Shown here: positions 1 through 64,000 of the stretch, one piece after another
Position numbering within the stretch: position 1 is the stretch's first letter
How the letters are laid out: every line of letters begins with the position of its first letter
Assembly (NCBI GenBank): GCA_029262055.1
Contig: JAJDAD010000048.1
Span: 1-64,000 of the forward strand
Length of the DNA stretch: 64,000 bases
Reading direction: 5' to 3'
Source of the DNA: Candidatus Zhuqueibacterota bacterium
GTDB lineage: Bacteria; Zhuqueibacterota; Zhuqueibacteria; Oceanimicrobiales; Oceanimicrobiaceae
The notes under the pieces: generated by a model
What the model saw: the letters and a program-made list of their open reading frames with translations, nothing else
Told to the model about the DNA's origin: nothing
Database searches by the model: none
Made by a program: the position numbers and the translations under genes

Positions 1-140
1 CGCATGCCATTGGTACTTGTAAGTCATAACAAGTATAATTACAAAGAGTTGAGTGAAATCAGGCAAGTAGCAACCGGCCGGGGCTTGTGTTCCTTTTTAC
101 CTGACTGAGCAGGGAGATTGGGAATTATTACGGGTTGGAA

Positions 141-390
141 TTATAACAGTCGAGGGGATGATTTCAGAATAAGGATTAGCGATTTTGGATTTGGGGAACT
201 CTATTGGGGCAGTGCGGGGGTATGTGAGTAGAGTGGAGAGTTGTTGCGGGCAGCTACGAAGCGGACAAGGCCGTCTGAGGGCGATAATTGTGACAAGCGA
301 GAGGATGATCTCAGAACAAGGATTGGCAATTTTGGATTTGGGAACTCTTTTGGGGCCGCGCCCGGGGTTGGTTAGAAGAGTAGAGGCAAG
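141..390. repeat. Two degenerate direct copies (~100 bp, offset ~147 bp) of an intergenic repeat
   Basis: Copy 1 'gaggggatgatttcagaataaggattagcgattttggatttggggaactctattgggg' (from ~152) and copy 2 'gagaggatgatctcagaacaaggattggcaattttggatttgggaactcttttgggg' (from ~299) align by eye. Confidence 0.75.
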
Positions 391-505
391 CAAGTCCGTC
401 TCAAATGAAAAATATAGAGACTATCGCGGCCGGATAGAGAGTACCCGGGAACCGGCATTGTGCTTTGGGGTTGTCAGTTTGTAGCGGGACGGGATTGCTG
501 CTGCA

Positions 506-1909
506 TCAGTTCAGGTACAAACGCTTGATGTTGCGCATGAACTCGACACCATCCCGGCCGATGAGCTGTTCGCGGGCCGTTTGTTCCGTCAACTCCGCCT
601 CCGGCTCAGCGAGCTTGAGGTCGTTGGCGATTTCTGCGAATTGCGGTGGCGCCGGAGCCGCTGCTGGGGAATCATTTATTGCACCTGATATTGAGCCGAT
701 GAGCTCATCGAGCTTTACTGCCTGCTCCAGCTCAGCAAGTTCATTCGGGTTAGCCGCAGGCAGACTACCGCCTATCTGCAACTGATTGGAGTCGATTGCC
801 GCGCTCAGTAACTGTGAAAAGTCCTTCGGCGACAACTGGCGATCTGATTTGCCCACCTCTTGCTTCCGCGCAGGACGATGGCTCGCCGGCGCTTTGGCCA
901 GGACCGGATCGGCTGCCTTTCTTTTGGGCTTGGGCCGGGCTTTACGCTTCGGAGCGCGCTTCACCTTCTTTTTCGTGGCTCGATTGCGTATATACAAAAC
1001 CAGTAGCATGGCATCCAACAGAACAAACGTGATCCCGATGACCCAAAACATATTGATTTTGGCCTTCCGCACTTTCGGCCCGGGGGCCTTTGCGGGCGCC
1101 GCGTGAGCGGCCGCCTTCCCGCGTGCAACCGCGCGCTGAATCATAGCATCGACCGTTTGCGTGTGACGCCGCACAGACTCGGGAACGACACCCTGTTCGC
1201 TGAACGCGCTTGAATCACTTTGCGGTTGGTTCAGTGTCGTGTCGTTGGCTGCAACCACCGGGACCAGGGTCTCCACGGCGGTCACCGGAGGCGTATTTGT
1301 CGCAGATGGTGCATTGGGAGCGGGCGTCTCATCTGCGATCTCCGGAGTCTTTTCGAGAGCCGCAGGCGGCGTGACGCTATCACCCGGAGACCAGGTTTGC
1401 GGCCGGCGACCCGGCCACAGGTCGACGACAATCCGAAACGGCGCGCGCAGGACATACTGCATGGCCCGCAGATCCCAATGGTGCAGATCGAGGGTGATGG
1501 AAATGAAGCCTGCGAGTTCGCTGAACTGAATATGGCGAATAAACGGATCGGACGGATCCAGATTGACCGGCCCGTACTCCGCACTTGCGTCGAGTGAAAG
1601 AATGTCGATGGTGATGCTGCTGGTGGAGCTGTCGCGCACCACCAGATACTTGACCGGGCTATCAAACTGGAGAACGACCCGGGAATAGACCTGATGCGTA
1701 CCGCTGCGGATATCCACAAGCTTGGTAGCATGGGCACCGGTCAGAGGGATGAGCGCAAACAGGAAGGCGAACCCGAGAACCGGAAACGCTCTAGGCAGTG
1801 AGATCGATATGCGTTCCCTTACTCTTTTCAGGATCCGGGGTCTTGGTTTTTTCACTGGTCTTGTCCACTTTCTGTAGAGATTCCGCATCGCTGGAGAGGA
1901 TGATCTCAT
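506..1909 (-). CDS. AMIN-domain membrane protein at the 3' end of the flagellar cluster (true start probably near 1800-1830)
   Basis: AMIN-like segment 'TKLVDIRSGTHQVYSRVVLQFDSPVKYLVVRDSS...IDILS', later TM helix 'MFWVIGITFVLLDAMLLVLYI', basic linker and conserved-looking C-term 'FMRNIKRLYLN'. The N-terminus of the track ORF overlaps the 1791-2060 ORF. Confidence 0.7.
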   Translation of the reverse strand: MRSSSPAMRNLYRKWTRPVKKPRPRILKRVRERISISLPRAFPVLGFAFLFALIPLTGAHATKLVDIRSGTHQVYSRVVLQFDSPVKYLVVRDSSTSSITIDILSLDASAEYGPVNLDPSDPFIRHIQFSELAGFISITLDLHHWDLRAMQYVLRAPFRIVVDLWPGRRPQTWSPGDSVTPPAALEKTPEIADETPAPNAPSATNTPPVTAVETLVPVVAANDTTLNQPQSDSSAFSEQGVVPESVRRHTQTVDAMIQRAVARGKAAAHAAPAKAPGPKVRKAKINMFWVIGITFVLLDAMLLVLYIRNRATKKKVKRAPKRKARPKPKRKAADPVLAKAPASHRPARKQEVGKSDRQLSPKDFSQLLSAAIDSNQLQIGGSLPAANPNELAELEQAVKLDELIGSISGAINDSPAAAPAPPQFAEIANDLKLAEPEAELTEQTAREQLIGRDGVEFMRNIKRLYLN

Positions 1910-2060
1910 CCTCTCCGCTTAACAGCTTCTTCTTTTTCGACTCGTCGTCTTTGGGAGGATGCTGTTTGCGCTGCTTTTGATTCTTGTCCCCCAGGTGTTC
2001 CACCGGCAAGCGGTCCGGCTTGCCTAGTGCAACTTGGTAATCATCCATGAGAATCACCAA
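1791..2060 (-). CDS. Small Lys/Glu-rich hypothetical protein between fliA and the AMIN gene
   Basis: 89-aa ORF filling the gap with short intergenic spacing; highly charged, no domain recognised. Confidence 0.5.
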   Translation of the reverse strand: MVILMDDYQVALGKPDRLPVEHLGDKNQKQRKQHPPKDDESKKKKLLSGEDEIILSSDAESLQKVDKTSEKTKTPDPEKSKGTHIDLTA

Positions 2061-2063
2061 TTA

Positions 2064-2828
2064 CTAGTTCGGGACTGTCTCCTGCATCTGTTTTAGTTCT
2101 GTGCGGATGGTGAGGATTGCCTTACCCAATAAGCGGCTGATGCGGGATTCAGACAATTTTAACACTTTTCCTATTTCGAGAAGGGTCATTTCGTCGTGGT
2201 AGTACATGAGCACGATGAGCCGCTGGCGCTCGGGTAGCTTGAGAATCGCATCTTTCACGATGTGCAGAGTATTCTTGCGGCTCAGATCTTCCAGAGGTCC
2301 GACGCAGCTCGCGTCGGCAATAATATCGGCCAGCTTCACTTGTTCGCCGTCCGTCTCCTGCACCTGGTCGAGCGAGATTAGAAAATTCAACTGCGCCATT
2401 TCCAGCAGGCGGTGGCACTCGCGCAAATCCATTCCGAGCTCGTTTGCAACTTCAAAAGCCGATGGCTCGCGATTAAAACGAAGGGAGAGGTCCTGCGTGG
2501 TCTTTTCGATGTTGCGCAATTTAGCGCGATCGCCACGACTGAGAAAATCGATCTTTCTCAGGTAGTCGAGGATATGGCCGCGCACTCGCCAGGTCGCATA
2601 GGTTTTGAACGCAGTGTTTCGGGATACGTCAAAATCGTCCAGTGCACGGATAAGGCCAATGATGCCGGAGCTATGGATGTCCTCCAGCTCCATCTTGCTG
2701 CGCACCGAAAGATTCAACCTGCCAATGACGTACTTTACGATTGGCATGAACTTGACGATTGCTTGGTCGCGGAGTTTTGAGTCGCCAGTCTTAAGATATT
2801 CTCTGACCAGATCTTCGCTATTCAACAT
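2064..2828 (-). CDS. fliA: RNA polymerase sigma factor for flagellar operon (sigma28/FliA)
   Basis: 'MLNSEDLVREYLKTGDSKLRDQAIVKFMPIVKYVIGRL...DDFDVSRNTAFKTYATWRVRGHILDYLRKIDF...LPERQRLIVLMYYHDEMTLLEIGKVLKLSESRISRL'. Internal ATG at 2828 preferred over the track start at 2996. Confidence 0.93.
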   Translation of the reverse strand: MLNSEDLVREYLKTGDSKLRDQAIVKFMPIVKYVIGRLNLSVRSKMELEDIHSSGIIGLIRALDDFDVSRNTAFKTYATWRVRGHILDYLRKIDFLSRGDRAKLRNIEKTTQDLSLRFNREPSAFEVANELGMDLRECHRLLEMAQLNFLISLDQVQETDGEQVKLADIIADASCVGPLEDLSRKNTLHIVKDAILKLPERQRLIVLMYYHDEMTLLEIGKVLKLSESRISRLLGKAILTIRTELKQMQETVPN

Positions 2829-3105
2829 CGACTCCTGTGGTCGCAGGCGTAATAGATTCCTCGGCTTCGGTGTCGGCTTCAGGTTTATCTTTGTTGTCAG
2901 GTCGGATTCTCTCTTCCAAAACCTGCCTGGGATCGAAAACCACGCGCAAGAAAAGAAAGAATGCAATGAGAACCAGGTAAAACCCCAAAAGTACAATCAA
3001 GCCCCGCACCAGACTCTCAAGAATTGACACACCTGATACCACGCAATAGACCAGCGTAATAAAACCAGCAAAGAAGCTGACCCTCATTGTAAATTTCGTA
3101 AGCAT
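2818..3105 (-). CDS. Small two-TM hypothetical protein between flhF and fliA
   Basis: 95-aa ORF with two hydrophobic helices and acidic tail; begins at the flhF stop and overlaps the fliA start. Confidence 0.65.
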   Translation of the reverse strand: MLTKFTMRVSFFAGFITLVYCVVSGVSILESLVRGLIVLLGFYLVLIAFFLFLRVVFDPRQVLEERIRPDNKDKPEADTEAEESITPATTGVDVE

Positions 3106-4286
3106 TAGTTTATTATGAGGTTTGCCATTTGATGCCTGTCTGCTCTTTGTATATCGTCAGGAACTTTTTGTCCATTAGTCAAAAATGAAATGGGCAAATC
3201 GATTCTCCTGCCGACATTCAGGATGTTACCCAAACGCGGCGTCTCATCAATTTTGGAAACAATTAAGTGGTTTACCGGCAACTTCGAAAAATTCGTCGCA
3301 GCATCCACCAGATTGTCTGAACGCATTGAGACGGACAGCACGAGATGGATCTCGTCCGGCATGGCCGCGCGAAAGAATTGCTTCAAATCGTCCAGGTGCT
3401 TTTCATTTAAGGGACTGCGGCCCGCAGTGTCGATGAGCACTACTTCGCGGTCGCTAAGCCGGGCCAGAGCATCGGTAAAATCAGACGGTTCATAAACGAT
3501 TTCGAGCGGTATGCGGGCTAGGGCGGCAAAGGTCTTCAACTGAGCAGCAGCCGCCACCCGGTAGGTATCGATGGTGACAAGACCCACCCGCTTGCGGCCG
3601 TAGAATTCAGGATGAGTGGCCAACTTAATAATAGATGTGGTTTTGCCCATTCCGGTGGGTCCGACCAAACAAACGACCTTGGGCTTGCCGGATTCGATGG
3701 CCAACGCATCCCTGACATTGAGACTGCGCTTGATTTCCGATTGCATCACCTCTTTGATCTTGTCGTCATCCCTGACGTCGGTCCCTTCCAACTGCAAGAA
3801 GATATTCTGTACCAGCTCCGACGCAACATCGGACTCGACGCCTTTGTCTTTCTTCAGAAACCGAAAAGTATCCGGCAGCAGTCTGGAATCTGACTTTCTG
3901 ACATCCTGCTGCAGGGTCTCGATGGAAGCCCGAAGTTCAGCCAGCTCGCGTTTCATCGCCAGGAGAGCGGAGGGCGCCTTGTTGGCCTGTGCTTTGTCCG
4001 GCGGCGCCTTGCGCTTGCGCGGTGGGGCCTTGCCAGATGACGCGACCGTTGACCGTCTGGCGTCAGCCGGCGTGTAGAAAGGTTTGGCCGTGGTCTTTCC
4101 GGAGTTGGTATGCACCAGTGTCTTTTCCGAAGTAACGGTAATCTCCACGAGCTCATCGTCGAAGGCATGCGACCGGCCCTCGTCTTTGATTTTTCTCGAC
4201 TGCAACACAATGGCGTCATCCCCGAAGTAATTCTTAGCCAATTTCATGGCTTCCGCCATGGTCGGTGCCTTAAATTTCTTAATCAT
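3105..4286 (-). CDS. flhF: Flagellar biosynthesis SRP-like GTPase FlhF
   Basis: 'MIKKFKAPTMAEAMKLAKNYFGDDAIVLQSRKI' N-term; P-loop 'VGPTGMGKTTSIIKLA'; 'VLIDTAGRSP'. Confidence 0.95.
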   Translation of the reverse strand: MIKKFKAPTMAEAMKLAKNYFGDDAIVLQSRKIKDEGRSHAFDDELVEITVTSEKTLVHTNSGKTTAKPFYTPADARRSTVASSGKAPPRKRKAPPDKAQANKAPSALLAMKRELAELRASIETLQQDVRKSDSRLLPDTFRFLKKDKGVESDVASELVQNIFLQLEGTDVRDDDKIKEVMQSEIKRSLNVRDALAIESGKPKVVCLVGPTGMGKTTSIIKLATHPEFYGRKRVGLVTIDTYRVAAAAQLKTFAALARIPLEIVYEPSDFTDALARLSDREVVLIDTAGRSPLNEKHLDDLKQFFRAAMPDEIHLVLSVSMRSDNLVDAATNFSKLPVNHLIVSKIDETPRLGNILNVGRRIDLPISFLTNGQKVPDDIQRADRHQMANLIIN

Positions 4287-6375
4287 AATTCGTAATTCCT
4301 ACGCTTCCAATGGTATTGATGACTATGGTTGGCAACAGTTCGGAAATGGATAGCACGGTCAGATCCGGTAATACAGGCTCAAAAAAGTTCTTTATGTAGC
4401 GTCGAACAGCCGGGCCGGTAATCAACAATGCCTTGCCGCCGGCCGCCACCAGATCCTGAATCTTGCCGGCCGTTTGCGTGTAAAGCTCATTCATCGCGGT
4501 CGGGGACAAGTTGAGGTTCTGGTTCGGATGCTTGCCCGAAGCGAGTTGATTCAGAATAAACTCCTCAAACCTCGCATCGAGTGTGATGGTTGTGATCTCG
4601 CCCTGTTCATCCAGGTGCTGATTGCTGATCACCTCGGATAGTGCGGCGCGCACATATTCGGTCAGAACATCAGGATCTTTGGACAAATTTCCCCGGTCGG
4701 CCAGGGTCTCTAGAATGGTCGGCAAGTCTCTGACCGGAATGCGCTCTTTTAACAAATTCTTCAGAACATTCTGAATGGTCCCGACCGTCAACAAGTTGGG
4801 GGTCAACTCCTCCACAACGGCAGAATGCTCTTCCTTGAGATTTTCCAGGAGATTTTGGACCGACTGCCGCTCCAAAATCTTGTAGGCGTTCTGCTTGAGC
4901 AACTCCATTAAATGGGTGGAGATCACGGCGGAAGCGTCGACCACTGCATACCCCCTGATTTCCGCGTGGTCTCTTTGTTCCTCATTAAGCCAGCACGCCG
5001 GCAGATTATAGGTGGGATCTTTGGTTTTGATGCCCTGGAGCTCGTCATCCTCCCCTTCCGGGGTCAAAGCCAGGTAGTACCCGACCATCACCTCGCCGCG
5101 GGCAGCGTCATTGCCCTTGATTTTCACCACATACTCAGTAGAGCCGAGCTGGACGTTGTCGCGAATCCGGATGGGAGGCACGACGATTCCCAATTCCTGG
5201 GCTATCTGCTTCCGAATCATGGTGATGCTGTTCAACAAGTCACCGCCCTGATTGCGGTCAATCAGCGGGATCAGGCTGTAGCCAATTTCGATCTCGAGAG
5301 GGTCGACGTGCAAATAACCCTCTATGTCATCGGGCGGTTCCTCCACAACCGGGGCCTCGGCCTCCAACTCTTCTCTTGCCTGCTTCTCGACCAGACCGGT
5401 AGACATGTAACCCAGGCCAATGCTGGTCAGTCCCATCAGGAGGAAGGGCAGCACCGGGAATCCCGGCACCAGCGCCATGAGGACGAGGACTCCGCCTGAG
5501 ATATAGCTCGCCTTCGGCTTGCTGAACATCTGGTCGGTAATGGAATCCGCCAAAGTCTGTTCAGTGGCCGCACGGGTCACGATGATACCGGCGGAAGTGG
5601 AAATCAGTAATGCCGGAATCTGGGAGACCAGCCCGTCCCCGACCGTCAGAATTGTGTAGGTTTCAAGGGCCTGGACCAGGGTCATGTCAAGCTGGACCGC
5701 ACCAATAATCAATCCGCCGATGATGTTGATCACCGTGATCAAAACGCCGGCGATAGCGTCACCGCGTACAAATTTGCTGGCGCCATCCATCGCCCCGTAG
5801 AAATCGGCTTCCTTGCGAATCTCGTCACGGCGCTTTCTGGCTTCCCCCTCCTCGATCAGCCCCGCATTCAAGTCAGCATCGATGGCCATCTGCTTGCCGG
5901 GCAGGGAATCGAGGGTGAACCTGGCTGCGACCTCGGCCACCCGCCCGGAGCCTTTGGTGATTACGACAAAATTGATGATAACCAGGATGATAAAAACGAC
6001 CAGCCCGACGACGTAATTCCCCTTGACCACGAAATTTCCGAAGGCATTGATGACGTCGCCGGCAAATGCCTCGCCCAGAATGAGACGGGTCGAGGCGATG
6101 TTGAGTGAAAGCCGAAACAGGGTGACGATCAGCAGAATACCGGGGAAGACTGAAAACTCCAGAGGTTTGCGAACATACATTGGCACCAACAGAATCATCA
6201 ACGAGCATGTGATGTTGATGGCCAGCAGTATGTCGAGAAAAAAGCTGGGCAGGGGGACGATCATAAACATCAGTATCGCAACGACACCGATTGCCACCAG
6301 CAGGTCGCCTCGTTTTTGCACCCCCTGCAAAAACGCAAAACTCTTATCCGTTCTGTTCTGGTCCGCCAAAGCCAT
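4279..6375 (-). CDS. flhA: Flagellar export gate protein FlhA
   Basis: Multi-TM N-term plus 'LDSLPGKQMAIDADLNAGLIEEGEARKRRDEI...FYGAMDGASKFVRGDAIAGVLI' FHIPEP signature. Confidence 0.97.
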   Translation of the reverse strand: MALADQNRTDKSFAFLQGVQKRGDLLVAIGVVAILMFMIVPLPSFFLDILLAINITCSLMILLVPMYVRKPLEFSVFPGILLIVTLFRLSLNIASTRLILGEAFAGDVINAFGNFVVKGNYVVGLVVFIILVIINFVVITKGSGRVAEVAARFTLDSLPGKQMAIDADLNAGLIEEGEARKRRDEIRKEADFYGAMDGASKFVRGDAIAGVLITVINIIGGLIIGAVQLDMTLVQALETYTILTVGDGLVSQIPALLISTSAGIIVTRAATEQTLADSITDQMFSKPKASYISGGVLVLMALVPGFPVLPFLLMGLTSIGLGYMSTGLVEKQAREELEAEAPVVEEPPDDIEGYLHVDPLEIEIGYSLIPLIDRNQGGDLLNSITMIRKQIAQELGIVVPPIRIRDNVQLGSTEYVVKIKGNDAARGEVMVGYYLALTPEGEDDELQGIKTKDPTYNLPACWLNEEQRDHAEIRGYAVVDASAVISTHLMELLKQNAYKILERQSVQNLLENLKEEHSAVVEELTPNLLTVGTIQNVLKNLLKERIPVRDLPTILETLADRGNLSKDPDVLTEYVRAALSEVISNQHLDEQGEITTITLDARFEEFILNQLASGKHPNQNLNLSPTAMNELYTQTAGKIQDLVAAGGKALLITGPAVRRYIKNFFEPVLPDLTVLSISELLPTIVINTIGSVGITNYD

Positions 6376-6442
6376 TCTCCGCGAAAGGACTTTAACACAT
6401 CAACCGCCGGTGGGTCATGTTCAGCGGAATATTTGCAAAGTC

Positions 6443-6473
6443 GATTCTTGACTGATCCTATTGAGAATCAGTC
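6443..6473 (-). other. Two mutually exclusive hairpins in the flhB-flhA intergenic leader
   Basis: GATTCT (6443-6448)/AGAATC (6464-6469) and GACTGAT (6450-6456)/ATCAGTC (6467-6473) share bases 6467-6469. Confidence 0.4.
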
Positions 6474-6502
6474 GGGTAATACAACATCCCTGTGCACTGG
6501 GT

Positions 6503-7570
6503 CTAGTTGCGTCTCTCTTTAAGCTGGTAAACATGGGCAAAAACCTCAGCTACCGCCTGAAACAACTCAGGTGGTACGCGGGTGCCGATGTCACACAACT
6601 TAAACAATGAACGCGCCAGGGGTTTATTCTCGTAGATAGGTATATTATGTTCCTTCGCAATGTCCTTGATTCGTTGTGCGATGAGCCGGGCTCCCTTCGC
6701 CAGAACAATTGGCGCGCCCATCTGGCCCGGATCGTACTTCAGGGCTACTGCAAGATGGGTCGGGTTCGTGATCACCACATCTGCTTCGGCAATACTGCTC
6801 ATCATGCGTTGCCGGGTCAGTTTTTCCTGCATGCTCCGGATCGCACTCTTGACCTTGGGATCTCCTTCCGCCTGCATCTGCTCGTCCTTGACTTCTTTTT
6901 TGGTCATGCGCATATCGCGCTGATTCTGCCATCTCTGGTACAGAAAATCAAAAAAGGCCAGGATCAGTAAAGCCAACGCTGTACGGATTCCCACCTTGAG
7001 CATCGATGACGCGATGAACATCAGGATGCTATCCACGTCTTCGTGCGTTAGGGTCAGGAATGTGTCCTTGATCGACATAATCGCGTCATAAGCGACCGAC
7101 GTAATTATGATCAATACCAGGCCGTTCTTAAGAAGCTCCACCGAAGACTTAGGCGAGAAGAGTCGCTTTAGCCCCTTTGCGGGATTCATCTTCGAAAAGG
7201 AAGGCTTCAGCGGTTTAAATGTCCAAAGAAACCCTGATTGACCGACGCCTGCAGCCACGCCTGCGAGCATTATGGCTGACAAAAACGGCAGGAGCAGAAA
7301 GAATACAGACTTAGCCCCCAGGTACGCATAATGCTGCATGTCGTCCGTAGTAACTGGCATGCGGGCTATCTCTTGATAGTAAATGCGAAACCCTGAAGAA
7401 AGCTTGGCAAAAAACCGGGTGCCGGTCAAAGACAACGCCACAAATGCCGTCAGCAACACCACAGCAGAGTTGAGTTCGCTACTTTTGGGGACCTTCCCCT
7501 CTTTGCGGGACTCTGTGCGACGCTTCTGAGTCGCTTGCTCTGTTTTTTCCTGGAAGGAGTCGTCAGCCAT
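6503..7570 (-). CDS. flhB: Flagellar export switch protein FlhB
   Basis: 'EKTEQATQKRRTESRKEGKVPKS' N-term; autocleavage motif NPTH in 'VVITNPTHLAVALKYDP'. Confidence 0.97.
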   Translation of the reverse strand: MADDSFQEKTEQATQKRRTESRKEGKVPKSSELNSAVVLLTAFVALSLTGTRFFAKLSSGFRIYYQEIARMPVTTDDMQHYAYLGAKSVFFLLLPFLSAIMLAGVAAGVGQSGFLWTFKPLKPSFSKMNPAKGLKRLFSPKSSVELLKNGLVLIIITSVAYDAIMSIKDTFLTLTHEDVDSILMFIASSMLKVGIRTALALLILAFFDFLYQRWQNQRDMRMTKKEVKDEQMQAEGDPKVKSAIRSMQEKLTRQRMMSSIAEADVVITNPTHLAVALKYDPGQMGAPIVLAKGARLIAQRIKDIAKEHNIPIYENKPLARSLFKLCDIGTRVPPELFQAVAEVFAHVYQLKERRN

Positions 7571-7593
7571 AAATCAGGAACCGGGGCGGCTGT

Positions 7594-8481
7594 TTAGGTA
7601 AAAAGCCGCGTGAAGCTTTGCGCCAGAGCCGGGTCGAAAATCGAGCCTTGCTCTTCCTGAATGTAGGCCACAGCATCGCTTAGGGAGTGCATCCTCCGGT
7701 GCGGTCTGTCTGAGGTCCATGCGTCGAAAAAATCGGTTAGAGTGATGATGCGGGAAAACTCATGAATCGAATTACCATGCAGGCGTTTGGGATAACCGGT
7801 ACCATCGAAGCGCTCATGATGTTGCACGGAAGCCACCGTCGTGATGCCGTCAAACGCGCAGTTGTGCACAAGGTGCGTAAAACCCTTTGTGGTGTGTTGC
7901 TTAACCTGCTCAAACTCTTCCGCGCCGAGCTCGTCCTTCTTGTTTACGATGTCACCATCTACAAACTCCATCCCAAAGTCATGGATAAGCCCGGCAATGG
8001 CAAGGTTCAGCAACTGTTGATCGCTGTAATTTTTTGCACGCCCGATGAAGATCGAGTAGACCGCCACGTTCACACAATGCTGGTACAAATAATCCCCTTG
8101 CCGCTTCAGTTCCAGCAGTTGTGGTGGCTTTTCCAGACGATTCTGCACATGCACAAGTATCGCCTCCGCCAGGGAGAGCAGATCACCTTTTGCTTGCGCT
8201 GCCCGCACTGTGTCATCGATGCGCATCTTCCTGAACACTTTCTTCAAAATATAAGGAGCGGTGGTCAAAAGCCGGTCCGAGTTGAAGCGCGACCCCTCAG
8301 AACTTACTCCCTGGCTCAGAAGAAAAATGCTCTGATAGCCGCTATCCTGAAAATAGTCAAGGTAGCGCGGCGTAATCTCCACGCCCTTGCGCAAGAGTAA
8401 GTTGCCGGCGGGGTTATATAGATTCTGGCCGAGACGGCGTCCTACAACCTCATTTCCAAGTTGATGAACTTCTACGCCCAA
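7594..8481 (-). CDS. HD-GYP family phosphodiesterase-like protein (first of tandem pair by coordinate)
   Basis: 'LIHDFGMEFVDGDIV...KQHTTKG...QHHERFDGTGYPKRL...TDFFDAWTSDRPHR'. TTG start with GGGAGA upstream. Confidence 0.88.
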   Translation of the reverse strand: MGVEVHQLGNEVVGRRLGQNLYNPAGNLLLRKGVEITPRYLDYFQDSGYQSIFLLSQGVSSEGSRFNSDRLLTTAPYILKKVFRKMRIDDTVRAAQAKGDLLSLAEAILVHVQNRLEKPPQLLELKRQGDYLYQHCVNVAVYSIFIGRAKNYSDQQLLNLAIAGLIHDFGMEFVDGDIVNKKDELGAEEFEQVKQHTTKGFTHLVHNCAFDGITTVASVQHHERFDGTGYPKRLHGNSIHEFSRIITLTDFFDAWTSDRPHRRMHSLSDAVAYIQEEQGSIFDPALAQSFTRLFT

Positions 8482-8525
8482 CTGGTATTCTCCCTTATTC
8501 TGGAACGGATTCGGCAGTGCATGTT

Positions 8526-9425
8526 CTACATTTCAAAGAATCGTAAAAAGTGCTTCACGATATCTTCATCAAACAATGTGCCGGCATTATCTTTCAGATA
8601 GGCGATGCCCTCATCCAGTGTATGTAATCGGCGCCATGGTCGATCTGAAGTGTAAGCATCAAAGACGTCGGCGATGGCAATTATCTGGGAGTACTCATGA
8701 ATCTCGTTACCCACCATCCCTTTCAGGTACCCCGACCCGTCAAAGCGCTCATGATGTTGCAGGCAAACGATTGTAACGAGCCCTTTGATAAAACAATTCC
8801 GTCCCAAATGCTGGAAGCCCAACACGGTGTGCTTGCGCATCTCTTCCGCTTCCTTGTCGCTCAATGCTTCAGGCTTCATCAGGATGTCATCGTCTATATA
8901 GATCATACCAAAATCGTGCAGCAAAGCTGCCAACGCCAAATCGAAAAGCTTCAATTGGTGGTACTGCAAGCTCTGACCCATCAGAATAGAATATGCTGCT
9001 ACACTTATCGCATGTTGGTAAATGTAGTCCGACTGCCGCTTCAAATCGACAATATCCGGGGGGGCCGACATCCTGATGTCTACATCCCGAATCAGGCTAT
9101 CTGCCAGCACGCTGAGCTCTTTCTTGGCATTAGAGACCTTGATTTTGTCTTTGCTTAAGAGTTTTTGGTAGATCTGTTTCAATGCGACCGGTGCAGCCGC
9201 CCGCAACTTCTCAGACAGTACATGGCCAGTCGACTCAAGGACATCGGAATGACTCTTCTGCAAGACATAAAGACTGCGGTAACCTACATCTTTGATCTTC
9301 CTGTAATGGAAGTCTCCTATTTCGGCGCCCATACCCAAAAGCAGACTTCCCTTTGGGCTATAGAGCTTTTGTCCCAGAAGCTGTCCAATGACGTTGGAGT
9401 CCAATTCCGCGATCTGTAAGTCCAT
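8526..9425 (-). CDS. HD-GYP family phosphodiesterase-like protein (paralogue of 7594-8481)
   Basis: 'LLHDFGMIYIDDDIL...RKHTVLGFQHL...QHHERFDGSGYLKGM...ADVFDAYTSDRPWRR'. ATG at 9425 has AGGAG 8 nt upstream. Confidence 0.88.
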   Translation of the reverse strand: MDLQIAELDSNVIGQLLGQKLYSPKGSLLLGMGAEIGDFHYRKIKDVGYRSLYVLQKSHSDVLESTGHVLSEKLRAAAPVALKQIYQKLLSKDKIKVSNAKKELSVLADSLIRDVDIRMSAPPDIVDLKRQSDYIYQHAISVAAYSILMGQSLQYHQLKLFDLALAALLHDFGMIYIDDDILMKPEALSDKEAEEMRKHTVLGFQHLGRNCFIKGLVTIVCLQHHERFDGSGYLKGMVGNEIHEYSQIIAIADVFDAYTSDRPWRRLHTLDEGIAYLKDNAGTLFDEDIVKHFLRFFEM

Positions 9426-9436
9426 ACCTATCACTC

Positions 9437-10249
9437 CTAAAAGTAATTCAGAATACTACCCATATCTCGTTTCCACGCACTGAGCAAGTCACTGAAAAAG
9501 AGATAGAATACTGGAAACGAAGAAATTACGACGAGCATCCCAATTCCCAGGCGAACCGGCAGGCCAATAAAAAAGATGTTCATCCGTGGAACGACCCGCG
9601 CCATAATTGCCATACACACCTCTATCAAAAACAACGTCACCATTACCGGTGCAGCCAACTTGACACCAATTGAAAACACATCGTTGAACATGGTCATCAT
9701 TTTGAACTTTGCCGCCGGATGCAAGACGCTGAGACTATGCACCGGCGCCAATTCAAAACTCTTGTAGAGCGCAGAAATCATGAAATGATGTCCGTTCAGC
9801 GACAGAAAAAAGACGATCGCCATGAACGAATAGATGTTCCCAAAAGGCGTTACGGGCTGGCCGTTGTCTGGATCCACGAGATTGGCCATGCCCAAACCCA
9901 TTTGCGTACTAATCAATCGTCCGGCAAACTGAAAACTCTCAAAGATAAACTTCGCATTAAAACCCAGAAACAAACCGATTACCACTTCCTTCAAAGTGAG
10001 AGGAACCATCCCCAACAGGTTCAAAGAGGAAAGACTGTCATCCACTTTTATCAAGGGTAGTATGGTTATGGTCATGAACAGCGCAAAAAACACTTTCAGT
10101 TGCGCAGGTACCGAAGAGCTACCCAAAATGGGCGCAACGCTGGCAAGTGCAGCAATCCTGAAAAAAGCCAGCAGGAAACCCAGTAGCTGAGATTCGGAAA
10201 TGCCCAGAAGTTCGTTCAACATGTGTCGCCTAAACAGAGTCGTACTCAC
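9437..10249 (-). CDS. fliR: Flagellar export protein FliR
   Basis: Multi-TM 'FLLAFFRIAALASVAPILGSSSVPAQLKVFFALFMTI', 'QFAGRLISTQMGLGMANLVDP'. Confidence 0.95.
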   Translation of the reverse strand: MSTTLFRRHMLNELLGISESQLLGFLLAFFRIAALASVAPILGSSSVPAQLKVFFALFMTITILPLIKVDDSLSSLNLLGMVPLTLKEVVIGLFLGFNAKFIFESFQFAGRLISTQMGLGMANLVDPDNGQPVTPFGNIYSFMAIVFFLSLNGHHFMISALYKSFELAPVHSLSVLHPAAKFKMMTMFNDVFSIGVKLAAPVMVTLFLIEVCMAIMARVVPRMNIFFIGLPVRLGIGMLVVISSFPVFYLFFSDLLSAWKRDMGSILNYF

Positions 10250-10265
10250 AACTCAATCTCTGGTT

Positions 10266-10535
10266 CTACCTAGAAATCAGGCTCATCTGTGAAAACATAT
10301 TATGCATGAAATCGGTCAACACTTCCAGGGTCCAGGGCATCAAGAACAAAATCACCAGAATAACGGCCGCCATTTTGGGGATAAACGTTAAAGTCATCTC
10401 CTGTATGGAAGTGACGGATTGGAAGATACCGACGAGAAGCCCCACGATCATTCCAACCGCGAGGATTGGAGCGGTTACCATAATCGCGGTTTTTACAGTC
10501 TGTTGGCCCCAGTATATAACAAATTCGGTTGTCAC
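10266..10535 (-). CDS. fliQ: Flagellar export protein FliQ (GTG start)
   Basis: 'MTTEFVIYWGQQTVKTAIMVTAPILAVGMIVGLLVGIFQSVTSIQEMTLTFIPKM'. GTG at 10535 preceded by AAAGGG; the track start at 10610 is too long. Confidence 0.93.
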   Translation of the reverse strand: MTTEFVIYWGQQTVKTAIMVTAPILAVGMIVGLLVGIFQSVTSIQEMTLTFIPKMAAVILVILFLMPWTLEVLTDFMHNMFSQMSLISR

Positions 10536-10554
10536 AACTTCGCCCTTTAGTTTA

Positions 10555-11319
10555 TTAAAAACCTGAAACCACTGAATCAATGACCAGATACCAGCCATCA
10601 ACCAGTACAAATAAAAGTATTTTGAACGGCATCGATATCATGATGGGTGGCAGCATCATCATACCCATGGACATCAACACCACACTGACCACCAGATCCA
10701 CCAACAGCAGCGGCATGTAAACGACAAACCCCAACTGAAAAGCGATGCGTAACTCGCTGATTATGAAGGATGGGATCAGGATATAGGTTGGCAGGTCGTC
10801 CTTGCTCTTGGGGTGTTCGATCTTTGCCAGCTTGACGAACAACAACAAGTCCTTCTCGCGTACCTGCTTGAGCATGAACCGTCTGAGCGGCTGCATTGCC
10901 TTGTCAATAGCCTGCTCTTGAGAGATCTTGTCGGCCAGGAATGGTTGCACACTGGATTCACCAATTTCCGACAAGACCGGTTGCATGATAAAAAAGGTCA
11001 GAAACAAAGCCAGCCCCACAACAATCTGGTTGGCGGGAACTTGTGGCGTCCCCAGTGCCTGTTTTAGAAAATGAAACACTATGATTAGCCGGGTAAACGA
11101 TGTCATCATGATCATGATAGCCGGCGCCAGCGTCAGAACCGTAATGAGAAACATGATCTGAATAGCCAGCGATGAGTTGCCCTTATCCCCATCCTTGCCA
11201 AACTCGAGAGTCACTTTTGGGAGGGACTGAGACCATGCCACATCAGCACACACAGTACAGACGATAACACAAAGCAGCAGGATGGCTAGCCACTTTGCTT
11301 TTGCTGCGTGCCCGGTCAT
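10555..11319 (-). CDS. fliP: Flagellar export protein FliP
   Basis: 'MIMMTSFTRLIIVFHFLKQALGTPQVPANQIVVGLALFLTFFIMQP' signature. Confidence 0.97.
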   Translation of the reverse strand: MTGHAAKAKWLAILLLCVIVCTVCADVAWSQSLPKVTLEFGKDGDKGNSSLAIQIMFLITVLTLAPAIMIMMTSFTRLIIVFHFLKQALGTPQVPANQIVVGLALFLTFFIMQPVLSEIGESSVQPFLADKISQEQAIDKAMQPLRRFMLKQVREKDLLLFVKLAKIEHPKSKDDLPTYILIPSFIISELRIAFQLGFVVYMPLLLVDLVVSVVLMSMGMMMLPPIMISMPFKILLFVLVDGWYLVIDSVVSGF

Positions 11320-11843
11320 CGTGGTTGCCTCATCAGATTACTCAAGGTCTGCTTAAAACTGCCGTGTGGGACCATGCCTTTTTGGCTAAACAAGTTTTTG
11401 CGGGTGTCCTCGCTAAGGTCATCGACCGGCACATCCAATACAACCGTAATGTTGTCGCCGGCGACGCCAAGTACCAACAAGTGCTCCAAAACCTGCACGA
11501 CGCTCAGGGACTTCCCTGGGCCGATTGCACTGGTGCCAAGCAGTTCGACCGAGGCGGCCTGTATATTTGGAGCACCCTGAACACCGTTCTTGTAAACACG
11601 CAACCCTAAATAGAGCAGAACTGTCATAGCCAGAATAAGCCCGAGAGTCTTGAACAGCGTTCCGAACAGATTCAGGTTGGTCGCGCCCGGCGCCTCCCAC
11701 GGCGCCTTGGTCGAATCACCTGGATTGGCCGCCAGCGCCTCAGCACCCGGTGTCTCCTGGAATGCTGGCGCAGCAAAATTTTCTCCCGGAAGAACGAACA
11801 TCCACGCAGTAACCAATGCAGTTGCCAGAGGTTGTAATTTCAT
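11316..11843 (-). CDS. fliO: Flagellar biosynthetic protein FliO
   Basis: Signal/TM plus 'IQAASVELLGTSAIGPGKSLSVVQVLEHLLVLGVAGDNITVVLDVP'; overlaps fliP start. Confidence 0.85.
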   Translation of the reverse strand: MKLQPLATALVTAWMFVLPGENFAAPAFQETPGAEALAANPGDSTKAPWEAPGATNLNLFGTLFKTLGLILAMTVLLYLGLRVYKNGVQGAPNIQAASVELLGTSAIGPGKSLSVVQVLEHLLVLGVAGDNITVVLDVPVDDLSEDTRKNLFSQKGMVPHGSFKQTLSNLMRQPR

Positions 11844-11844
11844 G

Positions 11845-12420
11845 CTAAGAGGGCTTCCTGCTCATGAGGCGAGTGATGCGCACACCAAAGTGATCATCTA
11901 CTACGACGACTTCTCCTTCAGCAACTTTGCTGCGATTCACATAAATATCTACGGGCTCATCGGCTACCTTGCTAAGTTCAACCAGGGAGCCCTTTCCCAA
12001 AGTCAGAACCTCGCCAAAACACATTTCTTTCCTGCCCAGTTCGACGGTAACGTTAACGGTAACATCCCTCAGCAACTCTATGTTGTGCTCGCTCTCGCCC
12101 GCCGTCCCGAAATCCGCTTGAAGCCCGTCATCCAATTCAACGTCGGTAAACGCGGACGCTTCCAATTCAGCCAGAATCGCCTGTTCGGCAGCGACCTCTT
12201 CCGGGGAACGCAATTCCTGCTCGGCGTCCTCTGAAGATGCATCACTACTGTCAGCAAGCTCCTGTCCTTCGTTCTCGAGCTCAGCGAGCATTTGCTCTTC
12301 CGCGGCGATTTCCTCAGGGGACCGCAAATCCTCGGGTGTAGCCTCAGGACTCTCCTCTGCTTCAGGTGCTTGACTCTCCTCCGGAGAGAGTTCTCCGGTT
12401 TCTTCTAATTCTTCTGGCAT
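11845..12420 (-). CDS. fliN: Flagellar switch protein FliN with long acidic repeat-bearing N-terminus
   Basis: C-terminal SpoA domain 'ELLRDVTVNVTVELGRKEMCFGEVLTLGKGSLVELSKVADEPVDIYVNRSKVAEGEVVVVDDHFGVRITRL'. Confidence 0.93.
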   Translation of the reverse strand: MPEELEETGELSPEESQAPEAEESPEATPEDLRSPEEIAAEEQMLAELENEGQELADSSDASSEDAEQELRSPEEVAAEQAILAELEASAFTDVELDDGLQADFGTAGESEHNIELLRDVTVNVTVELGRKEMCFGEVLTLGKGSLVELSKVADEPVDIYVNRSKVAEGEVVVVDDHFGVRITRLMSRKPS

Positions 12421-12460
12421 GCGCTTTTTTCACTCACCGATGTAGTTTAATCACCAAACG

Positions 12461-12964
12461 TTATTGTAGAATGTACTTTTTGAAGTAGACTTTATCGAAT
12501 CTGCCTTCACTCAGTTTTTCATTTAGAATGTCCAGAATTTCCTTCTTGAGCCCTTTTCTGATTGAAATCTCCATCAGCTCCAATGCAGTCTTTTTAGTCA
12601 AATGGGAGATGATTGCATCCCGAATCCAGATTTCCTTGCCTGCAGCCTCCTCAACGACTTTCGGGTCTTTTGTCTCCAAGCCCATTTCAAGCACCAGGTA
12701 TCGCCGGCCGCCCGTATCTGCCGGGTTTATCACGATATCGTTGAGCTCAAAGAATTGCCCTACTTCAAGTCGTGATTTTTTTTCGTTAGTTTCTTCTTTA
12801 GCGTTGGGATTCTTTAGTAGTAGATTAAATACGATGAAGTAAGCCGCGACCGCTTGGACAAGCAGAATGACGGGTATCAGGATGAGTTTCAACATCCCAC
12901 CTTTGCCACCCTTCTTATCGGATGCTTCCGCGTTTTCTTGATCTTTTTTGTCTTCGTCCGCCAT
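12461..12964 (-). CDS. fliL: Flagellar basal body-associated protein FliL
   Basis: N-terminal TM, 'LNDIVINPADTGGRRYLVLEMGLE...IRDAIISHLTKKTALEL...GRFDKVYFKKYILQ'. Confidence 0.92.
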   Translation of the reverse strand: MADEDKKDQENAEASDKKGGKGGMLKLILIPVILLVQAVAAYFIVFNLLLKNPNAKEETNEKKSRLEVGQFFELNDIVINPADTGGRRYLVLEMGLETKDPKVVEEAAGKEIWIRDAIISHLTKKTALELMEISIRKGLKKEILDILNEKLSEGRFDKVYFKKYILQ

Positions 12965-12983
12965 AGTTTTCCAATAAGTTAGG

Positions 12984-13700
12984 TTATAGTTTCATTTTCA
13001 AAACAACCCTGCGGTTTATGGCTCGATTCTTGGCAGAGTTGTTCGGTACGATTGGTTTATGCTCTCCGTATCCTGCAGCAGAAACCATAGCAGGATCTAT
13101 CCCTGTCTTGTCTACAAAATACTTGACCACCTGCAGTGCACGGTGCATTGATAATTCCCAGTTTGATGGATACTGCGCTGTTTGAATTGGAATATTATCG
13201 GTATGTCCTTCGACAACGATACTCTTCGCGTCCTTGAACACGGTCTTTGAAATAATCGAAAGTAATTTCAGGTAGTTCGGCCTCAGGTCCGCGCTGCCCC
13301 CGCCGAAGAGCATGCTATCTCTGATTTCGATATACACTTCGCCGTCCGCCATGTAAGCATCGACCTGATCTTCCAATTCGTTCTTCTTGATTACTGACTG
13401 CAACTTCTCTAGATGCTCCAGGACGCTCTTTTGTTGCATCGAGTACATGGTGGTGGCTGACGGTGAAAACCAACTTTGTTCGGGACGCAGCTTTTTTTGT
13501 GTACCCAGCACGCCCAACGCACCCTGCAGAGAGCCCATAGCCATCTTGAACTTATCTAACTCAAGCGTAGAAAATGACATAATTAGAATGAAGAAACACA
13601 TCAACAATGTCATCATGTCGGAAAACGTAGCCATCCATGCAGGAGATGTAGGCATATCATCATCATCGCCGGTGTTACGCTTTTTGAACTCGTCAGCCAT
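12984..13700 (-). CDS. motB: Flagellar motor stator MotB
   Basis: 'PAWMATFSDMMTLLMCFFILIMSFS' plug/TM and OmpA-like 'VVEGHTDNIPIQTAQYPSNWELSMHRALQVVKYFV'. Confidence 0.95.
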   Translation of the reverse strand: MADEFKKRNTGDDDDMPTSPAWMATFSDMMTLLMCFFILIMSFSTLELDKFKMAMGSLQGALGVLGTQKKLRPEQSWFSPSATTMYSMQQKSVLEHLEKLQSVIKKNELEDQVDAYMADGEVYIEIRDSMLFGGGSADLRPNYLKLLSIISKTVFKDAKSIVVEGHTDNIPIQTAQYPSNWELSMHRALQVVKYFVDKTGIDPAMVSAAGYGEHKPIVPNNSAKNRAINRRVVLKMKL

Positions 13701-14480
13701 CTAGGCTTCCTCACCCTTTTCACTCAGCAATCCCCTTTCGGTCGGGTTGATGTAGGATTGCAGTTTGTTTTGGATAACCCGCGGCGACTCCTCGGCTTGA
13801 ACCGACAGAATTCCCATGAGTAACATTTCCTTAAACTGAATTTCCTTCTCGGAGCGGAGCTTTAGTTTCCCGGACAGCGGAATAAAAAGCAGGTTCGAGA
13901 AAAGCGAGCCGTAGAATGTTGTCAGCATCGCCATCGCCATACCGGGTCCAACCGATGAAGGATCGGATAGGTTCTGCAGCATAAAAATCAAGCCAATGAG
14001 CGTGCCGACCATACCAAACGCGGGACAGTAGGTCCCCATCGCCATGTAGATCTTCTGACCCATTTTGTGCCGTTCTGCCATAATGGCCAATTCAGCCTGC
14101 ATGATGTTGCTCAAATCATCCGGCTCTGTACCATTGACAACGTGTTGCAATGTGACCTTCATAAAATCCTGATCTACCTTCTCAAGGTCTTCTTCAATGG
14201 CTAATAGTCCGTTCGTCCTGGCCTTTTTCGAGATACCAACGATCTGCTGGATATATTTCTTAGGAGTCATGGTCTCTTCCCGCAGAGTTTTTTGCGTCAC
14301 TTTCACGAGACCGACCACATCTTCGAACGGGAAGTTGACGAAGGTTGCCGCTATAGTTCCTCCGATAACCATGACCAATGAGGGAATGTCGATGAAAGGT
14401 GCGATGCCGCCGCCCATAATCATCGAGACCATAATTAAACCGAACCCTGCTGATACTCCTATTATAGTGCCTTTATCCAT
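13701..14480 (-). CDS. motA: Flagellar motor stator MotA
   Basis: 'MDKGTIIGVSAGFGLIMVSMIMGG', 'GTYCPAFGMVGTLIGLIFMLQNLSDPSSVGPGMAMAMLTTFYGSLFSNLLFIPLSGKL'. Confidence 0.96.
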   Translation of the reverse strand: MDKGTIIGVSAGFGLIMVSMIMGGGIAPFIDIPSLVMVIGGTIAATFVNFPFEDVVGLVKVTQKTLREETMTPKKYIQQIVGISKKARTNGLLAIEEDLEKVDQDFMKVTLQHVVNGTEPDDLSNIMQAELAIMAERHKMGQKIYMAMGTYCPAFGMVGTLIGLIFMLQNLSDPSSVGPGMAMAMLTTFYGSLFSNLLFIPLSGKLKLRSEKEIQFKEMLLMGILSVQAEESPRVIQNKLQSYINPTERGLLSEKGEEA

Positions 14481-14619
14481 CAGGTATATTCCGTGCCTTG
14501 ATTCCGTTAGTAGCCGGGTATCTCAAGAGCACATCGCCGCGTCGTTCCCTGACTGCGCCGGGGGCTGTGTTTCCTGAGACACCCTGCTGCAATGATTCCT
14601 TACTTATCTTCTATCCGCG

Positions 14620-16260
14620 TTATCGTTTCAACTGTGTTACTTCTGAAAGAAACTGATCACTGACTGTTATCACCCGAGCATTTGCTTGAAACGCTCTTTG
14701 TGCAATGATCATTTCGGCAAATTCCTGCCCCAGATCCACATTTGAGGCCTCTAGCGTACCCGAGAATACCGATGTCGGCAACTCGGTCCCAGCTTTCCCT
14801 ACCGCGGGAATACCCGTGCTCGCCGAGAGGTCATACACATTGTTACCAATATGCAGCAGGCCCTCCGGATTGTTGATCCGGGCAAGAGCGACCTGGGCGA
14901 TCATTCTAGTCTTGCCGTTTGTGAATGCCCCAAAGATGCGCCCTTGCTCATCGATTGCATAAGACCCAAGTTCGCCTTTCGCCTGTCCGTCCTGAAAAGG
15001 CATGTTCACCGAAGATGTTCCTGCAAATTGCGTCAATGCACTAAAGCCGGTCGAATTCTCAAAATCCAGATTGACCTGGGCAGTCTGTGAGCCATTGCCC
15101 GGATCGAACACAAGGCTCGATTGGGCGTTGTCATACGATACTGTTTCGAGAGTGCCGTCGTTGGCGAAGGTTAACGTCCCGCTGGACCCCTCACTAATTG
15201 TTTCGTCTCCTGTGAAGGCAACCTGAAATGTCCACTCGCGCAAATTGTCGGTTTTTGTGAAAGTTATCTCCAAAGTATGTTTGGAACCAAGGCTATCGAA
15301 AACATCGATTGAAGAGGCAACCGTGGGCGTTGAGCCTTTGGCAGTCATCACAAAACTCGGAAGATTAATCGTACCGGCATTGCTGCTTCCTGCATTCAAT
15401 GTGAGGGTTGTTTGACTGGGCCCGAATGTGTCGTCCGTGATGACTATTTGGCCGGTTGAGTCAAGTGTAGCGGTTGCCCCAGTATATGCCGTATTGACAG
15501 CCGTTAACAAATCGCCCACTGTGGTCCCGTCTGTACCGTAGGTGAACGTTGCTGAAACCGCACTGCCGTCCGGGTTGGTACCGGCAATCACCACAGTATC
15601 GCCATTTTGTAATGCCGCCGTAGTTGAATCCAGGTCGTTTAACTCGGATGCGCTGGTGGCCGCGCTTGAAGTCGAAGTGTCAGTCAACGCCCGCACAGCA
15701 GTCCAGGCTTCGTTGACCGGTGCGGCAGTTGCGTCTAGATTACCTGCCAATGAAACGTTGGAAGTTGCAATAGCAGGGGAAATGACTGTACTGTCCAGAG
15801 AAATGTTACCCACAGTCGCCGTCTCCGAAACGACACCTGTTTGGTCGGCCGTCCAGCCCTGTACAAAGAGGCCGTTGCCTGTCACAAATCTGCCACGGCC
15901 ATCAAAATGGAAATTCCCGGCCCTGGTGTAAAGATCTTGCTGGCCATTGTTCACAACAAAAAACCCATCGCCTTGCAGGCCTAAGTCCGTTTGTTTACCC
16001 GTAGCTTGCAAAATGCCCTGTCCGAAATTACGCTCGATACTGCCCGTACGTACGCCGAGACCCACCGAAACACCATTCTGCAGGCCACCGCTGGCCGTCT
16101 CCTGCGCGCTTTGCAGGATCTGACTCAACTCTTCCGCAAAATTGATCGACGATGTTTTAAAGCCAACCGTACTGACGTTTGCAATGTTATTACCAATCAC
16201 ATCCATCTTGACTTGCTGATTTGCCAATCCGGAGACTCCGGAAAAGAGTGATCGCATCAT
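14620..16260 (-). CDS. flgE: Flagellar hook protein FlgE
   Basis: 'MRSLFSGVSGLANQQVKMDVIGNNIANVSTVGFKTSSINF', C-term 'LEASNVDLGQEFAEMIIAQRAFQANARVITVSDQFLSEVTQLKR'. Confidence 0.95.
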   Translation of the reverse strand: MMRSLFSGVSGLANQQVKMDVIGNNIANVSTVGFKTSSINFAEELSQILQSAQETASGGLQNGVSVGLGVRTGSIERNFGQGILQATGKQTDLGLQGDGFFVVNNGQQDLYTRAGNFHFDGRGRFVTGNGLFVQGWTADQTGVVSETATVGNISLDSTVISPAIATSNVSLAGNLDATAAPVNEAWTAVRALTDTSTSSAATSASELNDLDSTTAALQNGDTVVIAGTNPDGSAVSATFTYGTDGTTVGDLLTAVNTAYTGATATLDSTGQIVITDDTFGPSQTTLTLNAGSSNAGTINLPSFVMTAKGSTPTVASSIDVFDSLGSKHTLEITFTKTDNLREWTFQVAFTGDETISEGSSGTLTFANDGTLETVSYDNAQSSLVFDPGNGSQTAQVNLDFENSTGFSALTQFAGTSSVNMPFQDGQAKGELGSYAIDEQGRIFGAFTNGKTRMIAQVALARINNPEGLLHIGNNVYDLSASTGIPAVGKAGTELPTSVFSGTLEASNVDLGQEFAEMIIAQRAFQANARVITVSDQFLSEVTQLKR

Positions 16261-16354
16261 CTTGTGGTCCTTCCAATTAATTAAGAGATAATTAGTTACA
16301 CTGCTTCATTCGTTCCACAGTGGCGGACCTCCCGTAAAGGGTCCGGTCCAATTG

Positions 16355-16741
16355 TTACATAATCAATGCACTATCGATATTTGTGAACACTTTATCACTC
16401 AACCCCAGGTTCTTGTCCATGGCCGTGATAACTGTCTTGTTCGCAACGCTGACAACGAAGGCCAAATCTCCCATCAGCAGCAGAGATTCTTTGCCACCTT
16501 TTTCCTGCATCTTGTCAACTGCCTGGCTCAATCTCATGAGATCACCATCAGTCAACATGATGTTGCGGGTCGCCAGGCGGTCTGCAGCATGGGCCGAAAA
16601 TTTGACCTGCTGTGTCCTCCCGCCCATTTCTTCTGCCAGAACCTTACCAAAGGCGTTGGCATCGACGTCTCGGCCTGGCCGTGGAGACGGCTGTTGCTCG
16701 ATTCCCTGATAACGTGCCCGTTGTAGCTGTTCTACCTTCAT
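16355..16741 (-). CDS. Flagellar operon protein of the TIGR02530-like family
   Basis: 'VKFSAHAADRLATRNIMLTDGDLMRLSQAVDKMQEKGGKESLLLMGDLAFVVSVANKTVITAMD'; between flgD and flgE; ATG at 16741. Confidence 0.82.
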   Translation of the reverse strand: MKVEQLQRARYQGIEQQPSPRPGRDVDANAFGKVLAEEMGGRTQQVKFSAHAADRLATRNIMLTDGDLMRLSQAVDKMQEKGGKESLLLMGDLAFVVSVANKTVITAMDKNLGLSDKVFTNIDSALIM

Positions 16742-16748
16742 GGTGAGA

Positions 16749-17465
16749 TCAACTCCTGGTTCGTGTTGTCCGGATGTCGGCGTCCGCGTCCCCTTCGACA
16801 CCGACCTCGAGGACACTGCCAAGATTCACGCGCAAATTACCAAGCATGAGGATGGCACTGCCGTTTTCATAGCGGATGCCCGTGATGTCTCCGATGACGA
16901 ATTGCTGTACATCGATCGCATCACCGTCGATGCTTTCTGCACTTATGTTGACCTCGTAGACGCCGTCGCCCAATTTGTTGCCCGACGCATCCTTGCCGTC
17001 CCATCGGTACTCCTGATTACCACCCAACTGGTCCTCAAGCTCTACCGTTCGCACGACACTACCGGAGGCATCTCGAATCTCCAGCGTGACTTTCTTGGCG
17101 GTGGCACCAAGCTCATAGCTGATGCTGGAAGCCCGCCCTTCGCTGAGATCCACACCGTTGCCCAGGGCCCGCACGCCACGGCCTATCAACGTAGTGGCCA
17201 TCGTGTTGCCTATCACCTGGTTCAGTAGAAAATCCGACTCCAGAGTATTTTCCAAATTTTGATTGATATTCTGGAGCTGTTCCAGGGAGCTGAACTGCGC
17301 CAGCTCCGATGCGAACTTTTCGCTATCGACCGGATTGATCGGATCTTGGTTTCGCAACTGCGTGACCAGAATCCTCAGGAAATCGTCTTTCCCAAGAACA
17401 CCGCCACCGACGCCGCCAAGGAGCGGCTCTGTTGCAGTACCACCAATTGCAGAGATATTCTCCAT
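16749..17465 (-). CDS. flgD: Flagellar hook-capping protein FlgD
   Basis: 'LGKDDFLRILVTQLRNQDPINPVDSEKFASELAQFSSLEQLQNINQNLE', FlgD Ig-like 'YRWDGKDASGNKLGDGVYEVNISA'. Confidence 0.95.
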   Translation of the reverse strand: MENISAIGGTATEPLLGGVGGGVLGKDDFLRILVTQLRNQDPINPVDSEKFASELAQFSSLEQLQNINQNLENTLESDFLLNQVIGNTMATTLIGRGVRALGNGVDLSEGRASSISYELGATAKKVTLEIRDASGSVVRTVELEDQLGGNQEYRWDGKDASGNKLGDGVYEVNISAESIDGDAIDVQQFVIGDITGIRYENGSAILMLGNLRVNLGSVLEVGVEGDADADIRTTRTRS

Positions 17466-17480
17466 AAGACTCTCCTTTAA

Positions 17481-19604
17481 TTAAGCCCAAATTTCCACTG
17501 TTTGGCTGTCAATGAGTTTATGCTTAATTTGCTTGTGCTCCTGCCGTGAACGCCCGCGTTCGTGCTGAGTGGATTCGCCGGTGAAGTCCTGCCACCGAGG
17601 CCCGCCACGCCGGGACTCCTGGTTCCACGCATTTTGCCTGGACTCGCCTGCCTGATCGTCGCGTACCGAAACGTCCAACTTTGCAATGTCGTGTCCCTCT
17701 TTGCTCAAGTGCTCAAGAAGAGGGCGCAGTTGATTTTCAAGAAGACGACGAACTTCGTGGGAGTCCACCTGCACCTGCATGCTGATCTTATCGCCGTGGC
17801 GGACGGCATCCACCAGCACCTTGCCGATGTCTTTGACCTCTACCTCAACTTCCAGCTTCTGCGCTCCCATTTGCAACTTGTGCTCCGCCAATTCGGATAC
17901 TTTTCGGATAGCCGCCGGCAAACCGGGTGACTGTAGCTGGGCGGTAATCACAGCCTTACCGGACGCCTGACCTGCGCCACCGGGCAGGGCGTCCATCAGA
18001 GAAACTTTGGCCGCCGGTGCGGTCTGGGTCTCAGCACCGGCCTGGTCGGGAAAACCGGCGACCGACTTTGTAGAATCCGGGGCCTCGGAAAAGGTCTTGC
18101 CATTGTGTTTTGGGTTCTCTTCAAAAGCGTCCCCGTTGGCAAGTGCCGTTTCCTCGTTGGCCGCACCCGCCGCCTGCATTCCTGCATTGTTTTGAACGGC
18201 GGCAGTATTCCCGCGGCCGGTCACAGGCAAACGCGGGGCGCGCCGGTCCAACATCCGGATGCTACGTTCCGGCACATTGCCTACGCTATCTTTTGTGGCG
18301 AGACCCTCTTCTTTAATACTATGACGCTGTTTGGTCAGCCGCTGCGACTGCCGGACAGGCTGCGCCGCATTGTTGGTAACGCCGGGTTCCGGTCCGAAGC
18401 TGTCCTTTGCAAAAATCATCCTGCCGGATCCGCCGGAAACTTCCGCCGGTTGTGCCTTTTCCCCCGCATTCCCGGCTCTTAGAGACACGCGCGCGAGGCG
18501 CTCCTTCACCCCGGCTGACGCTGCCTCACCGTCATGCACGACTCCCGGAGGTGTCTTCGCAGCAACGCTGAGCCGTACCGAACCAGGCTTGACACCAGCT
18601 TTGCCGAAGGCCTCTGTTAGTTGCGTCTTTATTTCCTGAGTAGCCACGGTCACATCGGTGCGCACCCTTCCTGCCTCAGTTCCGGCTTCCAGAGTCACCT
18701 TGCCCAGTTGAGAAAACTCAAGGTTCAACTGCGCCCGTCTGCCAGGTTCCGCTAAAGCCACGTCTATATTTTTGCTGAAATTTTGTAGAATTGTGGTGAC
18801 GGATTCCGCCTGCCGCGCGGATGACAGCACCGGAGACGACCCTTGTTGGTGCGGCTGCAGCACCTGGCTGAGACCGGGCCCGGCGCTCCGGGGCGCAGCA
18901 ACAACAGGCGTCTTCGTTAATGAAAGCGGCGACCCTTTGCTCCCACGTGCCAAATTGATTTTTACCTGTTTGGCCCGTACCGGCTGCCACTTGAAATCGG
19001 GGAGCAGCTTAAGCTTTGTGCGGGATGCCCTGCTGGCTCTGCCTTTCACTCCAGTCAGCGCGGATTGACCTGTTCCAAAAAACGGAATACTCTGCTTCCT
19101 ATCGGGAATCGCGCCGTCAAAAAGATGCGTGCTGCCAGATTTGCGAATCGAGCCGCCAACCACCGGTTGTTGCGCTGCAACTGTGTCCTCCACACCGGGG
19201 AATTGCACAACGATCTTCTTTCCGCCGGGTGCAATGAGCGCTAGTTCAGCGGCTTGCGGAGTGGACGCCTGCGCTGCCATAATGGATTCGACGAAGTCAT
19301 CGATCCGTGTCGCATCCGGAGTTGAGCCGGAATCTTCAAGGAGGTCGTCAATTGCTTGTCGTAGTTTCTTGTGCAGCGCGCTGCCCTTCGGGCTGGCGCT
19401 CAGTACAGACTCGAACCGCACCGCGCCGCCAGCTTTCGAGTGACTGTTTGATTGCAGCGCCTCCGTGAGACCGAGTGCATGGAGCGCGAGTCGAAATCCG
19501 CTATGCTCTGCGCCCGGCTCAGGTGTTGATGTCTGGCGCGCTGTTCCTAATCCTGGCAGGATCGACGAAATATCCGTTGTAGCTTTTGCGTGTGGATTGA
19601 TCAT
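17481..19604 (-). CDS. fliK: Flagellar hook-length control protein FliK
   Basis: Long low-complexity N-term and C-terminal Flg_hook-like 'LEVEVEVKDIGKVLVDAVRHGDKISMQVQVDSHEVRRLLENQLRPLLEHLSKEGHDIAKLDVSV'. Confidence 0.85.
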   Translation of the reverse strand: MINPHAKATTDISSILPGLGTARQTSTPEPGAEHSGFRLALHALGLTEALQSNSHSKAGGAVRFESVLSASPKGSALHKKLRQAIDDLLEDSGSTPDATRIDDFVESIMAAQASTPQAAELALIAPGGKKIVVQFPGVEDTVAAQQPVVGGSIRKSGSTHLFDGAIPDRKQSIPFFGTGQSALTGVKGRASRASRTKLKLLPDFKWQPVRAKQVKINLARGSKGSPLSLTKTPVVAAPRSAGPGLSQVLQPHQQGSSPVLSSARQAESVTTILQNFSKNIDVALAEPGRRAQLNLEFSQLGKVTLEAGTEAGRVRTDVTVATQEIKTQLTEAFGKAGVKPGSVRLSVAAKTPPGVVHDGEAASAGVKERLARVSLRAGNAGEKAQPAEVSGGSGRMIFAKDSFGPEPGVTNNAAQPVRQSQRLTKQRHSIKEEGLATKDSVGNVPERSIRMLDRRAPRLPVTGRGNTAAVQNNAGMQAAGAANEETALANGDAFEENPKHNGKTFSEAPDSTKSVAGFPDQAGAETQTAPAAKVSLMDALPGGAGQASGKAVITAQLQSPGLPAAIRKVSELAEHKLQMGAQKLEVEVEVKDIGKVLVDAVRHGDKISMQVQVDSHEVRRLLENQLRPLLEHLSKEGHDIAKLDVSVRDDQAGESRQNAWNQESRRGGPRWQDFTGESTQHERGRSRQEHKQIKHKLIDSQTVEIWA

Positions 19605-19610
19605 GTCGTG

Positions 19611-20174
19611 TTAGTTTTCAGCAATTCTCGTTAAGATTTTGCCTGCACGGTCTGGCGGCAGAGCGTTAAATATCTTCACGCGATCTTTAGGCTTGGCCTT
19701 GTCATAAAAAATCTGAACCATTCGATCTGAAAGACTATTCAAGATCGGACTCAAAACATCAGGCTTCATCGTCCCGACCATCTTGGCCATGTCAACCAGC
19801 TTTTTGTCGTCCTGCTGGCGACTGTAGTCCACCTTCTCCTGCTCATGACTTTTGCTGGCGGCCTGCAACTTTTGCAACTGCTCCCTCAGAGTCTCAAGCT
19901 CCGCCCCTTGCGAGTGGATTTTGTGGTCGCGGTCCTGCAATTGCGAAACGTATTCGGTAAGCTGGGTCAGGAGGCCTTCAACCACTACCGCGAGGGAGTC
20001 GATGGTTTCCGAATAAGTGGAGTCCTCAACGACTGCATCCCTGTGGTACTTGGTATAATTCAGCACAGGCACACCCTCGGTCTTTTCTACAATTTGTTCC
20101 TTGCTGACATACATGGCAACGATTAGCACCATGAACGAGACGAAATAAAATGAAACCCAAAGGACTGTCTTCAT
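19611..20174 (-). CDS. MotE/MgtE-N-like coiled-coil membrane protein
   Basis: N-terminal TM, coiled coil, then 'LVDMAKMVGTMKPDVLSPILNSLSDRMVQIFYDKAKPKDRVKIFNALPPDRAGKILTRIAEN'. Confidence 0.75.
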   Translation of the reverse strand: MKTVLWVSFYFVSFMVLIVAMYVSKEQIVEKTEGVPVLNYTKYHRDAVVEDSTYSETIDSLAVVVEGLLTQLTEYVSQLQDRDHKIHSQGAELETLREQLQKLQAASKSHEQEKVDYSRQQDDKKLVDMAKMVGTMKPDVLSPILNSLSDRMVQIFYDKAKPKDRVKIFNALPPDRAGKILTRIAEN

Positions 20175-20180
20175 TTTGCT

Positions 20181-20624
20181 CTATTCGGTTATTGCGGTTC
20201 TGCGCTGGATTGCGATCTCATCAAAGAACTGCTGGTCGAGCTTTTCCTCGATTTGGGCGAATTCCTGCATCTTCCTTTCCTTCAATTTCTCAAGGGCTTT
20301 GCGGGCCTGGCTAGCTTGCAACAACTGGTCGCGCTTGCTCCGTACTTCCTCTGATGCGGTACCGACCTCAATCTCCTTCTCGGATATCAAGGCCTTGAGG
20401 GTCTCAAAGAATCCATGCTGCTCACCTATGCTGCGTGCAGTTGATTTGCCCGGTGGGTTCATCGATATCGAGAACGCTTCCTTCTTTTGCGTAAGCGACT
20501 GTAACTGCTTTTCGTGATTTCGCAGCTTGAGCAACGCAACCGCAAGTTCTTTCTGCCGCTCCTTTTCGACTACCTGGCGGACATCCAGGACTTTCTGCAG
20601 ACGAAAATGCCGTCTTCTTTTCAT
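20181..20624 (-). CDS. fliJ: Flagellar export chaperone FliJ
   Basis: 'MKRRRHFRLQKVLDVRQVVEKERQKELAVALLKLRNHEKQLQSL' coiled coil directly downstream of fliI. Confidence 0.85.
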   Translation of the reverse strand: MKRRRHFRLQKVLDVRQVVEKERQKELAVALLKLRNHEKQLQSLTQKKEAFSISMNPPGKSTARSIGEQHGFFETLKALISEKEIEVGTASEEVRSKRDQLLQASQARKALEKLKERKMQEFAQIEEKLDQQFFDEIAIQRRTAITE

Positions 20625-20643
20625 CTTTATATTCCGTGTCTCA

Positions 20644-22038
20644 TCATGCCTGTCCGACAACAGCCGTTTCGCTGTTTTGCAGCAGGGTCTTTACCAAATC
20701 CCAGGCCTGTGACGCAGTTGCCTTCTCAAACATACCCTGCTTCTGGAAAGTCCGGATAGATTCGATCATCCTGATGGCCCGGTCGATTTTCGGATTGCTG
20801 CCGTCGACATATGCACCGATGTTAATCAGATCTTCCGCCTCCTGATACACAGCAAGCATCTCCTTAATCGCATTCGTATTGTCCTGGTGCTCCGCTGAAC
20901 AGACGTCAACCATCACCCTGCTGATACTCTGCAGGACATCGATGGCGGGGTAGTGACCGGCGTCCGCCAGCCTGCGTGACAGGACAATATGTCCGTCCAG
21001 AATTGAGCGCACGGTATCGGAAATGGGATCGTTCATGTCGTCGCCCTCGACCAGCACCGTGTACATCCCGGTAATGCTGCCTTTGGAGAAGTTGCCCGCT
21101 CTCTCTAGTAAGCGGGGCAGGAGCGCGAAAACCGACGGCGTGTATCCTTTGGTCGTCGGCGGCTCACCGATGGCCAACCCTACTTCGCGCTGGGCCATGG
21201 CAACACGTGTCAAAGAATCCATCATCAGCAAGACATTCAGACCCAGGTCGGCAAAATACTCGGCGATGGCAGTCGTCACCAGCGCGCCTTTTACCCGGAC
21301 CAGCGCCGCCTGTTCCGACGTTACGGTGACCACGACCGAGCGCTGCAAACCTTCCTCTCCCAAATCTCTTTCAATAAAATCAAGAACCTCTCTTCCTCGC
21401 TCTCCGATTAAGCCAATCACGTTAACATCGGCGCTGCTATTGCGCGCAAGCATCCCCAGCAAGATACTCTTGCCAACCCCACTGCCCGCAAAAACCCCTA
21501 CTCTCTGACCCAAGCCACAGGTCACCAGTCCATCGATGGTTCGCACGCCGGTTGTAATTGCGCGCTGCACGCGTTCCCGGGTCAGCGGGTTCGGCGGAGC
21601 ATTGTGGACATTGCGAAACTCCTTCAATGCTAAGGCGCCCTTTCCGTCCATCGGTTGTCCTGTCCCGTCCAGGACGCGACCCAATAGCTGCCGTCCCACT
21701 TTGATCGAGTAAGGCTCATCATGCAGATCTACCAGGCTCCCCGGCTCAATCCCCACTGTTTCTCCAAGAGGCATCAGCAGTACTTTTTCGTTGCGGAACC
21801 CCACCACTTCCGCCTTGATGCTCCCACCGGCGCGCGTCGAGATGCTGCACATGTCGCCCACTGAAGCAGGTGGGCCGGCGGATTCCACCACCAGGCCAAT
21901 GACTTTTTCAACACGGCCGAGAGAGCGAAACCGGTTTGTTTGCTGTAAGAGCTCCGGGTAGCGACCAAAACGGGGCAGTACGCCCGGGCCTGGATCTGTG
22001 CCAACCATTGGCAGGCGTTCGGGTTGAGTGGGGCTCAT
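20644..22038 (-). CDS. fliI: Flagellum-specific ATPase FliI
   Basis: Walker A 'GVFAGSGVGKSILLGMLAR', 'LNVLLMMDSLTRVAMAQREVGLAIGEPPTTKGYTPSVFALLPRLLERAG'. ATG at 22038 overlaps the fliH stop. Confidence 0.97.
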   Translation of the reverse strand: MSPTQPERLPMVGTDPGPGVLPRFGRYPELLQQTNRFRSLGRVEKVIGLVVESAGPPASVGDMCSISTRAGGSIKAEVVGFRNEKVLLMPLGETVGIEPGSLVDLHDEPYSIKVGRQLLGRVLDGTGQPMDGKGALALKEFRNVHNAPPNPLTRERVQRAITTGVRTIDGLVTCGLGQRVGVFAGSGVGKSILLGMLARNSSADVNVIGLIGERGREVLDFIERDLGEEGLQRSVVVTVTSEQAALVRVKGALVTTAIAEYFADLGLNVLLMMDSLTRVAMAQREVGLAIGEPPTTKGYTPSVFALLPRLLERAGNFSKGSITGMYTVLVEGDDMNDPISDTVRSILDGHIVLSRRLADAGHYPAIDVLQSISRVMVDVCSAEHQDNTNAIKEMLAVYQEAEDLINIGAYVDGSNPKIDRAIRMIESIRTFQKQGMFEKATASQAWDLVKTLLQNSETAVVGQA

Positions 22039-22727
22039 CCTGCAATCTCCAAATGCGAAAAGAAGCGCTTCACCTCGCGCAACTGGGAATCGATCCGCGC
22101 ATCCAGTATACCAAAATCGGTCTCCACCAGACAATCGCACGGTTGCAGAGATGCATCTGCGCGAATGATCAGGGAAGCCTTTCCATCAAAAACTCTTTCA
22201 ATCTCTTCGTGGTGCTCTTCCAGTAGGGTTGCAACGTCACTGTGGAGCCGAAAAACATACTTGACGGAATCAGCAAAATGACTCGCGGCATCGCGGGCGA
22301 CTCGCTGCAGCTGGTCCGCATCCAGACCGGCTTGTTGAATCTGCTCTGTGCGAATCAGCCTGCTGAGAATCTTGAAAACAAAATCGACCACAAACTCCTG
22401 AGCTGAAGTGACCAGTTGTGTCTGCTCGCTATGAACCTGCTTTGTGATGGCGGCCAGGTTAGAGACTTGTTCCTGGATTTTGGCCTGGCCCTCTGCCCAG
22501 CCGGCTTCCTTGCCGGCCTGCACACCTTGCTCAAAGCCGGTCCGCTTTGCTAACTCAACCTCTAGTTGCAGTTCATCGATCTTCTCTAAAGCCCATTGCA
22601 GCTTGTTCGATGCTTCGCGAAAAGCCCGACGATTCTGCTCAGCCTGCGCAGTTTGTTCAGTAATGTTAGGCAAGAAGTGCTGTCGGACCTGTCTCGACTG
22701 AGTTCGGCTTTCGTTTTTGATGAGCAT
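22035..22727 (-). CDS. fliH: Flagellar assembly protein FliH
   Basis: ATG at 22727 adjacent to the fliG stop; coiled coil then 'LHSDVATLLEEHHEEIERVFDGKASLIIRADASLQPCDCLVETDFGILDARIDSQLREV'. Confidence 0.88.
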   Translation of the reverse strand: MLIKNESRTQSRQVRQHFLPNITEQTAQAEQNRRAFREASNKLQWALEKIDELQLEVELAKRTGFEQGVQAGKEAGWAEGQAKIQEQVSNLAAITKQVHSEQTQLVTSAQEFVVDFVFKILSRLIRTEQIQQAGLDADQLQRVARDAASHFADSVKYVFRLHSDVATLLEEHHEEIERVFDGKASLIIRADASLQPCDCLVETDFGILDARIDSQLREVKRFFSHLEIAG

Positions 22728-22728
22728 C

Positions 22729-23748
22729 CTACTCGACAAACTCCTCTTGTTGCGACCTGGTAAGAACGATCTCGCCCCGATTCTCCATTTCACGGACCTG
22801 TTCCACGATACCCATCTGCGCCTCCTCCACCTCGCGCAACCGGACAGGTCCCAGATACTCGATTTCTTCTCTGAGGGCGTCGGCAGCCTGGGAAGACATA
22901 TTGCTGAACATGGAGTCGCGCAAATCATCCGAGGCAACTTTGAGCGCCATGGCCAAACTCCTTGAATCCACCGACTTCAAAATCTTTTGAACATCTTTGT
23001 CACGCAGCCGCAAGACATCTTCGAAGACAAACATCAGGTTCTTGATTTCGGTGGCTAGTTCGGGGTCTTTTTGGATCAACGTTTCCATGATCCCCTGCTC
23101 AACGCCGCGACTGGTTGAGTTCAATATCTCGGCCAGCGACTTTACACCGCCGCCCAGGCTCTGATGCGTCGAAATGCTACCCCCCATCTGCGTGGTGAGG
23201 GCTTCCTCTATTTCCTGCAAGAGCTCCGGCGATGTTTTGCCGAGTGTTGCCAGCCGCAAGGCAACCTCACCCTGCAAATCGGTAGAGAGTTCACCCAAAA
23301 TACCCGCGGCCTGGTGATGCTTCATATTCGCCAGGATCAGTGCGATGGTTTGCGGATGCTCTTTCTGCAGATAGTTAAGTAGCTCGTTCGGGTGGATCGA
23401 CTGCAACAGGCGAAAACCGGTAACTTCGGTGGCCGCCTTCACCTTCTTCATAACGTTCTGGGCCCGATCCATACCAAAGGCGCTTTCCAGCATTTCCTTG
23501 GCAAAACCAGCGCCGCCCTGGGCAACATACTTGTCCGCCACCATCATCTCGTAGTACTCGTGTAACACGGTGGCCACGACTTCCGACGGCAGGTTCTGCA
23601 GGCGCGCGATCTCGACAGTGACCATCTCCATCTCATAATCTTCTAACTGTTTAAGAAGTGGGACGGAGTTCTCCAGACCGATAGCGATGAAGAAAATCGC
23701 GACCTTCTGGATGCCGGTAAACTTGTTTTTTTCCAACTGCATGGTCAT
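22729..23748 (-). CDS. fliG: Flagellar motor switch protein FliG
   Basis: 'GIQKVAIFFIAIGLENSVPLLKQLEDYEMEMVTVEIARL', 'HPQTIALILANMKHHQAAGILGEL', 'FVFEDVLRLRDKDVQKILKSVD'. Confidence 0.97.
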   Translation of the reverse strand: MTMQLEKNKFTGIQKVAIFFIAIGLENSVPLLKQLEDYEMEMVTVEIARLQNLPSEVVATVLHEYYEMMVADKYVAQGGAGFAKEMLESAFGMDRAQNVMKKVKAATEVTGFRLLQSIHPNELLNYLQKEHPQTIALILANMKHHQAAGILGELSTDLQGEVALRLATLGKTSPELLQEIEEALTTQMGGSISTHQSLGGGVKSLAEILNSTSRGVEQGIMETLIQKDPELATEIKNLMFVFEDVLRLRDKDVQKILKSVDSRSLAMALKVASDDLRDSMFSNMSSQAADALREEIEYLGPVRLREVEEAQMGIVEQVREMENRGEIVLTRSQQEEFVE

Positions 23749-23751
23749 GTA

Positions 23752-25290
23752 CTATTCCTCTTCTACCAGCCAATACCGCAATATTCGACTCGCTCTTTCC
23801 TGCTCGCTGCTGGTAAACTCCCGTACTTCTGTACCTACCCTCTCCTGCAGTTCCTGCTTGGCGCGCGCGTCCTCAATAAGTCGTTTCTTACGCAGCTCCT
23901 CCCGTCGCTCAGCAGAATTTTCCAGGGTCTTATCTTGCGTGTCAAACAAGAGAAGTTCCCGTTGTCGCTTCAAGAACTCATCGAGGCCGAGATTCTTAAA
24001 TACCGAGCGGATGGCATAGAGCACAGCCAGGATACCGATCACGAACAGGGCCATCTTGGCATATCCCATGACCTTCTCTTCTTTCGCGATAGACGTCATC
24101 ACCTCGTTCTCTTCGTCAATAAAAGAGCGATCGAATGCGAGTTGCTCAACCGTCATCTGGTCGCCCCGGGTAGCAGTAAACCCGACTGCATTCTTGACGA
24201 TGTCGGTGATCTTGGTTATTTCCTCATCGCTGCGCGGGACGTTGGACTGGGTCTCATCCTGATAGACGCCATTGACGAAAACAGCAACAGACAAAAGCTT
24301 GATGTCGCCGACGCTTCCCTCAAAATGCTCAACCGTCTTGTTAAGCTCATAGTTTGTGATGGTGTTCTCGCGCTTATACAGAGAGGTATCCGTGTTGGTG
24401 GAGGTCTCTTCGTTCAACTCCTGGCTCAGGATAGCTGAGTTGTCAGGATCGACTTTTTCGATGGCCCGGCTCACCTTTTCAAAATTGAGTTGCGCCGCTA
24501 CCCGGACAATTGAGTTGTTGTCGCCAAGCACCCGGTCCAACATGCTCTGTGCTTTACCGCTTAGATGGCTTTCTATGTTTTGTTGTAGCTCATATTGGCT
24601 GGCGGTCTGGCCAATCTCGTCATCGCGGTCTTTCTTGCGGGTCAGGGCCCGGCCGCGGGTATCGACAATGGTTACATCTTCCATCTGCAGGCCTTCGACA
24701 CTGGCGGCAATCAAGTTGGCAATCCCGGAGATCTGCTTCGCATCGAGGGAGTGGTGCGCCTTTAGCTTCAAGACGACCGAAGCCGTCGCCGGTATTTGCT
24801 GCTCTTCGAAAAGCGCACGCTCCGGCAGAACCAAATGAATCCGGGATTGTTGCACAGACTCGATTTTGTTAATGGTATTGGACAGCTCACCTTCCAGAGC
24901 ACGCTTCAGGTTGATTTTCTGCATAAAATCCGTAAGGCCCAAATTGTTGTTATCGAACAACTCGTACCCGACGGCGCCGGTCGAGATCAAATCCTGCCCG
25001 GCGTACTTTATGCGCAATTCATAAACATCCTTCTTATTAACGAAAATCGTGCTGCCGCCATCCTCGAGCTTATAAGGCATGCTGTTCGCCCGCAAGTCAT
25101 CGATTATCTTGGCGGTGTCGGCCGCATCAAGATTGGAGTAAAGCAGGGAATACTCAGGCCGGTTTGCCCAAACCAGCAGCATGATCAATGAAAAAATCGC
25201 CACTGCCGTTACGATGGCCAGAGAGACTTTTTGAGCCTGAGTAAGCCTTTCCAACAAGGCTCTTAATTTATGCATAACGAGACTGTTCAC
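23752..25290 (-). CDS. fliF: Flagellar MS-ring protein FliF
   Basis: 'YSLLYSNLDAADTAKIIDDLRANSMPYKLEDGGSTIFVNKKDVYELRIKYAGQ', 'YELNKTVEHFEGSVGDIKLLSVAVFVNG'. Confidence 0.97.
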   Translation of the reverse strand: MNSLVMHKLRALLERLTQAQKVSLAIVTAVAIFSLIMLLVWANRPEYSLLYSNLDAADTAKIIDDLRANSMPYKLEDGGSTIFVNKKDVYELRIKYAGQDLISTGAVGYELFDNNNLGLTDFMQKINLKRALEGELSNTINKIESVQQSRIHLVLPERALFEEQQIPATASVVLKLKAHHSLDAKQISGIANLIAASVEGLQMEDVTIVDTRGRALTRKKDRDDEIGQTASQYELQQNIESHLSGKAQSMLDRVLGDNNSIVRVAAQLNFEKVSRAIEKVDPDNSAILSQELNEETSTNTDTSLYKRENTITNYELNKTVEHFEGSVGDIKLLSVAVFVNGVYQDETQSNVPRSDEEITKITDIVKNAVGFTATRGDQMTVEQLAFDRSFIDEENEVMTSIAKEEKVMGYAKMALFVIGILAVLYAIRSVFKNLGLDEFLKRQRELLLFDTQDKTLENSAERREELRKKRLIEDARAKQELQERVGTEVREFTSSEQERASRILRYWLVEEE

Positions 25291-25307
25291 AGCTTATTCC
25301 GTTTCGC

Positions 25308-25607
25308 TTAGGTTGGCATTCTGGACAATTCCTGGTAGCTCTCGAGGATCCGGTTGCGCACGGCCATCATAAATTGAAAGCTAATCTGCGCCTCCTCTCC
25401 GATGGCCATCACTTCGTGCAACTCAATATCCTTGCCCGCGACAAAATCCTCAATCGCTTTGCCGGAGGCATTTTGCAGATCGTCCACCTGCTCCAGCATC
25501 CCCTTGAGAGCCTCGCCGAATTTTGGTGTATCGGCCTTCTCCGACGCGGATGTAGTTGCCTTTGCTATTTGGCTCTGTGCGAGCCCGGTCAACGCTTCGA
25601 TTTTCAT
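25308..25607 (-). CDS. fliE: Flagellar hook-basal body protein FliE
   Basis: 'FGEALKGMLEQVDDLQNASGKAIEDFVAGKDIELHEVMAIGEEAQISFQFMMAVRNRILESYQELSRMPT'. Confidence 0.95.
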   Translation of the reverse strand: MKIEALTGLAQSQIAKATTSASEKADTPKFGEALKGMLEQVDDLQNASGKAIEDFVAGKDIELHEVMAIGEEAQISFQFMMAVRNRILESYQELSRMPT

Positions 25608-25619
25608 GCTGTTTCTCCC

Positions 25620-25913
25620 TTAGGCCTTGATGTCAATGACTTGCCCCAACGTCGCTTTCGGCTTGGTGACACTTCGGTCCGGATGATACAATTGCAACGA
25701 TTTTGACCGCAACACCTCAATGGCCTGGTCGAGTTTTTCCTGCCTGGTATCAGCCGGCCGTACAGGCTGTGGCGCGGATTGCGAAGAGGTTGCCTGCGCA
25801 CGCTCCGCTCCCAGATCGCGGGCTGCCGTCGGCGGCCGGCGCCGAATCCGACTCGCTTCCGCCGCGGCGTTGGCGTCAACACTTGGGAACTGCATGGGTT
25901 TGATAGCAGGCAT
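25620..25913 (-). CDS. Small hypothetical protein between flgC and fliE
   Basis: 97-aa ORF in the flgC-fliE gap; no domain recognised. Confidence 0.55.
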   Translation of the reverse strand: MPAIKPMQFPSVDANAAAEASRIRRRPPTAARDLGAERAQATSSQSAPQPVRPADTRQEKLDQAIEVLRSKSLQLYHPDRSVTKPKATLGQVIDIKA

Positions 25914-25919
25914 GGTCTG

Positions 25920-26426
25920 TTAGATTTCCAGAGATTTCCTGGCCATGCTCTTGGTTGCACCCATGACCGTAATGTTGGCTTCGTAGGAACGGCTTGCAGA
26001 GATAAGGTGAAGCATCTCTGTTACGACATTGATATCCGGATATTGTACCATTCCATCTTCATTAGCATCGGGGTGTTCCGGATCGTAAATCTCCCTGAAT
26101 TGATCCCCTTCCTCTACGTTGGTCCGAACAAGGCTGCTTCCGGACTGCTCTGTCCGTTGTGTCGAAAAACCGGTATCATTCAAGTGGCTGGCGTTGGAAG
26201 TTTTCAGTTTCAGGCTGGCATTCTTCAGTTCATGTGAGAACGGCCGGCGGTGCGAGACATTCTCACGCACGAGTTGCTTGCGACGATAGACCTTTCCGTC
26301 AACGGTTCGGGTGGTCTCAGCATTGGCGATATTCTCGGCGGTGATCGCCAACTGCCGTTTCTCGTTGGAAAGCGCCCCCGCGCTGGTCTTGAACGTAGAG
26401 AAAAAACTGCTGATATTCAGACTCAT
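25920..26426 (-). CDS. flgC: Flagellar proximal rod protein FlgC
   Basis: 'FKTSAGALSNEKRQLAITAENIANAETTRT...VQYPDINVVTEMLHLISASRSYEANITVMGATKSMARKSLEI'. Confidence 0.95.
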   Translation of the reverse strand: MSLNISSFFSTFKTSAGALSNEKRQLAITAENIANAETTRTVDGKVYRRKQLVRENVSHRRPFSHELKNASLKLKTSNASHLNDTGFSTQRTEQSGSSLVRTNVEEGDQFREIYDPEHPDANEDGMVQYPDINVVTEMLHLISASRSYEANITVMGATKSMARKSLEI

Positions 26427-26446
26427 GGTTTACTCCTATATTTGCC

Positions 26447-26836
26447 CTAAACCAAACGGCCTCTTATACTGGTCTTGATGGAATCGTAACCACCGCGCAG
26501 CATTTTCGAGACAAAATCGAACCGAATCTGGTTTTGAGCGAGTTTGGCCATCTCCTCCTCAATGTTGACCTTCGTGTTCGTAGCCTCGTAGTTGCCAGCC
26601 ACTGATCCTTTCGCATCCCCGATGGTGATGTGGCGCGGATCGGCAGTTTTCCCTATGGGCTTGTTCTTTTCCAGAGCGCGGCGCAGATCCTTCTCGAAGC
26701 TGACTTTCAGCGGCCGGTAGTTTTTGGTTTCAACGTTGGCGATGTTCTCGGCCACCGCCGCGTGCCTTTTTGAGTAGGCTTGCAGCGTTCTCCGCAAAAG
26801 AGGCGCGAGTGTTTTATCAAGTGGTCTAAAAGTCAT
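26447..26836 (-). CDS. flgB: Flagellar proximal rod protein FlgB
   Basis: 'LLRRTLQAYSKRHAAVAENIANVETKNYRPLKVSFEKDLR...KVNIEEEMAKLAQNQIRFDFVSKMLRGGYDSIKTSIRG'; SD 'AAGGGAG' upstream. Confidence 0.95.
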   Translation of the reverse strand: MTFRPLDKTLAPLLRRTLQAYSKRHAAVAENIANVETKNYRPLKVSFEKDLRRALEKNKPIGKTADPRHITIGDAKGSVAGNYEATNTKVNIEEEMAKLAQNQIRFDFVSKMLRGGYDSIKTSIRGRLV

Positions 26837-26868
26837 GGTTTACTCCCTTGCTTAACGATGCGACGTTA

Positions 26869-26884
26869 GGCAAGACGTGTGCCA
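26869..26884 (-). promoter_or_regulatory. Sigma54 (RpoN) -24/-12 promoter for the flgB operon
   Basis: Minus strand TGGCACACGTCTTGCC: TGGCAC-N5-TTGC with GG/GC 10 bp apart, ~33 bp upstream of the flgB ATG. Confidence 0.85.
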
Positions 26885-27009
26885 GGGAAACGACAAGTAA
26901 AAAGAGTCTCATACGAGCCCATTTAAGTGATTGTTTTTTCTGTTATTATACTTACAACCTCATGGCACTAACCCCGTACCGCCCGGACTGAGCGGGCCGT
27001 GCTACCGGT

Positions 27010-27038
27010 AAAAACTCCCGGAGCTGCTAGGAGTTTTT
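27010..27038 (-). terminator. Rho-independent terminator (possibly bidirectional) between the response regulator and flgB
   Basis: AAAAACTCC - 11-nt loop - GGAGTTTTT(T). Confidence 0.7.
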
Positions 27039-27286
27039 TCCAGTCGGCTCCAAGTTTCCTGGCGCAGGCGGAAGGTTTTGAAAACAGTGGATCCGGGGAT
27101 AGAGATTCCGGGCAGGCAGAAACTTCCTGGCGGGTCTTCAGTCTCACATACCCTGGAGACAATAAGATATTATGTTAATGCTGGTACACTAATTGGAGAA
27201 GAAATCCCGGGAGGTCTCTGTGGTCGCAGCAGTGTGATGGAGGCGGTACGCCCTGGCACACTACCAGAGCTTTTACAGGTAGGTTT

Positions 27287-28672
27287 TTAGGCGCTTCTGG
27301 CCTCCAGGCCGTACAGCAGGATCTTATTGCGTAAGGTTTTCAGGGTAATTCCAAGAATTCCAGCGGTTTTGGTCTTGTGATAACCGTAGCGCTGCAGTGT
27401 GTTGATAATGAGATGCTTTTCCATTTCCTCGAGTGACAAATCGCCCGACGGCATGGCCGCCGATTGCGAAGCAGTCAGCAGATCGGAGTCCGGCAGGTAG
27501 TTCATGATGTGTTCAAGCCGAATCTCGTTGCTGCCCTTGCAACTAAGGACACAGCGCTGAATAAAGTTCTCCAGCTCCCTGACATTGCCCGGCCAGTCAT
27601 AGCCCTCCAGGCGGCTCATGACTTCCTGGCTGATGCGGGTGATTGACTTGGCGTACTTTGCCGAATACTTCCTGATGAAATGATCGCAGAGCCTGGGGAT
27701 ATCATCCTTGCGATCCCGCAAAGGCGGAATTGAAATGTTCAGGACATTCAGGCGGAAATAGACATCCTGGCGAAAACGGCCTTCTGCCACGGCTTTCTGT
27801 ACATCGCAATTGGTCGTGGCGATAATACGTACATCGGTTTTCATGAGCTGGTTACTGCCGACGCGGGAAAACTCACCCTCCTGCAGTACACGAAGCAGTT
27901 TAGCCTGTAAGTGCGGTGGCATTTCAGTGACTTCATCGAGGAGCAATGTCCCTTCGTGCGCCTCCTCAAATACGCCTTTCAATCGGCGTGTTGCCCCGGT
28001 AAACGCTCCCTTCTCGTGGCCAAACAGTTGGCTTTCGATCAGATTCTCCGGGATTGAAGCGCAGTTGATCTTGATAAACGGTTTTGCGCGGCGGCTGCTG
28101 TTGTAATGAATAGCCGACGCTATCAGCTCCTTGCCGGTGCCGTTTTCGCTCTGTATAAAAGCACTCGCATCACTTTCAAAAGCAACTTCCAGTGAGCTGA
28201 GAAGTCTTTTGATATTGTGGTTCTCGCCCACAAAGCTGTCAAGAGAATAGCCCCCGTCGAGTGCCTTGCGCAGATCCCGGTTTTCTTCTTCCAGTCGTTT
28301 TGTTGAGAAGTATCTGTCAACGCAGATCTTGATCTCGTCAAGAGAGAACGGCTTCGTGATATAATCGTAGGCACCCCGCTTAATGGCCGCAACCGCGTGT
28401 TCTATTGTGCCAAATGCCGTGATCATGACCACACTCGTATCCGGAGCCGTTGATTTTACCTTGTCCAGCACTTCCATGCCGGAGATATTCGGCATCCGGA
28501 CGTCGGTCAAAACCATGTCATACGGCTCTCTGTCTATCTGTTCAAGTGCCTCCTTACCATCATCCAGAAGTGTTACATCAAAACGCCAGCGCTGTAGTGC
28601 CTGCTGCAGGGATGAGCCGATCAGCGGCTCATCGTCGACAATCAGTATTCGCCTTCTTGTGGAGTTGTTCAT
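27287..28672 (-). CDS. Sigma54-dependent NtrC/FlgR-type response regulator (REC-AAA+-HTH)
   Basis: 'RILIVDDEPLIGSS', 'GTGKELIASAIHYNSSR', sigma54-contact 'GAFTGATRR', C-term HTH 'TLQRYGYHKTKTAGILGITLKTLRNKI'. Confidence 0.95.
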   Translation of the reverse strand: MNNSTRRRILIVDDEPLIGSSLQQALQRWRFDVTLLDDGKEALEQIDREPYDMVLTDVRMPNISGMEVLDKVKSTAPDTSVVMITAFGTIEHAVAAIKRGAYDYITKPFSLDEIKICVDRYFSTKRLEEENRDLRKALDGGYSLDSFVGENHNIKRLLSSLEVAFESDASAFIQSENGTGKELIASAIHYNSSRRAKPFIKINCASIPENLIESQLFGHEKGAFTGATRRLKGVFEEAHEGTLLLDEVTEMPPHLQAKLLRVLQEGEFSRVGSNQLMKTDVRIIATTNCDVQKAVAEGRFRQDVYFRLNVLNISIPPLRDRKDDIPRLCDHFIRKYSAKYAKSITRISQEVMSRLEGYDWPGNVRELENFIQRCVLSCKGSNEIRLEHIMNYLPDSDLLTASQSAAMPSGDLSLEEMEKHLIINTLQRYGYHKTKTAGILGITLKTLRNKILLYGLEARSA

Positions 28673-29468
28673 AGTCAGTCAACGGTAGTGCCGTCCGCAC
28701 TACCACGCCTTTCGTGTGTTGGTCCGCAATCCAGATTCTGCCGCCGTGTTTTTCGACGATCAAACGTGAGGTCGGAAGTCCGAGTCCCATGCCGTAGGTT
28801 TTCGTAGTATAAAAAGGATAGAACGGTTTTTCGAAGTCAGTTTCTTGCAGGCCAGTGCCCTGGTCCGCAATGTCAAGTAAGATGTGCTTTTCGGAAACAG
28901 ACACAGACAGAGTTATTTCGCCGCCGTTCGGCATTGCCGTGACTGCATTTTGCAGGATGTTTCTAATCGCCTGTAACATCAGAACGGGATCGATGGTTAC
29001 ATGGCAGATTGGCCCGGCGCTGCACTGCCGGAACGTGTATTCACTTTGTCCTCCATCATTGAGTTCCAGTTTGAGCGTTCCCACTGCCCGAATCAAAATA
29101 TCACTGAAGTCACAATTCACTTTTTGTAGCCGTACAGGCCGGCTGAATACGATAAGATTCTCGACGATCTTGTCGATTCTTTCGATACCCTGCAGGATCC
29201 CGCCGATATTTCCGGCCTGCACCTGATTATTGTCATCTGAAAGCAACTCGACAAGCGTCGCGATACCGGCCAGCGGATTTCTGATTTCATGGGCCAGGTT
29301 CCCGGCCATTTCTTCAAGGTAATCGCGCGGAATATTCTCGCTGATTTGATAGGCATCTATTTTCTCGCTAATGCGTGAGTATGCCTGTTCTATACTCGAA
29401 ATCGAGGAATTGAAGGTTTCGAAGCCTTTCTCAATCTCAGAGAATGGAGAAGTTTCCCGGGTTGTCAA
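28629..29468 (-). CDS. Sensor histidine kinase, partner of the sigma54 regulator
   Basis: 'GNLAHEIRNPLAGIATLVELL' H-box, 'AIRNILQNAVTAMPNGGEITL' N-box, 'FEKPFYPFYTTKTYGMGLGLPTSRLIVEKHGG'; overlaps the regulator start. Confidence 0.92.
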   Translation of the reverse strand: MTTRETSPFSEIEKGFETFNSSISSIEQAYSRISEKIDAYQISENIPRDYLEEMAGNLAHEIRNPLAGIATLVELLSDDNNQVQAGNIGGILQGIERIDKIVENLIVFSRPVRLQKVNCDFSDILIRAVGTLKLELNDGGQSEYTFRQCSAGPICHVTIDPVLMLQAIRNILQNAVTAMPNGGEITLSVSVSEKHILLDIADQGTGLQETDFEKPFYPFYTTKTYGMGLGLPTSRLIVEKHGGRIWIADQHTKGVVVRTALPLTDYEQLHKKANTDCRR

Positions 29469-29518
29469 TGGTCGTTGTTTGATTGGTAAATGGTAAATAG
29501 ATGACAGAGTTCTTACTG

Positions 29519-29546
29519 TTATCGTCTGGGGCGGAACGGCACTTTA
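29519..29546 (-). promoter_or_regulatory. Candidate sigma28 (FliA) promoter upstream of the histidine kinase
   Basis: Minus strand TAAAGTGC-N12-GACGATAA, close to TAAAGTTT-N11-GCCGATAA; ends ~50 bp from the kinase start. Confidence 0.4.
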
Positions 29547-29712
29547 CCGGTGGAAACGAAATGGCTGGAATATTACAAATACTTGAAAAAACAGGTGTTA
29601 CATCATCACAACAAGCGAAAACTGAAGCATGTTACAGCAATCTAACTCCGGCATATGAGGTCGTGCCGAAGTCAGGCCAGGGGACGTCGCGCCAAGGTCA
29701 GACAGGGTAACC

Positions 29713-30615
29713 CTAGGGGCGCAGAACGAAGAAAGAAACCGTATCCGCCAACGCCGACCCGAACACGCCAATACCATCCCCGTCAATGTGAAAAGCGGGT
29801 TCGTGAAAGTTGCCGTCGATCTCCTGGACCGTATCGTGAGTCGTCAGGAAGTCCTTGAAATTGTTGTCTGCGGCATAGACAATTGCCTGATAATCACCAT
29901 AAAACCAGGTGAGAAAGGAAAAGATATCCATGGAAGATTGACCGGGCGTCAACGGTGTATCCTGAATCCAGGTAAAGGTATAGGCGTAATCGGCGAAATC
30001 ATTCAGAACATCGTCAACATCGAAATCACCGAACGGGTTATCATAAATGAAAGTTGATGTATCGGCGTCCAGGGCTGAAACCGAAACCGCATAAAAGCTG
30101 GTGCCGGGCGAACGCTCAAAAGTGACCGAAAAATCGACCAACTCGCCGCTTGCATCGCGCTGGCGGAACTGCCTGCTGCCCAGCACAGAACGCTCCTCCA
30201 AAACGCTGAAACCTGCTTGCGGCACGGTGGTCTCGGATCTGGCGCTCAGCACACGTCCGTCAATTGTCGTCTGTACTTCGAGTATGTAGGAACGGCCGCT
30301 GCGCACCTGCAGATCGCCGGCGTCGTAAAAGCCGGTTTCAGGATTATAGGTAAGCCGATGTGCAGCATTGTCTTGCGCATCCACGATCTCCGCGTTCGCG
30401 TCCGTAACGATTATGTCATCCGGAGCAATGCGCACATTGAGCGGAAAATTGCGCATAATCCTGACGGCAGCCGGCTGCCCCGGAATCAACGTACCCTGAA
30501 TGACGATTTTCGGTTCAAATGACGCATCGGTTATGTTCACTTTGCCTTCACCGCATGAAGCGAACAAGCCGGCAGCCACTGCCAGAAGCGCCAGGCTTAG
30601 CAATTTTGATTTCAT
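29713..30615 (-). CDS. DUF4249-like lipoprotein paired with the TonB receptor
   Basis: Signal 'LLSLALLAVAAGLFASCGEG' with lipobox Cys; 'FEPKIVIQGTLIPGQPAAVRIMRNFPL' typical of DUF4249. Confidence 0.75.
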   Translation of the reverse strand: MKSKLLSLALLAVAAGLFASCGEGKVNITDASFEPKIVIQGTLIPGQPAAVRIMRNFPLNVRIAPDDIIVTDANAEIVDAQDNAAHRLTYNPETGFYDAGDLQVRSGRSYILEVQTTIDGRVLSARSETTVPQAGFSVLEERSVLGSRQFRQRDASGELVDFSVTFERSPGTSFYAVSVSALDADTSTFIYDNPFGDFDVDDVLNDFADYAYTFTWIQDTPLTPGQSSMDIFSFLTWFYGDYQAIVYAADNNFKDFLTTHDTVQEIDGNFHEPAFHIDGDGIGVFGSALADTVSFFVLRP

Positions 30616-30701
30616 GTGTTTGGTCTCACGATTTTCGGGTCGCCTGGTGGCAGAACGTCAATTCTGCTTTCTCGCGGCAAATCACCGGGTAAATAAATCC
30701 A

Positions 30702-33029
30702 CTAAAACTCAAAACTCACGCCCACCGTAGGCAGAATCGGAAACATCTGCTGAACATCGATATCCGGTTCGCCGAATATGTTGTCATAGTCAACGAACCA
30801 GACATTCTTACGATTGCCGATATTAAAAATCTGCAAATACGGGTACATGGACCAGCTACGAAAATGGCGCTCGTAGGTGATGCTGAGATCAAGCCGGGCG
30901 TATGCCGGCAAGCGCAAATCGTTGATCGCACGCGGAAACAGTTCATACTCATTCACCGGCCGGTCAGGTAACGCATTGATAAAATAGGCCGAGCCTGGCA
31001 AAGTGATCGGTTGTCCGGTGGTATAGATAAAAGTCATTCCGAACTTCCAGTTTGATTTGTGACGCATCGGCGCCTGCCCGCGCCAGCTTCTCTTCAAGTT
31101 TTTCCAGTCGATATTTGCCACCACATTTACCGCGTGGCGCCGGTCGTGGCGCGGTGCGAAACTGACGCCGCGGTTTATGTTGTCCGTGGTATATTTTGTC
31201 GAAGCCAGGCTGTACGCGAGCCAGCCTGTCACGGCACCACGCTCCTTGCGCAGCAACATTTCAATTCCCGCACTCTCACCATCACCGCGGTTAAACACAC
31301 CCCGCGTCTTGGTATAAATCGGTTCGCCGTTCTCAAATTCGTCGGCAATCAACTCCGTCGCCACTAGCTGGTTAAATGAGTAGATGTTGCTGTAGTCCTT
31401 GTAAAACGCCTCGACCTCAAGTTGAAAGGAATTAGCGAGATCTTTTGAAATACCGGCAATCAGGTGGCTGGACGAGGATTCTTTTTGGAATCTGTTTGAA
31501 GAAAACCAGATGTCCGCCACGAAAGCACGTGGGATCCGGTGCAAATACTGGTAGTAAACACCGCCTGCGGCCTTCAAGTTGACCGAGTCGCTCAACCGGT
31601 ACTTGGCTGAAAACCGCGGCGCAAGATTGCGGAAAGTCTCATCCGTGTCGAACAGGTTAAATCGCAAGCCCGCTTCGATATCCCAGCGGTAAGTCGGCCG
31701 CCAGCTCTCATGCAGATAAAGCACATAATGCCGGGGCCGGTTGTCCACATTTATTTTCCCTCCGGGAAATCCCTGTCTGAAAATCAAGTGTAGATTCTTT
31801 TGTTCGAAGCCAAAGCTGGAAGTCAGGCGTTCGGAATGATAGAGGTCAAGACTACCCTTGAAGGTAAAATCAGACACGAAGTTCTTTTCGGTAATGTCGA
31901 TGGTCTCACCAAAATCAAAGTCCGAATCAAACCTGCTGCCGGTGACCCAGAAGTTGCCGAACAAGCGTGGCGAAAGAATTCTCGTCCAACGGATGCTGCC
32001 GGTACGATTGCCCCAGTCGTAGGTCAATGACGCTTCGTCATCCACACCCTCATTCAGGGTAAAATCAAGCTGATCTTCGCCGCCGTAAGCGCTCACCGTC
32101 AGCTTGTTGCGCGCATCCAGATCGAAAAAAGCTTTGACATTGCCGTCGTAGAAATAGTAGTCAGGTACATTGTCAATCGCCTTGGCGATGGTTTTGTCAA
32201 AATAGGTTCTTCGGAAGGAGCCGGAGAGGGAACCGATTTTTCCCAGTGGCATCTGAATGGTCGTTTTCGCACTTAGCAGGCTGATTGCCCCGCTTGCCTC
32301 AAACTCCTCACGGTTTCCATCCAGGTTGGTGACGTCCAGTATCGAAGAAAGCCGTCCGCCGTACTTGGCGTTGAAGCCGCCCTTGGACAGCTCGACCCGC
32401 TTGATGGCATCGGTATTGAATGTCGAAAAAATGCCAAACGCGTGTTCCGGATTGTAGACATCCGTGCCATCGAGAAGGTTGAGGTTCTGGTCTGGTGTGC
32501 CACCGCGCACGTACAAAGCGGAAGAAAAGTCCGACAACGGCAGAATCCCGGGTAAGGTCTGCAGGGAACGCAGCAGATCCGCCTCAGCAACCTGTGGGAT
32601 TTGTTTGATCTGCCGGGCGGAAAGCTCTATTTTTGAAATCGGCTTCTCAAACAGTTTTTCCGCATTGGGAATTGCATCCTCAGTTACAATCACCTTCTGC
32701 AGTTCAATATTCTGTTCCTCCAGGCTGACCGTGATGGTCTTTTCATCGCCAACTGCAACCGCAAAATCACGTTTGATGACTTTGTAGCCGATGTAGTGAA
32801 ACACCAGCGTGTACGAACCCGGCGGCACCTTTGGAATGACGTAATAGCCGCTGACATTCGTGCTGCTGCCAATCAGAGTACCTTCGATATACACGTTGGC
32901 GCCAATCAAGGCCTCGCCATTTGCCGCATCATAAACAAATCCGCCCACACTCGCCTTCGGGGCAGATTGTGCGCTCACCTGGACCGTAGTGCAAGTAAGC
33001 CACAGAAAAGCCCAAATCATCTTTTCCAA
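30702..33029 (-). CDS. TonB-dependent receptor with carboxypeptidase-like regulatory domain
   Basis: 'ASVGGFVYDAANGEALIGANVYIEGTLIGSSTNVSGYYVIPKVPPGSYTLVFHYIGY', plug 'LRSLQTLPGILPLSDFSSALYVRGGTPDQNLNLLDGTDVYNPEHAFGIFS', C-term Phe. Confidence 0.92.
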   Translation of the reverse strand: MEKMIWAFLWLTCTTVQVSAQSAPKASVGGFVYDAANGEALIGANVYIEGTLIGSSTNVSGYYVIPKVPPGSYTLVFHYIGYKVIKRDFAVAVGDEKTITVSLEEQNIELQKVIVTEDAIPNAEKLFEKPISKIELSARQIKQIPQVAEADLLRSLQTLPGILPLSDFSSALYVRGGTPDQNLNLLDGTDVYNPEHAFGIFSTFNTDAIKRVELSKGGFNAKYGGRLSSILDVTNLDGNREEFEASGAISLLSAKTTIQMPLGKIGSLSGSFRRTYFDKTIAKAIDNVPDYYFYDGNVKAFFDLDARNKLTVSAYGGEDQLDFTLNEGVDDEASLTYDWGNRTGSIRWTRILSPRLFGNFWVTGSRFDSDFDFGETIDITEKNFVSDFTFKGSLDLYHSERLTSSFGFEQKNLHLIFRQGFPGGKINVDNRPRHYVLYLHESWRPTYRWDIEAGLRFNLFDTDETFRNLAPRFSAKYRLSDSVNLKAAGGVYYQYLHRIPRAFVADIWFSSNRFQKESSSSHLIAGISKDLANSFQLEVEAFYKDYSNIYSFNQLVATELIADEFENGEPIYTKTRGVFNRGDGESAGIEMLLRKERGAVTGWLAYSLASTKYTTDNINRGVSFAPRHDRRHAVNVVANIDWKNLKRSWRGQAPMRHKSNWKFGMTFIYTTGQPITLPGSAYFINALPDRPVNEYELFPRAINDLRLPAYARLDLSITYERHFRSWSMYPYLQIFNIGNRKNVWFVDYDNIFGEPDIDVQQMFPILPTVGVSFEF

Positions 33030-33373
33030 CTCTAACCTCCTATTTAAACCAGCCTCCTATTTCCTCTGCCAATTGAACGTAGGAACGGCGCAATAGTTTT
33101 AAACTAGTGTGCTTCCGCATCGAATATGCTACAAGGTCTGCACGGCCAGACATTTCATGCAGGATAGACCGCGGTGGCCAGCAAACAAGCAGGTGACTTC
33201 AATTATCGCGCCACAATGCAGAGCCTGGTGAAATGTTGTGCTTAACTGTTCAAATCAATTGAGTTAGGAGAGCTTAAAGGAAGGGGCACTTATGGCGTTC
33301 TACGATGCAAAGACGCCACACATATGGTGAGATCGCACACGCCGGGTCTCTGAAGCGAAGGGAGCGGCGCAGT

Positions 33374-34117
33374 TCAGGAAGTGACTTCACCCCAAAGTGA
33401 CAGATATGCCTGCGCGGCGCGTGAGTCCGGTTTGAAGTACGGCAGCGGCTGGCGGAACACGCCCATTTTTTCCACATCAGACAGGTAAGGGATCTGCGCT
33501 TGCAGAAACCGGCCAGGATATGCGTTCACGTCACCGATGATCTGGCGGTGCATGCTCTTTCGACTTTCTACCATGCAAAAGTATGGCCGTAACATTCCCC
33601 TGCTCAGTCGTTCTTTTTTGAAGAAATCGACCAACTGCAAGTAACACCGAAGCGACAAAGTGGTTGGAATGACAGGCACCAGAATGACATCGGCAGCGCG
33701 AAAAACATTTTCCGAAACCAGCGTGATGTTGGGAGGGCAATCCAGAAACAGATAATCGTAGGCGTCGCCAAACGGCTGCAAGACTTCGCGCAGACGCTTC
33801 CGCGACCGTTTGCAGCCGTCAAGCTCAATATCGAGGTTACGGTAGGAAAAATCTGCAGGAAGCAAGTCCAGATTTTCAAAGTCCGTGCCCTTGATATTCT
33901 TGTCGACTTTCTTTCCCCCCTTCAGAAACTTGCTCGAACTGTATTTGCGCTCCGGACGGATTCTAAAATAGAACGAGGCCGAACCCTGCGGGTCGAGGTC
34001 GCAAAGCAAGGTGCGTTTGCCCTGCAGCGCCGAAAAGTAGGCCAGGTTGACACAACTGGTGGTCTTGCCGACGCCGCCCTTGATGCTGTACAACGCTACA
34101 ATTTTCAAAGGATGCAT
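33374..34117 (-). CDS. Orphan ParA/MinD-family ATPase
   Basis: Deviant Walker A 'YSIKGGVGKTTSCVNLAYFSALQGKRTLLCDLDPQGSASF', Walker B 'YDYLFLDCPPN'; no ParB in the window. ATG at 34117. Confidence 0.92.
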   Translation of the reverse strand: MHPLKIVALYSIKGGVGKTTSCVNLAYFSALQGKRTLLCDLDPQGSASFYFRIRPERKYSSSKFLKGGKKVDKNIKGTDFENLDLLPADFSYRNLDIELDGCKRSRKRLREVLQPFGDAYDYLFLDCPPNITLVSENVFRAADVILVPVIPTTLSLRCYLQLVDFFKKERLSRGMLRPYFCMVESRKSMHRQIIGDVNAYPGRFLQAQIPYLSDVEKMGVFRQPLPYFKPDSRAAQAYLSLWGEVTS

Positions 34118-34130
34118 CCCCTTAAATTGA

Positions 34131-35669
34131 TCACTTGAAAAGCTCCGCCACAAGATCGCGGTTGCTGCGACTGCGGAACGTGCTAAATTTTTCCTCAAAC
34201 TCAGAACGGGTCCTGAGTTGCTGCCGGTGCAGCACGCTGAGCAGACCACCCAGAGCGGCCCCTCGTTCGATGGCGTTTTTGCCGTCCGGTCTAAGTTTGC
34301 GCAGGTGGCTCTGCAAATCCTCCTGTTGCACGGTGAGGTCGTTAAAATCACCCAGATTTTCCTGCAGCTTCTTTAGCTGCCGGATCAACACCGTGATTTT
34401 TTCAGCGTGAAACAGAGACTCAAAGAACTCAAGCAAATAGCGCAGCTTCTTGCATTCGATGCGCAGATCGTGCAGGCACTGGTCAGGACTTTCTTTGGTG
34501 ATGCGCTTGCCGTCGCGCAGGATTTTTTTGTAGCGCTTCAGAATTGTGCTTTTGGCGACCTCCTGAATGGGCAAGGATGAATTGGCGCCGACCGCGCTGC
34601 CGGCAAGCTCCTCGACTTCGACAAACTCCCGAATTGCTGCCAGGGCCTCGCGATAACGTTTCGATTTCATCGCGGTGCGGAGTTTTTGATGCTCGTTGTT
34701 CCGCATTCGTTCCAGGGAATCAAATAGCGGTCGCAGGCCGGCGCGCAACTCTTCGGCTAAAGCGTGCTCATACTTTTTGCGTTGCAGGAGATAAACATCG
34801 AGATCGCGATGCCTGTTTGTGATTTGTCCCAAGTAGGCAAAATGTTGTTTCAGGGTTAACGTGGTTTCGTCCGTAAACACGCCTTTGATTTGAGTCAGAG
34901 CCGAGCGGGCCCGCCGGCAAGCAACCCGGAAGTCGTGCAAAAACTCCGAATCGATGTCTCCCAGCACGCCGGCCTCATTTTCCTGAATGACCGAAAACAA
35001 GTTTTCCAGGATTTGTTGCGCGGCAACGGCTGCAGGCGTCTCGGAGGTAAGCTGCAAATCCGGCTTGGAAATATACTTGCCCGGTTTACGGCCTGACGTG
35101 CTCAGAGTCGCGGCAAGCAGAGTGTCCGGGGTCTCGCTCAGCCCCGATTTCGCGAGCATGTTGACCACCTGCGCACAGGCCATGGCATAACCTCGAATCG
35201 GCTGCACGGTCAGGCGCGCCAACTTCTGCTTCGGTCTTTTGTTGCCAACCTCAACTGAGTCGATTGAGAGCCTAGCCACGGTTTTGGCATCCTGATTCAG
35301 AATGCGCATGCTTTCGGTAACGTGCATACACCGGGCAACGGCCAGCAGGGCGCGTACGCCGAGCAGTTCCTGCAAGTGCTGCCGGGCAGCCGGCTCCGGG
35401 AAGTCCTGCCAGAACGCCGGTATCTGGCGTGGCCCCGCGCCCAGATCAGAAACGGCGACCGGAGATACCAGACTACTGAGCGTGTACTTACCCTTGCTCT
35501 CAGCCAAGGTGAGGTTACGGCTGAACAGACGCCAATCAAAGGTATCGAAATAGGTTCGACGGACCGTTTGCTTCGGCTCCTGTTGCCCGGAAAAAGCATC
35601 AGCCACTTTCTCTTCAAATTCGTTGAGGGAAAAATCCTCAGGGATGGCAAAAAAACGTGCGGAAAGCAA
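34131..35669 (-). CDS. CYTH-like/CHAD domain protein
   Basis: 'RRTYFDTFDWRLFSRNLTLAES' CYTH-like; CHAD 'FLHDFRVACRRARSALTQIKGVF', 'HRDLDVYLLQRKKYEHAL', 'CLHDLRIECKKLRYLLEFFESLF', 'LQENLGDFNDLTVQ'. Confidence 0.9.
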   Translation of the reverse strand: MLSARFFAIPEDFSLNEFEEKVADAFSGQQEPKQTVRRTYFDTFDWRLFSRNLTLAESKGKYTLSSLVSPVAVSDLGAGPRQIPAFWQDFPEPAARQHLQELLGVRALLAVARCMHVTESMRILNQDAKTVARLSIDSVEVGNKRPKQKLARLTVQPIRGYAMACAQVVNMLAKSGLSETPDTLLAATLSTSGRKPGKYISKPDLQLTSETPAAVAAQQILENLFSVIQENEAGVLGDIDSEFLHDFRVACRRARSALTQIKGVFTDETTLTLKQHFAYLGQITNRHRDLDVYLLQRKKYEHALAEELRAGLRPLFDSLERMRNNEHQKLRTAMKSKRYREALAAIREFVEVEELAGSAVGANSSLPIQEVAKSTILKRYKKILRDGKRITKESPDQCLHDLRIECKKLRYLLEFFESLFHAEKITVLIRQLKKLQENLGDFNDLTVQQEDLQSHLRKLRPDGKNAIERGAALGGLLSVLHRQQLRTRSEFEEKFSTFRSRSNRDLVAELFK

Positions 35670-35672
35670 GTA

Positions 35673-37787
35673 TCAGTCTTCCTTGTCTGAATCCTGGTTC
35701 ACGGGACATGGACTCTCGCAGGCGACGTTCCTCAGGTAGTCGAATAGGTCATCTTGCGCTCTGGAGGTACACGTTTCCTCCGGAATTCGGTAAGTATTGT
35801 CCTGCTTTTCATTGATGACGCGCGCCTTGGTCGCATCGCACCACTGAATTTCAAAAAAGTCACGGAGCTGGCGTTGCACGGCTGGGTCGTAGATTGGTGC
35901 TGTCACTTCAACGCGGTTGTCGAGATTTCTGACCATCCAGTCAGCCGAAGAGATAAAGTACTTCTCGTCACCGCCGTTACAAAAAACCGAGATGCGCGAA
36001 TGTTCCAGATACTTGTCAACGATGCTGATGACTTCAATGTTTTCGCTCAGACCGGGAACGCCCGGGACCATAGAGCAGATGCCGCGAATGATCATGCGGA
36101 TTTTTACTCCGGCCCGGCTTGCTATGTAAAGCAAGTCGATCATTTTCTTGTCAACCAGGCTATTAAGCTTGACAAAAATATAGGCAGACTTGCCGGCCTC
36201 GGCGTTCTTGATCTCGGCCTTGATCAACTTGGTGAACTTCTTGCGCATATAAAATGGGGAAACGATCAGATGTTTGTACTGGAATGTTCGATAATTATTC
36301 TCCAGGAATTCAAAGACCCGGGCAATCTCCTTGGTAAGGCGCGGATCCGCGGTAAAAAGCGCGTGGTCGCTGTAAATCCTGGCGGTAGTTTCATTGTAGT
36401 TGCCGGTGCCCACGATACCGTAATGCACCAGTTTCTTCCCCTCTTTACGGGTGATGAGACAAAGCTTGGAATGCACTTTCATGCCGGGCACCGAATCAAT
36501 CAAATGCGCCCCGGCCTCTTCCAGACTTTGCGTCCAGAAGATATTCGCCTCTTCATCAAAACGGGCCTTCAACTCCAGCAGCACGGCTACTTCTTTGCCA
36601 TTTCGGCGTGCATTCACCAGCGCGTTGATTATGTTGGAGTTTTTCGCGACCCGGTAGAGCGTCATCTTGATGGAAACCACTTTGGGATCGATCGCGGCCT
36701 CGCGCAGAAGGTCGATCACGTAATGAAAAGATTGATACGGAAAGTGCAAAATAACATCCCGCGCCTTGATGGTTTCGATAAGGCTACGAGACTCCTCGAT
36801 GCTGCTAAGCTCAAGGGCGCGACGACGGCTGTACTCCAGATGCCCTGCGCCCACACTGGGAAATGACATAAAGTCTTTGGCATTGTGATAGCGTCCACCC
36901 GGAATGACATTGTCATGGTCTGCCAGCTTGTTGCGGTCAAGTACGTAGGTTAGCAAATCTTTCGGCATCTCGCGGTCATAGACAAACCGCACCGGCTGGC
37001 CCTGCAAGCGCTGCTTGATCGACTTGGAGATTTTCTCCAGAGAACTTTTGGTGATGTCGTCGTCGATCTCCAGCTCTGCATCCCTTGTCAATTTTATGGT
37101 GTAGGCTGAGATTTGATCATAATCAAAAATAGCAAAAATCTCCTGCAGGCCATAGCGGATAACGTCGTCAAGCATAATCAGATACTTGCGATCTTCAACC
37201 CCCGGCAGCATGATAAACCTGGGCAGGGTCACGACCGGAACTTCGATTAACGCATATTTTGCATTCTCCCGCTCATTTGCTTTTGACAAATGTACTGCCA
37301 GATAAATGACCTGATTGCGTAAATACGGAAAACGCGGCACCTCTTCCAACATGATGGGAACCAGGGATGGTCGCACTTCCTGGCGGAAATACGACTGCAC
37401 GAAACCCTCCTGCTCCGGATTCAGTTGCTTCTCATTGATGATAAAGACCTTTTCCGCCTCCAGCTCCTTGTGCAGCGCCGTAAACGTCTGGTCAAACTTC
37501 TCCCGTTGCTTCAGAACAACTTTGTTAATTTTCTCCAGGACCTTTTTGGGAGAGCCGAAACTGGCTTTGGTCTTCACGCCGGCGTTGTCGAGACGCATCA
37601 ACGACCCCACGCGGACGCGGAAAAACTCATCGAGGTTGGAAGAAAATATACCAAGAAATTTCAATCGCTCCAGCAGGGGAACCGCTGGGTCGGCAGCCTC
37701 CTGTAAGACACGGGCGTTAAAAGATAGCCAACTGATTTCACGATTGACGTACGGGTTGGGGGCAGAAGTGTTCTTTTGCTTTGGCAT
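35673..37787 (-). CDS. ppk1: Polyphosphate kinase 1
   Basis: 'YVNREISWLSFNARVLQEAADPAVPLLERLKFLGIFSSNLDEFFRVRVG', 'HSKLCLITRKEGKKLVHYGIVGTGNYNETTARIYSDHALFTAD'. Confidence 0.97.
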   Translation of the reverse strand: MPKQKNTSAPNPYVNREISWLSFNARVLQEAADPAVPLLERLKFLGIFSSNLDEFFRVRVGSLMRLDNAGVKTKASFGSPKKVLEKINKVVLKQREKFDQTFTALHKELEAEKVFIINEKQLNPEQEGFVQSYFRQEVRPSLVPIMLEEVPRFPYLRNQVIYLAVHLSKANERENAKYALIEVPVVTLPRFIMLPGVEDRKYLIMLDDVIRYGLQEIFAIFDYDQISAYTIKLTRDAELEIDDDITKSSLEKISKSIKQRLQGQPVRFVYDREMPKDLLTYVLDRNKLADHDNVIPGGRYHNAKDFMSFPSVGAGHLEYSRRRALELSSIEESRSLIETIKARDVILHFPYQSFHYVIDLLREAAIDPKVVSIKMTLYRVAKNSNIINALVNARRNGKEVAVLLELKARFDEEANIFWTQSLEEAGAHLIDSVPGMKVHSKLCLITRKEGKKLVHYGIVGTGNYNETTARIYSDHALFTADPRLTKEIARVFEFLENNYRTFQYKHLIVSPFYMRKKFTKLIKAEIKNAEAGKSAYIFVKLNSLVDKKMIDLLYIASRAGVKIRMIIRGICSMVPGVPGLSENIEVISIVDKYLEHSRISVFCNGGDEKYFISSADWMVRNLDNRVEVTAPIYDPAVQRQLRDFFEIQWCDATKARVINEKQDNTYRIPEETCTSRAQDDLFDYLRNVACESPCPVNQDSDKED

Positions 37788-37952
37788 TAACCTAGTAACG
37801 TCTGGAGAGGTAGCTCTACACTCGTCTGCGAAATAGTTTTAAGGATTGAGAGCAGTACCGGGAACGCTGTTGCCTTGTCAGGCCGGTCCCCAAAAACGAC
37901 AGCATCGGCCGGGGCCTGAACTGGATGCTTGCTTTTTCTTTATCGGTACTAT

Positions 37953-37980
37953 ATGATAATAACTGTGGCGGTTAAATCAA
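37953..37980 (-). promoter_or_regulatory. Candidate sigma70-type promoter for the ppk1 operon
   Basis: Minus strand TTGATT (37980-37975) - 16 bp - TATCAT (37958-37953). Confidence 0.4.
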
Positions 37981-37994
37981 GGGGAAAGTATCTC

Positions 37995-38008
37995 TTAAAG
38001 TACTTTAA
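37995..38008. promoter_or_regulatory. 14-bp perfect palindrome upstream of the putative ppk1 promoter
   Basis: TTAAAGTACTTTAA. Confidence 0.35.
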
Positions 38009-38046
38009 CATATTCAAACGCCCTTTGAAGACCTAAGGGGTAAAAA

Positions 38047-38991
38047 TCAGTTCGCTAGAATGTGCGTCATGGTCGCACCGTCAATGTTACCACCGCTCAG
38101 GATAATGCCGGCGCGTCCGGAAACGTCAGTGACACCCTGCAGCAGGGCAGCGATGCCAAGAGCGCCGGAAGGCTCAACCACCAGCTTGGTCCGGTAGAAA
38201 AGAAACTTGACGGCTTCGATGATTGACGCTTCTGTCACCGTGTGCATGGCGTCAACATGTTGCAGGATCAGCGGGAATGTGAGCTTACCTAGTGAGGGCG
38301 TGCGTGTACCGTCAGCGATGGTGTCCGGATTGTGAACCGTGTGCAAAGTCCCGCTGCGGAAGGACCTGGTGGCGTCATCGGCCGCTTCCGGTTCGATGCC
38401 CAGAACTTTGCATCCCGGACAAAGGGTCTTAACCGCGACCGCAGAACCGCTGAGCAGTCCGCCGCCGCCACAAGGCACGAGGAGAAAATCCAGCCCTTGC
38501 GTCGCCTCGAGCAACTCCAGCGCCGCCGTGCCCTGGCCGGCAATCACATCTTCATGATCGTAAGGGGGAATGAGGGCAAGTTTGCTCGTTTGCTGCAGGT
38601 CGACCGCCAATGTTTCACGGGTTGTCTCAGAAGGATCATACTCGATTACCCTCGCACCATACCCTTCGGTGGCCAGACGTTTGGTCCGCGGTGCGTTGTC
38701 AGGCATAATCACCGTCGTCGCAACGCCCAACAGTTTGCCGGCCAAAGCGATGGCCTGGGCGTGGTTGCCGGAGGAATAAGTCAGAACGCCGCGGTTTTTC
38801 TCCTCGTCGCTCAATTGCGAAATGGCATTGAACGCACCGCGGAACTTGAAGGCGCCCACCCGTTGAAAGTTCTCACACTTCAAGAATATCTCGGCACCGA
38901 CGATCCGGTTGAGTGTCGTCGAAGTCATGACAGGAGTCTTATTCGCGTAGCCCTTTAAACGGGCTTGCGCCTGCTGTATTTTTTTAAACAT
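38047..38991 (-). CDS. Threonine dehydratase/serine racemase-like PLP enzyme
   Basis: PLP Lys 'ENFQRVGAFKFRGAFNAISQL', 'YSSGNHAQAIALAGKLLG', 'VPCGGGGLLSG'. Confidence 0.92.
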   Translation of the reverse strand: MFKKIQQAQARLKGYANKTPVMTSTTLNRIVGAEIFLKCENFQRVGAFKFRGAFNAISQLSDEEKNRGVLTYSSGNHAQAIALAGKLLGVATTVIMPDNAPRTKRLATEGYGARVIEYDPSETTRETLAVDLQQTSKLALIPPYDHEDVIAGQGTAALELLEATQGLDFLLVPCGGGGLLSGSAVAVKTLCPGCKVLGIEPEAADDATRSFRSGTLHTVHNPDTIADGTRTPSLGKLTFPLILQHVDAMHTVTEASIIEAVKFLFYRTKLVVEPSGALGIAALLQGVTDVSGRAGIILSGGNIDGATMTHILAN

Positions 38992-39187
38992 GGTATGCTG
39001 AACTCCCTTGAGTCATCTAGCCTGCTCTATTCATAAACTACCTTTCTTGTCATCCTGGAAGGATCTTTTTTGGTAAAACCTGTGCCGGTTGATAGCTACC
39101 GGACCTGTTGAAAAAGGATTCCTCCTGAATGGCTGTGGTTTTTAGATTTGGGCACAATACGCTGATTCATGAATTATCCAGGCTAGT

Positions 39188-39508
39188 TCAGGCTTCTAAA
39201 AACCACTTACAGACGCCAAAGGCTATCATGCCGGCAACAATGGTCACGAGCAGATTCCGGCTGCGCCAGGCCACCAACGCCGCCACCAGACCGCCCAATA
39301 GCCACGGGTTGGAGTAGTTCAATTGCAACGTTCCCTCCGGCATCAGGGTGGAAGGAAAAATAATTGCTGCGAGAACTGCCGGCGGTACATATTGCAATGC
39401 TCGTGACAGGAAATCAGGAAACGCGATCTGTTCCGCCACCGCAAAAAGCGGGTAGCGGATAAGATATGTGACCACTGCCATGCCGGCAATAAGATAGACT
39501 TCGTTCAT
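39188..39508 (-). CDS. azlD: AzlD-family branched-chain amino acid transporter subunit
   Basis: 'MNEVYLIAGMAVVTYLIRYPLF...ALQYVPPAVLAAIIFPSTL'; start overlaps the azlC stop. Confidence 0.85.
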   Translation of the reverse strand: MNEVYLIAGMAVVTYLIRYPLFAVAEQIAFPDFLSRALQYVPPAVLAAIIFPSTLMPEGTLQLNYSNPWLLGGLVAALVAWRSRNLLVTIVAGMIAFGVCKWFLEA

Positions 39509-40224
39509 CGCGTCCCCTTGCGCGTCACAAGAATCTCGAACAATACGCCAACTGCGATTCCACAGGCAGCAGCCAACATCAGGCCCAGCTTGTGCGGCAG
39601 CGCATAGGCCAACACGGAAACCCCACCTGAAATCAGAACAACCCACCACATGACTCGACTTTTCAGGTATGGCATCAACATGCCAATAAACGTTACCGGC
39701 ATCGCAAAATCAAGCCCCCAGCCGGCGATGTTTGGAAAAGAGCGGCCGGCGGTCAGGCCGATGAAAGTACAAAGTTGCCAATTCAAATACATCGTAAACG
39801 CGGAGCCAAAATAATACCAGGTCGTGATCGGTTTCTTTTGCTCGCTCCAACGATTCATGACAACGGCAAACGTCTCGTCGGTCAACCAAAAAGCGAACGG
39901 GGGTCGAATCAAATGACTCCAGTTCTTAACATGTGGGACCAGGGTTGCCGCATAAAGTAAATGGCGTAGATTTACCACAAATGTCGTTGCGACAATTATG
40001 GGCCAGGCGGTGGCACCTGCCAGCAGACCGAGGGCAATAAACTGCGCGGATCCTGCATAGACGAACACGGACATCGCTATTGTTGCTTGAAAAGAAAGCC
40101 CGTTTACAGTGGCGAGCGTTCCAAAAATAACACCAAATGGAATCGCGCCGATGACCAACGGCGTGGTGTTGCGCATGCCCGCCAATAGTTCGGACATCGG
40201 TGGTCGCGTTTTGGTAACCGCCAT
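39505..40224 (-). CDS. azlC: AzlC-family branched-chain amino acid exporter
   Basis: 'PLVIGAIPFGVIFGTLATVNGLSF...VYAGSAQFIALGLL...NLRHLLYAATL...WLTDETFAV'; ATG at 40224. Confidence 0.9.
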   Translation of the reverse strand: MAVTKTRPPMSELLAGMRNTTPLVIGAIPFGVIFGTLATVNGLSFQATIAMSVFVYAGSAQFIALGLLAGATAWPIIVATTFVVNLRHLLYAATLVPHVKNWSHLIRPPFAFWLTDETFAVVMNRWSEQKKPITTWYYFGSAFTMYLNWQLCTFIGLTAGRSFPNIAGWGLDFAMPVTFIGMLMPYLKSRVMWWVVLISGGVSVLAYALPHKLGLMLAAACGIAVGVLFEILVTRKGTR

Positions 40225-40225
40225 A

Positions 40226-41170
40226 TCAGACCAGCTCCAGCACCATATAAACATCCGAGCGCTGGTAGTGTTCGGACTGTCCTGAAGGATAAGGCGCGTG
40301 CCTGAAGCCGATCTTCTTATAGAGATTCAAGGCGGGAAGCAAGCGGCTGTTGGTTTCGAGGAAGATTCTTTTCTGAGCCAGGGAGCGGGCTTTCTCAACT
40401 GCCGCCAACGCAAGCTTCTCCCCAATATGCAGCCCCTTGTATTTTTCTGTGACCGACATCTTGGCTAGCTCAAACATCTCTCCTTGTTTAATCAAAGCAG
40501 AGGTTCCGATGATCTCACCCTGAAATCGTGCAAAGAAAATGCAGCCGCCGTTTGCCAGGATATGTCTTTCCGGGTCGGACAGGATTTCATTGTCTATTTC
40601 TTCGACGTAAAAATACTTTTCGAGCCATTCGAAGTTGAGTCGCTTAAAATCCGCGCGATAGATTTCCTCGTATTCGATGATTTCAACTGAGTCGGCCTCG
40701 CGCGCCAGAATACGTTTTCGAACCAATGTATCGAGGCTGGTCTTTTTCAGCTCGCGCTCGAAACCCGCTAAGGCGCTCATCAGATCGACGCCCGCTCTGA
40801 CAATGACTTCCCGCACGGACTGCAAAATGTCATTCCAGATCGGCTCCATTTCGTCGCAGAGCTTGTGGCCTTTCGTGCTCAGAACAAGCAGCTTGCGGCG
40901 GTCATCGCCCGGGTCCTGCCGACTCTCAACAATTCCCTCCTCGATGATCTTCTTCGCCATCTGGCTAATGGCTGAGTGCGTCACACCTAGTTCTTTGGCC
41001 AAATCCGTGACGGACTTTGGACCTTTTTGAAATAGAACATAAACAATTGGAAACCACCTGGCCTGAAACGGGATCTGTCTCTCCCGGTAGATCAAATCTC
41101 CCATATTGAACAGAGAGTCGCTGAGCAATTTCAGACGACTGCCCAATGCGAGTTCGGTTGAACGAATCAT
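40226..41170 (-). CDS. MarR-family regulator fused to GNAT acetyltransferase
   Basis: N-term wHTH 'KSVTDLAKELGVTHSAISQMAKKIIEEGIVESRQDPGDDRRKLLVLSTKG'; C-term GNAT 'FELAKMSVTEKYKGLHIGEKLALAAVEKA...LNLYKKIGF'. Confidence 0.9.
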   Translation of the reverse strand: MIRSTELALGSRLKLLSDSLFNMGDLIYRERQIPFQARWFPIVYVLFQKGPKSVTDLAKELGVTHSAISQMAKKIIEEGIVESRQDPGDDRRKLLVLSTKGHKLCDEMEPIWNDILQSVREVIVRAGVDLMSALAGFERELKKTSLDTLVRKRILAREADSVEIIEYEEIYRADFKRLNFEWLEKYFYVEEIDNEILSDPERHILANGGCIFFARFQGEIIGTSALIKQGEMFELAKMSVTEKYKGLHIGEKLALAAVEKARSLAQKRIFLETNSRLLPALNLYKKIGFRHAPYPSGQSEHYQRSDVYMVLELV

Positions 41171-41191
41171 TTTCGCATCACTATATAATAT

Positions 41192-41217
41192 ATATTACGT
41201 AAGCTCTAACGTAACAT
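41192..41217. promoter_or_regulatory. Inverted-repeat operator candidate upstream of the MarR-GNAT gene
   Basis: TTACGT (41195-41200) - 8 bp - ACGTAA (41209-41214), adjacent to the AT-rich -10-like 'ctatataata'. Confidence 0.6.
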
Positions 41218-41277
41218 GATAAAGATTAGTTTCAGCATCATCTGTGAAAGGATAAGGGCGATAAAGCACCCGGGGGC

Positions 41278-42429
41278 CTAGTCAAACCTCGCCAAGCGGA
41301 ACGGATGCAACATGCCCGGGGAGTTCCCCGTCAGAATAAGCTCGGAAATCAACTTCGCCGTGATCGGTGCAAGCAGAATGCCATTCCGGAAGTGACCCGT
41401 GGCAACGAACAGATTATCATAAGGCGTCGAACCCAGGATGGGTAGATTGTCACTGGTGTCGGGACGCAAACCCGCCCAGGTCTGCCGCACGGAGGCTGCG
41501 CCCAAAGCCGGGACGGTTGCAATGGCGGCAGCCAGCAACTGCTGAATACCGGCGGCGCTCGTTTCCCGGTTGTACCCGACATTCTCCAGCGTGCTACCCA
41601 CAAGGGTTCTGCCATCGGGCCACGGGACAATGTAACAGCCGGTGGAATGAACCAGGCGCCGCAGGAATTGTTTCTCAACGTGCAGATGCACAATTTGCCC
41701 GCGTACGGGCCTGACCGGAATCGTCAAATCGAGGTCGATCTGTGGAGACCAGCACCCCGCTGCAATGACCACGCGATCCGCTGCGATCCCTCCGCCAGTG
41801 GTCTTGACTCCTGTAGCGCGGCTGCCGGCGGTCTCGACATTGAGGACTTTTGTGTTCGCAAGAAACGTCACACCCTTCACGGTTGCGGAGGTCACCAGGG
41901 CCTGCATCAACTCCCGGTTGTTCACGTAGCTATCGCGCGGAAAAAACAATCCCGACTGGACACAATCGGCCAAACCCGGCTGTAGTTTCTTAAGCTCCCC
42001 GGACGACAGATCCTGGATGGGCTTATCGGCAAGCTGCATACGGTCCAACAGGCCGGCAAGGATCTCAGCCTCTTGAAAATCCGCCGCAACCATAAGGCTA
42101 CCTCCGGTTTGGTAGCCGATCTCTTGTCCCGAGTCCTGCTGGAGACGCGCGACCCACTCAGCGTAGAGCTTGTGGCTTTCTTCAAAAAGAGCAGCCAAAA
42201 CCGGTGAAACGTGATGAACCACTTCCGCGTACGGCGCCAGCATGCCGGCGGCAGCCCAAGAGGCCTCCTTGCCCGGTTGACCTTTTTCAACAACAGTCAC
42301 CTTGAGGCCCGCGTCCGCAAGCCGTTCTGCGATAGCACAGCCGATAATTCCGCCGCCGATGATGAGGACATCTGTAGCCGTACTCAATGCAAATACTCCG
42401 TGAAATACCCGATAAAGTTTATCGCGCAA
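41278..42429 (-). CDS. thiO: Glycine oxidase ThiO-like FAD-dependent oxidoreductase
   Basis: 'DVLIIGGGIIGCAIAERLADAGLKVTVVEKGQPGKEASWAAAGMLAPYAE', 'VRQTWAGLRPDTSDNLPILG'. Confidence 0.88.
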   Translation of the reverse strand: MRDKLYRVFHGVFALSTATDVLIIGGGIIGCAIAERLADAGLKVTVVEKGQPGKEASWAAAGMLAPYAEVVHHVSPVLAALFEESHKLYAEWVARLQQDSGQEIGYQTGGSLMVAADFQEAEILAGLLDRMQLADKPIQDLSSGELKKLQPGLADCVQSGLFFPRDSYVNNRELMQALVTSATVKGVTFLANTKVLNVETAGSRATGVKTTGGGIAADRVVIAAGCWSPQIDLDLTIPVRPVRGQIVHLHVEKQFLRRLVHSTGCYIVPWPDGRTLVGSTLENVGYNRETSAAGIQQLLAAAIATVPALGAASVRQTWAGLRPDTSDNLPILGSTPYDNLFVATGHFRNGILLAPITAKLISELILTGNSPGMLHPFRLARFD

Positions 42430-42515
42430 TATGAGTATTCACACATAGAATAGCAAGTGCCCCGGTGCAGCGAAGACAGAGTAGGGTAGAAAAATGCGGC
42501 CCGACGGAGGAGGGC

Positions 42516-45014
42516 CTACTTGTCGAGCTCTGTTCGGACCGCCAGACCGATCTCTTCGAGAGTGTAGGGTTTTTGTAGATAAGCACCGGCCCCCAGTTCA
42601 CGGACCAGTTTGACTTCTTCGGTTTCCGAGAGCCCACTGGATACGATGGCTTTCGTATGTGGTTGGCGTTGCAGAATTCTTCTGTAGGTTTCGAGACCGT
42701 CAATACCGTTTTCCATCATCATGTCCAACATCACCAAATCTACCTGGCCGGCACTCAAATCATCCACTGCCTCCTCGCCACTGGAAAAAGTCTTGACCTG
42801 GTAGCCAAGGTCGGTAAGAACCTTTGAAGCGATTTCCCGCTGTTCTTTTCTATCGTCCACGACGAAGATAGTTTCGTTGTGTCCCCTGTAAGAATCAAGT
42901 GGCCGCTTATAGGCCGGGGCAGGAATTTCCTCAGTAGTCGTTGGGAAATACAAAGAGACTGTGGTCCCGACTCCGACCATGCTCTTGACATCGATAAACC
43001 CTTTATGGTCGTGTACGGTGCCCCAGACCACCACCATACCCAGCCCCGTCCCGCCTCGTCCCATCACTTTCCTCGTGTAAAAGGGCTGGAATATTTTTCG
43101 GAGATTCTCGTCGGCGATGCCCAGTCCGCTGTCATCAACTTGCAGTACGGCATACTCGCCCGGCGGAACATCTTCATAGGCATGCATCACAGCATCGATC
43201 CGTACTTTGTTGGTGGAAATGAGGATACGGCCTCCGTCCGGTTGCGCCTCCGCAGCGTTGCACATGAGGTTCATCACGACCCTGGCCAAATGAATCTGAG
43301 AGCCCTTGATATTGCCTAACCATGCGTCCAGCATAGACTCGATTACTATGTTAGGATGAGCAGCTTGCAATTCATGATACTCCGTTGATTTCAGGTAGGC
43401 CTCAATCATCTGATTCAGATTGAGCGGCTGGGCATCTCCCATTCCTCTTCCGGACAGCAGCAACAGGTCCTGCACCACTGCAGAGGCCCGCAGACCGGAA
43501 TCCCGTATGGTTTGCAGGGGCGTGCGCATGCCGTCAGAAGTTTCACGCCGATTGAGAAGATAGTCAGGATAAGTCACCGCGCATGACAAAATGTTATTGA
43601 GGTCATGTGCCACTGTACTGGCCAGCCGGCCCAACGTCTCCATCCTGGCTGCCTCCTCCAATCGCTCTCGCAGTTGCGTATTTCTTTTTTGCGTACGCTT
43701 TCGTTCCGCAAGTTCCGTCCGGTATTTTTCGCTGGTTAATGCCAGTTCCTCTTTCTGCACGGCGACAGTTCTAAAGGCCTGGGCAAAGCGATAGTAGAGA
43801 ATGAACGCCTGGGTGAACATGAAAAACATGAACCCCAGGTGCAAAACATAGCCGGTTGCAATGAGCTTGTTAAAAAACAGAATGTCATTGACGATGGCGG
43901 CAAATAGCGCGAGAAACCCCACCAAAAACAGCACGGCGCCCTCCCGCTTCCGCACGATACCCAGGAGCAGAACATAGAGTCCGTAGCAAAGACACAGTAT
44001 CGTGTAGATTTGATATGCAATAACAGTCTCAGAATACACTCTGGCCGGCGTGAGAACCACAAATAGTGCAGTTGCGATTCCGATTGTCCCGATGCTCTTG
44101 AGTACAAAAAGATTCGATTCTTCAGGAAAAAGATAGTAGAGCAGCATAGAAAACGTCGGCACGGCGAGATAGAACGACAGGTACACGATCTTCATCAGGG
44201 CTTCCCATGGCAATGCCGGGAAGAGGCTGAGCAGGTAGACTTCCGCGGTAGTCAGGGTGCGCAAAGCCACCAGGATGCAGAAAAACGTGAAATAGAGGGA
44301 AAACCTATCTCTCCGGCGCAGCATGAAAAAACCAACCTGGTAGATTCCCATGACAAGGATGCAACCAACCAGCACCAGGTCGAATACTACTTTGCGTTCG
44401 CGCAGATCGTGCAAATCGCTTTGGCGGCCCAACTCGATGGGTTCCCTGATTCCTGCAAACGCCTGGTGAAAATTTGAAACATGGACTATTATCTCCACCT
44501 TAGACGGCAACGGTTCAAGGTCCAGGACTTGCGGGGAATATCGAGGTTCAGTCGTAGCCTTGGTCTTGCCGGCCTTTCCCACTGCGAGCGCCTCTTTCCC
44601 GTTCACAAACACTTTGTAGGCGCTAGCCATATCAGTAAACTTCAATGCCAAACCGGAAACACTATCCCTCAAGAAAACGGTCAATCGATAAGTAGCATAC
44701 CCATCCGGTGGGAATATTGGGTTTATGGTTTCAGTACAGTTCCAGGCTGCGGGCACGGTCAAATACGCGTCAGGACGCGGGGTGTATCCAGATGCAAAAT
44801 CCTGTGGGCCGTAGTGTTCCAGCCAGTAAAACTCAAACTCTCCCGATAGCCTCACATGGCCATCGGCAAAATCCCATCCGGATAAGTCCAGAAGGCCTTC
44901 TTGCGCCACGGGCGGTTCAGAGATAGCAGCTAGCGGTGTGCCTGTCGCCCAACACAAAAGCGACAGAAGTACTAAGACTGTGATGGGGGCTTTGGAGATA
45001 AGCATGACATTCAT
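42516..45014 (-). CDS. Hybrid histidine kinase with 7TMR-DISM sensor and C-terminal receiver
   Basis: Signal peptide, DISM-like extracellular region, 7 TM, 'RLASTVAHDLNNILSCAVTYPDYLL', HATPase, then REC 'IFVVDDRKEQREIASKVLTDLGYQVKTFSSGEEA'. Confidence 0.9.
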   Translation of the reverse strand: MNVMLISKAPITVLVLLSLLCWATGTPLAAISEPPVAQEGLLDLSGWDFADGHVRLSGEFEFYWLEHYGPQDFASGYTPRPDAYLTVPAAWNCTETINPIFPPDGYATYRLTVFLRDSVSGLALKFTDMASAYKVFVNGKEALAVGKAGKTKATTEPRYSPQVLDLEPLPSKVEIIVHVSNFHQAFAGIREPIELGRQSDLHDLRERKVVFDLVLVGCILVMGIYQVGFFMLRRRDRFSLYFTFFCILVALRTLTTAEVYLLSLFPALPWEALMKIVYLSFYLAVPTFSMLLYYLFPEESNLFVLKSIGTIGIATALFVVLTPARVYSETVIAYQIYTILCLCYGLYVLLLGIVRKREGAVLFLVGFLALFAAIVNDILFFNKLIATGYVLHLGFMFFMFTQAFILYYRFAQAFRTVAVQKEELALTSEKYRTELAERKRTQKRNTQLRERLEEAARMETLGRLASTVAHDLNNILSCAVTYPDYLLNRRETSDGMRTPLQTIRDSGLRASAVVQDLLLLSGRGMGDAQPLNLNQMIEAYLKSTEYHELQAAHPNIVIESMLDAWLGNIKGSQIHLARVVMNLMCNAAEAQPDGGRILISTNKVRIDAVMHAYEDVPPGEYAVLQVDDSGLGIADENLRKIFQPFYTRKVMGRGGTGLGMVVVWGTVHDHKGFIDVKSMVGVGTTVSLYFPTTTEEIPAPAYKRPLDSYRGHNETIFVVDDRKEQREIASKVLTDLGYQVKTFSSGEEAVDDLSAGQVDLVMLDMMMENGIDGLETYRRILQRQPHTKAIVSSGLSETEEVKLVRELGAGAYLQKPYTLEEIGLAVRTELDK

Positions 45015-45638
45015 CCACTGAATTTGTGAATCACCATTCAGGAAGTGAAGCAGGCGGGAACTAACGACTTCACTCCTTCGCCGTAAAGATCAGGATCCGC
45101 GTCCTAATCTCTACATTCGCAACCGTACACTAATTGTAGCAGTAACGGGTAGCCGGGCGCCAACAAATCCTTTGTTTCTCCCCGGAGGCTTGGTGATCGC
45201 GATTGGCGTACATGTTGTTTCAAAGCTGTATGTAGGTGCAGAATTAAGAGCCAGTTGTAACGGTCTACTATTTTGACTCTACTGGCAAACCTGGCAAGAT
45301 GAGTACAATTTCTTTACATCATTCGGATATGTTGCAGAAACTTCAAATGCCGCTCGCCACATATGGCCAAAGCTACGTTAAAGTTTATTAACGGAAGTTC
45401 GATACTATTGCAAGAATGAAATAAGCGAGGCAGCAAGGTTTCGAACATTCACTTGTTCGGTCCATAGCAAAAGGAATTGACAATTGCGGACCGGGACTGT
45501 TAAGCATTCCTTTCGCCCCCAAATCACCGGCTAACACTCTGATGACATTAGGCACATTCGGGACCGACACTAGCCGATGATTGAGAGGAGCTTACGCTTT
45601 GGCAGTTCCGGTCGGCTTGTCATGATGGAGCAATATCG

Positions 45639-46163
45639 ATGGAAATAAGTTCTACTTTTCCGTTCTCTGCAGCTGGCGCTGGTGTCCAGCAGCACGGGCA
45701 TTCAGACGAAACCGCAAGCTCTACCCGGCCGGGTGAACTAACGCCCGAAGAAGAGCAAAAGGTCCGGGAGCTGAAAAAAATAGATGCCGAAGTACGGCGC
45801 CACGAAGCTGCGCATAAAGCCGCAGCCGGCCAATTTGCCAGCGGCGGACCGACATTTGAGCTAGAAACCGGGCCGGACGGACGCAAGTATGCCGTGGGTG
45901 GTGAGGTAAAGATTGACACTTCCAAAGTCCCCGGTGATCCCGAAGCAACCATCAAGAAAGCCCAGGTCATTCAACGGGCCGCCCTCGCCCCAAAGGAGCC
46001 ATCAGGCCAGGACAGAAAAGTCGCGGCCCAGGCTCAGCAACTGGAACTCGAGGCCAGGCAGGAACTGGCTCAACAGAAGAAAGAGCAAACACAAACCTAC
46101 GGCAGCGACGGACGGACGGCACAAAGCACAGCCAATGCAAGCATTGTCGATTTGATAGTGTAG
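45639..46163 (+). CDS. Putative metalloprotease of the CJM1_0395/SprA-related family
   Basis: 'LTPEEEQKVRELKKIDAEVRRHEAAHKAAAGQFASGGPTFELETGPDGRKYAVGGEVKIDTSKVPGDPEATIKKAQVIQRAALAP' with HEAAH; SD GGAG 8 nt upstream. Confidence 0.85.
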   Translation: MEISSTFPFSAAGAGVQQHGHSDETASSTRPGELTPEEEQKVRELKKIDAEVRRHEAAHKAAAGQFASGGPTFELETGPDGRKYAVGGEVKIDTSKVPGDPEATIKKAQVIQRAALAPKEPSGQDRKVAAQAQQLELEARQELAQQKKEQTQTYGSDGRTAQSTANASIVDLIV

Positions 46164-46444
46164 CCCTTCTCTACGGCCCGCTCGGACCGTCCCCAGGATA
46201 TTCTCTGTCCGGCCAGGAAAATGCGTGGCCACGGTCTCTTCCACACTACCTGAAACTGAATACGCACTCCCACCCTTGATGCATGTCGGCCTCAACCCAA
46301 AGTATCTTCAGCTCGGCAGACGCTTTCGAGCTCGAAGGCCCGGCTTTTTGATGTTGCATTGCATCCGGCGAACGGCTACATTATTTCCCACTAATTCTAA
46401 GTAGATCGTTTGTGGCGTAACGACAGATCCCAAGGAATCCACGA

Positions 46445-49252
46445 ATGGACAAAGCGAGATTCTATAAGCTCCTCATCAATATCCTTGCTCTCTATCTTCT
46501 CAGTGTGGCGCTATTCAACCTCGGCCGCAATGTCACCAGTACCACCGATGAAAACCTGTTTCGCGATGCGCCCTCCAGGCTCTACATTTCCAAGAACATT
46601 CCCGTTACAAGTGAACCGGACTCCAGCCACCCTGGCATCATGCCCGATTCAATCCAGGTTGGCGATTTCCTGGTATCCGTCCAGGGCCGACGCCTTCAGA
46701 CATCCGTAGAAGTAACCGAACATCTGGCCCAATTGTCTCCGAACGCCCTGGTCAAGCTCGAAGTGTTCAGAACATCCTCGAATAGTTCATTCCAGGTCAC
46801 CGTCGACCGGCAAGCGCTCCCGGACGATTTTGCCCGTCAGATACCACAAGCCGCCTATGTTTACCAGATTGAGCCTGAGGGGGCGTCAGAACGTGCGGGC
46901 ATGCAGGTTGGGGATTTAATCGTTGCAATAAACGGTCGACATTTCGCGGATGCTATAGAAGCCACTGTTATTCTGCAACGTGCGGAGAGTGGCAAGACCA
47001 CCTCTTACGACATTATCCGAGATGACCAAAACATTCAACTGGCCGTCAACCTGGCGCGCCTTGGACTCAGGTTCTCTGAATTCAGCATGTTCTTATCCGG
47101 GTTAATATTTTGGGGCGCGGGCGCTTTTCTTGGGGTCAAGAATCTCGGCAACGCAGCAGCGAAAAGACTGGGGATGGGGTTTCTGCTGTTCGGGTTCTTC
47201 TTTATGGCTACCTCCATGCTGCAAGACCGTTCGCTTGACGCCTTTGCCACGCTGCGCACAGCCACGCTGCTCCTCTCGACGCCATTTGCTCTGGCGTTTT
47301 CGCTTGACAGCGCGCTGTATTTTCCGGACCAGAGGAGGCGTCTGACCAGCAGGCCCTGGGCCGCACGATCCGCATATCTCGTGGCCGCACTCTTTTCGGC
47401 CTATTTTTTCGTTTTTGTGTTGGGTCCGTGGCAAAGCCTGGGTTTGGCCCAGGCTGGTTTTTGGAGCATGATAATCTTAATGCTCCTTTATAAAGCTGTC
47501 TCCTACTATCTTTGCAGGGCAGATGGGACCAAAGAAGACAGAAAAATCCGTAGAACCATCTCCTTCACCACATTGGGGGCATTCCTGGCGTCGGCCCTGG
47601 TCGTATACCTCGCGGTCCGCAGCGGCGATTTCCGACAACAAGGATATGCCGGCATCCCTCTGACCATCATTCCGCTTGCGTATCTTTACCTCATTGGTCG
47701 CTACCAGCTTTTGGGTATTGATTTACACATCCGCCGTAACATTCAATACATTGTGGTCTCTACTATCTGGCTGTCTTTTCTTGGTATAGTGCTCGCAAAA
47801 TCTATCCTGCTCCTACCTGACTTTTCCCTGGAGATTCCCAATATCAGCTTCACCGGCAAATCATTTGTGGTCATCGACACACCACCTGATCCGGCGACAC
47901 ATGACTTCTGGGAAAAACTCATCATGATTCTCTTGGCTCTGGGGATGACGTTTCTTTCCTGGCGCGTTGCGAAAGCCGGACAACGCAGTATCAATCGTGT
48001 ATTCAATCGACGCCAATTCGATATGGGCAGCGCAACCGCAGAGTTGGCTGAAATAATGGCCACGAAGCTTGGGATGGTCGAGCTGGCGCGCGGCATCATA
48101 GAGAAACTTGCCCGGTTGATGCAGCTAAAGAACATCGGCATCCTGTTTTTTAGAGATCAAAGAGTCTGTTGCTGCCACGAAGCATACGGCGTCCAGATAG
48201 ACAGCTGGGACCGACTCTGCTCGCAGGAGGGCGGACAGCTTATCGCAGAACTGAATCGTTATCGCACGGAGTCGAGGTTTAGCATTGAAAACCTGCCTTA
48301 CGGCCTCAAGGAAGACTTTCGGCAAAATGGTTTTCGGCATATTCTACCTATTCGGTTCAAAGATAAGCTGGTCGGAACCTTCTTAATCGGAGAAAAACTA
48401 TCTGAGTCCCCTTTGCACCTCGACGACCTGACATTTCTTTCCGCGACGGCGCAACAGGCTTCCATCGCGATAGAGAATGCCTTCCTGCATGAAGAATTAA
48501 CCGAGCAGGAACGCCTGAAGCACGAATTGGACATCGCACGCCGGATTCAAATGGCGTCGCTCCCGCAAAAGACGCCACAGGTCAGCGGTCTGGACATCTC
48601 CGGGATCTCGATTCCCGCCGCCGAAGTAGGCGGGGATTACTTTGACTACCTGAATGGGACCAGACCGGGCCTAACCGTAATCGTTGGGGATGTGAGTGGC
48701 AAAGGGACCTCCGCTGCCCTGTATATGTCCAAGGCCCAGGGAATCATTCGCTCTTTGCATGCTTTTGATCTTTCACCCAAGGAACTGTTTGTCAGGGCAA
48801 ACCACCTGCTCTGCCAGGATTTGGAAAAGAAATCGTTCATAACGGCTCTGGGCGCACAGTTCGACACATCGCGCCGCAACCTGGTGTTGGCCCGGGCCGG
48901 TCACCTACCGCTTTTCCACTATGACGCCATGACTGACTCAGTGAAGCTCTTGACGCCACCCGGGCTCGGCCTGGGCCTGGACGGTGCGGATATTTTTGTC
49001 AATCACCTTGAAGAAAAGACCATATCTTATGCCGCCGGAGACATCTTTCTCTTTGTCACGGATGGGATAACCGAGGCGCAAACAGCCTACGGGAACGAGT
49101 TTGGGGAGGAGAGGCTTGCGGAGCTTCTCAAACTGAGTTGTGCGGATGGTGCCCACGAAATCCGTGAGCGTGTTCTGGCGGAAGTCAGGAGTTTCGTCAG
49201 GGATTCACTGCAGCATGACGATCAAACAATCGTGGTGGTCAAGGCCGGATAG
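46445..49252 (+). CDS. PDZ - multi-TM - GAF - PP2C/SpoIIE serine phosphatase
   Basis: PDZ 'IEPEGASERAGMQVGDLIVAINGRHF', TM block, GAF, SpoIIE 'DIARRIQMASLPQKTPQVSGLDISGISIPAAEVGGDYFDYL...VIVGDVSGKGTSAALYMSKAQGIIRSL'. Confidence 0.92.
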   Translation: MDKARFYKLLINILALYLLSVALFNLGRNVTSTTDENLFRDAPSRLYISKNIPVTSEPDSSHPGIMPDSIQVGDFLVSVQGRRLQTSVEVTEHLAQLSPNALVKLEVFRTSSNSSFQVTVDRQALPDDFARQIPQAAYVYQIEPEGASERAGMQVGDLIVAINGRHFADAIEATVILQRAESGKTTSYDIIRDDQNIQLAVNLARLGLRFSEFSMFLSGLIFWGAGAFLGVKNLGNAAAKRLGMGFLLFGFFFMATSMLQDRSLDAFATLRTATLLLSTPFALAFSLDSALYFPDQRRRLTSRPWAARSAYLVAALFSAYFFVFVLGPWQSLGLAQAGFWSMIILMLLYKAVSYYLCRADGTKEDRKIRRTISFTTLGAFLASALVVYLAVRSGDFRQQGYAGIPLTIIPLAYLYLIGRYQLLGIDLHIRRNIQYIVVSTIWLSFLGIVLAKSILLLPDFSLEIPNISFTGKSFVVIDTPPDPATHDFWEKLIMILLALGMTFLSWRVAKAGQRSINRVFNRRQFDMGSATAELAEIMATKLGMVELARGIIEKLARLMQLKNIGILFFRDQRVCCCHEAYGVQIDSWDRLCSQEGGQLIAELNRYRTESRFSIENLPYGLKEDFRQNGFRHILPIRFKDKLVGTFLIGEKLSESPLHLDDLTFLSATAQQASIAIENAFLHEELTEQERLKHELDIARRIQMASLPQKTPQVSGLDISGISIPAAEVGGDYFDYLNGTRPGLTVIVGDVSGKGTSAALYMSKAQGIIRSLHAFDLSPKELFVRANHLLCQDLEKKSFITALGAQFDTSRRNLVLARAGHLPLFHYDAMTDSVKLLTPPGLGLGLDGADIFVNHLEEKTISYAAGDIFLFVTDGITEAQTAYGNEFGEERLAELLKLSCADGAHEIRERVLAEVRSFVRDSLQHDDQTIVVVKAG

Positions 49253-50630
49253 AATCCGAGCCATGCATACCTGATCTTGCGATCGGTAAATAGACGGAAA
49301 AAGTCGTTCCCTGGCCCCGCACGCTCTCCACTTTGATTTCGCCGCCATGTTCCTCAACTATTTTGTAGGTAATTGATAACCCGAGCCCCGTGCCAACGCC
49401 AACCCCTTTGGTGGTGAAACCCGGGTCGAAGACTTTTTCCAGGGCTGCAGACTCGATACCAGCCCCGGTATCGCTCACCGCGACACATATTTTGCCATCT
49501 GTGAAACTGGTAGCAATTGTGATCTCCCCTTTGTTCCTGATTGCCTGGCAGGCATTGACCAGGAGGTTCATAAACACCTGGTTTATCTGATTGGCGTAGC
49601 AGGTGATCTTGGGAAGGTCGCCATACTTCTTATTGACCTTGATGCGGTTCCGGCTCAGGTGGGCGGTCAGAGTAAGTGTACTGTCAATGCCCTCATGCAG
49701 GTCGACCGTCTTGATATCCTCCTCGTCCAGCCTGGCGAAATTGCGCAGTGATTTTACAATATTGCAAATGCGGTCACAAGCGGTTTCATTGACCCGGGCC
49801 AGTTTGTCGAGCATGTCAACGGTCTTCTGTCTGGCCAATGTGTCCGGTGCCGGCTTGCCGGCCGCTTCTTTCAGCCGCCTAAAACACCGCAAGAATGTGT
49901 CCGTGTTGCTGCTGATAGAACCCAGAGGGGTGTTGATCTCATGCGCGACGCCAGCGACCAGCATCCCGAGGGATGCCATTTTCTCAGACCGCAAGAGTTG
50001 CAGTTGCGTTGTTTGCAGCTCGTCATAGGCTTTCTGCAGCTCACGATGCTTGTCCTGAACCTCCACGGCTCTTTCTTCGACCAGCGACTCCAGGTTGGTG
50101 TTTAGGTTCTCCAGCTTTTTGTAGGTTCTGGCATTCTCGATCGCAACCCCTGCCAGGTTTGCAAAGCCCTCGAGAAAGGCCAGATCTTCCTCCTTGAAGA
50201 AGTGCCCGGAATCCGTAGTATCAAGATAAATGGTGCCGATCAGATGCTCCCTGGTTTTGAGTGGCACGCAAATCACCGACTTGATTCTATGACGGATGAG
50301 GCTACTGCTTGCGTCAGCGCCATGCATGTCCGGCACCTTTTGCAGAAGGACGGGTTTTCCTTCAGATTTGACCTTGTTGATGATACTTCGACTGAGGGCG
50401 ACCACCTCGGGGATACTGTTCTTTTCGATGCTTCGTGCAACCTGAACGGTGAGTTCCTCGGATCCTCGCTCGCGAAGCAAGAGTACACCTTTTTCAGCCT
50501 CGAGAAGCTTGATGGCCAGATCCATTATTTCATCGAGAAGCTTCTGGAGATTGAGCTGGGAATTGATCTTCCCGCTCACCTCATACAGGGTAATTAGCTG
50601 GGCATGGGTTATGTTTGAGTGGTCACTCAT
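49239..50630 (-). CDS. GAF-domain sensor histidine kinase
   Basis: GAF segment, 'LLVAGVAHEINTPLGSISSNTDTFLRC', 'QVFMNLLVNACQAIRNKGEITI', 'GVGTGLGLSITYKIVEEHGGEI'. Confidence 0.93.
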   Translation of the reverse strand: MSDHSNITHAQLITLYEVSGKINSQLNLQKLLDEIMDLAIKLLEAEKGVLLLRERGSEELTVQVARSIEKNSIPEVVALSRSIINKVKSEGKPVLLQKVPDMHGADASSSLIRHRIKSVICVPLKTREHLIGTIYLDTTDSGHFFKEEDLAFLEGFANLAGVAIENARTYKKLENLNTNLESLVEERAVEVQDKHRELQKAYDELQTTQLQLLRSEKMASLGMLVAGVAHEINTPLGSISSNTDTFLRCFRRLKEAAGKPAPDTLARQKTVDMLDKLARVNETACDRICNIVKSLRNFARLDEEDIKTVDLHEGIDSTLTLTAHLSRNRIKVNKKYGDLPKITCYANQINQVFMNLLVNACQAIRNKGEITIATSFTDGKICVAVSDTGAGIESAALEKVFDPGFTTKGVGVGTGLGLSITYKIVEEHGGEIKVESVRGQGTTFSVYLPIARSGMHGSDSIRP

Positions 50631-50642
50631 GGATCGCTTTTC

Positions 50643-51134
50643 TCAGGCAAATGCTTTCAGGATTTCCCGGTGCAATCCATGCAGGTCGCCATATGCCTTC
50701 TGAATCTCGCCAACCTTCCTGTCAAGCTCACGCATCAGTTTTTGTTTTTCCAGCCCGTTGCGGATGACAATACGAAGGTCGTCGTTGTCCCAGGGCTTTT
50801 CGATGTATTGGAATAGACCGACGTCGTTTATCGCCTTGATTGCGTTCTCCTTGTCCGCGTAGCCGGTGAGGATAATCCGTGTGATTTTGGGATCGATCTC
50901 TTTGACCTTGGCCAGAAACGTGATACCATCCATATCCGGCATCAGATAATCAGAGATAACCAGGTCGATGGAGTTGTTCCTGATATGTTCGAGTGCTTCC
51001 GAGCCCCTGGTGAAGGTGATGATATCGTACTCGGTTTCAAGCTCCAGGAATGAACTCAGACTGGTGGTCACCATTTCTTCATCGTCGAGGATCAGAATCT
51101 TTTCGACGGAGTTGTCGGTTTCTTTATCGGACAT
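50643..51134 (-). CDS. Response regulator (receiver plus short coiled C-term)
   Basis: 'KILILDDEEMVTTSLSSFLELETEYDIITFTRGSEALEHIRNNSIDLVISDYLMPDMDGITFLAKVK'. Confidence 0.93.
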   Translation of the reverse strand: MSDKETDNSVEKILILDDEEMVTTSLSSFLELETEYDIITFTRGSEALEHIRNNSIDLVISDYLMPDMDGITFLAKVKEIDPKITRIILTGYADKENAIKAINDVGLFQYIEKPWDNDDLRIVIRNGLEKQKLMRELDRKVGEIQKAYGDLHGLHREILKAFA

Positions 51135-51183
51135 AGAGCGTGCTCCAAGGAGAGACTATTGGGAGGTTCATAGATTAGATTAA

Positions 51184-51615
51184 TTATAGACCTGGTTTGA
51201 CCAGTTCAGTAAGAGAGCGCAGGCGGCGGGACAGGGATCGCAGCACAGCCTCCGCGATTCTAACGTGGTCAGACAGCAGGTCATAAAAATCTTCTTTAGT
51301 TATTCTCAAGACTTCAGTTTCTTCCAGCGCAGTGGCTGTGGCGACCCTGGGCTGATTATCGAATAGTGCCCAGGTGCCCATCGCTTCCCTGTTGCCGACG
51401 ACACCGATTTCCTGATCGTCACGGTGCAGGCGAATTTTGCCCTGAATAACCAAAAACAGGGAGTCGGCTGAGTCATTAGTTTCATACAAAGTCGCGCCGG
51501 ACAGGAACCTGACTTCCTCTGCAATCACAGCCAAGTGGGTCAAGTCTTCAATCCGTACTTCCTTGAAGACGTCAATGTCCTGTAGAAAAATTACCTTTTC
51601 GATTACCGAATACAT
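51184..51615 (-). CDS. Stand-alone cyclic nucleotide-binding (CAP_ED) domain protein
   Basis: 'IFLQDIDVFKEVRIEDLTHLAVIAEEVRFLSGATLYETNDSADSLFLVIQGKIRLH...TWALFDNQPRVATATALEETEVLRITKEDFYDLL'. Confidence 0.88.
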   Translation of the reverse strand: MYSVIEKVIFLQDIDVFKEVRIEDLTHLAVIAEEVRFLSGATLYETNDSADSLFLVIQGKIRLHRDDQEIGVVGNREAMGTWALFDNQPRVATATALEETEVLRITKEDFYDLLSDHVRIAEAVLRSLSRRLRSLTELVKPGL

Positions 51616-51829
51616 CGTTGTCTTGAATCTTCCTCGTTCCCGGGTTTACACTTTGCCGGCGCCAGCCTGAGACTGTCAAACCGTAAATTGCAAAGAAGAA
51701 AGACCAAAATCAATTCAATAATGATCTTGTTGATCGCTCTGCCCATGGAACCGGAGCAATACTCCACTGATTTCGTTGGGCCAATTGCCGATATGCAAAA
51801 AAGACGAAAATGACAGGAGCTTGGCGGGG

Positions 51830-54613
51830 TCAAGCCTCATCCGCTTGATTGGCAGATCTTTCAAGAACCAGCCCAGCTGTCTCCCGGACAATGGCGTCCT
51901 TTGCTTGCTGCGCCGCAACGACTTCGTCGCGAAGTTCTTCGGTTAAACCACACACCCAGGTCTGATACAACGCACATGCCTGTAACCAGGAGTCATTCCC
52001 TTTCAGCAGATCCAGAATCAGATCCTTCTGTGTCCTGACATTTACGTCGATTAACCCGTCAGCTTTCTGCAACACCTGGTCGATTGGCAGATCATCAACC
52101 ACAGGCAGGAGTAGAGACTTGTGGTCCTTAGAGAGGGTATTGTCCAGAAATTCAACTGCGTTCACGCGGACTGAACGAGTGGCACTGGTAGTAGCGGCAA
52201 AGGCATTATAGATGTCTTTTGGCGGATAGCGCAGCCCAAGAAGTCGAAAAATGCGCTCCAGATGATCGTCCAGGCGCTCTTGCAACGATCTCTGCAAAAG
52301 GTTTCGGCCGTCCCTTTCCTGCTGGCTATTGGTGGACTCCGCCAGATGAAAATAGGCCAGGGTCTGGTAATACATTTTTGTCTCTTCCAGCAAGACCCGG
52401 TCAACGCGCGTATCAAATTTCAGGTCGGAATAGTTGGTCCTCAGCCTGTTAAGCGCCTTGATGATTCTGTACCGGAGTGTGTCATCGGCACCATCCAGCT
52501 TCTCAAGCAAAGCTTCGACGGATTCCTGAGTCCCGAGCAAGGCCAGGCTCCTGGGGATTTCCATGCGCACTGCCGGCGCAACCTTCTGGTCAGACAGGGT
52601 GGCGACCAGCTCGGGCAGGATTTCTTCACCAAGGTTGGCCAACGCAGCTCTGGCGGCTTTTCGCAATGACCGGTCAGCCAGACTCTCCACCAGATCAGGC
52701 AGAAACTCCGCGGCGTGAATTTGTCCGATACTTGCAACAGCGGTTTGCCGTACAGTCTGATCGGGGTCTTGCAGTAGTTGGCGGAGATAGGCTTTCGCGT
52801 TGCTGATTCCGGGATGGCCCAGGGCCTGTGCTGCTTCGGTGCGGCTCGAACAGTCGCCCTGCAAAAACGTTTCAAGGACTTCAGGGGTTATATAGTGCTT
52901 TGCCAGATGCGGCTGGCTGGCCACATATTGCAGGGTGCCTCCGCGCAAATGCCGGTCGTCCGCTGCCAGTCCTTTCCTGATGAGAGTTTCTGGGGCCTGC
53001 TCGGAAAACTCCACATAAAAGCTAACCGCCTCGCGGCGCACATCCGTGTTTTCATCCCTAATCAGGGGTTGCACGGACGGCAAAAGGCCCTTGAGCTTGT
53101 GGGCGTAAACCGCCTGCAACGTGTGGTAGCGAACGTTGGCGGATTTATGCCGGAGCAACGGTTCGAGGGGCGGCTTCAGATCAACACCCTGCACCGATGT
53201 CAGGATTCTTAGTGCGTAAACTACCTGTCGTTCGTTACGACTTGCCAGTGACAATAGGAGGGAATTGATCGTGGCTTCATCTTTAATGCTAACCGGAATC
53301 TCATCGTAGTCGATCCGGCGTTTGGCAATCGCCAGCCTGAACGAGTTAACATATTCTTTGTTGATTACGATGGCTAACCCGATCCAGACTATTGTGATTC
53401 CGAGTACTAGAAGACTAATCTCAGAAATTGTAAACCCAAGCCCGGTGTAGAAAACCAGAAGCACCAACCCCGCCAGCCCGCGCGCAAAGCGATCCACAAA
53501 CATATCGATAAATCCCTTTGCCTTCCTTTTGAGCTCCGTAGGCACCGGCAGAAACAAGAGTTCGATTCCGACCTTATTAATCGAGTGACGAAAGGCGCCG
53601 TCACCGACCTTTAATGCCAAAATGGAGGTCAAGCCGAATCCGAGGAAAACCCATGTCGAAGATAGCGCCAAAGCCACGGGTAAAAACAAAATTGTCATGC
53701 CGACACCGAAACGCTGCAAGATTGTATTGGCAAAAACCACTTGAAACAACAGAGCTGCGATACTGAGGTTCGAAAGCCAGAAGCCCAGGAACCCGGTCAG
53801 TGAGTCGGTGTCAGACATCTGTCGGGATGCGAAGGCGATAAATTGAAAATCGGCAATTTGTACAGCCATGTAGGTGAGGGCGACAATTGCCACCAGGCAG
53901 AGAACGTGCCTTGAACCCCTGATCGAGGCAAACATGTCGCCAGACAAGCCTACGCTGCGGGATGCGTCCTGAGAGGCCTGACCGCGCCGGGCAGTCTCCA
54001 GAGAGATATCACGATTTTTCCAGGCCTGATCAATCAGTACAAAAGCGACCGACAGCAATCCAACACAGAAAAATGCCAGATTTGAAGTGCCGCCCAGGAC
54101 TGTGACAAGTATGCGCGTGCAGTAACCACCCAGAATCCCGCCAAGCAAACCGCTAGCGGTCAGGATGGGGAAGATTCTCTTCGCCTCACGCACATTGAAG
54201 ACGTAGTTGGTCAAGAGCCAGAACTGCGTCGTCGTCAAAACGCCGTAAATACTGGCCCAGATAAACAAGACATAATAGAGGACAGGGGAGTCAATCTGTA
54301 GAGAGAGCAGCCAGCGCTGGCCAAGTAAGGTGGCAATCAAAAAGAGGGTGCTGGACTTGATCAGTAAATCCAGCTTAAGCCTGCGCGAAATCCGCAGGTA
54401 CAGAGCCACAAACACGCCTGCGACCAGCGCCAGCACCATATAAAGAACCGGTAACTGCTCCAGGCCCAGATTTGACACGAACAAAGACCTGGTCATCGGT
54501 TTGAGGACATTGTACGAAGCGACCACCACAAAAATGTAGGCGGACATGATGGCCACTCGTTTGAGCTCACCCGGTCTCAGGTCGATCGACTTTTCGAATA
54601 GTCTGACTTTCAT
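51830..54613 (-). CDS. NTT/MFS-like 12-TM transporter fused to HEAT repeats
   Basis: N-term 'RVAIMSAYIFVVVASYNVLKPMTRSLFVSNLGLEQLPVLYM', many TMs, then HEAT units 'PLLRHKSANVRYHTLQAVYA', 'PLIRDENTDVRREAVSFYVE', 'QLLQDPDQTVRQTAVASIGQI'. Confidence 0.85.
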   Translation of the reverse strand: MKVRLFEKSIDLRPGELKRVAIMSAYIFVVVASYNVLKPMTRSLFVSNLGLEQLPVLYMVLALVAGVFVALYLRISRRLKLDLLIKSSTLFLIATLLGQRWLLSLQIDSPVLYYVLFIWASIYGVLTTTQFWLLTNYVFNVREAKRIFPILTASGLLGGILGGYCTRILVTVLGGTSNLAFFCVGLLSVAFVLIDQAWKNRDISLETARRGQASQDASRSVGLSGDMFASIRGSRHVLCLVAIVALTYMAVQIADFQFIAFASRQMSDTDSLTGFLGFWLSNLSIAALLFQVVFANTILQRFGVGMTILFLPVALALSSTWVFLGFGLTSILALKVGDGAFRHSINKVGIELLFLPVPTELKRKAKGFIDMFVDRFARGLAGLVLLVFYTGLGFTISEISLLVLGITIVWIGLAIVINKEYVNSFRLAIAKRRIDYDEIPVSIKDEATINSLLLSLASRNERQVVYALRILTSVQGVDLKPPLEPLLRHKSANVRYHTLQAVYAHKLKGLLPSVQPLIRDENTDVRREAVSFYVEFSEQAPETLIRKGLAADDRHLRGGTLQYVASQPHLAKHYITPEVLETFLQGDCSSRTEAAQALGHPGISNAKAYLRQLLQDPDQTVRQTAVASIGQIHAAEFLPDLVESLADRSLRKAARAALANLGEEILPELVATLSDQKVAPAVRMEIPRSLALLGTQESVEALLEKLDGADDTLRYRIIKALNRLRTNYSDLKFDTRVDRVLLEETKMYYQTLAYFHLAESTNSQQERDGRNLLQRSLQERLDDHLERIFRLLGLRYPPKDIYNAFAATTSATRSVRVNAVEFLDNTLSKDHKSLLLPVVDDLPIDQVLQKADGLIDVNVRTQKDLILDLLKGNDSWLQACALYQTWVCGLTEELRDEVVAAQQAKDAIVRETAGLVLERSANQADEA

Positions 54614-54910
54614 TGCAGGGTCGACTGTTTATTGAAGCGTGTATGTCATTGGAATACGGCCGGCTTTCTCAGTCATTTTCTAAATTGGACTGGCACATAC
54701 AACTCAAAATATATCGATCTAACCTGTATGAGTCAATCTAAAATCGGCTCCGATTAGTAATTGTAAATCCAAAGTTTAGTAAGTACATACGGCAGCAATA
54801 CACGCAAGCTCACCCGGGACGTCTGACTGCACTGCCCACTTGCGGAATAAGGGAATGGCCTTGCGTAGCTAAGATGCCAGGCAAGTTATGGGGAAGCCGG
54901 AATGGCAGCC

Positions 54911-55939
54911 TCAGACGGGCAGAAGCTCAGCGATGAATCGTCCATCATGCATGATGGCCTTATCCTCGACCCAGATATTGAAATCCCGTCCCACGCAGTC
55001 GATGTGCGTGGTGGACGTCCAGTCCTGGCCGGTATGCTCACTGTACGGGTGTCCGAAGGCGATGTGGATGCCCGGCATCTTTTCATCCTGCAGGATATTT
55101 CCGATGATCTCCGTGGCCGCGAGGTTGGTACCGATGGCGAACTCACCCACACGGTTACTGTTTTCGTCGGTGTTGACATATTGTTCAAACTCGTGCAGAA
55201 GGCTTTTGTTTTCACACGACATTTTTCTGATGCGGGTATTTTCAATCTCGATGGACAGGGGCGTCTTCTTCAGGTCGCCGTACTTCTTGCACAGGTAGTT
55301 GCCGACGACTCCGTCCACCACGAAAAGTCCGTTGATATTGTGGGGCGAAGTGAAAATCTCGCCGCCGGGCAGATTGCCCCATTTGTCCGGGCTAATGATG
55401 CCGCTGGTATTCAGCCAGCGCAATTCCGGCGAAAACTCAACGTGGATATCGGTGCCGGCAGCGGTCTTTGCCCTCAGCTTGGTGGCCTCGCGAATTCCAG
55501 CCAACAGACGCTTGCCCAAAGCATCAATTTGATTAAAATCAGCCAGCATTCCCTGCAGCATGATCTTCTTGCTAATATTGACCATGTGCCCGTGCCGGAT
55601 CTTTCTGCGGTTGATGACCTCGACCATCTGCATTCGGATGCGGAGCTCTCCCGGCTCCGCGGAGGCCGCATAGATGCTGACCTGAGACCTCTCCAGAAAC
55701 TCAAGGATTATGCCCGGCATGTCCGCGACAGGCCGGGGCGCGAAGTCCTCCAAAACGAATACATGCACAGGACTTCCTACCTGGTCGGCTTCATCCTTCA
55801 GGGCAGCAGCGATTTCGCATGCTTCCCGGTCAGTAATGATGGTGATGGTCTCTTCAGGTTGCAGTTTCAAGCAGGTATGAATCGCGTTGAACGCGCCAGC
55901 GCGCAAGCTGGAATCTATCTCTATTTTGCTAAAGTCCAT
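54911..55939 (-). CDS. Leucyl aminopeptidase/M29 metallopeptidase-like protein
   Basis: 'AKTAAGTDIHVEF...NLPGGEIFTSP...VGEFAIGTNLAATEIIGNILQDEKMPGIHIAFGHPYSEHTGQDWTSTTHIDCV'. Confidence 0.8.
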   Translation of the reverse strand: MDFSKIEIDSSLRAGAFNAIHTCLKLQPEETITIITDREACEIAAALKDEADQVGSPVHVFVLEDFAPRPVADMPGIILEFLERSQVSIYAASAEPGELRIRMQMVEVINRRKIRHGHMVNISKKIMLQGMLADFNQIDALGKRLLAGIREATKLRAKTAAGTDIHVEFSPELRWLNTSGIISPDKWGNLPGGEIFTSPHNINGLFVVDGVVGNYLCKKYGDLKKTPLSIEIENTRIRKMSCENKSLLHEFEQYVNTDENSNRVGEFAIGTNLAATEIIGNILQDEKMPGIHIAFGHPYSEHTGQDWTSTTHIDCVGRDFNIWVEDKAIMHDGRFIAELLPV

Positions 55940-55987
55940 TTCGAGTCGTGTTCGAATCTCCAGGTGACGGCTGAGCGTTTTAGTGAG

Positions 55988-57106
55988 TTAGTCACGCAGC
56001 CCCAAATGGGTCTCGTCGATGATAAAATCCACCACCTTGCGAAAGTCTTTCGTATCTTCCCAGACTTTTAACTGGCGATCGGCACCGGTTCCCATCTTGA
56101 TGATCTCGTTTACATAATTGATCTCGGCACGCGATCCCAAGTCATCCACAACGTCATCTACAAATTCGAGCAGCTCTTGCAGGAGTTGTTTGATTTCAAC
56201 CTCCTCGCTCTTGCCAAAGTCGATCAGTTTCCCGTGAATACCATAGCGGCTGGCGCGCCAGCGATTCTCCATTATCAGCACACGGCGATACAGCCGAAAG
56301 CCGAGGTTCTGATTGATCAACTTGTACAGTTTTGCCACGATTGCCTGAAACAGCGCGGCTATGGCGATGGTTTCATCTACTCGCAGTGGCACATCGCAGA
56401 TACGAAATTCCAGCGTATCAAAGTGCGGATGGAGCCGGATATCCCACCAGATCTTCTTACCATTATCGATACAATTGGTCTTAACCAGGAGTTTAATAAA
56501 GTTCTCGTACTCCGCGAGGCTGGTAAAATGATCCGGAATACCCGTCCTTGGAAAGCGGTCAAAGACTTTGATGCGATAGGAGTTGAAGCCGGTGTTACGA
56601 CCAACCCAGAATGGTGAGTTGGTGGAAAGGGCCAGCACATGTGGCAGAAAGTAGCGGGCTGCATTCAGAATATGAATGGCGCGCTCACGACTATCTATAC
56701 CAACATGCACATGCAAGCCGAAAATCAAATTGGCGCGCGCCACCAGTTGCATGTCCTGAACCAGAGTATGATATCTCGGGTCATCCGTTATCGGCTGGTC
56801 GATCCAGTGCGAAAACGGATGCGTGCCGGACGCTGCAATCCTGGACCCATTCTCTTTGGCGAGACCTGCCAGTTGCGAACGGAGCGTGACGATTTCCGAC
56901 TTGGCCTCCTTGATATCCGCGCAAACAGTAGTACCGGTCTCAACCACCGACTGGTGCATCTCCTGTTTCAAGACATCCCTGAGCGCGTCCTTGCGATCTT
57001 TGGTTGCGAGCATTTGTGCTATGTGGGCCTTGAGCTCCCGAGTCTCCGGATCAATGAGTTGAAACTCTTCTTCGATTCCCAGACTGAACAGTTTACCCCC
57101 GCTCAT
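55988..57106 (-). CDS. Carboxylate-amine ligase of the YbdK/GCS2 family
   Basis: 'SLGIEEEFQLIDPETRELKAH', 'GSRIAASGTHPFSHW', 'LIFGLHVHVGI', 'KIWWDIRLHPHFDTLEFRICDVPLRVDETIAIAAL'. Confidence 0.93.
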   Translation of the reverse strand: MSGGKLFSLGIEEEFQLIDPETRELKAHIAQMLATKDRKDALRDVLKQEMHQSVVETGTTVCADIKEAKSEIVTLRSQLAGLAKENGSRIAASGTHPFSHWIDQPITDDPRYHTLVQDMQLVARANLIFGLHVHVGIDSRERAIHILNAARYFLPHVLALSTNSPFWVGRNTGFNSYRIKVFDRFPRTGIPDHFTSLAEYENFIKLLVKTNCIDNGKKIWWDIRLHPHFDTLEFRICDVPLRVDETIAIAALFQAIVAKLYKLINQNLGFRLYRRVLIMENRWRASRYGIHGKLIDFGKSEEVEIKQLLQELLEFVDDVVDDLGSRAEINYVNEIIKMGTGADRQLKVWEDTKDFRKVVDFIIDETHLGLRD

Positions 57107-57543
57107 AGTCGGCCTCGCTAATTGTTGTGCAGTTCGATGATATCAGTATTGTGAATGGACAGGCAGGCAACAGAATTACCTGAAAATCTGAAAGAATTGC
57201 AAGATTTTTTTATGATGGGGTTGCCAGTGACTTGCTGAAATATCGGCGAAAGGCCTATTTCAGTCGCCAATCACTATCCAACGCCTCGCACATCGCCACC
57301 GCCATCTGACACTCTGGCAGGCGAGCCGTCTTGCTGGCATGCCCATCTTAACTTCTGATTTCTTCTGGGGATCTCTTTGCTCGTAAGCATATGGTCAACT
57401 CGCTTTTCAGTCAGTTTTTGGAATCTGCTTAGCTAAGTAATGGCAAAAAAGTGTTTCTGCACCAAGTTAAGTGTTGAACATATTGTTGCGGCAACGACAC
57501 GTACCGGAGTCGAACCACAGTATCAAACTGGCAACCCTCCTGC

Positions 57544-57571
57544 TTGACATTTCCGGAGCGATTCCTAAATT
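57544..57571 (+). promoter_or_regulatory. Sigma70-type promoter for the alcohol dehydrogenase gene
   Basis: TTGACA (57544-57549) - 16 bp - TAAATT (57566-57571), ~33 bp before the start codon. Confidence 0.55.
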
Positions 57572-57603
57572 AGACTCTGATTTTATAACAAGCGGACCAC
57601 AAT

Positions 57604-58650
57604 TTGAAGGCACTTACCTTTCACGGCAAAGCCGCGGTCATTTACGAGACTGTTCCTGACCCGGTAATCGAAGAACCTGGCGACGCCATCGTGAAAGTCG
57701 ATGTATGCGCAATCTGCGGTTCGGACATGCATCCCTATCATGAACGGGAAAAGGGGTTGGACCACGGAACGGTCATGGGGCATGAATTTGTCGGGGAAAT
57801 TGTGGAGGTTGGCAGTGAGGTTCGCCACCTAACAAAAGGCCGCGAGGTCTTTAGTCCTTTCACCACAAATTGCGGTGATTGTTTTTATTGTAGAAAGGGA
57901 CTAACAGCGCGTTGTGTTCACGGTCGACTTTTCGGCTGGATTGAAAAGAACAACGGCCTGCATGGCGGACAAGCGGAGTTTGTCAGGGTGCCGATGGCAG
58001 ACTCAACATTGCTGGAAATCCCGGATGGCGTTCGACCGGAAGAAGCCCTGCTGTTGGGCGACATTTTTTCAACCGGCTACTTCTGCGCAGAGAATGCCGA
58101 GATCGAACCGGGAGGAGTCTATGTCGTCGTCGGCTGCGGACCGGTAGGACTTATGGCTATCGCAGCCGCCAGAGAATTGGGGGCAGAGCAAATCCTCGCC
58201 TGTGATACCATTCCGGAACGGCTTGCCCTGGCAGGTAAGTTTGGTGCAACTACGGTTGACTTTAAGGAGGAGAGTGTAATTGACTTTGTGCGCGAAAAGA
58301 CGGACGGGCGGGGCGCCGATGCCGTCCTCGAGGTGGTCGGCAGCCATGCGGCAGGAAGAAACGCTTTCGAGCTGGTGCGGCCGGGCGGAATCATCTCCAC
58401 GGTGGGCGTGCACACGGATACCCGTCTCAGCTTCACACCGGCAGAGGCGTATGACAAAAATATCACTTACAAAGTCGGCCGCTGTTCCGCCAGGTTCTAC
58501 ATGCAAAAATTGCTGCCCATCATCCAGAAAAACACGCTTGACCTAACCCGGGTAATTACGCACCGGGCATCATTGTCACACGGCCCGGAGGCCTATCGCA
58601 TGTTTGACAACAAAGCGGATGGCTGCCTCAAAGTGGTGCTGCAACCTTAA
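57604..58650 (+). CDS. Zinc-dependent alcohol dehydrogenase (MDR family), TTG start
   Basis: 'VDVCAICGSDMHPYHE', 'GTVMGHEFVGEIVEVGSEV', 'TNCGDCFYCRKGLTARC', 'VVVGCGPVGLMAIAAARELGA'. Confidence 0.93.
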   Translation: MKALTFHGKAAVIYETVPDPVIEEPGDAIVKVDVCAICGSDMHPYHEREKGLDHGTVMGHEFVGEIVEVGSEVRHLTKGREVFSPFTTNCGDCFYCRKGLTARCVHGRLFGWIEKNNGLHGGQAEFVRVPMADSTLLEIPDGVRPEEALLLGDIFSTGYFCAENAEIEPGGVYVVVGCGPVGLMAIAAARELGAEQILACDTIPERLALAGKFGATTVDFKEESVIDFVREKTDGRGADAVLEVVGSHAAGRNAFELVRPGGIISTVGVHTDTRLSFTPAEAYDKNITYKVGRCSARFYMQKLLPIIQKNTLDLTRVITHRASLSHGPEAYRMFDNKADGCLKVVLQP

Positions 58651-58779
58651 CGGCAAGAAGGTCCCGCATCTTGCTGCCGGGACTATCTTATCCTGACTTG
58701 AGAGACTGCATGAGGTCTGCTCTACGAACGGCGGGATAACACCCTGAAGGCGTTGCGTAACACCAAAAGAAACGTCGAC

Positions 58780-59106
58780 CTAAAGCTCAGCCCACTTTCC
58801 CTCACCTTCCCAAATCCGCAGGGTAAATGGGAAAGCCAGGGTGCGCTGCAACTGGGAATGAATCATCTCACAGATATTCTCAACGGACGGGTAGTCCAGA
58901 AAATCATTGAGTGACTTATGATCATACTTCTGCAGGACTTCCTCCACTGCTGATTTCATATCAGCAAAATCAATAACCATCCCGTCCTTGTTTTCCCCGG
59001 TTATGACAACTTCTACTTTGTAGGTATGCCCGTGCAACTGTCCGCATTTGGCATGGCCGGGCAAAAAATGCGCGCAGTCTATATGGTGAGTGGTGCCTAA
59101 CTTCAT
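58780..59106 (-). CDS. queD: 6-pyruvoyl-tetrahydropterin synthase/QueD family protein
   Basis: 'HHIDCAHFLPGHAKCGQLHGHTYKVEVVITGENKDGMVIDFADMK'. Confidence 0.92.
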   Translation of the reverse strand: MKLGTTHHIDCAHFLPGHAKCGQLHGHTYKVEVVITGENKDGMVIDFADMKSAVEEVLQKYDHKSLNDFLDYPSVENICEMIHSQLQRTLAFPFTLRIWEGEGKWAEL

Positions 59107-59146
59107 TGCGAGTTGTTTGTCCTTGTGATTTCAAGGGCAGAAAATA

Positions 59147-59186
59147 ACAAAAAAAGCCTCAAACATCCAAACGGTATTTGAGGCTT
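59147..59186 (-). terminator. Rho-independent terminator downstream of ftsH
   Basis: Minus strand AAGCCTCAAA - 13-nt loop - TTTGAGGCTT followed by a T run. Confidence 0.85.
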
Positions 59187-59209
59187 GTGCTGCCGATGGT
59201 TAAGACGGG

Positions 59210-61141
59210 CTAGGCTGTTTTCCGGGATCGTAGTCGCCGGCTTTGACCGTTCTTTTTTGCATTGAGCAGGTCGTGCAACTCGTCTCCCTCGACAACCTCC
59301 TTCTCCAGCAACAATTTTGCTAGAATCCTTAGCTTGGCTTTTTTTGATACCAGTAACGTCCGGACTGTCTTGTAAGCGGATTCGACGATTTCCCGAACCT
59401 CCAAATCAATTTCAGCGGCTATTTTTTCGCTGTAGGCATTTCCCGAGCCTGTGTCGATACCGAGAAAAATCGGACGCTTTTCCCTGGCATAAGAGAGCGG
59501 CCCCAACTTCTCACTCATACCATACTCGGTTACCATACTGCGCGCAATGGCTGTGGCACGCTCCAGGTCGTTTTGCGCCCCGGTCGAGACCTCGTTGAAA
59601 ATGATCTCCTCAGCGACCCTGCCGCCCAGCAACACCTGCAAACGATGCAGGAGTTCGGTCTTTGTCATCAAGTACCGGTCTTCGGTGGGCAATTGCAGGG
59701 TGTAGCCCAGCGCTGCTACGCCGCGGGGGATGATGGAAACCCGATGCACGGGATCGACGTTCGTGACCGAAGCGGCCACCACGGCATGTCCGGCTTCGTG
59801 ATACGCGACGATGTCCTTTTCTTTGCTATTGAGGACCCGGCTTTTGCGTTCAAGGCCGGCGACTACACGATCGATTGCTTCCTCCAGATCTTTCTCTGCC
59901 ACCGCCTTTTTTCCTGCCCGGGCGGCAAGCAGAGCTGCCTCATTAACAACATTGGCAAGATCCGCTCCGACAAACCCCGGCGTCCTGGCCGCAACGACGC
60001 GCAGAGCAACCCGCTTGCCAAGTTTGACTTTTTCAGCATGAACGCGCAAGATTGCCTCGCGGCCATTTATGTCCGGTCTGTCCACCACGATTTGGCGGTC
60101 AAAGCGCCCGGGCCTGAGCAGCGCGAGATCGAGGATTTCCGGCCGGTTGGTAGCGGCCATAATGATCACGCCCAGGTTAGGATCGAAGCCGTCCATTTCG
60201 ACCAGAAGCTGATTCAAGGTCTGCTCGCGTTCGTCGTGCCCGGCTAGCGGATTAATCCCGCGCGCCTTACCCAGGGCATCTAGCTCGTCAATGAAAACAA
60301 TGGACGGCGCCTGCTGACCGGCCTGTTGAAATAAGTCGCGTACCCGGGCGGCGCCGACGCCAACAAACATCTCCACGAAATCAGCGCCGGACAGACTGAA
60401 GAACGGCACGCCGGCTTCGCCCGCGACGGCTTTCGCCAACAGAGTCTTCCCGGTTCCCGGCGGGCCAACCAGCAGCACGCCTTTCGGGATCTGTCCGCCA
60501 AGATTTTTGAACTTCTCCGGACTCTTCAAAAAATCGACGACTTCCTCTACTTCCTCGACTGCTTCCTCTATGCCGGCGACGTCCTTAAACCGCGTTTTCG
60601 TCTTTCCTTCCACGTACACTTTTGCTTTGCTCTTCCCAATCGACATCATGCCGCCGGTTGGATTTATCTTGCGAAAGACAAAGCCCCAGATGCCGAACAG
60701 GATCAACATTGGGAATAGCCAGTAAAACATGACACTTTGCCACCAGTCGTCGTTCTTCTTGCCTTCGAATTGCACAGCGGCAGCCTGCAGGTCTTTAACG
60801 AGGTCGGGATCTTCAACACGTACGGTGGTGAACAATTGCAGGCCCTCAGCGGTCGATTTCTTGTTCCCGCCCGATTCCCGGTCGGCGCCAATATCCGCGC
60901 TCCCCTCGGCGAACATTTCGCCCATGATTCTGTCAGGCGAGACTTTAACCTCATGTATCTGTTTGTTCGCCAGCATGCTTTTGAATGTGCTGTAAGGAAT
61001 GACCTGCACCTCCTGTTGCACCAGCATGCTTTGCATTCCGTACATAATTAAAAAGGCCAAAAGCACATACCAAATGGAAAAGTTGACACGTTTCGGTGAC
61101 AGGCCGTTACGTTGCGGATCTGTGCGTTTGGGAACTTGCAT
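59210..61141 (-). CDS. ftsH: ATP-dependent zinc metalloprotease FtsH
   Basis: '[51 protein letters not shown]', '[10 protein letters not shown]'. Confidence 0.97.
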
Positions 61142-61234
61142 TCTAATTCCGGTCCATGCGCTTTAGCTTACAATGCTTGGGAGGCACGAAGCCATGAACC
61201 CGCCTGCCTTCCGGCCATCTTCTCGCAGTGGACA

Positions 61235-62062
61235 CTAGACCATCTCCTGCAGCCGCTTGACCCGTTCTGCAGTAGTCGGATGAGTCGAAAACAGCGACGC
61301 CAGTCCTTTGCCGCGCAGCGGGTTGACGATAAACATGTGCGCAGATGCCTGGTTGGCGCGCATTGGGATCGCCACCGCAGCGCGCTCAAGATTCTGTAGA
61401 GCCGAGGCCAGGGCGAGCGGCTTGCCACAGATTTCCGCGCCGCCGCGGTCGGCTGCAAACTCGCGCGACCTGGAAATCGCCATCTGGATCAACATGGCTG
61501 CGATGGGTGCCACAATGATCATCAGCAGGCTGGAGAAGGGATTGCCGTCGTCGTCGTCTCCGCCGCCGCCGAAGAAAAAACCCAGGTAGTAAAGCATGTT
61601 GATGGCTCCGGCTATGGTTGCCGCAAGCGAGCCGATCAGGATATCGCGGTGTTTAATATGTGCCAACTCGTGAGCAATCACGCCTTCGAGCTCATCCTGG
61701 TTGAGCATTCTCATGATGCCCTGGGTGACCGCTACCGCTGCATTGTCCGGATTTCGGCCGGTGGCAAATGCGTTGGGCGTATCGCTAGGCATCAGGTACA
61801 CTTTGGGCATAGGCAGGCGCGCCTGTTGTGACAATCGCCTTATCGTGGCATGGAGCTGCGGGGCCTCGGCCTCACTCACCTGTTTGGCGCGATACGTTTT
61901 CAGCACGACTTTATCAGAATACCAAAACCCAAAAAAGTTCATCCCGGCGGCTATTAGAAAAGCTATGACGGCGCCACTTTCCCCGGCGATGGCATTTCCC
62001 ATCATGACTAGGAGAACGGTTAGAAGGGCCATCAAAAGGGTTGTTCGCAACGTATTCATCAA
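61235..62062 (-). CDS. htpX: Zinc metalloprotease HtpX
   Basis: '[61 protein letters not shown]'. Confidence 0.96.
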
Positions 62063-62198
62063 TCAATTCCTCTATCCGAATTGTTCGTAAATAGGTGATA
62101 TCTTCTTTCTTTTAACGATGAAGGCCGGGCCAGGGTTCATGTTGGGACGAATCTTTTCAGAACCGGCGCAGCCTGTGCTAACGCTTAAGCAGGCAGGC

Positions 62199-63602
62199 CT
62201 ACCCGAGGTAGGTTGTCTCCCCCAAATGCAAATCCGGCGCCATTTTGTTTCTCAGATCGTCCGGTCCCAGGGCAAACAGAGGGCTAATCTCCAAAGTAAT
62301 ATCTTGTGACGCGACTCCAGCCGCAGTCAACCAGCGCTGAAATTGCTTGATCATATCTCTCTGTGCAGTCGCCGGTGAGTCCGCCCCTTCCGCATTCTTG
62401 ACAGGACTGAACTCTTCTTCCCGCTTTACCTCCAAAAAGACCGTCCGCTCAGCATCGCCGAGGGCGTCAAAAACGAAGGTCTCAAATTTGTAGCCATTTG
62501 GCTCCTGCGGGTCGACGCGTTGGCCATCTTCAGCCAGGTGTACAATCTTTTTATGCGCCACATGCCACGGTAGCTGCAACCCGCCCTCGGTTTCTCTTTC
62601 GACAAACGTGCGGTCAAAAATGTGGATGGCAATATTGCCTGCGCGGAATTTCAGAGAGCCATCGGTGTTGACGCTGCGTTTCTCCTCGTCGGGCAGATCG
62701 CTGTATTCGATTACTCCCAGCCTCCCTTGCATTTTTGCAAGCACACCCACTTTCTCGTCAGCGTCGATTTTGACGACCACTTTGGCAGACATTTCGGCCT
62801 TTGCGCGAACATGGTGACCAAGAAAGACAGGATCACAAATATTGACCAAGACATTGTCGACCTGAAAATAAAAAATCAAGTCTACGCCACGGCTCTCCAT
62901 GTCAGCGAGAGCGCCATTGCTGGCAAGAGCGGCCAGTGAACCACCATGCCCATTCGGGTTTCGAAAAATCCGATCTGGCGCTTCCAGGAAGAGCTTGCCG
63001 TTTTCGTCCAACGCCGGCACCATTTCCTGACTGAAAAACATCACATCTTCACGGACAAGGCCAAAAAAACCGTTCTCTTCAAAGAAGGCTAGCGTCTCCG
63101 CGTGGTTGGTTTCGCTGGTCATGATGTACCACGGGATAACGCAATTGTATTTTTTTGACAGTGTCAGGATTTTCTCAGCATGGAGTTGAAAGAGCGTTTT
63201 CTGTCGCACCGGACTGATCGGATATTTTCCTTTCGGCCCCGGGAAACCTAGCCTGCTGCCCTGACCACCGGCCACCAAAAAGGCTCCTACGCGGTTGGCG
63301 CGCAGCGCTTGCTCGCCCACGGTGCGCATCTGTTCCTCAATTTTCTTCTCCTGCGGCGAAGAGGGGACGGGAACAAACCCCGCTGGTTGCAGATCCGTCA
63401 CGACGGCATCCGTTTGGCGACCGTGAATAAATTTGTCTTTCAGCGTCGTCAACAGGTCCAGGTCGATGCCGGCAAGTTGCTGCAGCAGTTGCTCCCTGCC
63501 CTCTGTATCGAGATCTTGCCAATGCTTGAATACATGGCCTTGCCGTGCCGCTGTGAACTTGTCAATCAATGCTTGCTGTGCAGGAGTGTCAGTGGTGATC
63601 AT
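62199..63602 (-). CDS. UDP-sugar (UDP-GlcNAc/UTP-glucose-1-P) pyrophosphorylase
   Basis: 'GAFLVAGGQGSRLGFPGPKGKYPISPVRQKTLFQLHAEKI', 'NPNGHGGSLAAL', 'DNVLVNICDPVFLGHH'. Confidence 0.93.
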   Translation of the reverse strand: MITTDTPAQQALIDKFTAARQGHVFKHWQDLDTEGREQLLQQLAGIDLDLLTTLKDKFIHGRQTDAVVTDLQPAGFVPVPSSPQEKKIEEQMRTVGEQALRANRVGAFLVAGGQGSRLGFPGPKGKYPISPVRQKTLFQLHAEKILTLSKKYNCVIPWYIMTSETNHAETLAFFEENGFFGLVREDVMFFSQEMVPALDENGKLFLEAPDRIFRNPNGHGGSLAALASNGALADMESRGVDLIFYFQVDNVLVNICDPVFLGHHVRAKAEMSAKVVVKIDADEKVGVLAKMQGRLGVIEYSDLPDEEKRSVNTDGSLKFRAGNIAIHIFDRTFVERETEGGLQLPWHVAHKKIVHLAEDGQRVDPQEPNGYKFETFVFDALGDAERTVFLEVKREEEFSPVKNAEGADSPATAQRDMIKQFQRWLTAAGVASQDITLEISPLFALGPDDLRNKMAPDLHLGETTYLG

Positions 63603-63671
63603 AAGGAGATTCCGTCGTTAAGAATAATCGGTGGCGGCTGGTTCCCAAATGCCAGCGTAGTGGGACAGCCC

Positions 63672-63950
63672 TCAGCTCTGGCTCTCATCCGTTGTGTCGG
63701 GTTCCTTTCCCGTAGTGGGTTCCATGGCGGCGGGGGCTCCCTTAGCCGAGGCGCGCTTGCCCTTCTCGTAGGCCAGACGGGCAAACCAGCCGACCAGCAA
63801 ACCGAGTGCGAGCACCGAGATGATTAGCACGAAGAGGGGAAGATGAACCGCCCAAAAAAACAGTTCCAGGGCAATGGGGTCGGCGTTTTGAGTTAAAACA
63901 ACGAAAAACAGGGCGAGGATAATGAGAAGGGTAATGGTCTTGGGTTTCAT
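63672..63950 (-). CDS. LapA/DUF1049 membrane protein
   Basis: 'LILALFFVVLTQNADPIALELFFWAVHLPLFVLIISVLALGLLVGWFARLAYEKGK'. Confidence 0.8.
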   Translation of the reverse strand: MKPKTITLLIILALFFVVLTQNADPIALELFFWAVHLPLFVLIISVLALGLLVGWFARLAYEKGKRASAKGAPAAMEPTTGKEPDTTDESQS

Positions 63951-64000
63951 CAGTCTTTCCTTCCTTGAGAAGCGGAAACCTTGGTTGCTTAAATTTGTCC

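Follow-up and report, generated by a model that had tools for sequence, protein, structure and literature searches.

Tandem HD-GYP paralogues with replaced catalytic residues, conserved between the flagellar export genes fliR and flhB in one KSB1/Caldithrix-type family

HD-GYP proteins are enzymes that hydrolyse c-di-GMP. In PmGH of Persephonella marina (PDB 4mcw, 4mdz, 4me4) each of the mutations K225A, D183A and H221A essentially abolishes the activity, and mutations in the GYP motif or in the substrate contacts do not greatly lower it (PMC4159591). No c-di-GMP phosphodiesterase activity was reported for Bd1817 of Bdellovibrio bacteriovorus (PDB 3tm8, 3tmb, 3tmc, 3tmd; PMC4159591). DvhD of Desulfovibrio vulgaris (PDB 9rbz, 9rc0) binds c-di-GMP and does not hydrolyse it; its metal site is broken and it uses c-di-GMP to alter its dimer geometry (PMC13090378). 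The described c-di-GMP effectors of the flagellum include the PilZ proteins YcgR/FlgZ (PMC3913639) and the export ATPase FliI (PMC4591828). We searched the literature for HD-GYP proteins together with fliR and flhB and, judging by title and abstract, found no paper on such an arrangement.

The window, a stretch of 64,000 nucleotides from one metagenomic contig, contains a minus-strand cluster of motA, motB, fliL, a fliN-like gene, fliO, fliP, fliQ, fliR, hdA, hdB, flhB, flhA, flhF, a 95-aa ORF and a sigma-70-family factor. The names of fliR, flhB, hdA, hdB and the sigma factor are supported by the profile library, and the remaining ones were read off the translations. The features under study are as follows.

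6503..7570, minus strand: flhB, flagellar export switch (TIGR00328)
7594..8481, minus strand: hdB, the HD-GYP paralogue nearer flhB, 295 aa with a TTG start
7969..7983, minus strand: HDFGM of hdB, residues 167-171, read from the sequence
8526..9434, minus strand: hdA, the HD-GYP paralogue nearer fliR, 302 aa from a GTG
8904..8918, minus strand: HDFGM of hdA, residues 170-174 counted from the ATG at 9425, read from the sequence
9437..10249, minus strand: fliR, flagellar export gate (TIGR01400)

The likely start of hdA is the ATG at 9425 (299 aa), which is kept in relatives and is also where the earlier note had placed the end of the pair. The gap between fliR and hdA is 2 bp from the GTG or 11 bp from the ATG, followed by 44 bp between hdA and hdB and 23 bp between hdB and flhB. 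Promoter and terminator predictions in 6300-10400 did not rise above shuffled sequence, and no internal site was supported. Both proteins consist of an N-terminal beta domain, a helical linker and an HD-GYP domain, with the motifs HDFGM and GYL in hdA and HDFGM and GYP in hdB. In the profile search the two ORFs matched Pfam HD_5 (PF13487) with E-values of 3.6e-26 and 2.3e-26 and scores of 92.4 and 93.0 bits, above the curated cut-off of 27.2, and the N-terminal domain matched no Pfam family. hdA and hdB share 41% identity from end to end (E = 4e-88), which makes them genuine tandem paralogues. Together with the FliR and FlhB neighbours, this confirms what had been proposed in the earlier note, namely tandem HD-GYP paralogues between fliR and flhB.

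The 95-aa ORF between flhF and the sigma factor (2818-3105, minus strand) has hydrophobic stretches, no Pfam match, and is kept in all four FliR-bearing relatives of the family. We saw no flhG at its usual place after flhF. Elsewhere in the window (34131-37787, minus strand) a CHAD-domain protein lies beside a polyphosphate kinase. CHAD is linked with polyphosphate, and the pairing fits.

Among the eight genomes of the family that we examined, FliR was found in five, belonging to four genera, and the hdA/hdB pair in those same five. Three genomes of 89-99% completeness (G002, G003, G004) had neither a detectable FliR nor the pair, so part of the family seems to have lost its flagella or never acquired them. 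The order fliR-hdA-hdB-flhB was present in G000, G001, G005 and G007, and G006 fits it, with the pair divided over two matching contig ends. In other families of the class fliR lies directly beside flhB at all 17 fliR loci examined. The insertion into the flagellar export operon that the earlier note had described is co-directional and was seen in 5/5 FliR-bearing genomes of the family versus 0/17 other fliR loci. An arrangement unique to this assembly, which that note had named as its own refutation, does not apply, and an assembly artefact or a one-off insertion was ruled out since five MAGs of four genera share the identical arrangement.

Full-length relatives were detected in five of the 82 genomes of the phylum, all of them these family members. 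In a pattern scan of genome contigs, high identity was limited to the same family, the close relatives being MAGs named 'Caldithrix sp.' and 'candidate division KSB1 bacterium', and next came distant, mostly Bacillota proteins with 23-37% identity. The pattern scan reaches close relatives only, so presence in other phyla is possible. A scan of the genome contigs with hdA alone gave no match, and the viral contigs scanned held no relative of the pair. KSB1 clades carrying flagellar genes have been described (PMC9012183).

In our tree the hdA clade and the hdB clade were each fully supported. Both divide the genera in the same way in the full-length tree, with G001 and G007 on one side and the window genome, G005 and G006 on the other. 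The simplest history is a single duplication that preceded the divergence of the genera, followed by vertical descent. Between the two closest genomes dN/dS was 0.22 for hdA and 0.19 for hdB, which indicates purifying selection and shows that neither gene is decaying; fliR, flhB, flhA and motB gave 0.10-0.19. Decaying pseudogenes were ruled out by the intact frames and these values near 0.2, and a mobile or viral origin was rejected on the lack of a relative in the viral contigs scanned and the like division of the two clades. The pair is a lineage-specific, conserved and, on this simplest history, vertically inherited insertion in the flagellar export operon of one KSB1/Caldithrix-type family. 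This gene-order tie to the flagellum is strong, and the operon position suggests a flagellar role.

We then compared the active sites with PmGH. Positions of ten proteins (five hdA and five hdB) were mapped by phmmer alignment, in which H189 corresponds to H138 of hdA. The K225 position is Met in all ten, and at D183 none has Asp, which is replaced by S, E, K, G or A. HDFGM of hdA contains the equivalents of H221 and D222, with Met in place of K225. At the H221 position the five hdA proteins have H, C, A, H and Y, whereas all five hdB proteins have H. The HD motif is correspondingly intact in both window proteins and in every hdB, and reads CD, AD or YD in three of the five hdA. H189, D222, H250, H276, H277, D305, D308, Y285 and R314 are invariant in the ten proteins, with Arg at K317; Y285 is the tyrosine of GYP and R314 the arginine that binds the nucleotide. 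The six metal ligands other than H221 never vary, and the full set of seven Y/F-subfamily ligands is present in 5/5 orthologues of hdB. The E185 position is Tyr in 10/10, which assigns the pair to the Y/F subfamily of PMC4159591, probably a binuclear one. As a control, other HD-GYP proteins of the class kept D183 in 24/24, H221 in 24/24 and K225 in 23/24 cases, a set that leaves out L002 and L035, which appear to be without the HD motif.

The HD-GYP proteins L002 and L035, each about 550 aa long, match in the C-terminal half only, with the HD motif apparently missing by alignment. Partial C-terminal matches resembling them are present in many genomes of the class.

The earlier note had read HDFGM, which both proteins have, in place of the usual HDIGK, and had described the second gene as carrying GYL. 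GYL lies in the gene nearer fliR, the first of the two in the operon (8526-9434), and in this genome only; the HHExxDGxGYP loop is present in all ten proteins, with GYP in the four orthologues of hdA. Its statement that the likely metal ligands are retained holds for this genome and fails across the orthologues, where H221 is lost in three of five hdA. Its suspicion of degeneracy is supported, since K225 and D183 are replaced in 10/10 proteins and H221 is lost in 3/5 hdA, and PmGH requires each of them (PMC4159591). Read against the PmGH mutants, these losses and retentions mean that the pair lost residues for hydrolysis and kept much of the set that holds the nucleotide. As far as can be read from the residues, hdA is best regarded as the clearer putative pseudo-enzyme of the two.

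The DvhD residues that contact c-di-GMP were mapped onto the pair by hand from the alignment. Its canonical-site contacts Y523, L577, Y621 and R650 correspond to Y134, L188, Y233 and R262, which are invariant in the pair. K582 and E668 are not conserved; Tyr or Trp stands at the position of M646, and Trp, Tyr or His at that of Y652. Five GGDEF matches, of which at least three retain an intact GG[D/E]EF, and two PilZ matches in the genome make c-di-GMP signalling likely. Given the DvhD precedent, the conserved contacts and these GGDEF and PilZ matches, we favour over three rivals, with moderate confidence, the reading that hdA and hdB would form a flagellar c-di-GMP receptor pair, HD-GYP-derived and non- or weakly hydrolytic. 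Neither HdA nor HdB has the D183/K225 catalytic pair, and in several species hdA has also lost the HD histidine, a loss that would remove the metal-bound nucleophile; the c-di-GMP-holding pocket would be retained in both proteins. The GGDEF enzymes of the genome would make c-di-GMP, which the pair would bind without hydrolysis, or without efficient hydrolysis. Binding could alter the dimer geometry via the helical linker and the N-terminal domain, and the altered geometry would adjust flagellar export, assembly or rotation. We infer here the c-di-GMP binding, the absent hydrolysis, the (hetero)dimerisation, the flagellar target and the effect on export or motility. Against the receptor reading count the seven metal ligands of hdB, the two unconserved DvhD contacts, an operon position that suggests a flagellar role rather than proving it, and the carriage by five genomes only. 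A narrower version, in which the pair would be an obligate heterodimeric receptor for the flagellar type III export gate, derived from phosphodiesterase domains rather than from PilZ and now a fixed part of one family's core export operon, we regard as tentative and rather doubtful.

The idea put forward in the earlier note was a catalytic plus regulatory heterodimer. In the form weighed here it would lower c-di-GMP at the flagellum, with HdB as an active binuclear phosphodiesterase and HdA as its regulatory pseudo-enzyme partner. The retention of all seven Y/F ligands in every HdB, next to the loss of H221 in three of five HdA, would suit this division of labour, as would the invariable adjacency of the two genes and their parallel phylogenies. 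However, D183 and K225, each of which PmGH requires, are missing from HdB as well, and we consider this reading unlikely. A built-in active c-di-GMP phosphodiesterase module is less supported: the ligands of hdB speak for it and the missing D183 and K225 against it.

A role in building the flagellum, as a structural part or chaperone and independent of the nucleotide, would explain why the pair is embedded in the operon and strictly co-occurs with FliR. We predicted models from eight-row alignments (mean pLDDT 82.7 for hdA and 81.1 for hdB), both with an N-terminal beta domain, linker helices and an HD-GYP domain. Their best PDB fold matches include Bd1817, PmGH, DvhD and PA4781, with TM-scores by query of 0.45-0.58, which leave the domain arrangement uncertain. 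The best full-length match is Bd1817, whose reported lack of c-di-GMP phosphodiesterase activity agrees with such a role. Nevertheless, residues of the nucleotide pocket are invariant over deep divergence, and a nucleotide-independent function is quite improbable.

The change of K225 to Met is not special to the pair. This was ruled out because distant Bacillota HD-GYP proteins show the same change together with the loss of D183, so it carries less weight. The x-D-Y/Met combination also occurs in 17 Bacillota HD-GYP proteins from the scan, 14 of them without H221 (Ala or Ser), although these proteins were collected through the DYxYQH pattern and their number and frequencies are biased. In the tree a 99/98 branch leaves them on the same side as the pair; branches are long, and the precise points of joining are unsafe. 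This pattern suggests that the loss of H221 may follow repeatedly once D183 and K225 are gone. The K225-to-Met change may also be the mark of a subfamily rather than a loss of function, which would count against a receptor. We know of no activity data for the distant proteins that share it. Least probable of all is that HdA and HdB are both enzymes whose active sites are unconventional but working, perhaps for a different substrate, and that HDxGM marks a functional subfamily: the recurrence of the D183/K225 replacement in Bacillota proteins on the pair's side of the tree and the six invariant ligands would agree with it, but the repeated loss of H221, seen both in hdA and among most of the collected Bacillota proteins, fits lost hydrolysis better.

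The HD-GYP proteins with DYxYQH and xDxGM (L067-L085) are mostly from Bacillota, with the HD histidine missing in most. At L068 and L079 the ORFs that precede it are 641 and 832-842 aa long, lengths that would suit putative gyrB and gyrA.

If the receptor reading is true, the pair would be another HD-GYP domain converted from enzyme to receptor. To our knowledge, it would also be the first such case that gene order links to the flagellar export gate. The hdA proteins, in which the HD histidine position is taken by H, C, A or Y, together with the intact hdB, make up a natural series for separating the residues of binding from those of hydrolysis. For the whole HDxGM group, the Bacillota proteins included, the annotation as phosphodiesterases is doubtful until assayed.

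The pair is a real, conserved and lineage-specific variation on known HD-GYP proteins. PmGH shares the HD-GYP fold with it and can be aligned to it at most of the metal ligands and substrate residues, but PmGH is an active trinuclear enzyme, whereas the pair has Tyr for E185, Met for K225 and no D183. Bd1817 likewise combines an N-terminal domain with HD-GYP, yet it is only 12-16% identical and is without the GYP tyrosine that is invariant in the pair. YcgR/FlgZ and FliI read out c-di-GMP at the flagellum, as is proposed here for the pair. Their folds are unrelated to HD-GYP, whereas the pair is derived from a phosphodiesterase domain. DvhD resembles the pair in having lost catalytic residues, and four of its canonical-site c-di-GMP contacts are invariant in the pair. 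Unlike the pair, it sits in the membrane, carries periplasmic dCache and PAS domains and controls adhesin proteolysis, and its HD is changed to SQ and its HH is altered as well. The pair stands in tandem among flagellar genes, has no dCache or PAS, and keeps most metal ligands. By this analogy DvhD is the closest functional precedent for the putative receptor pair.
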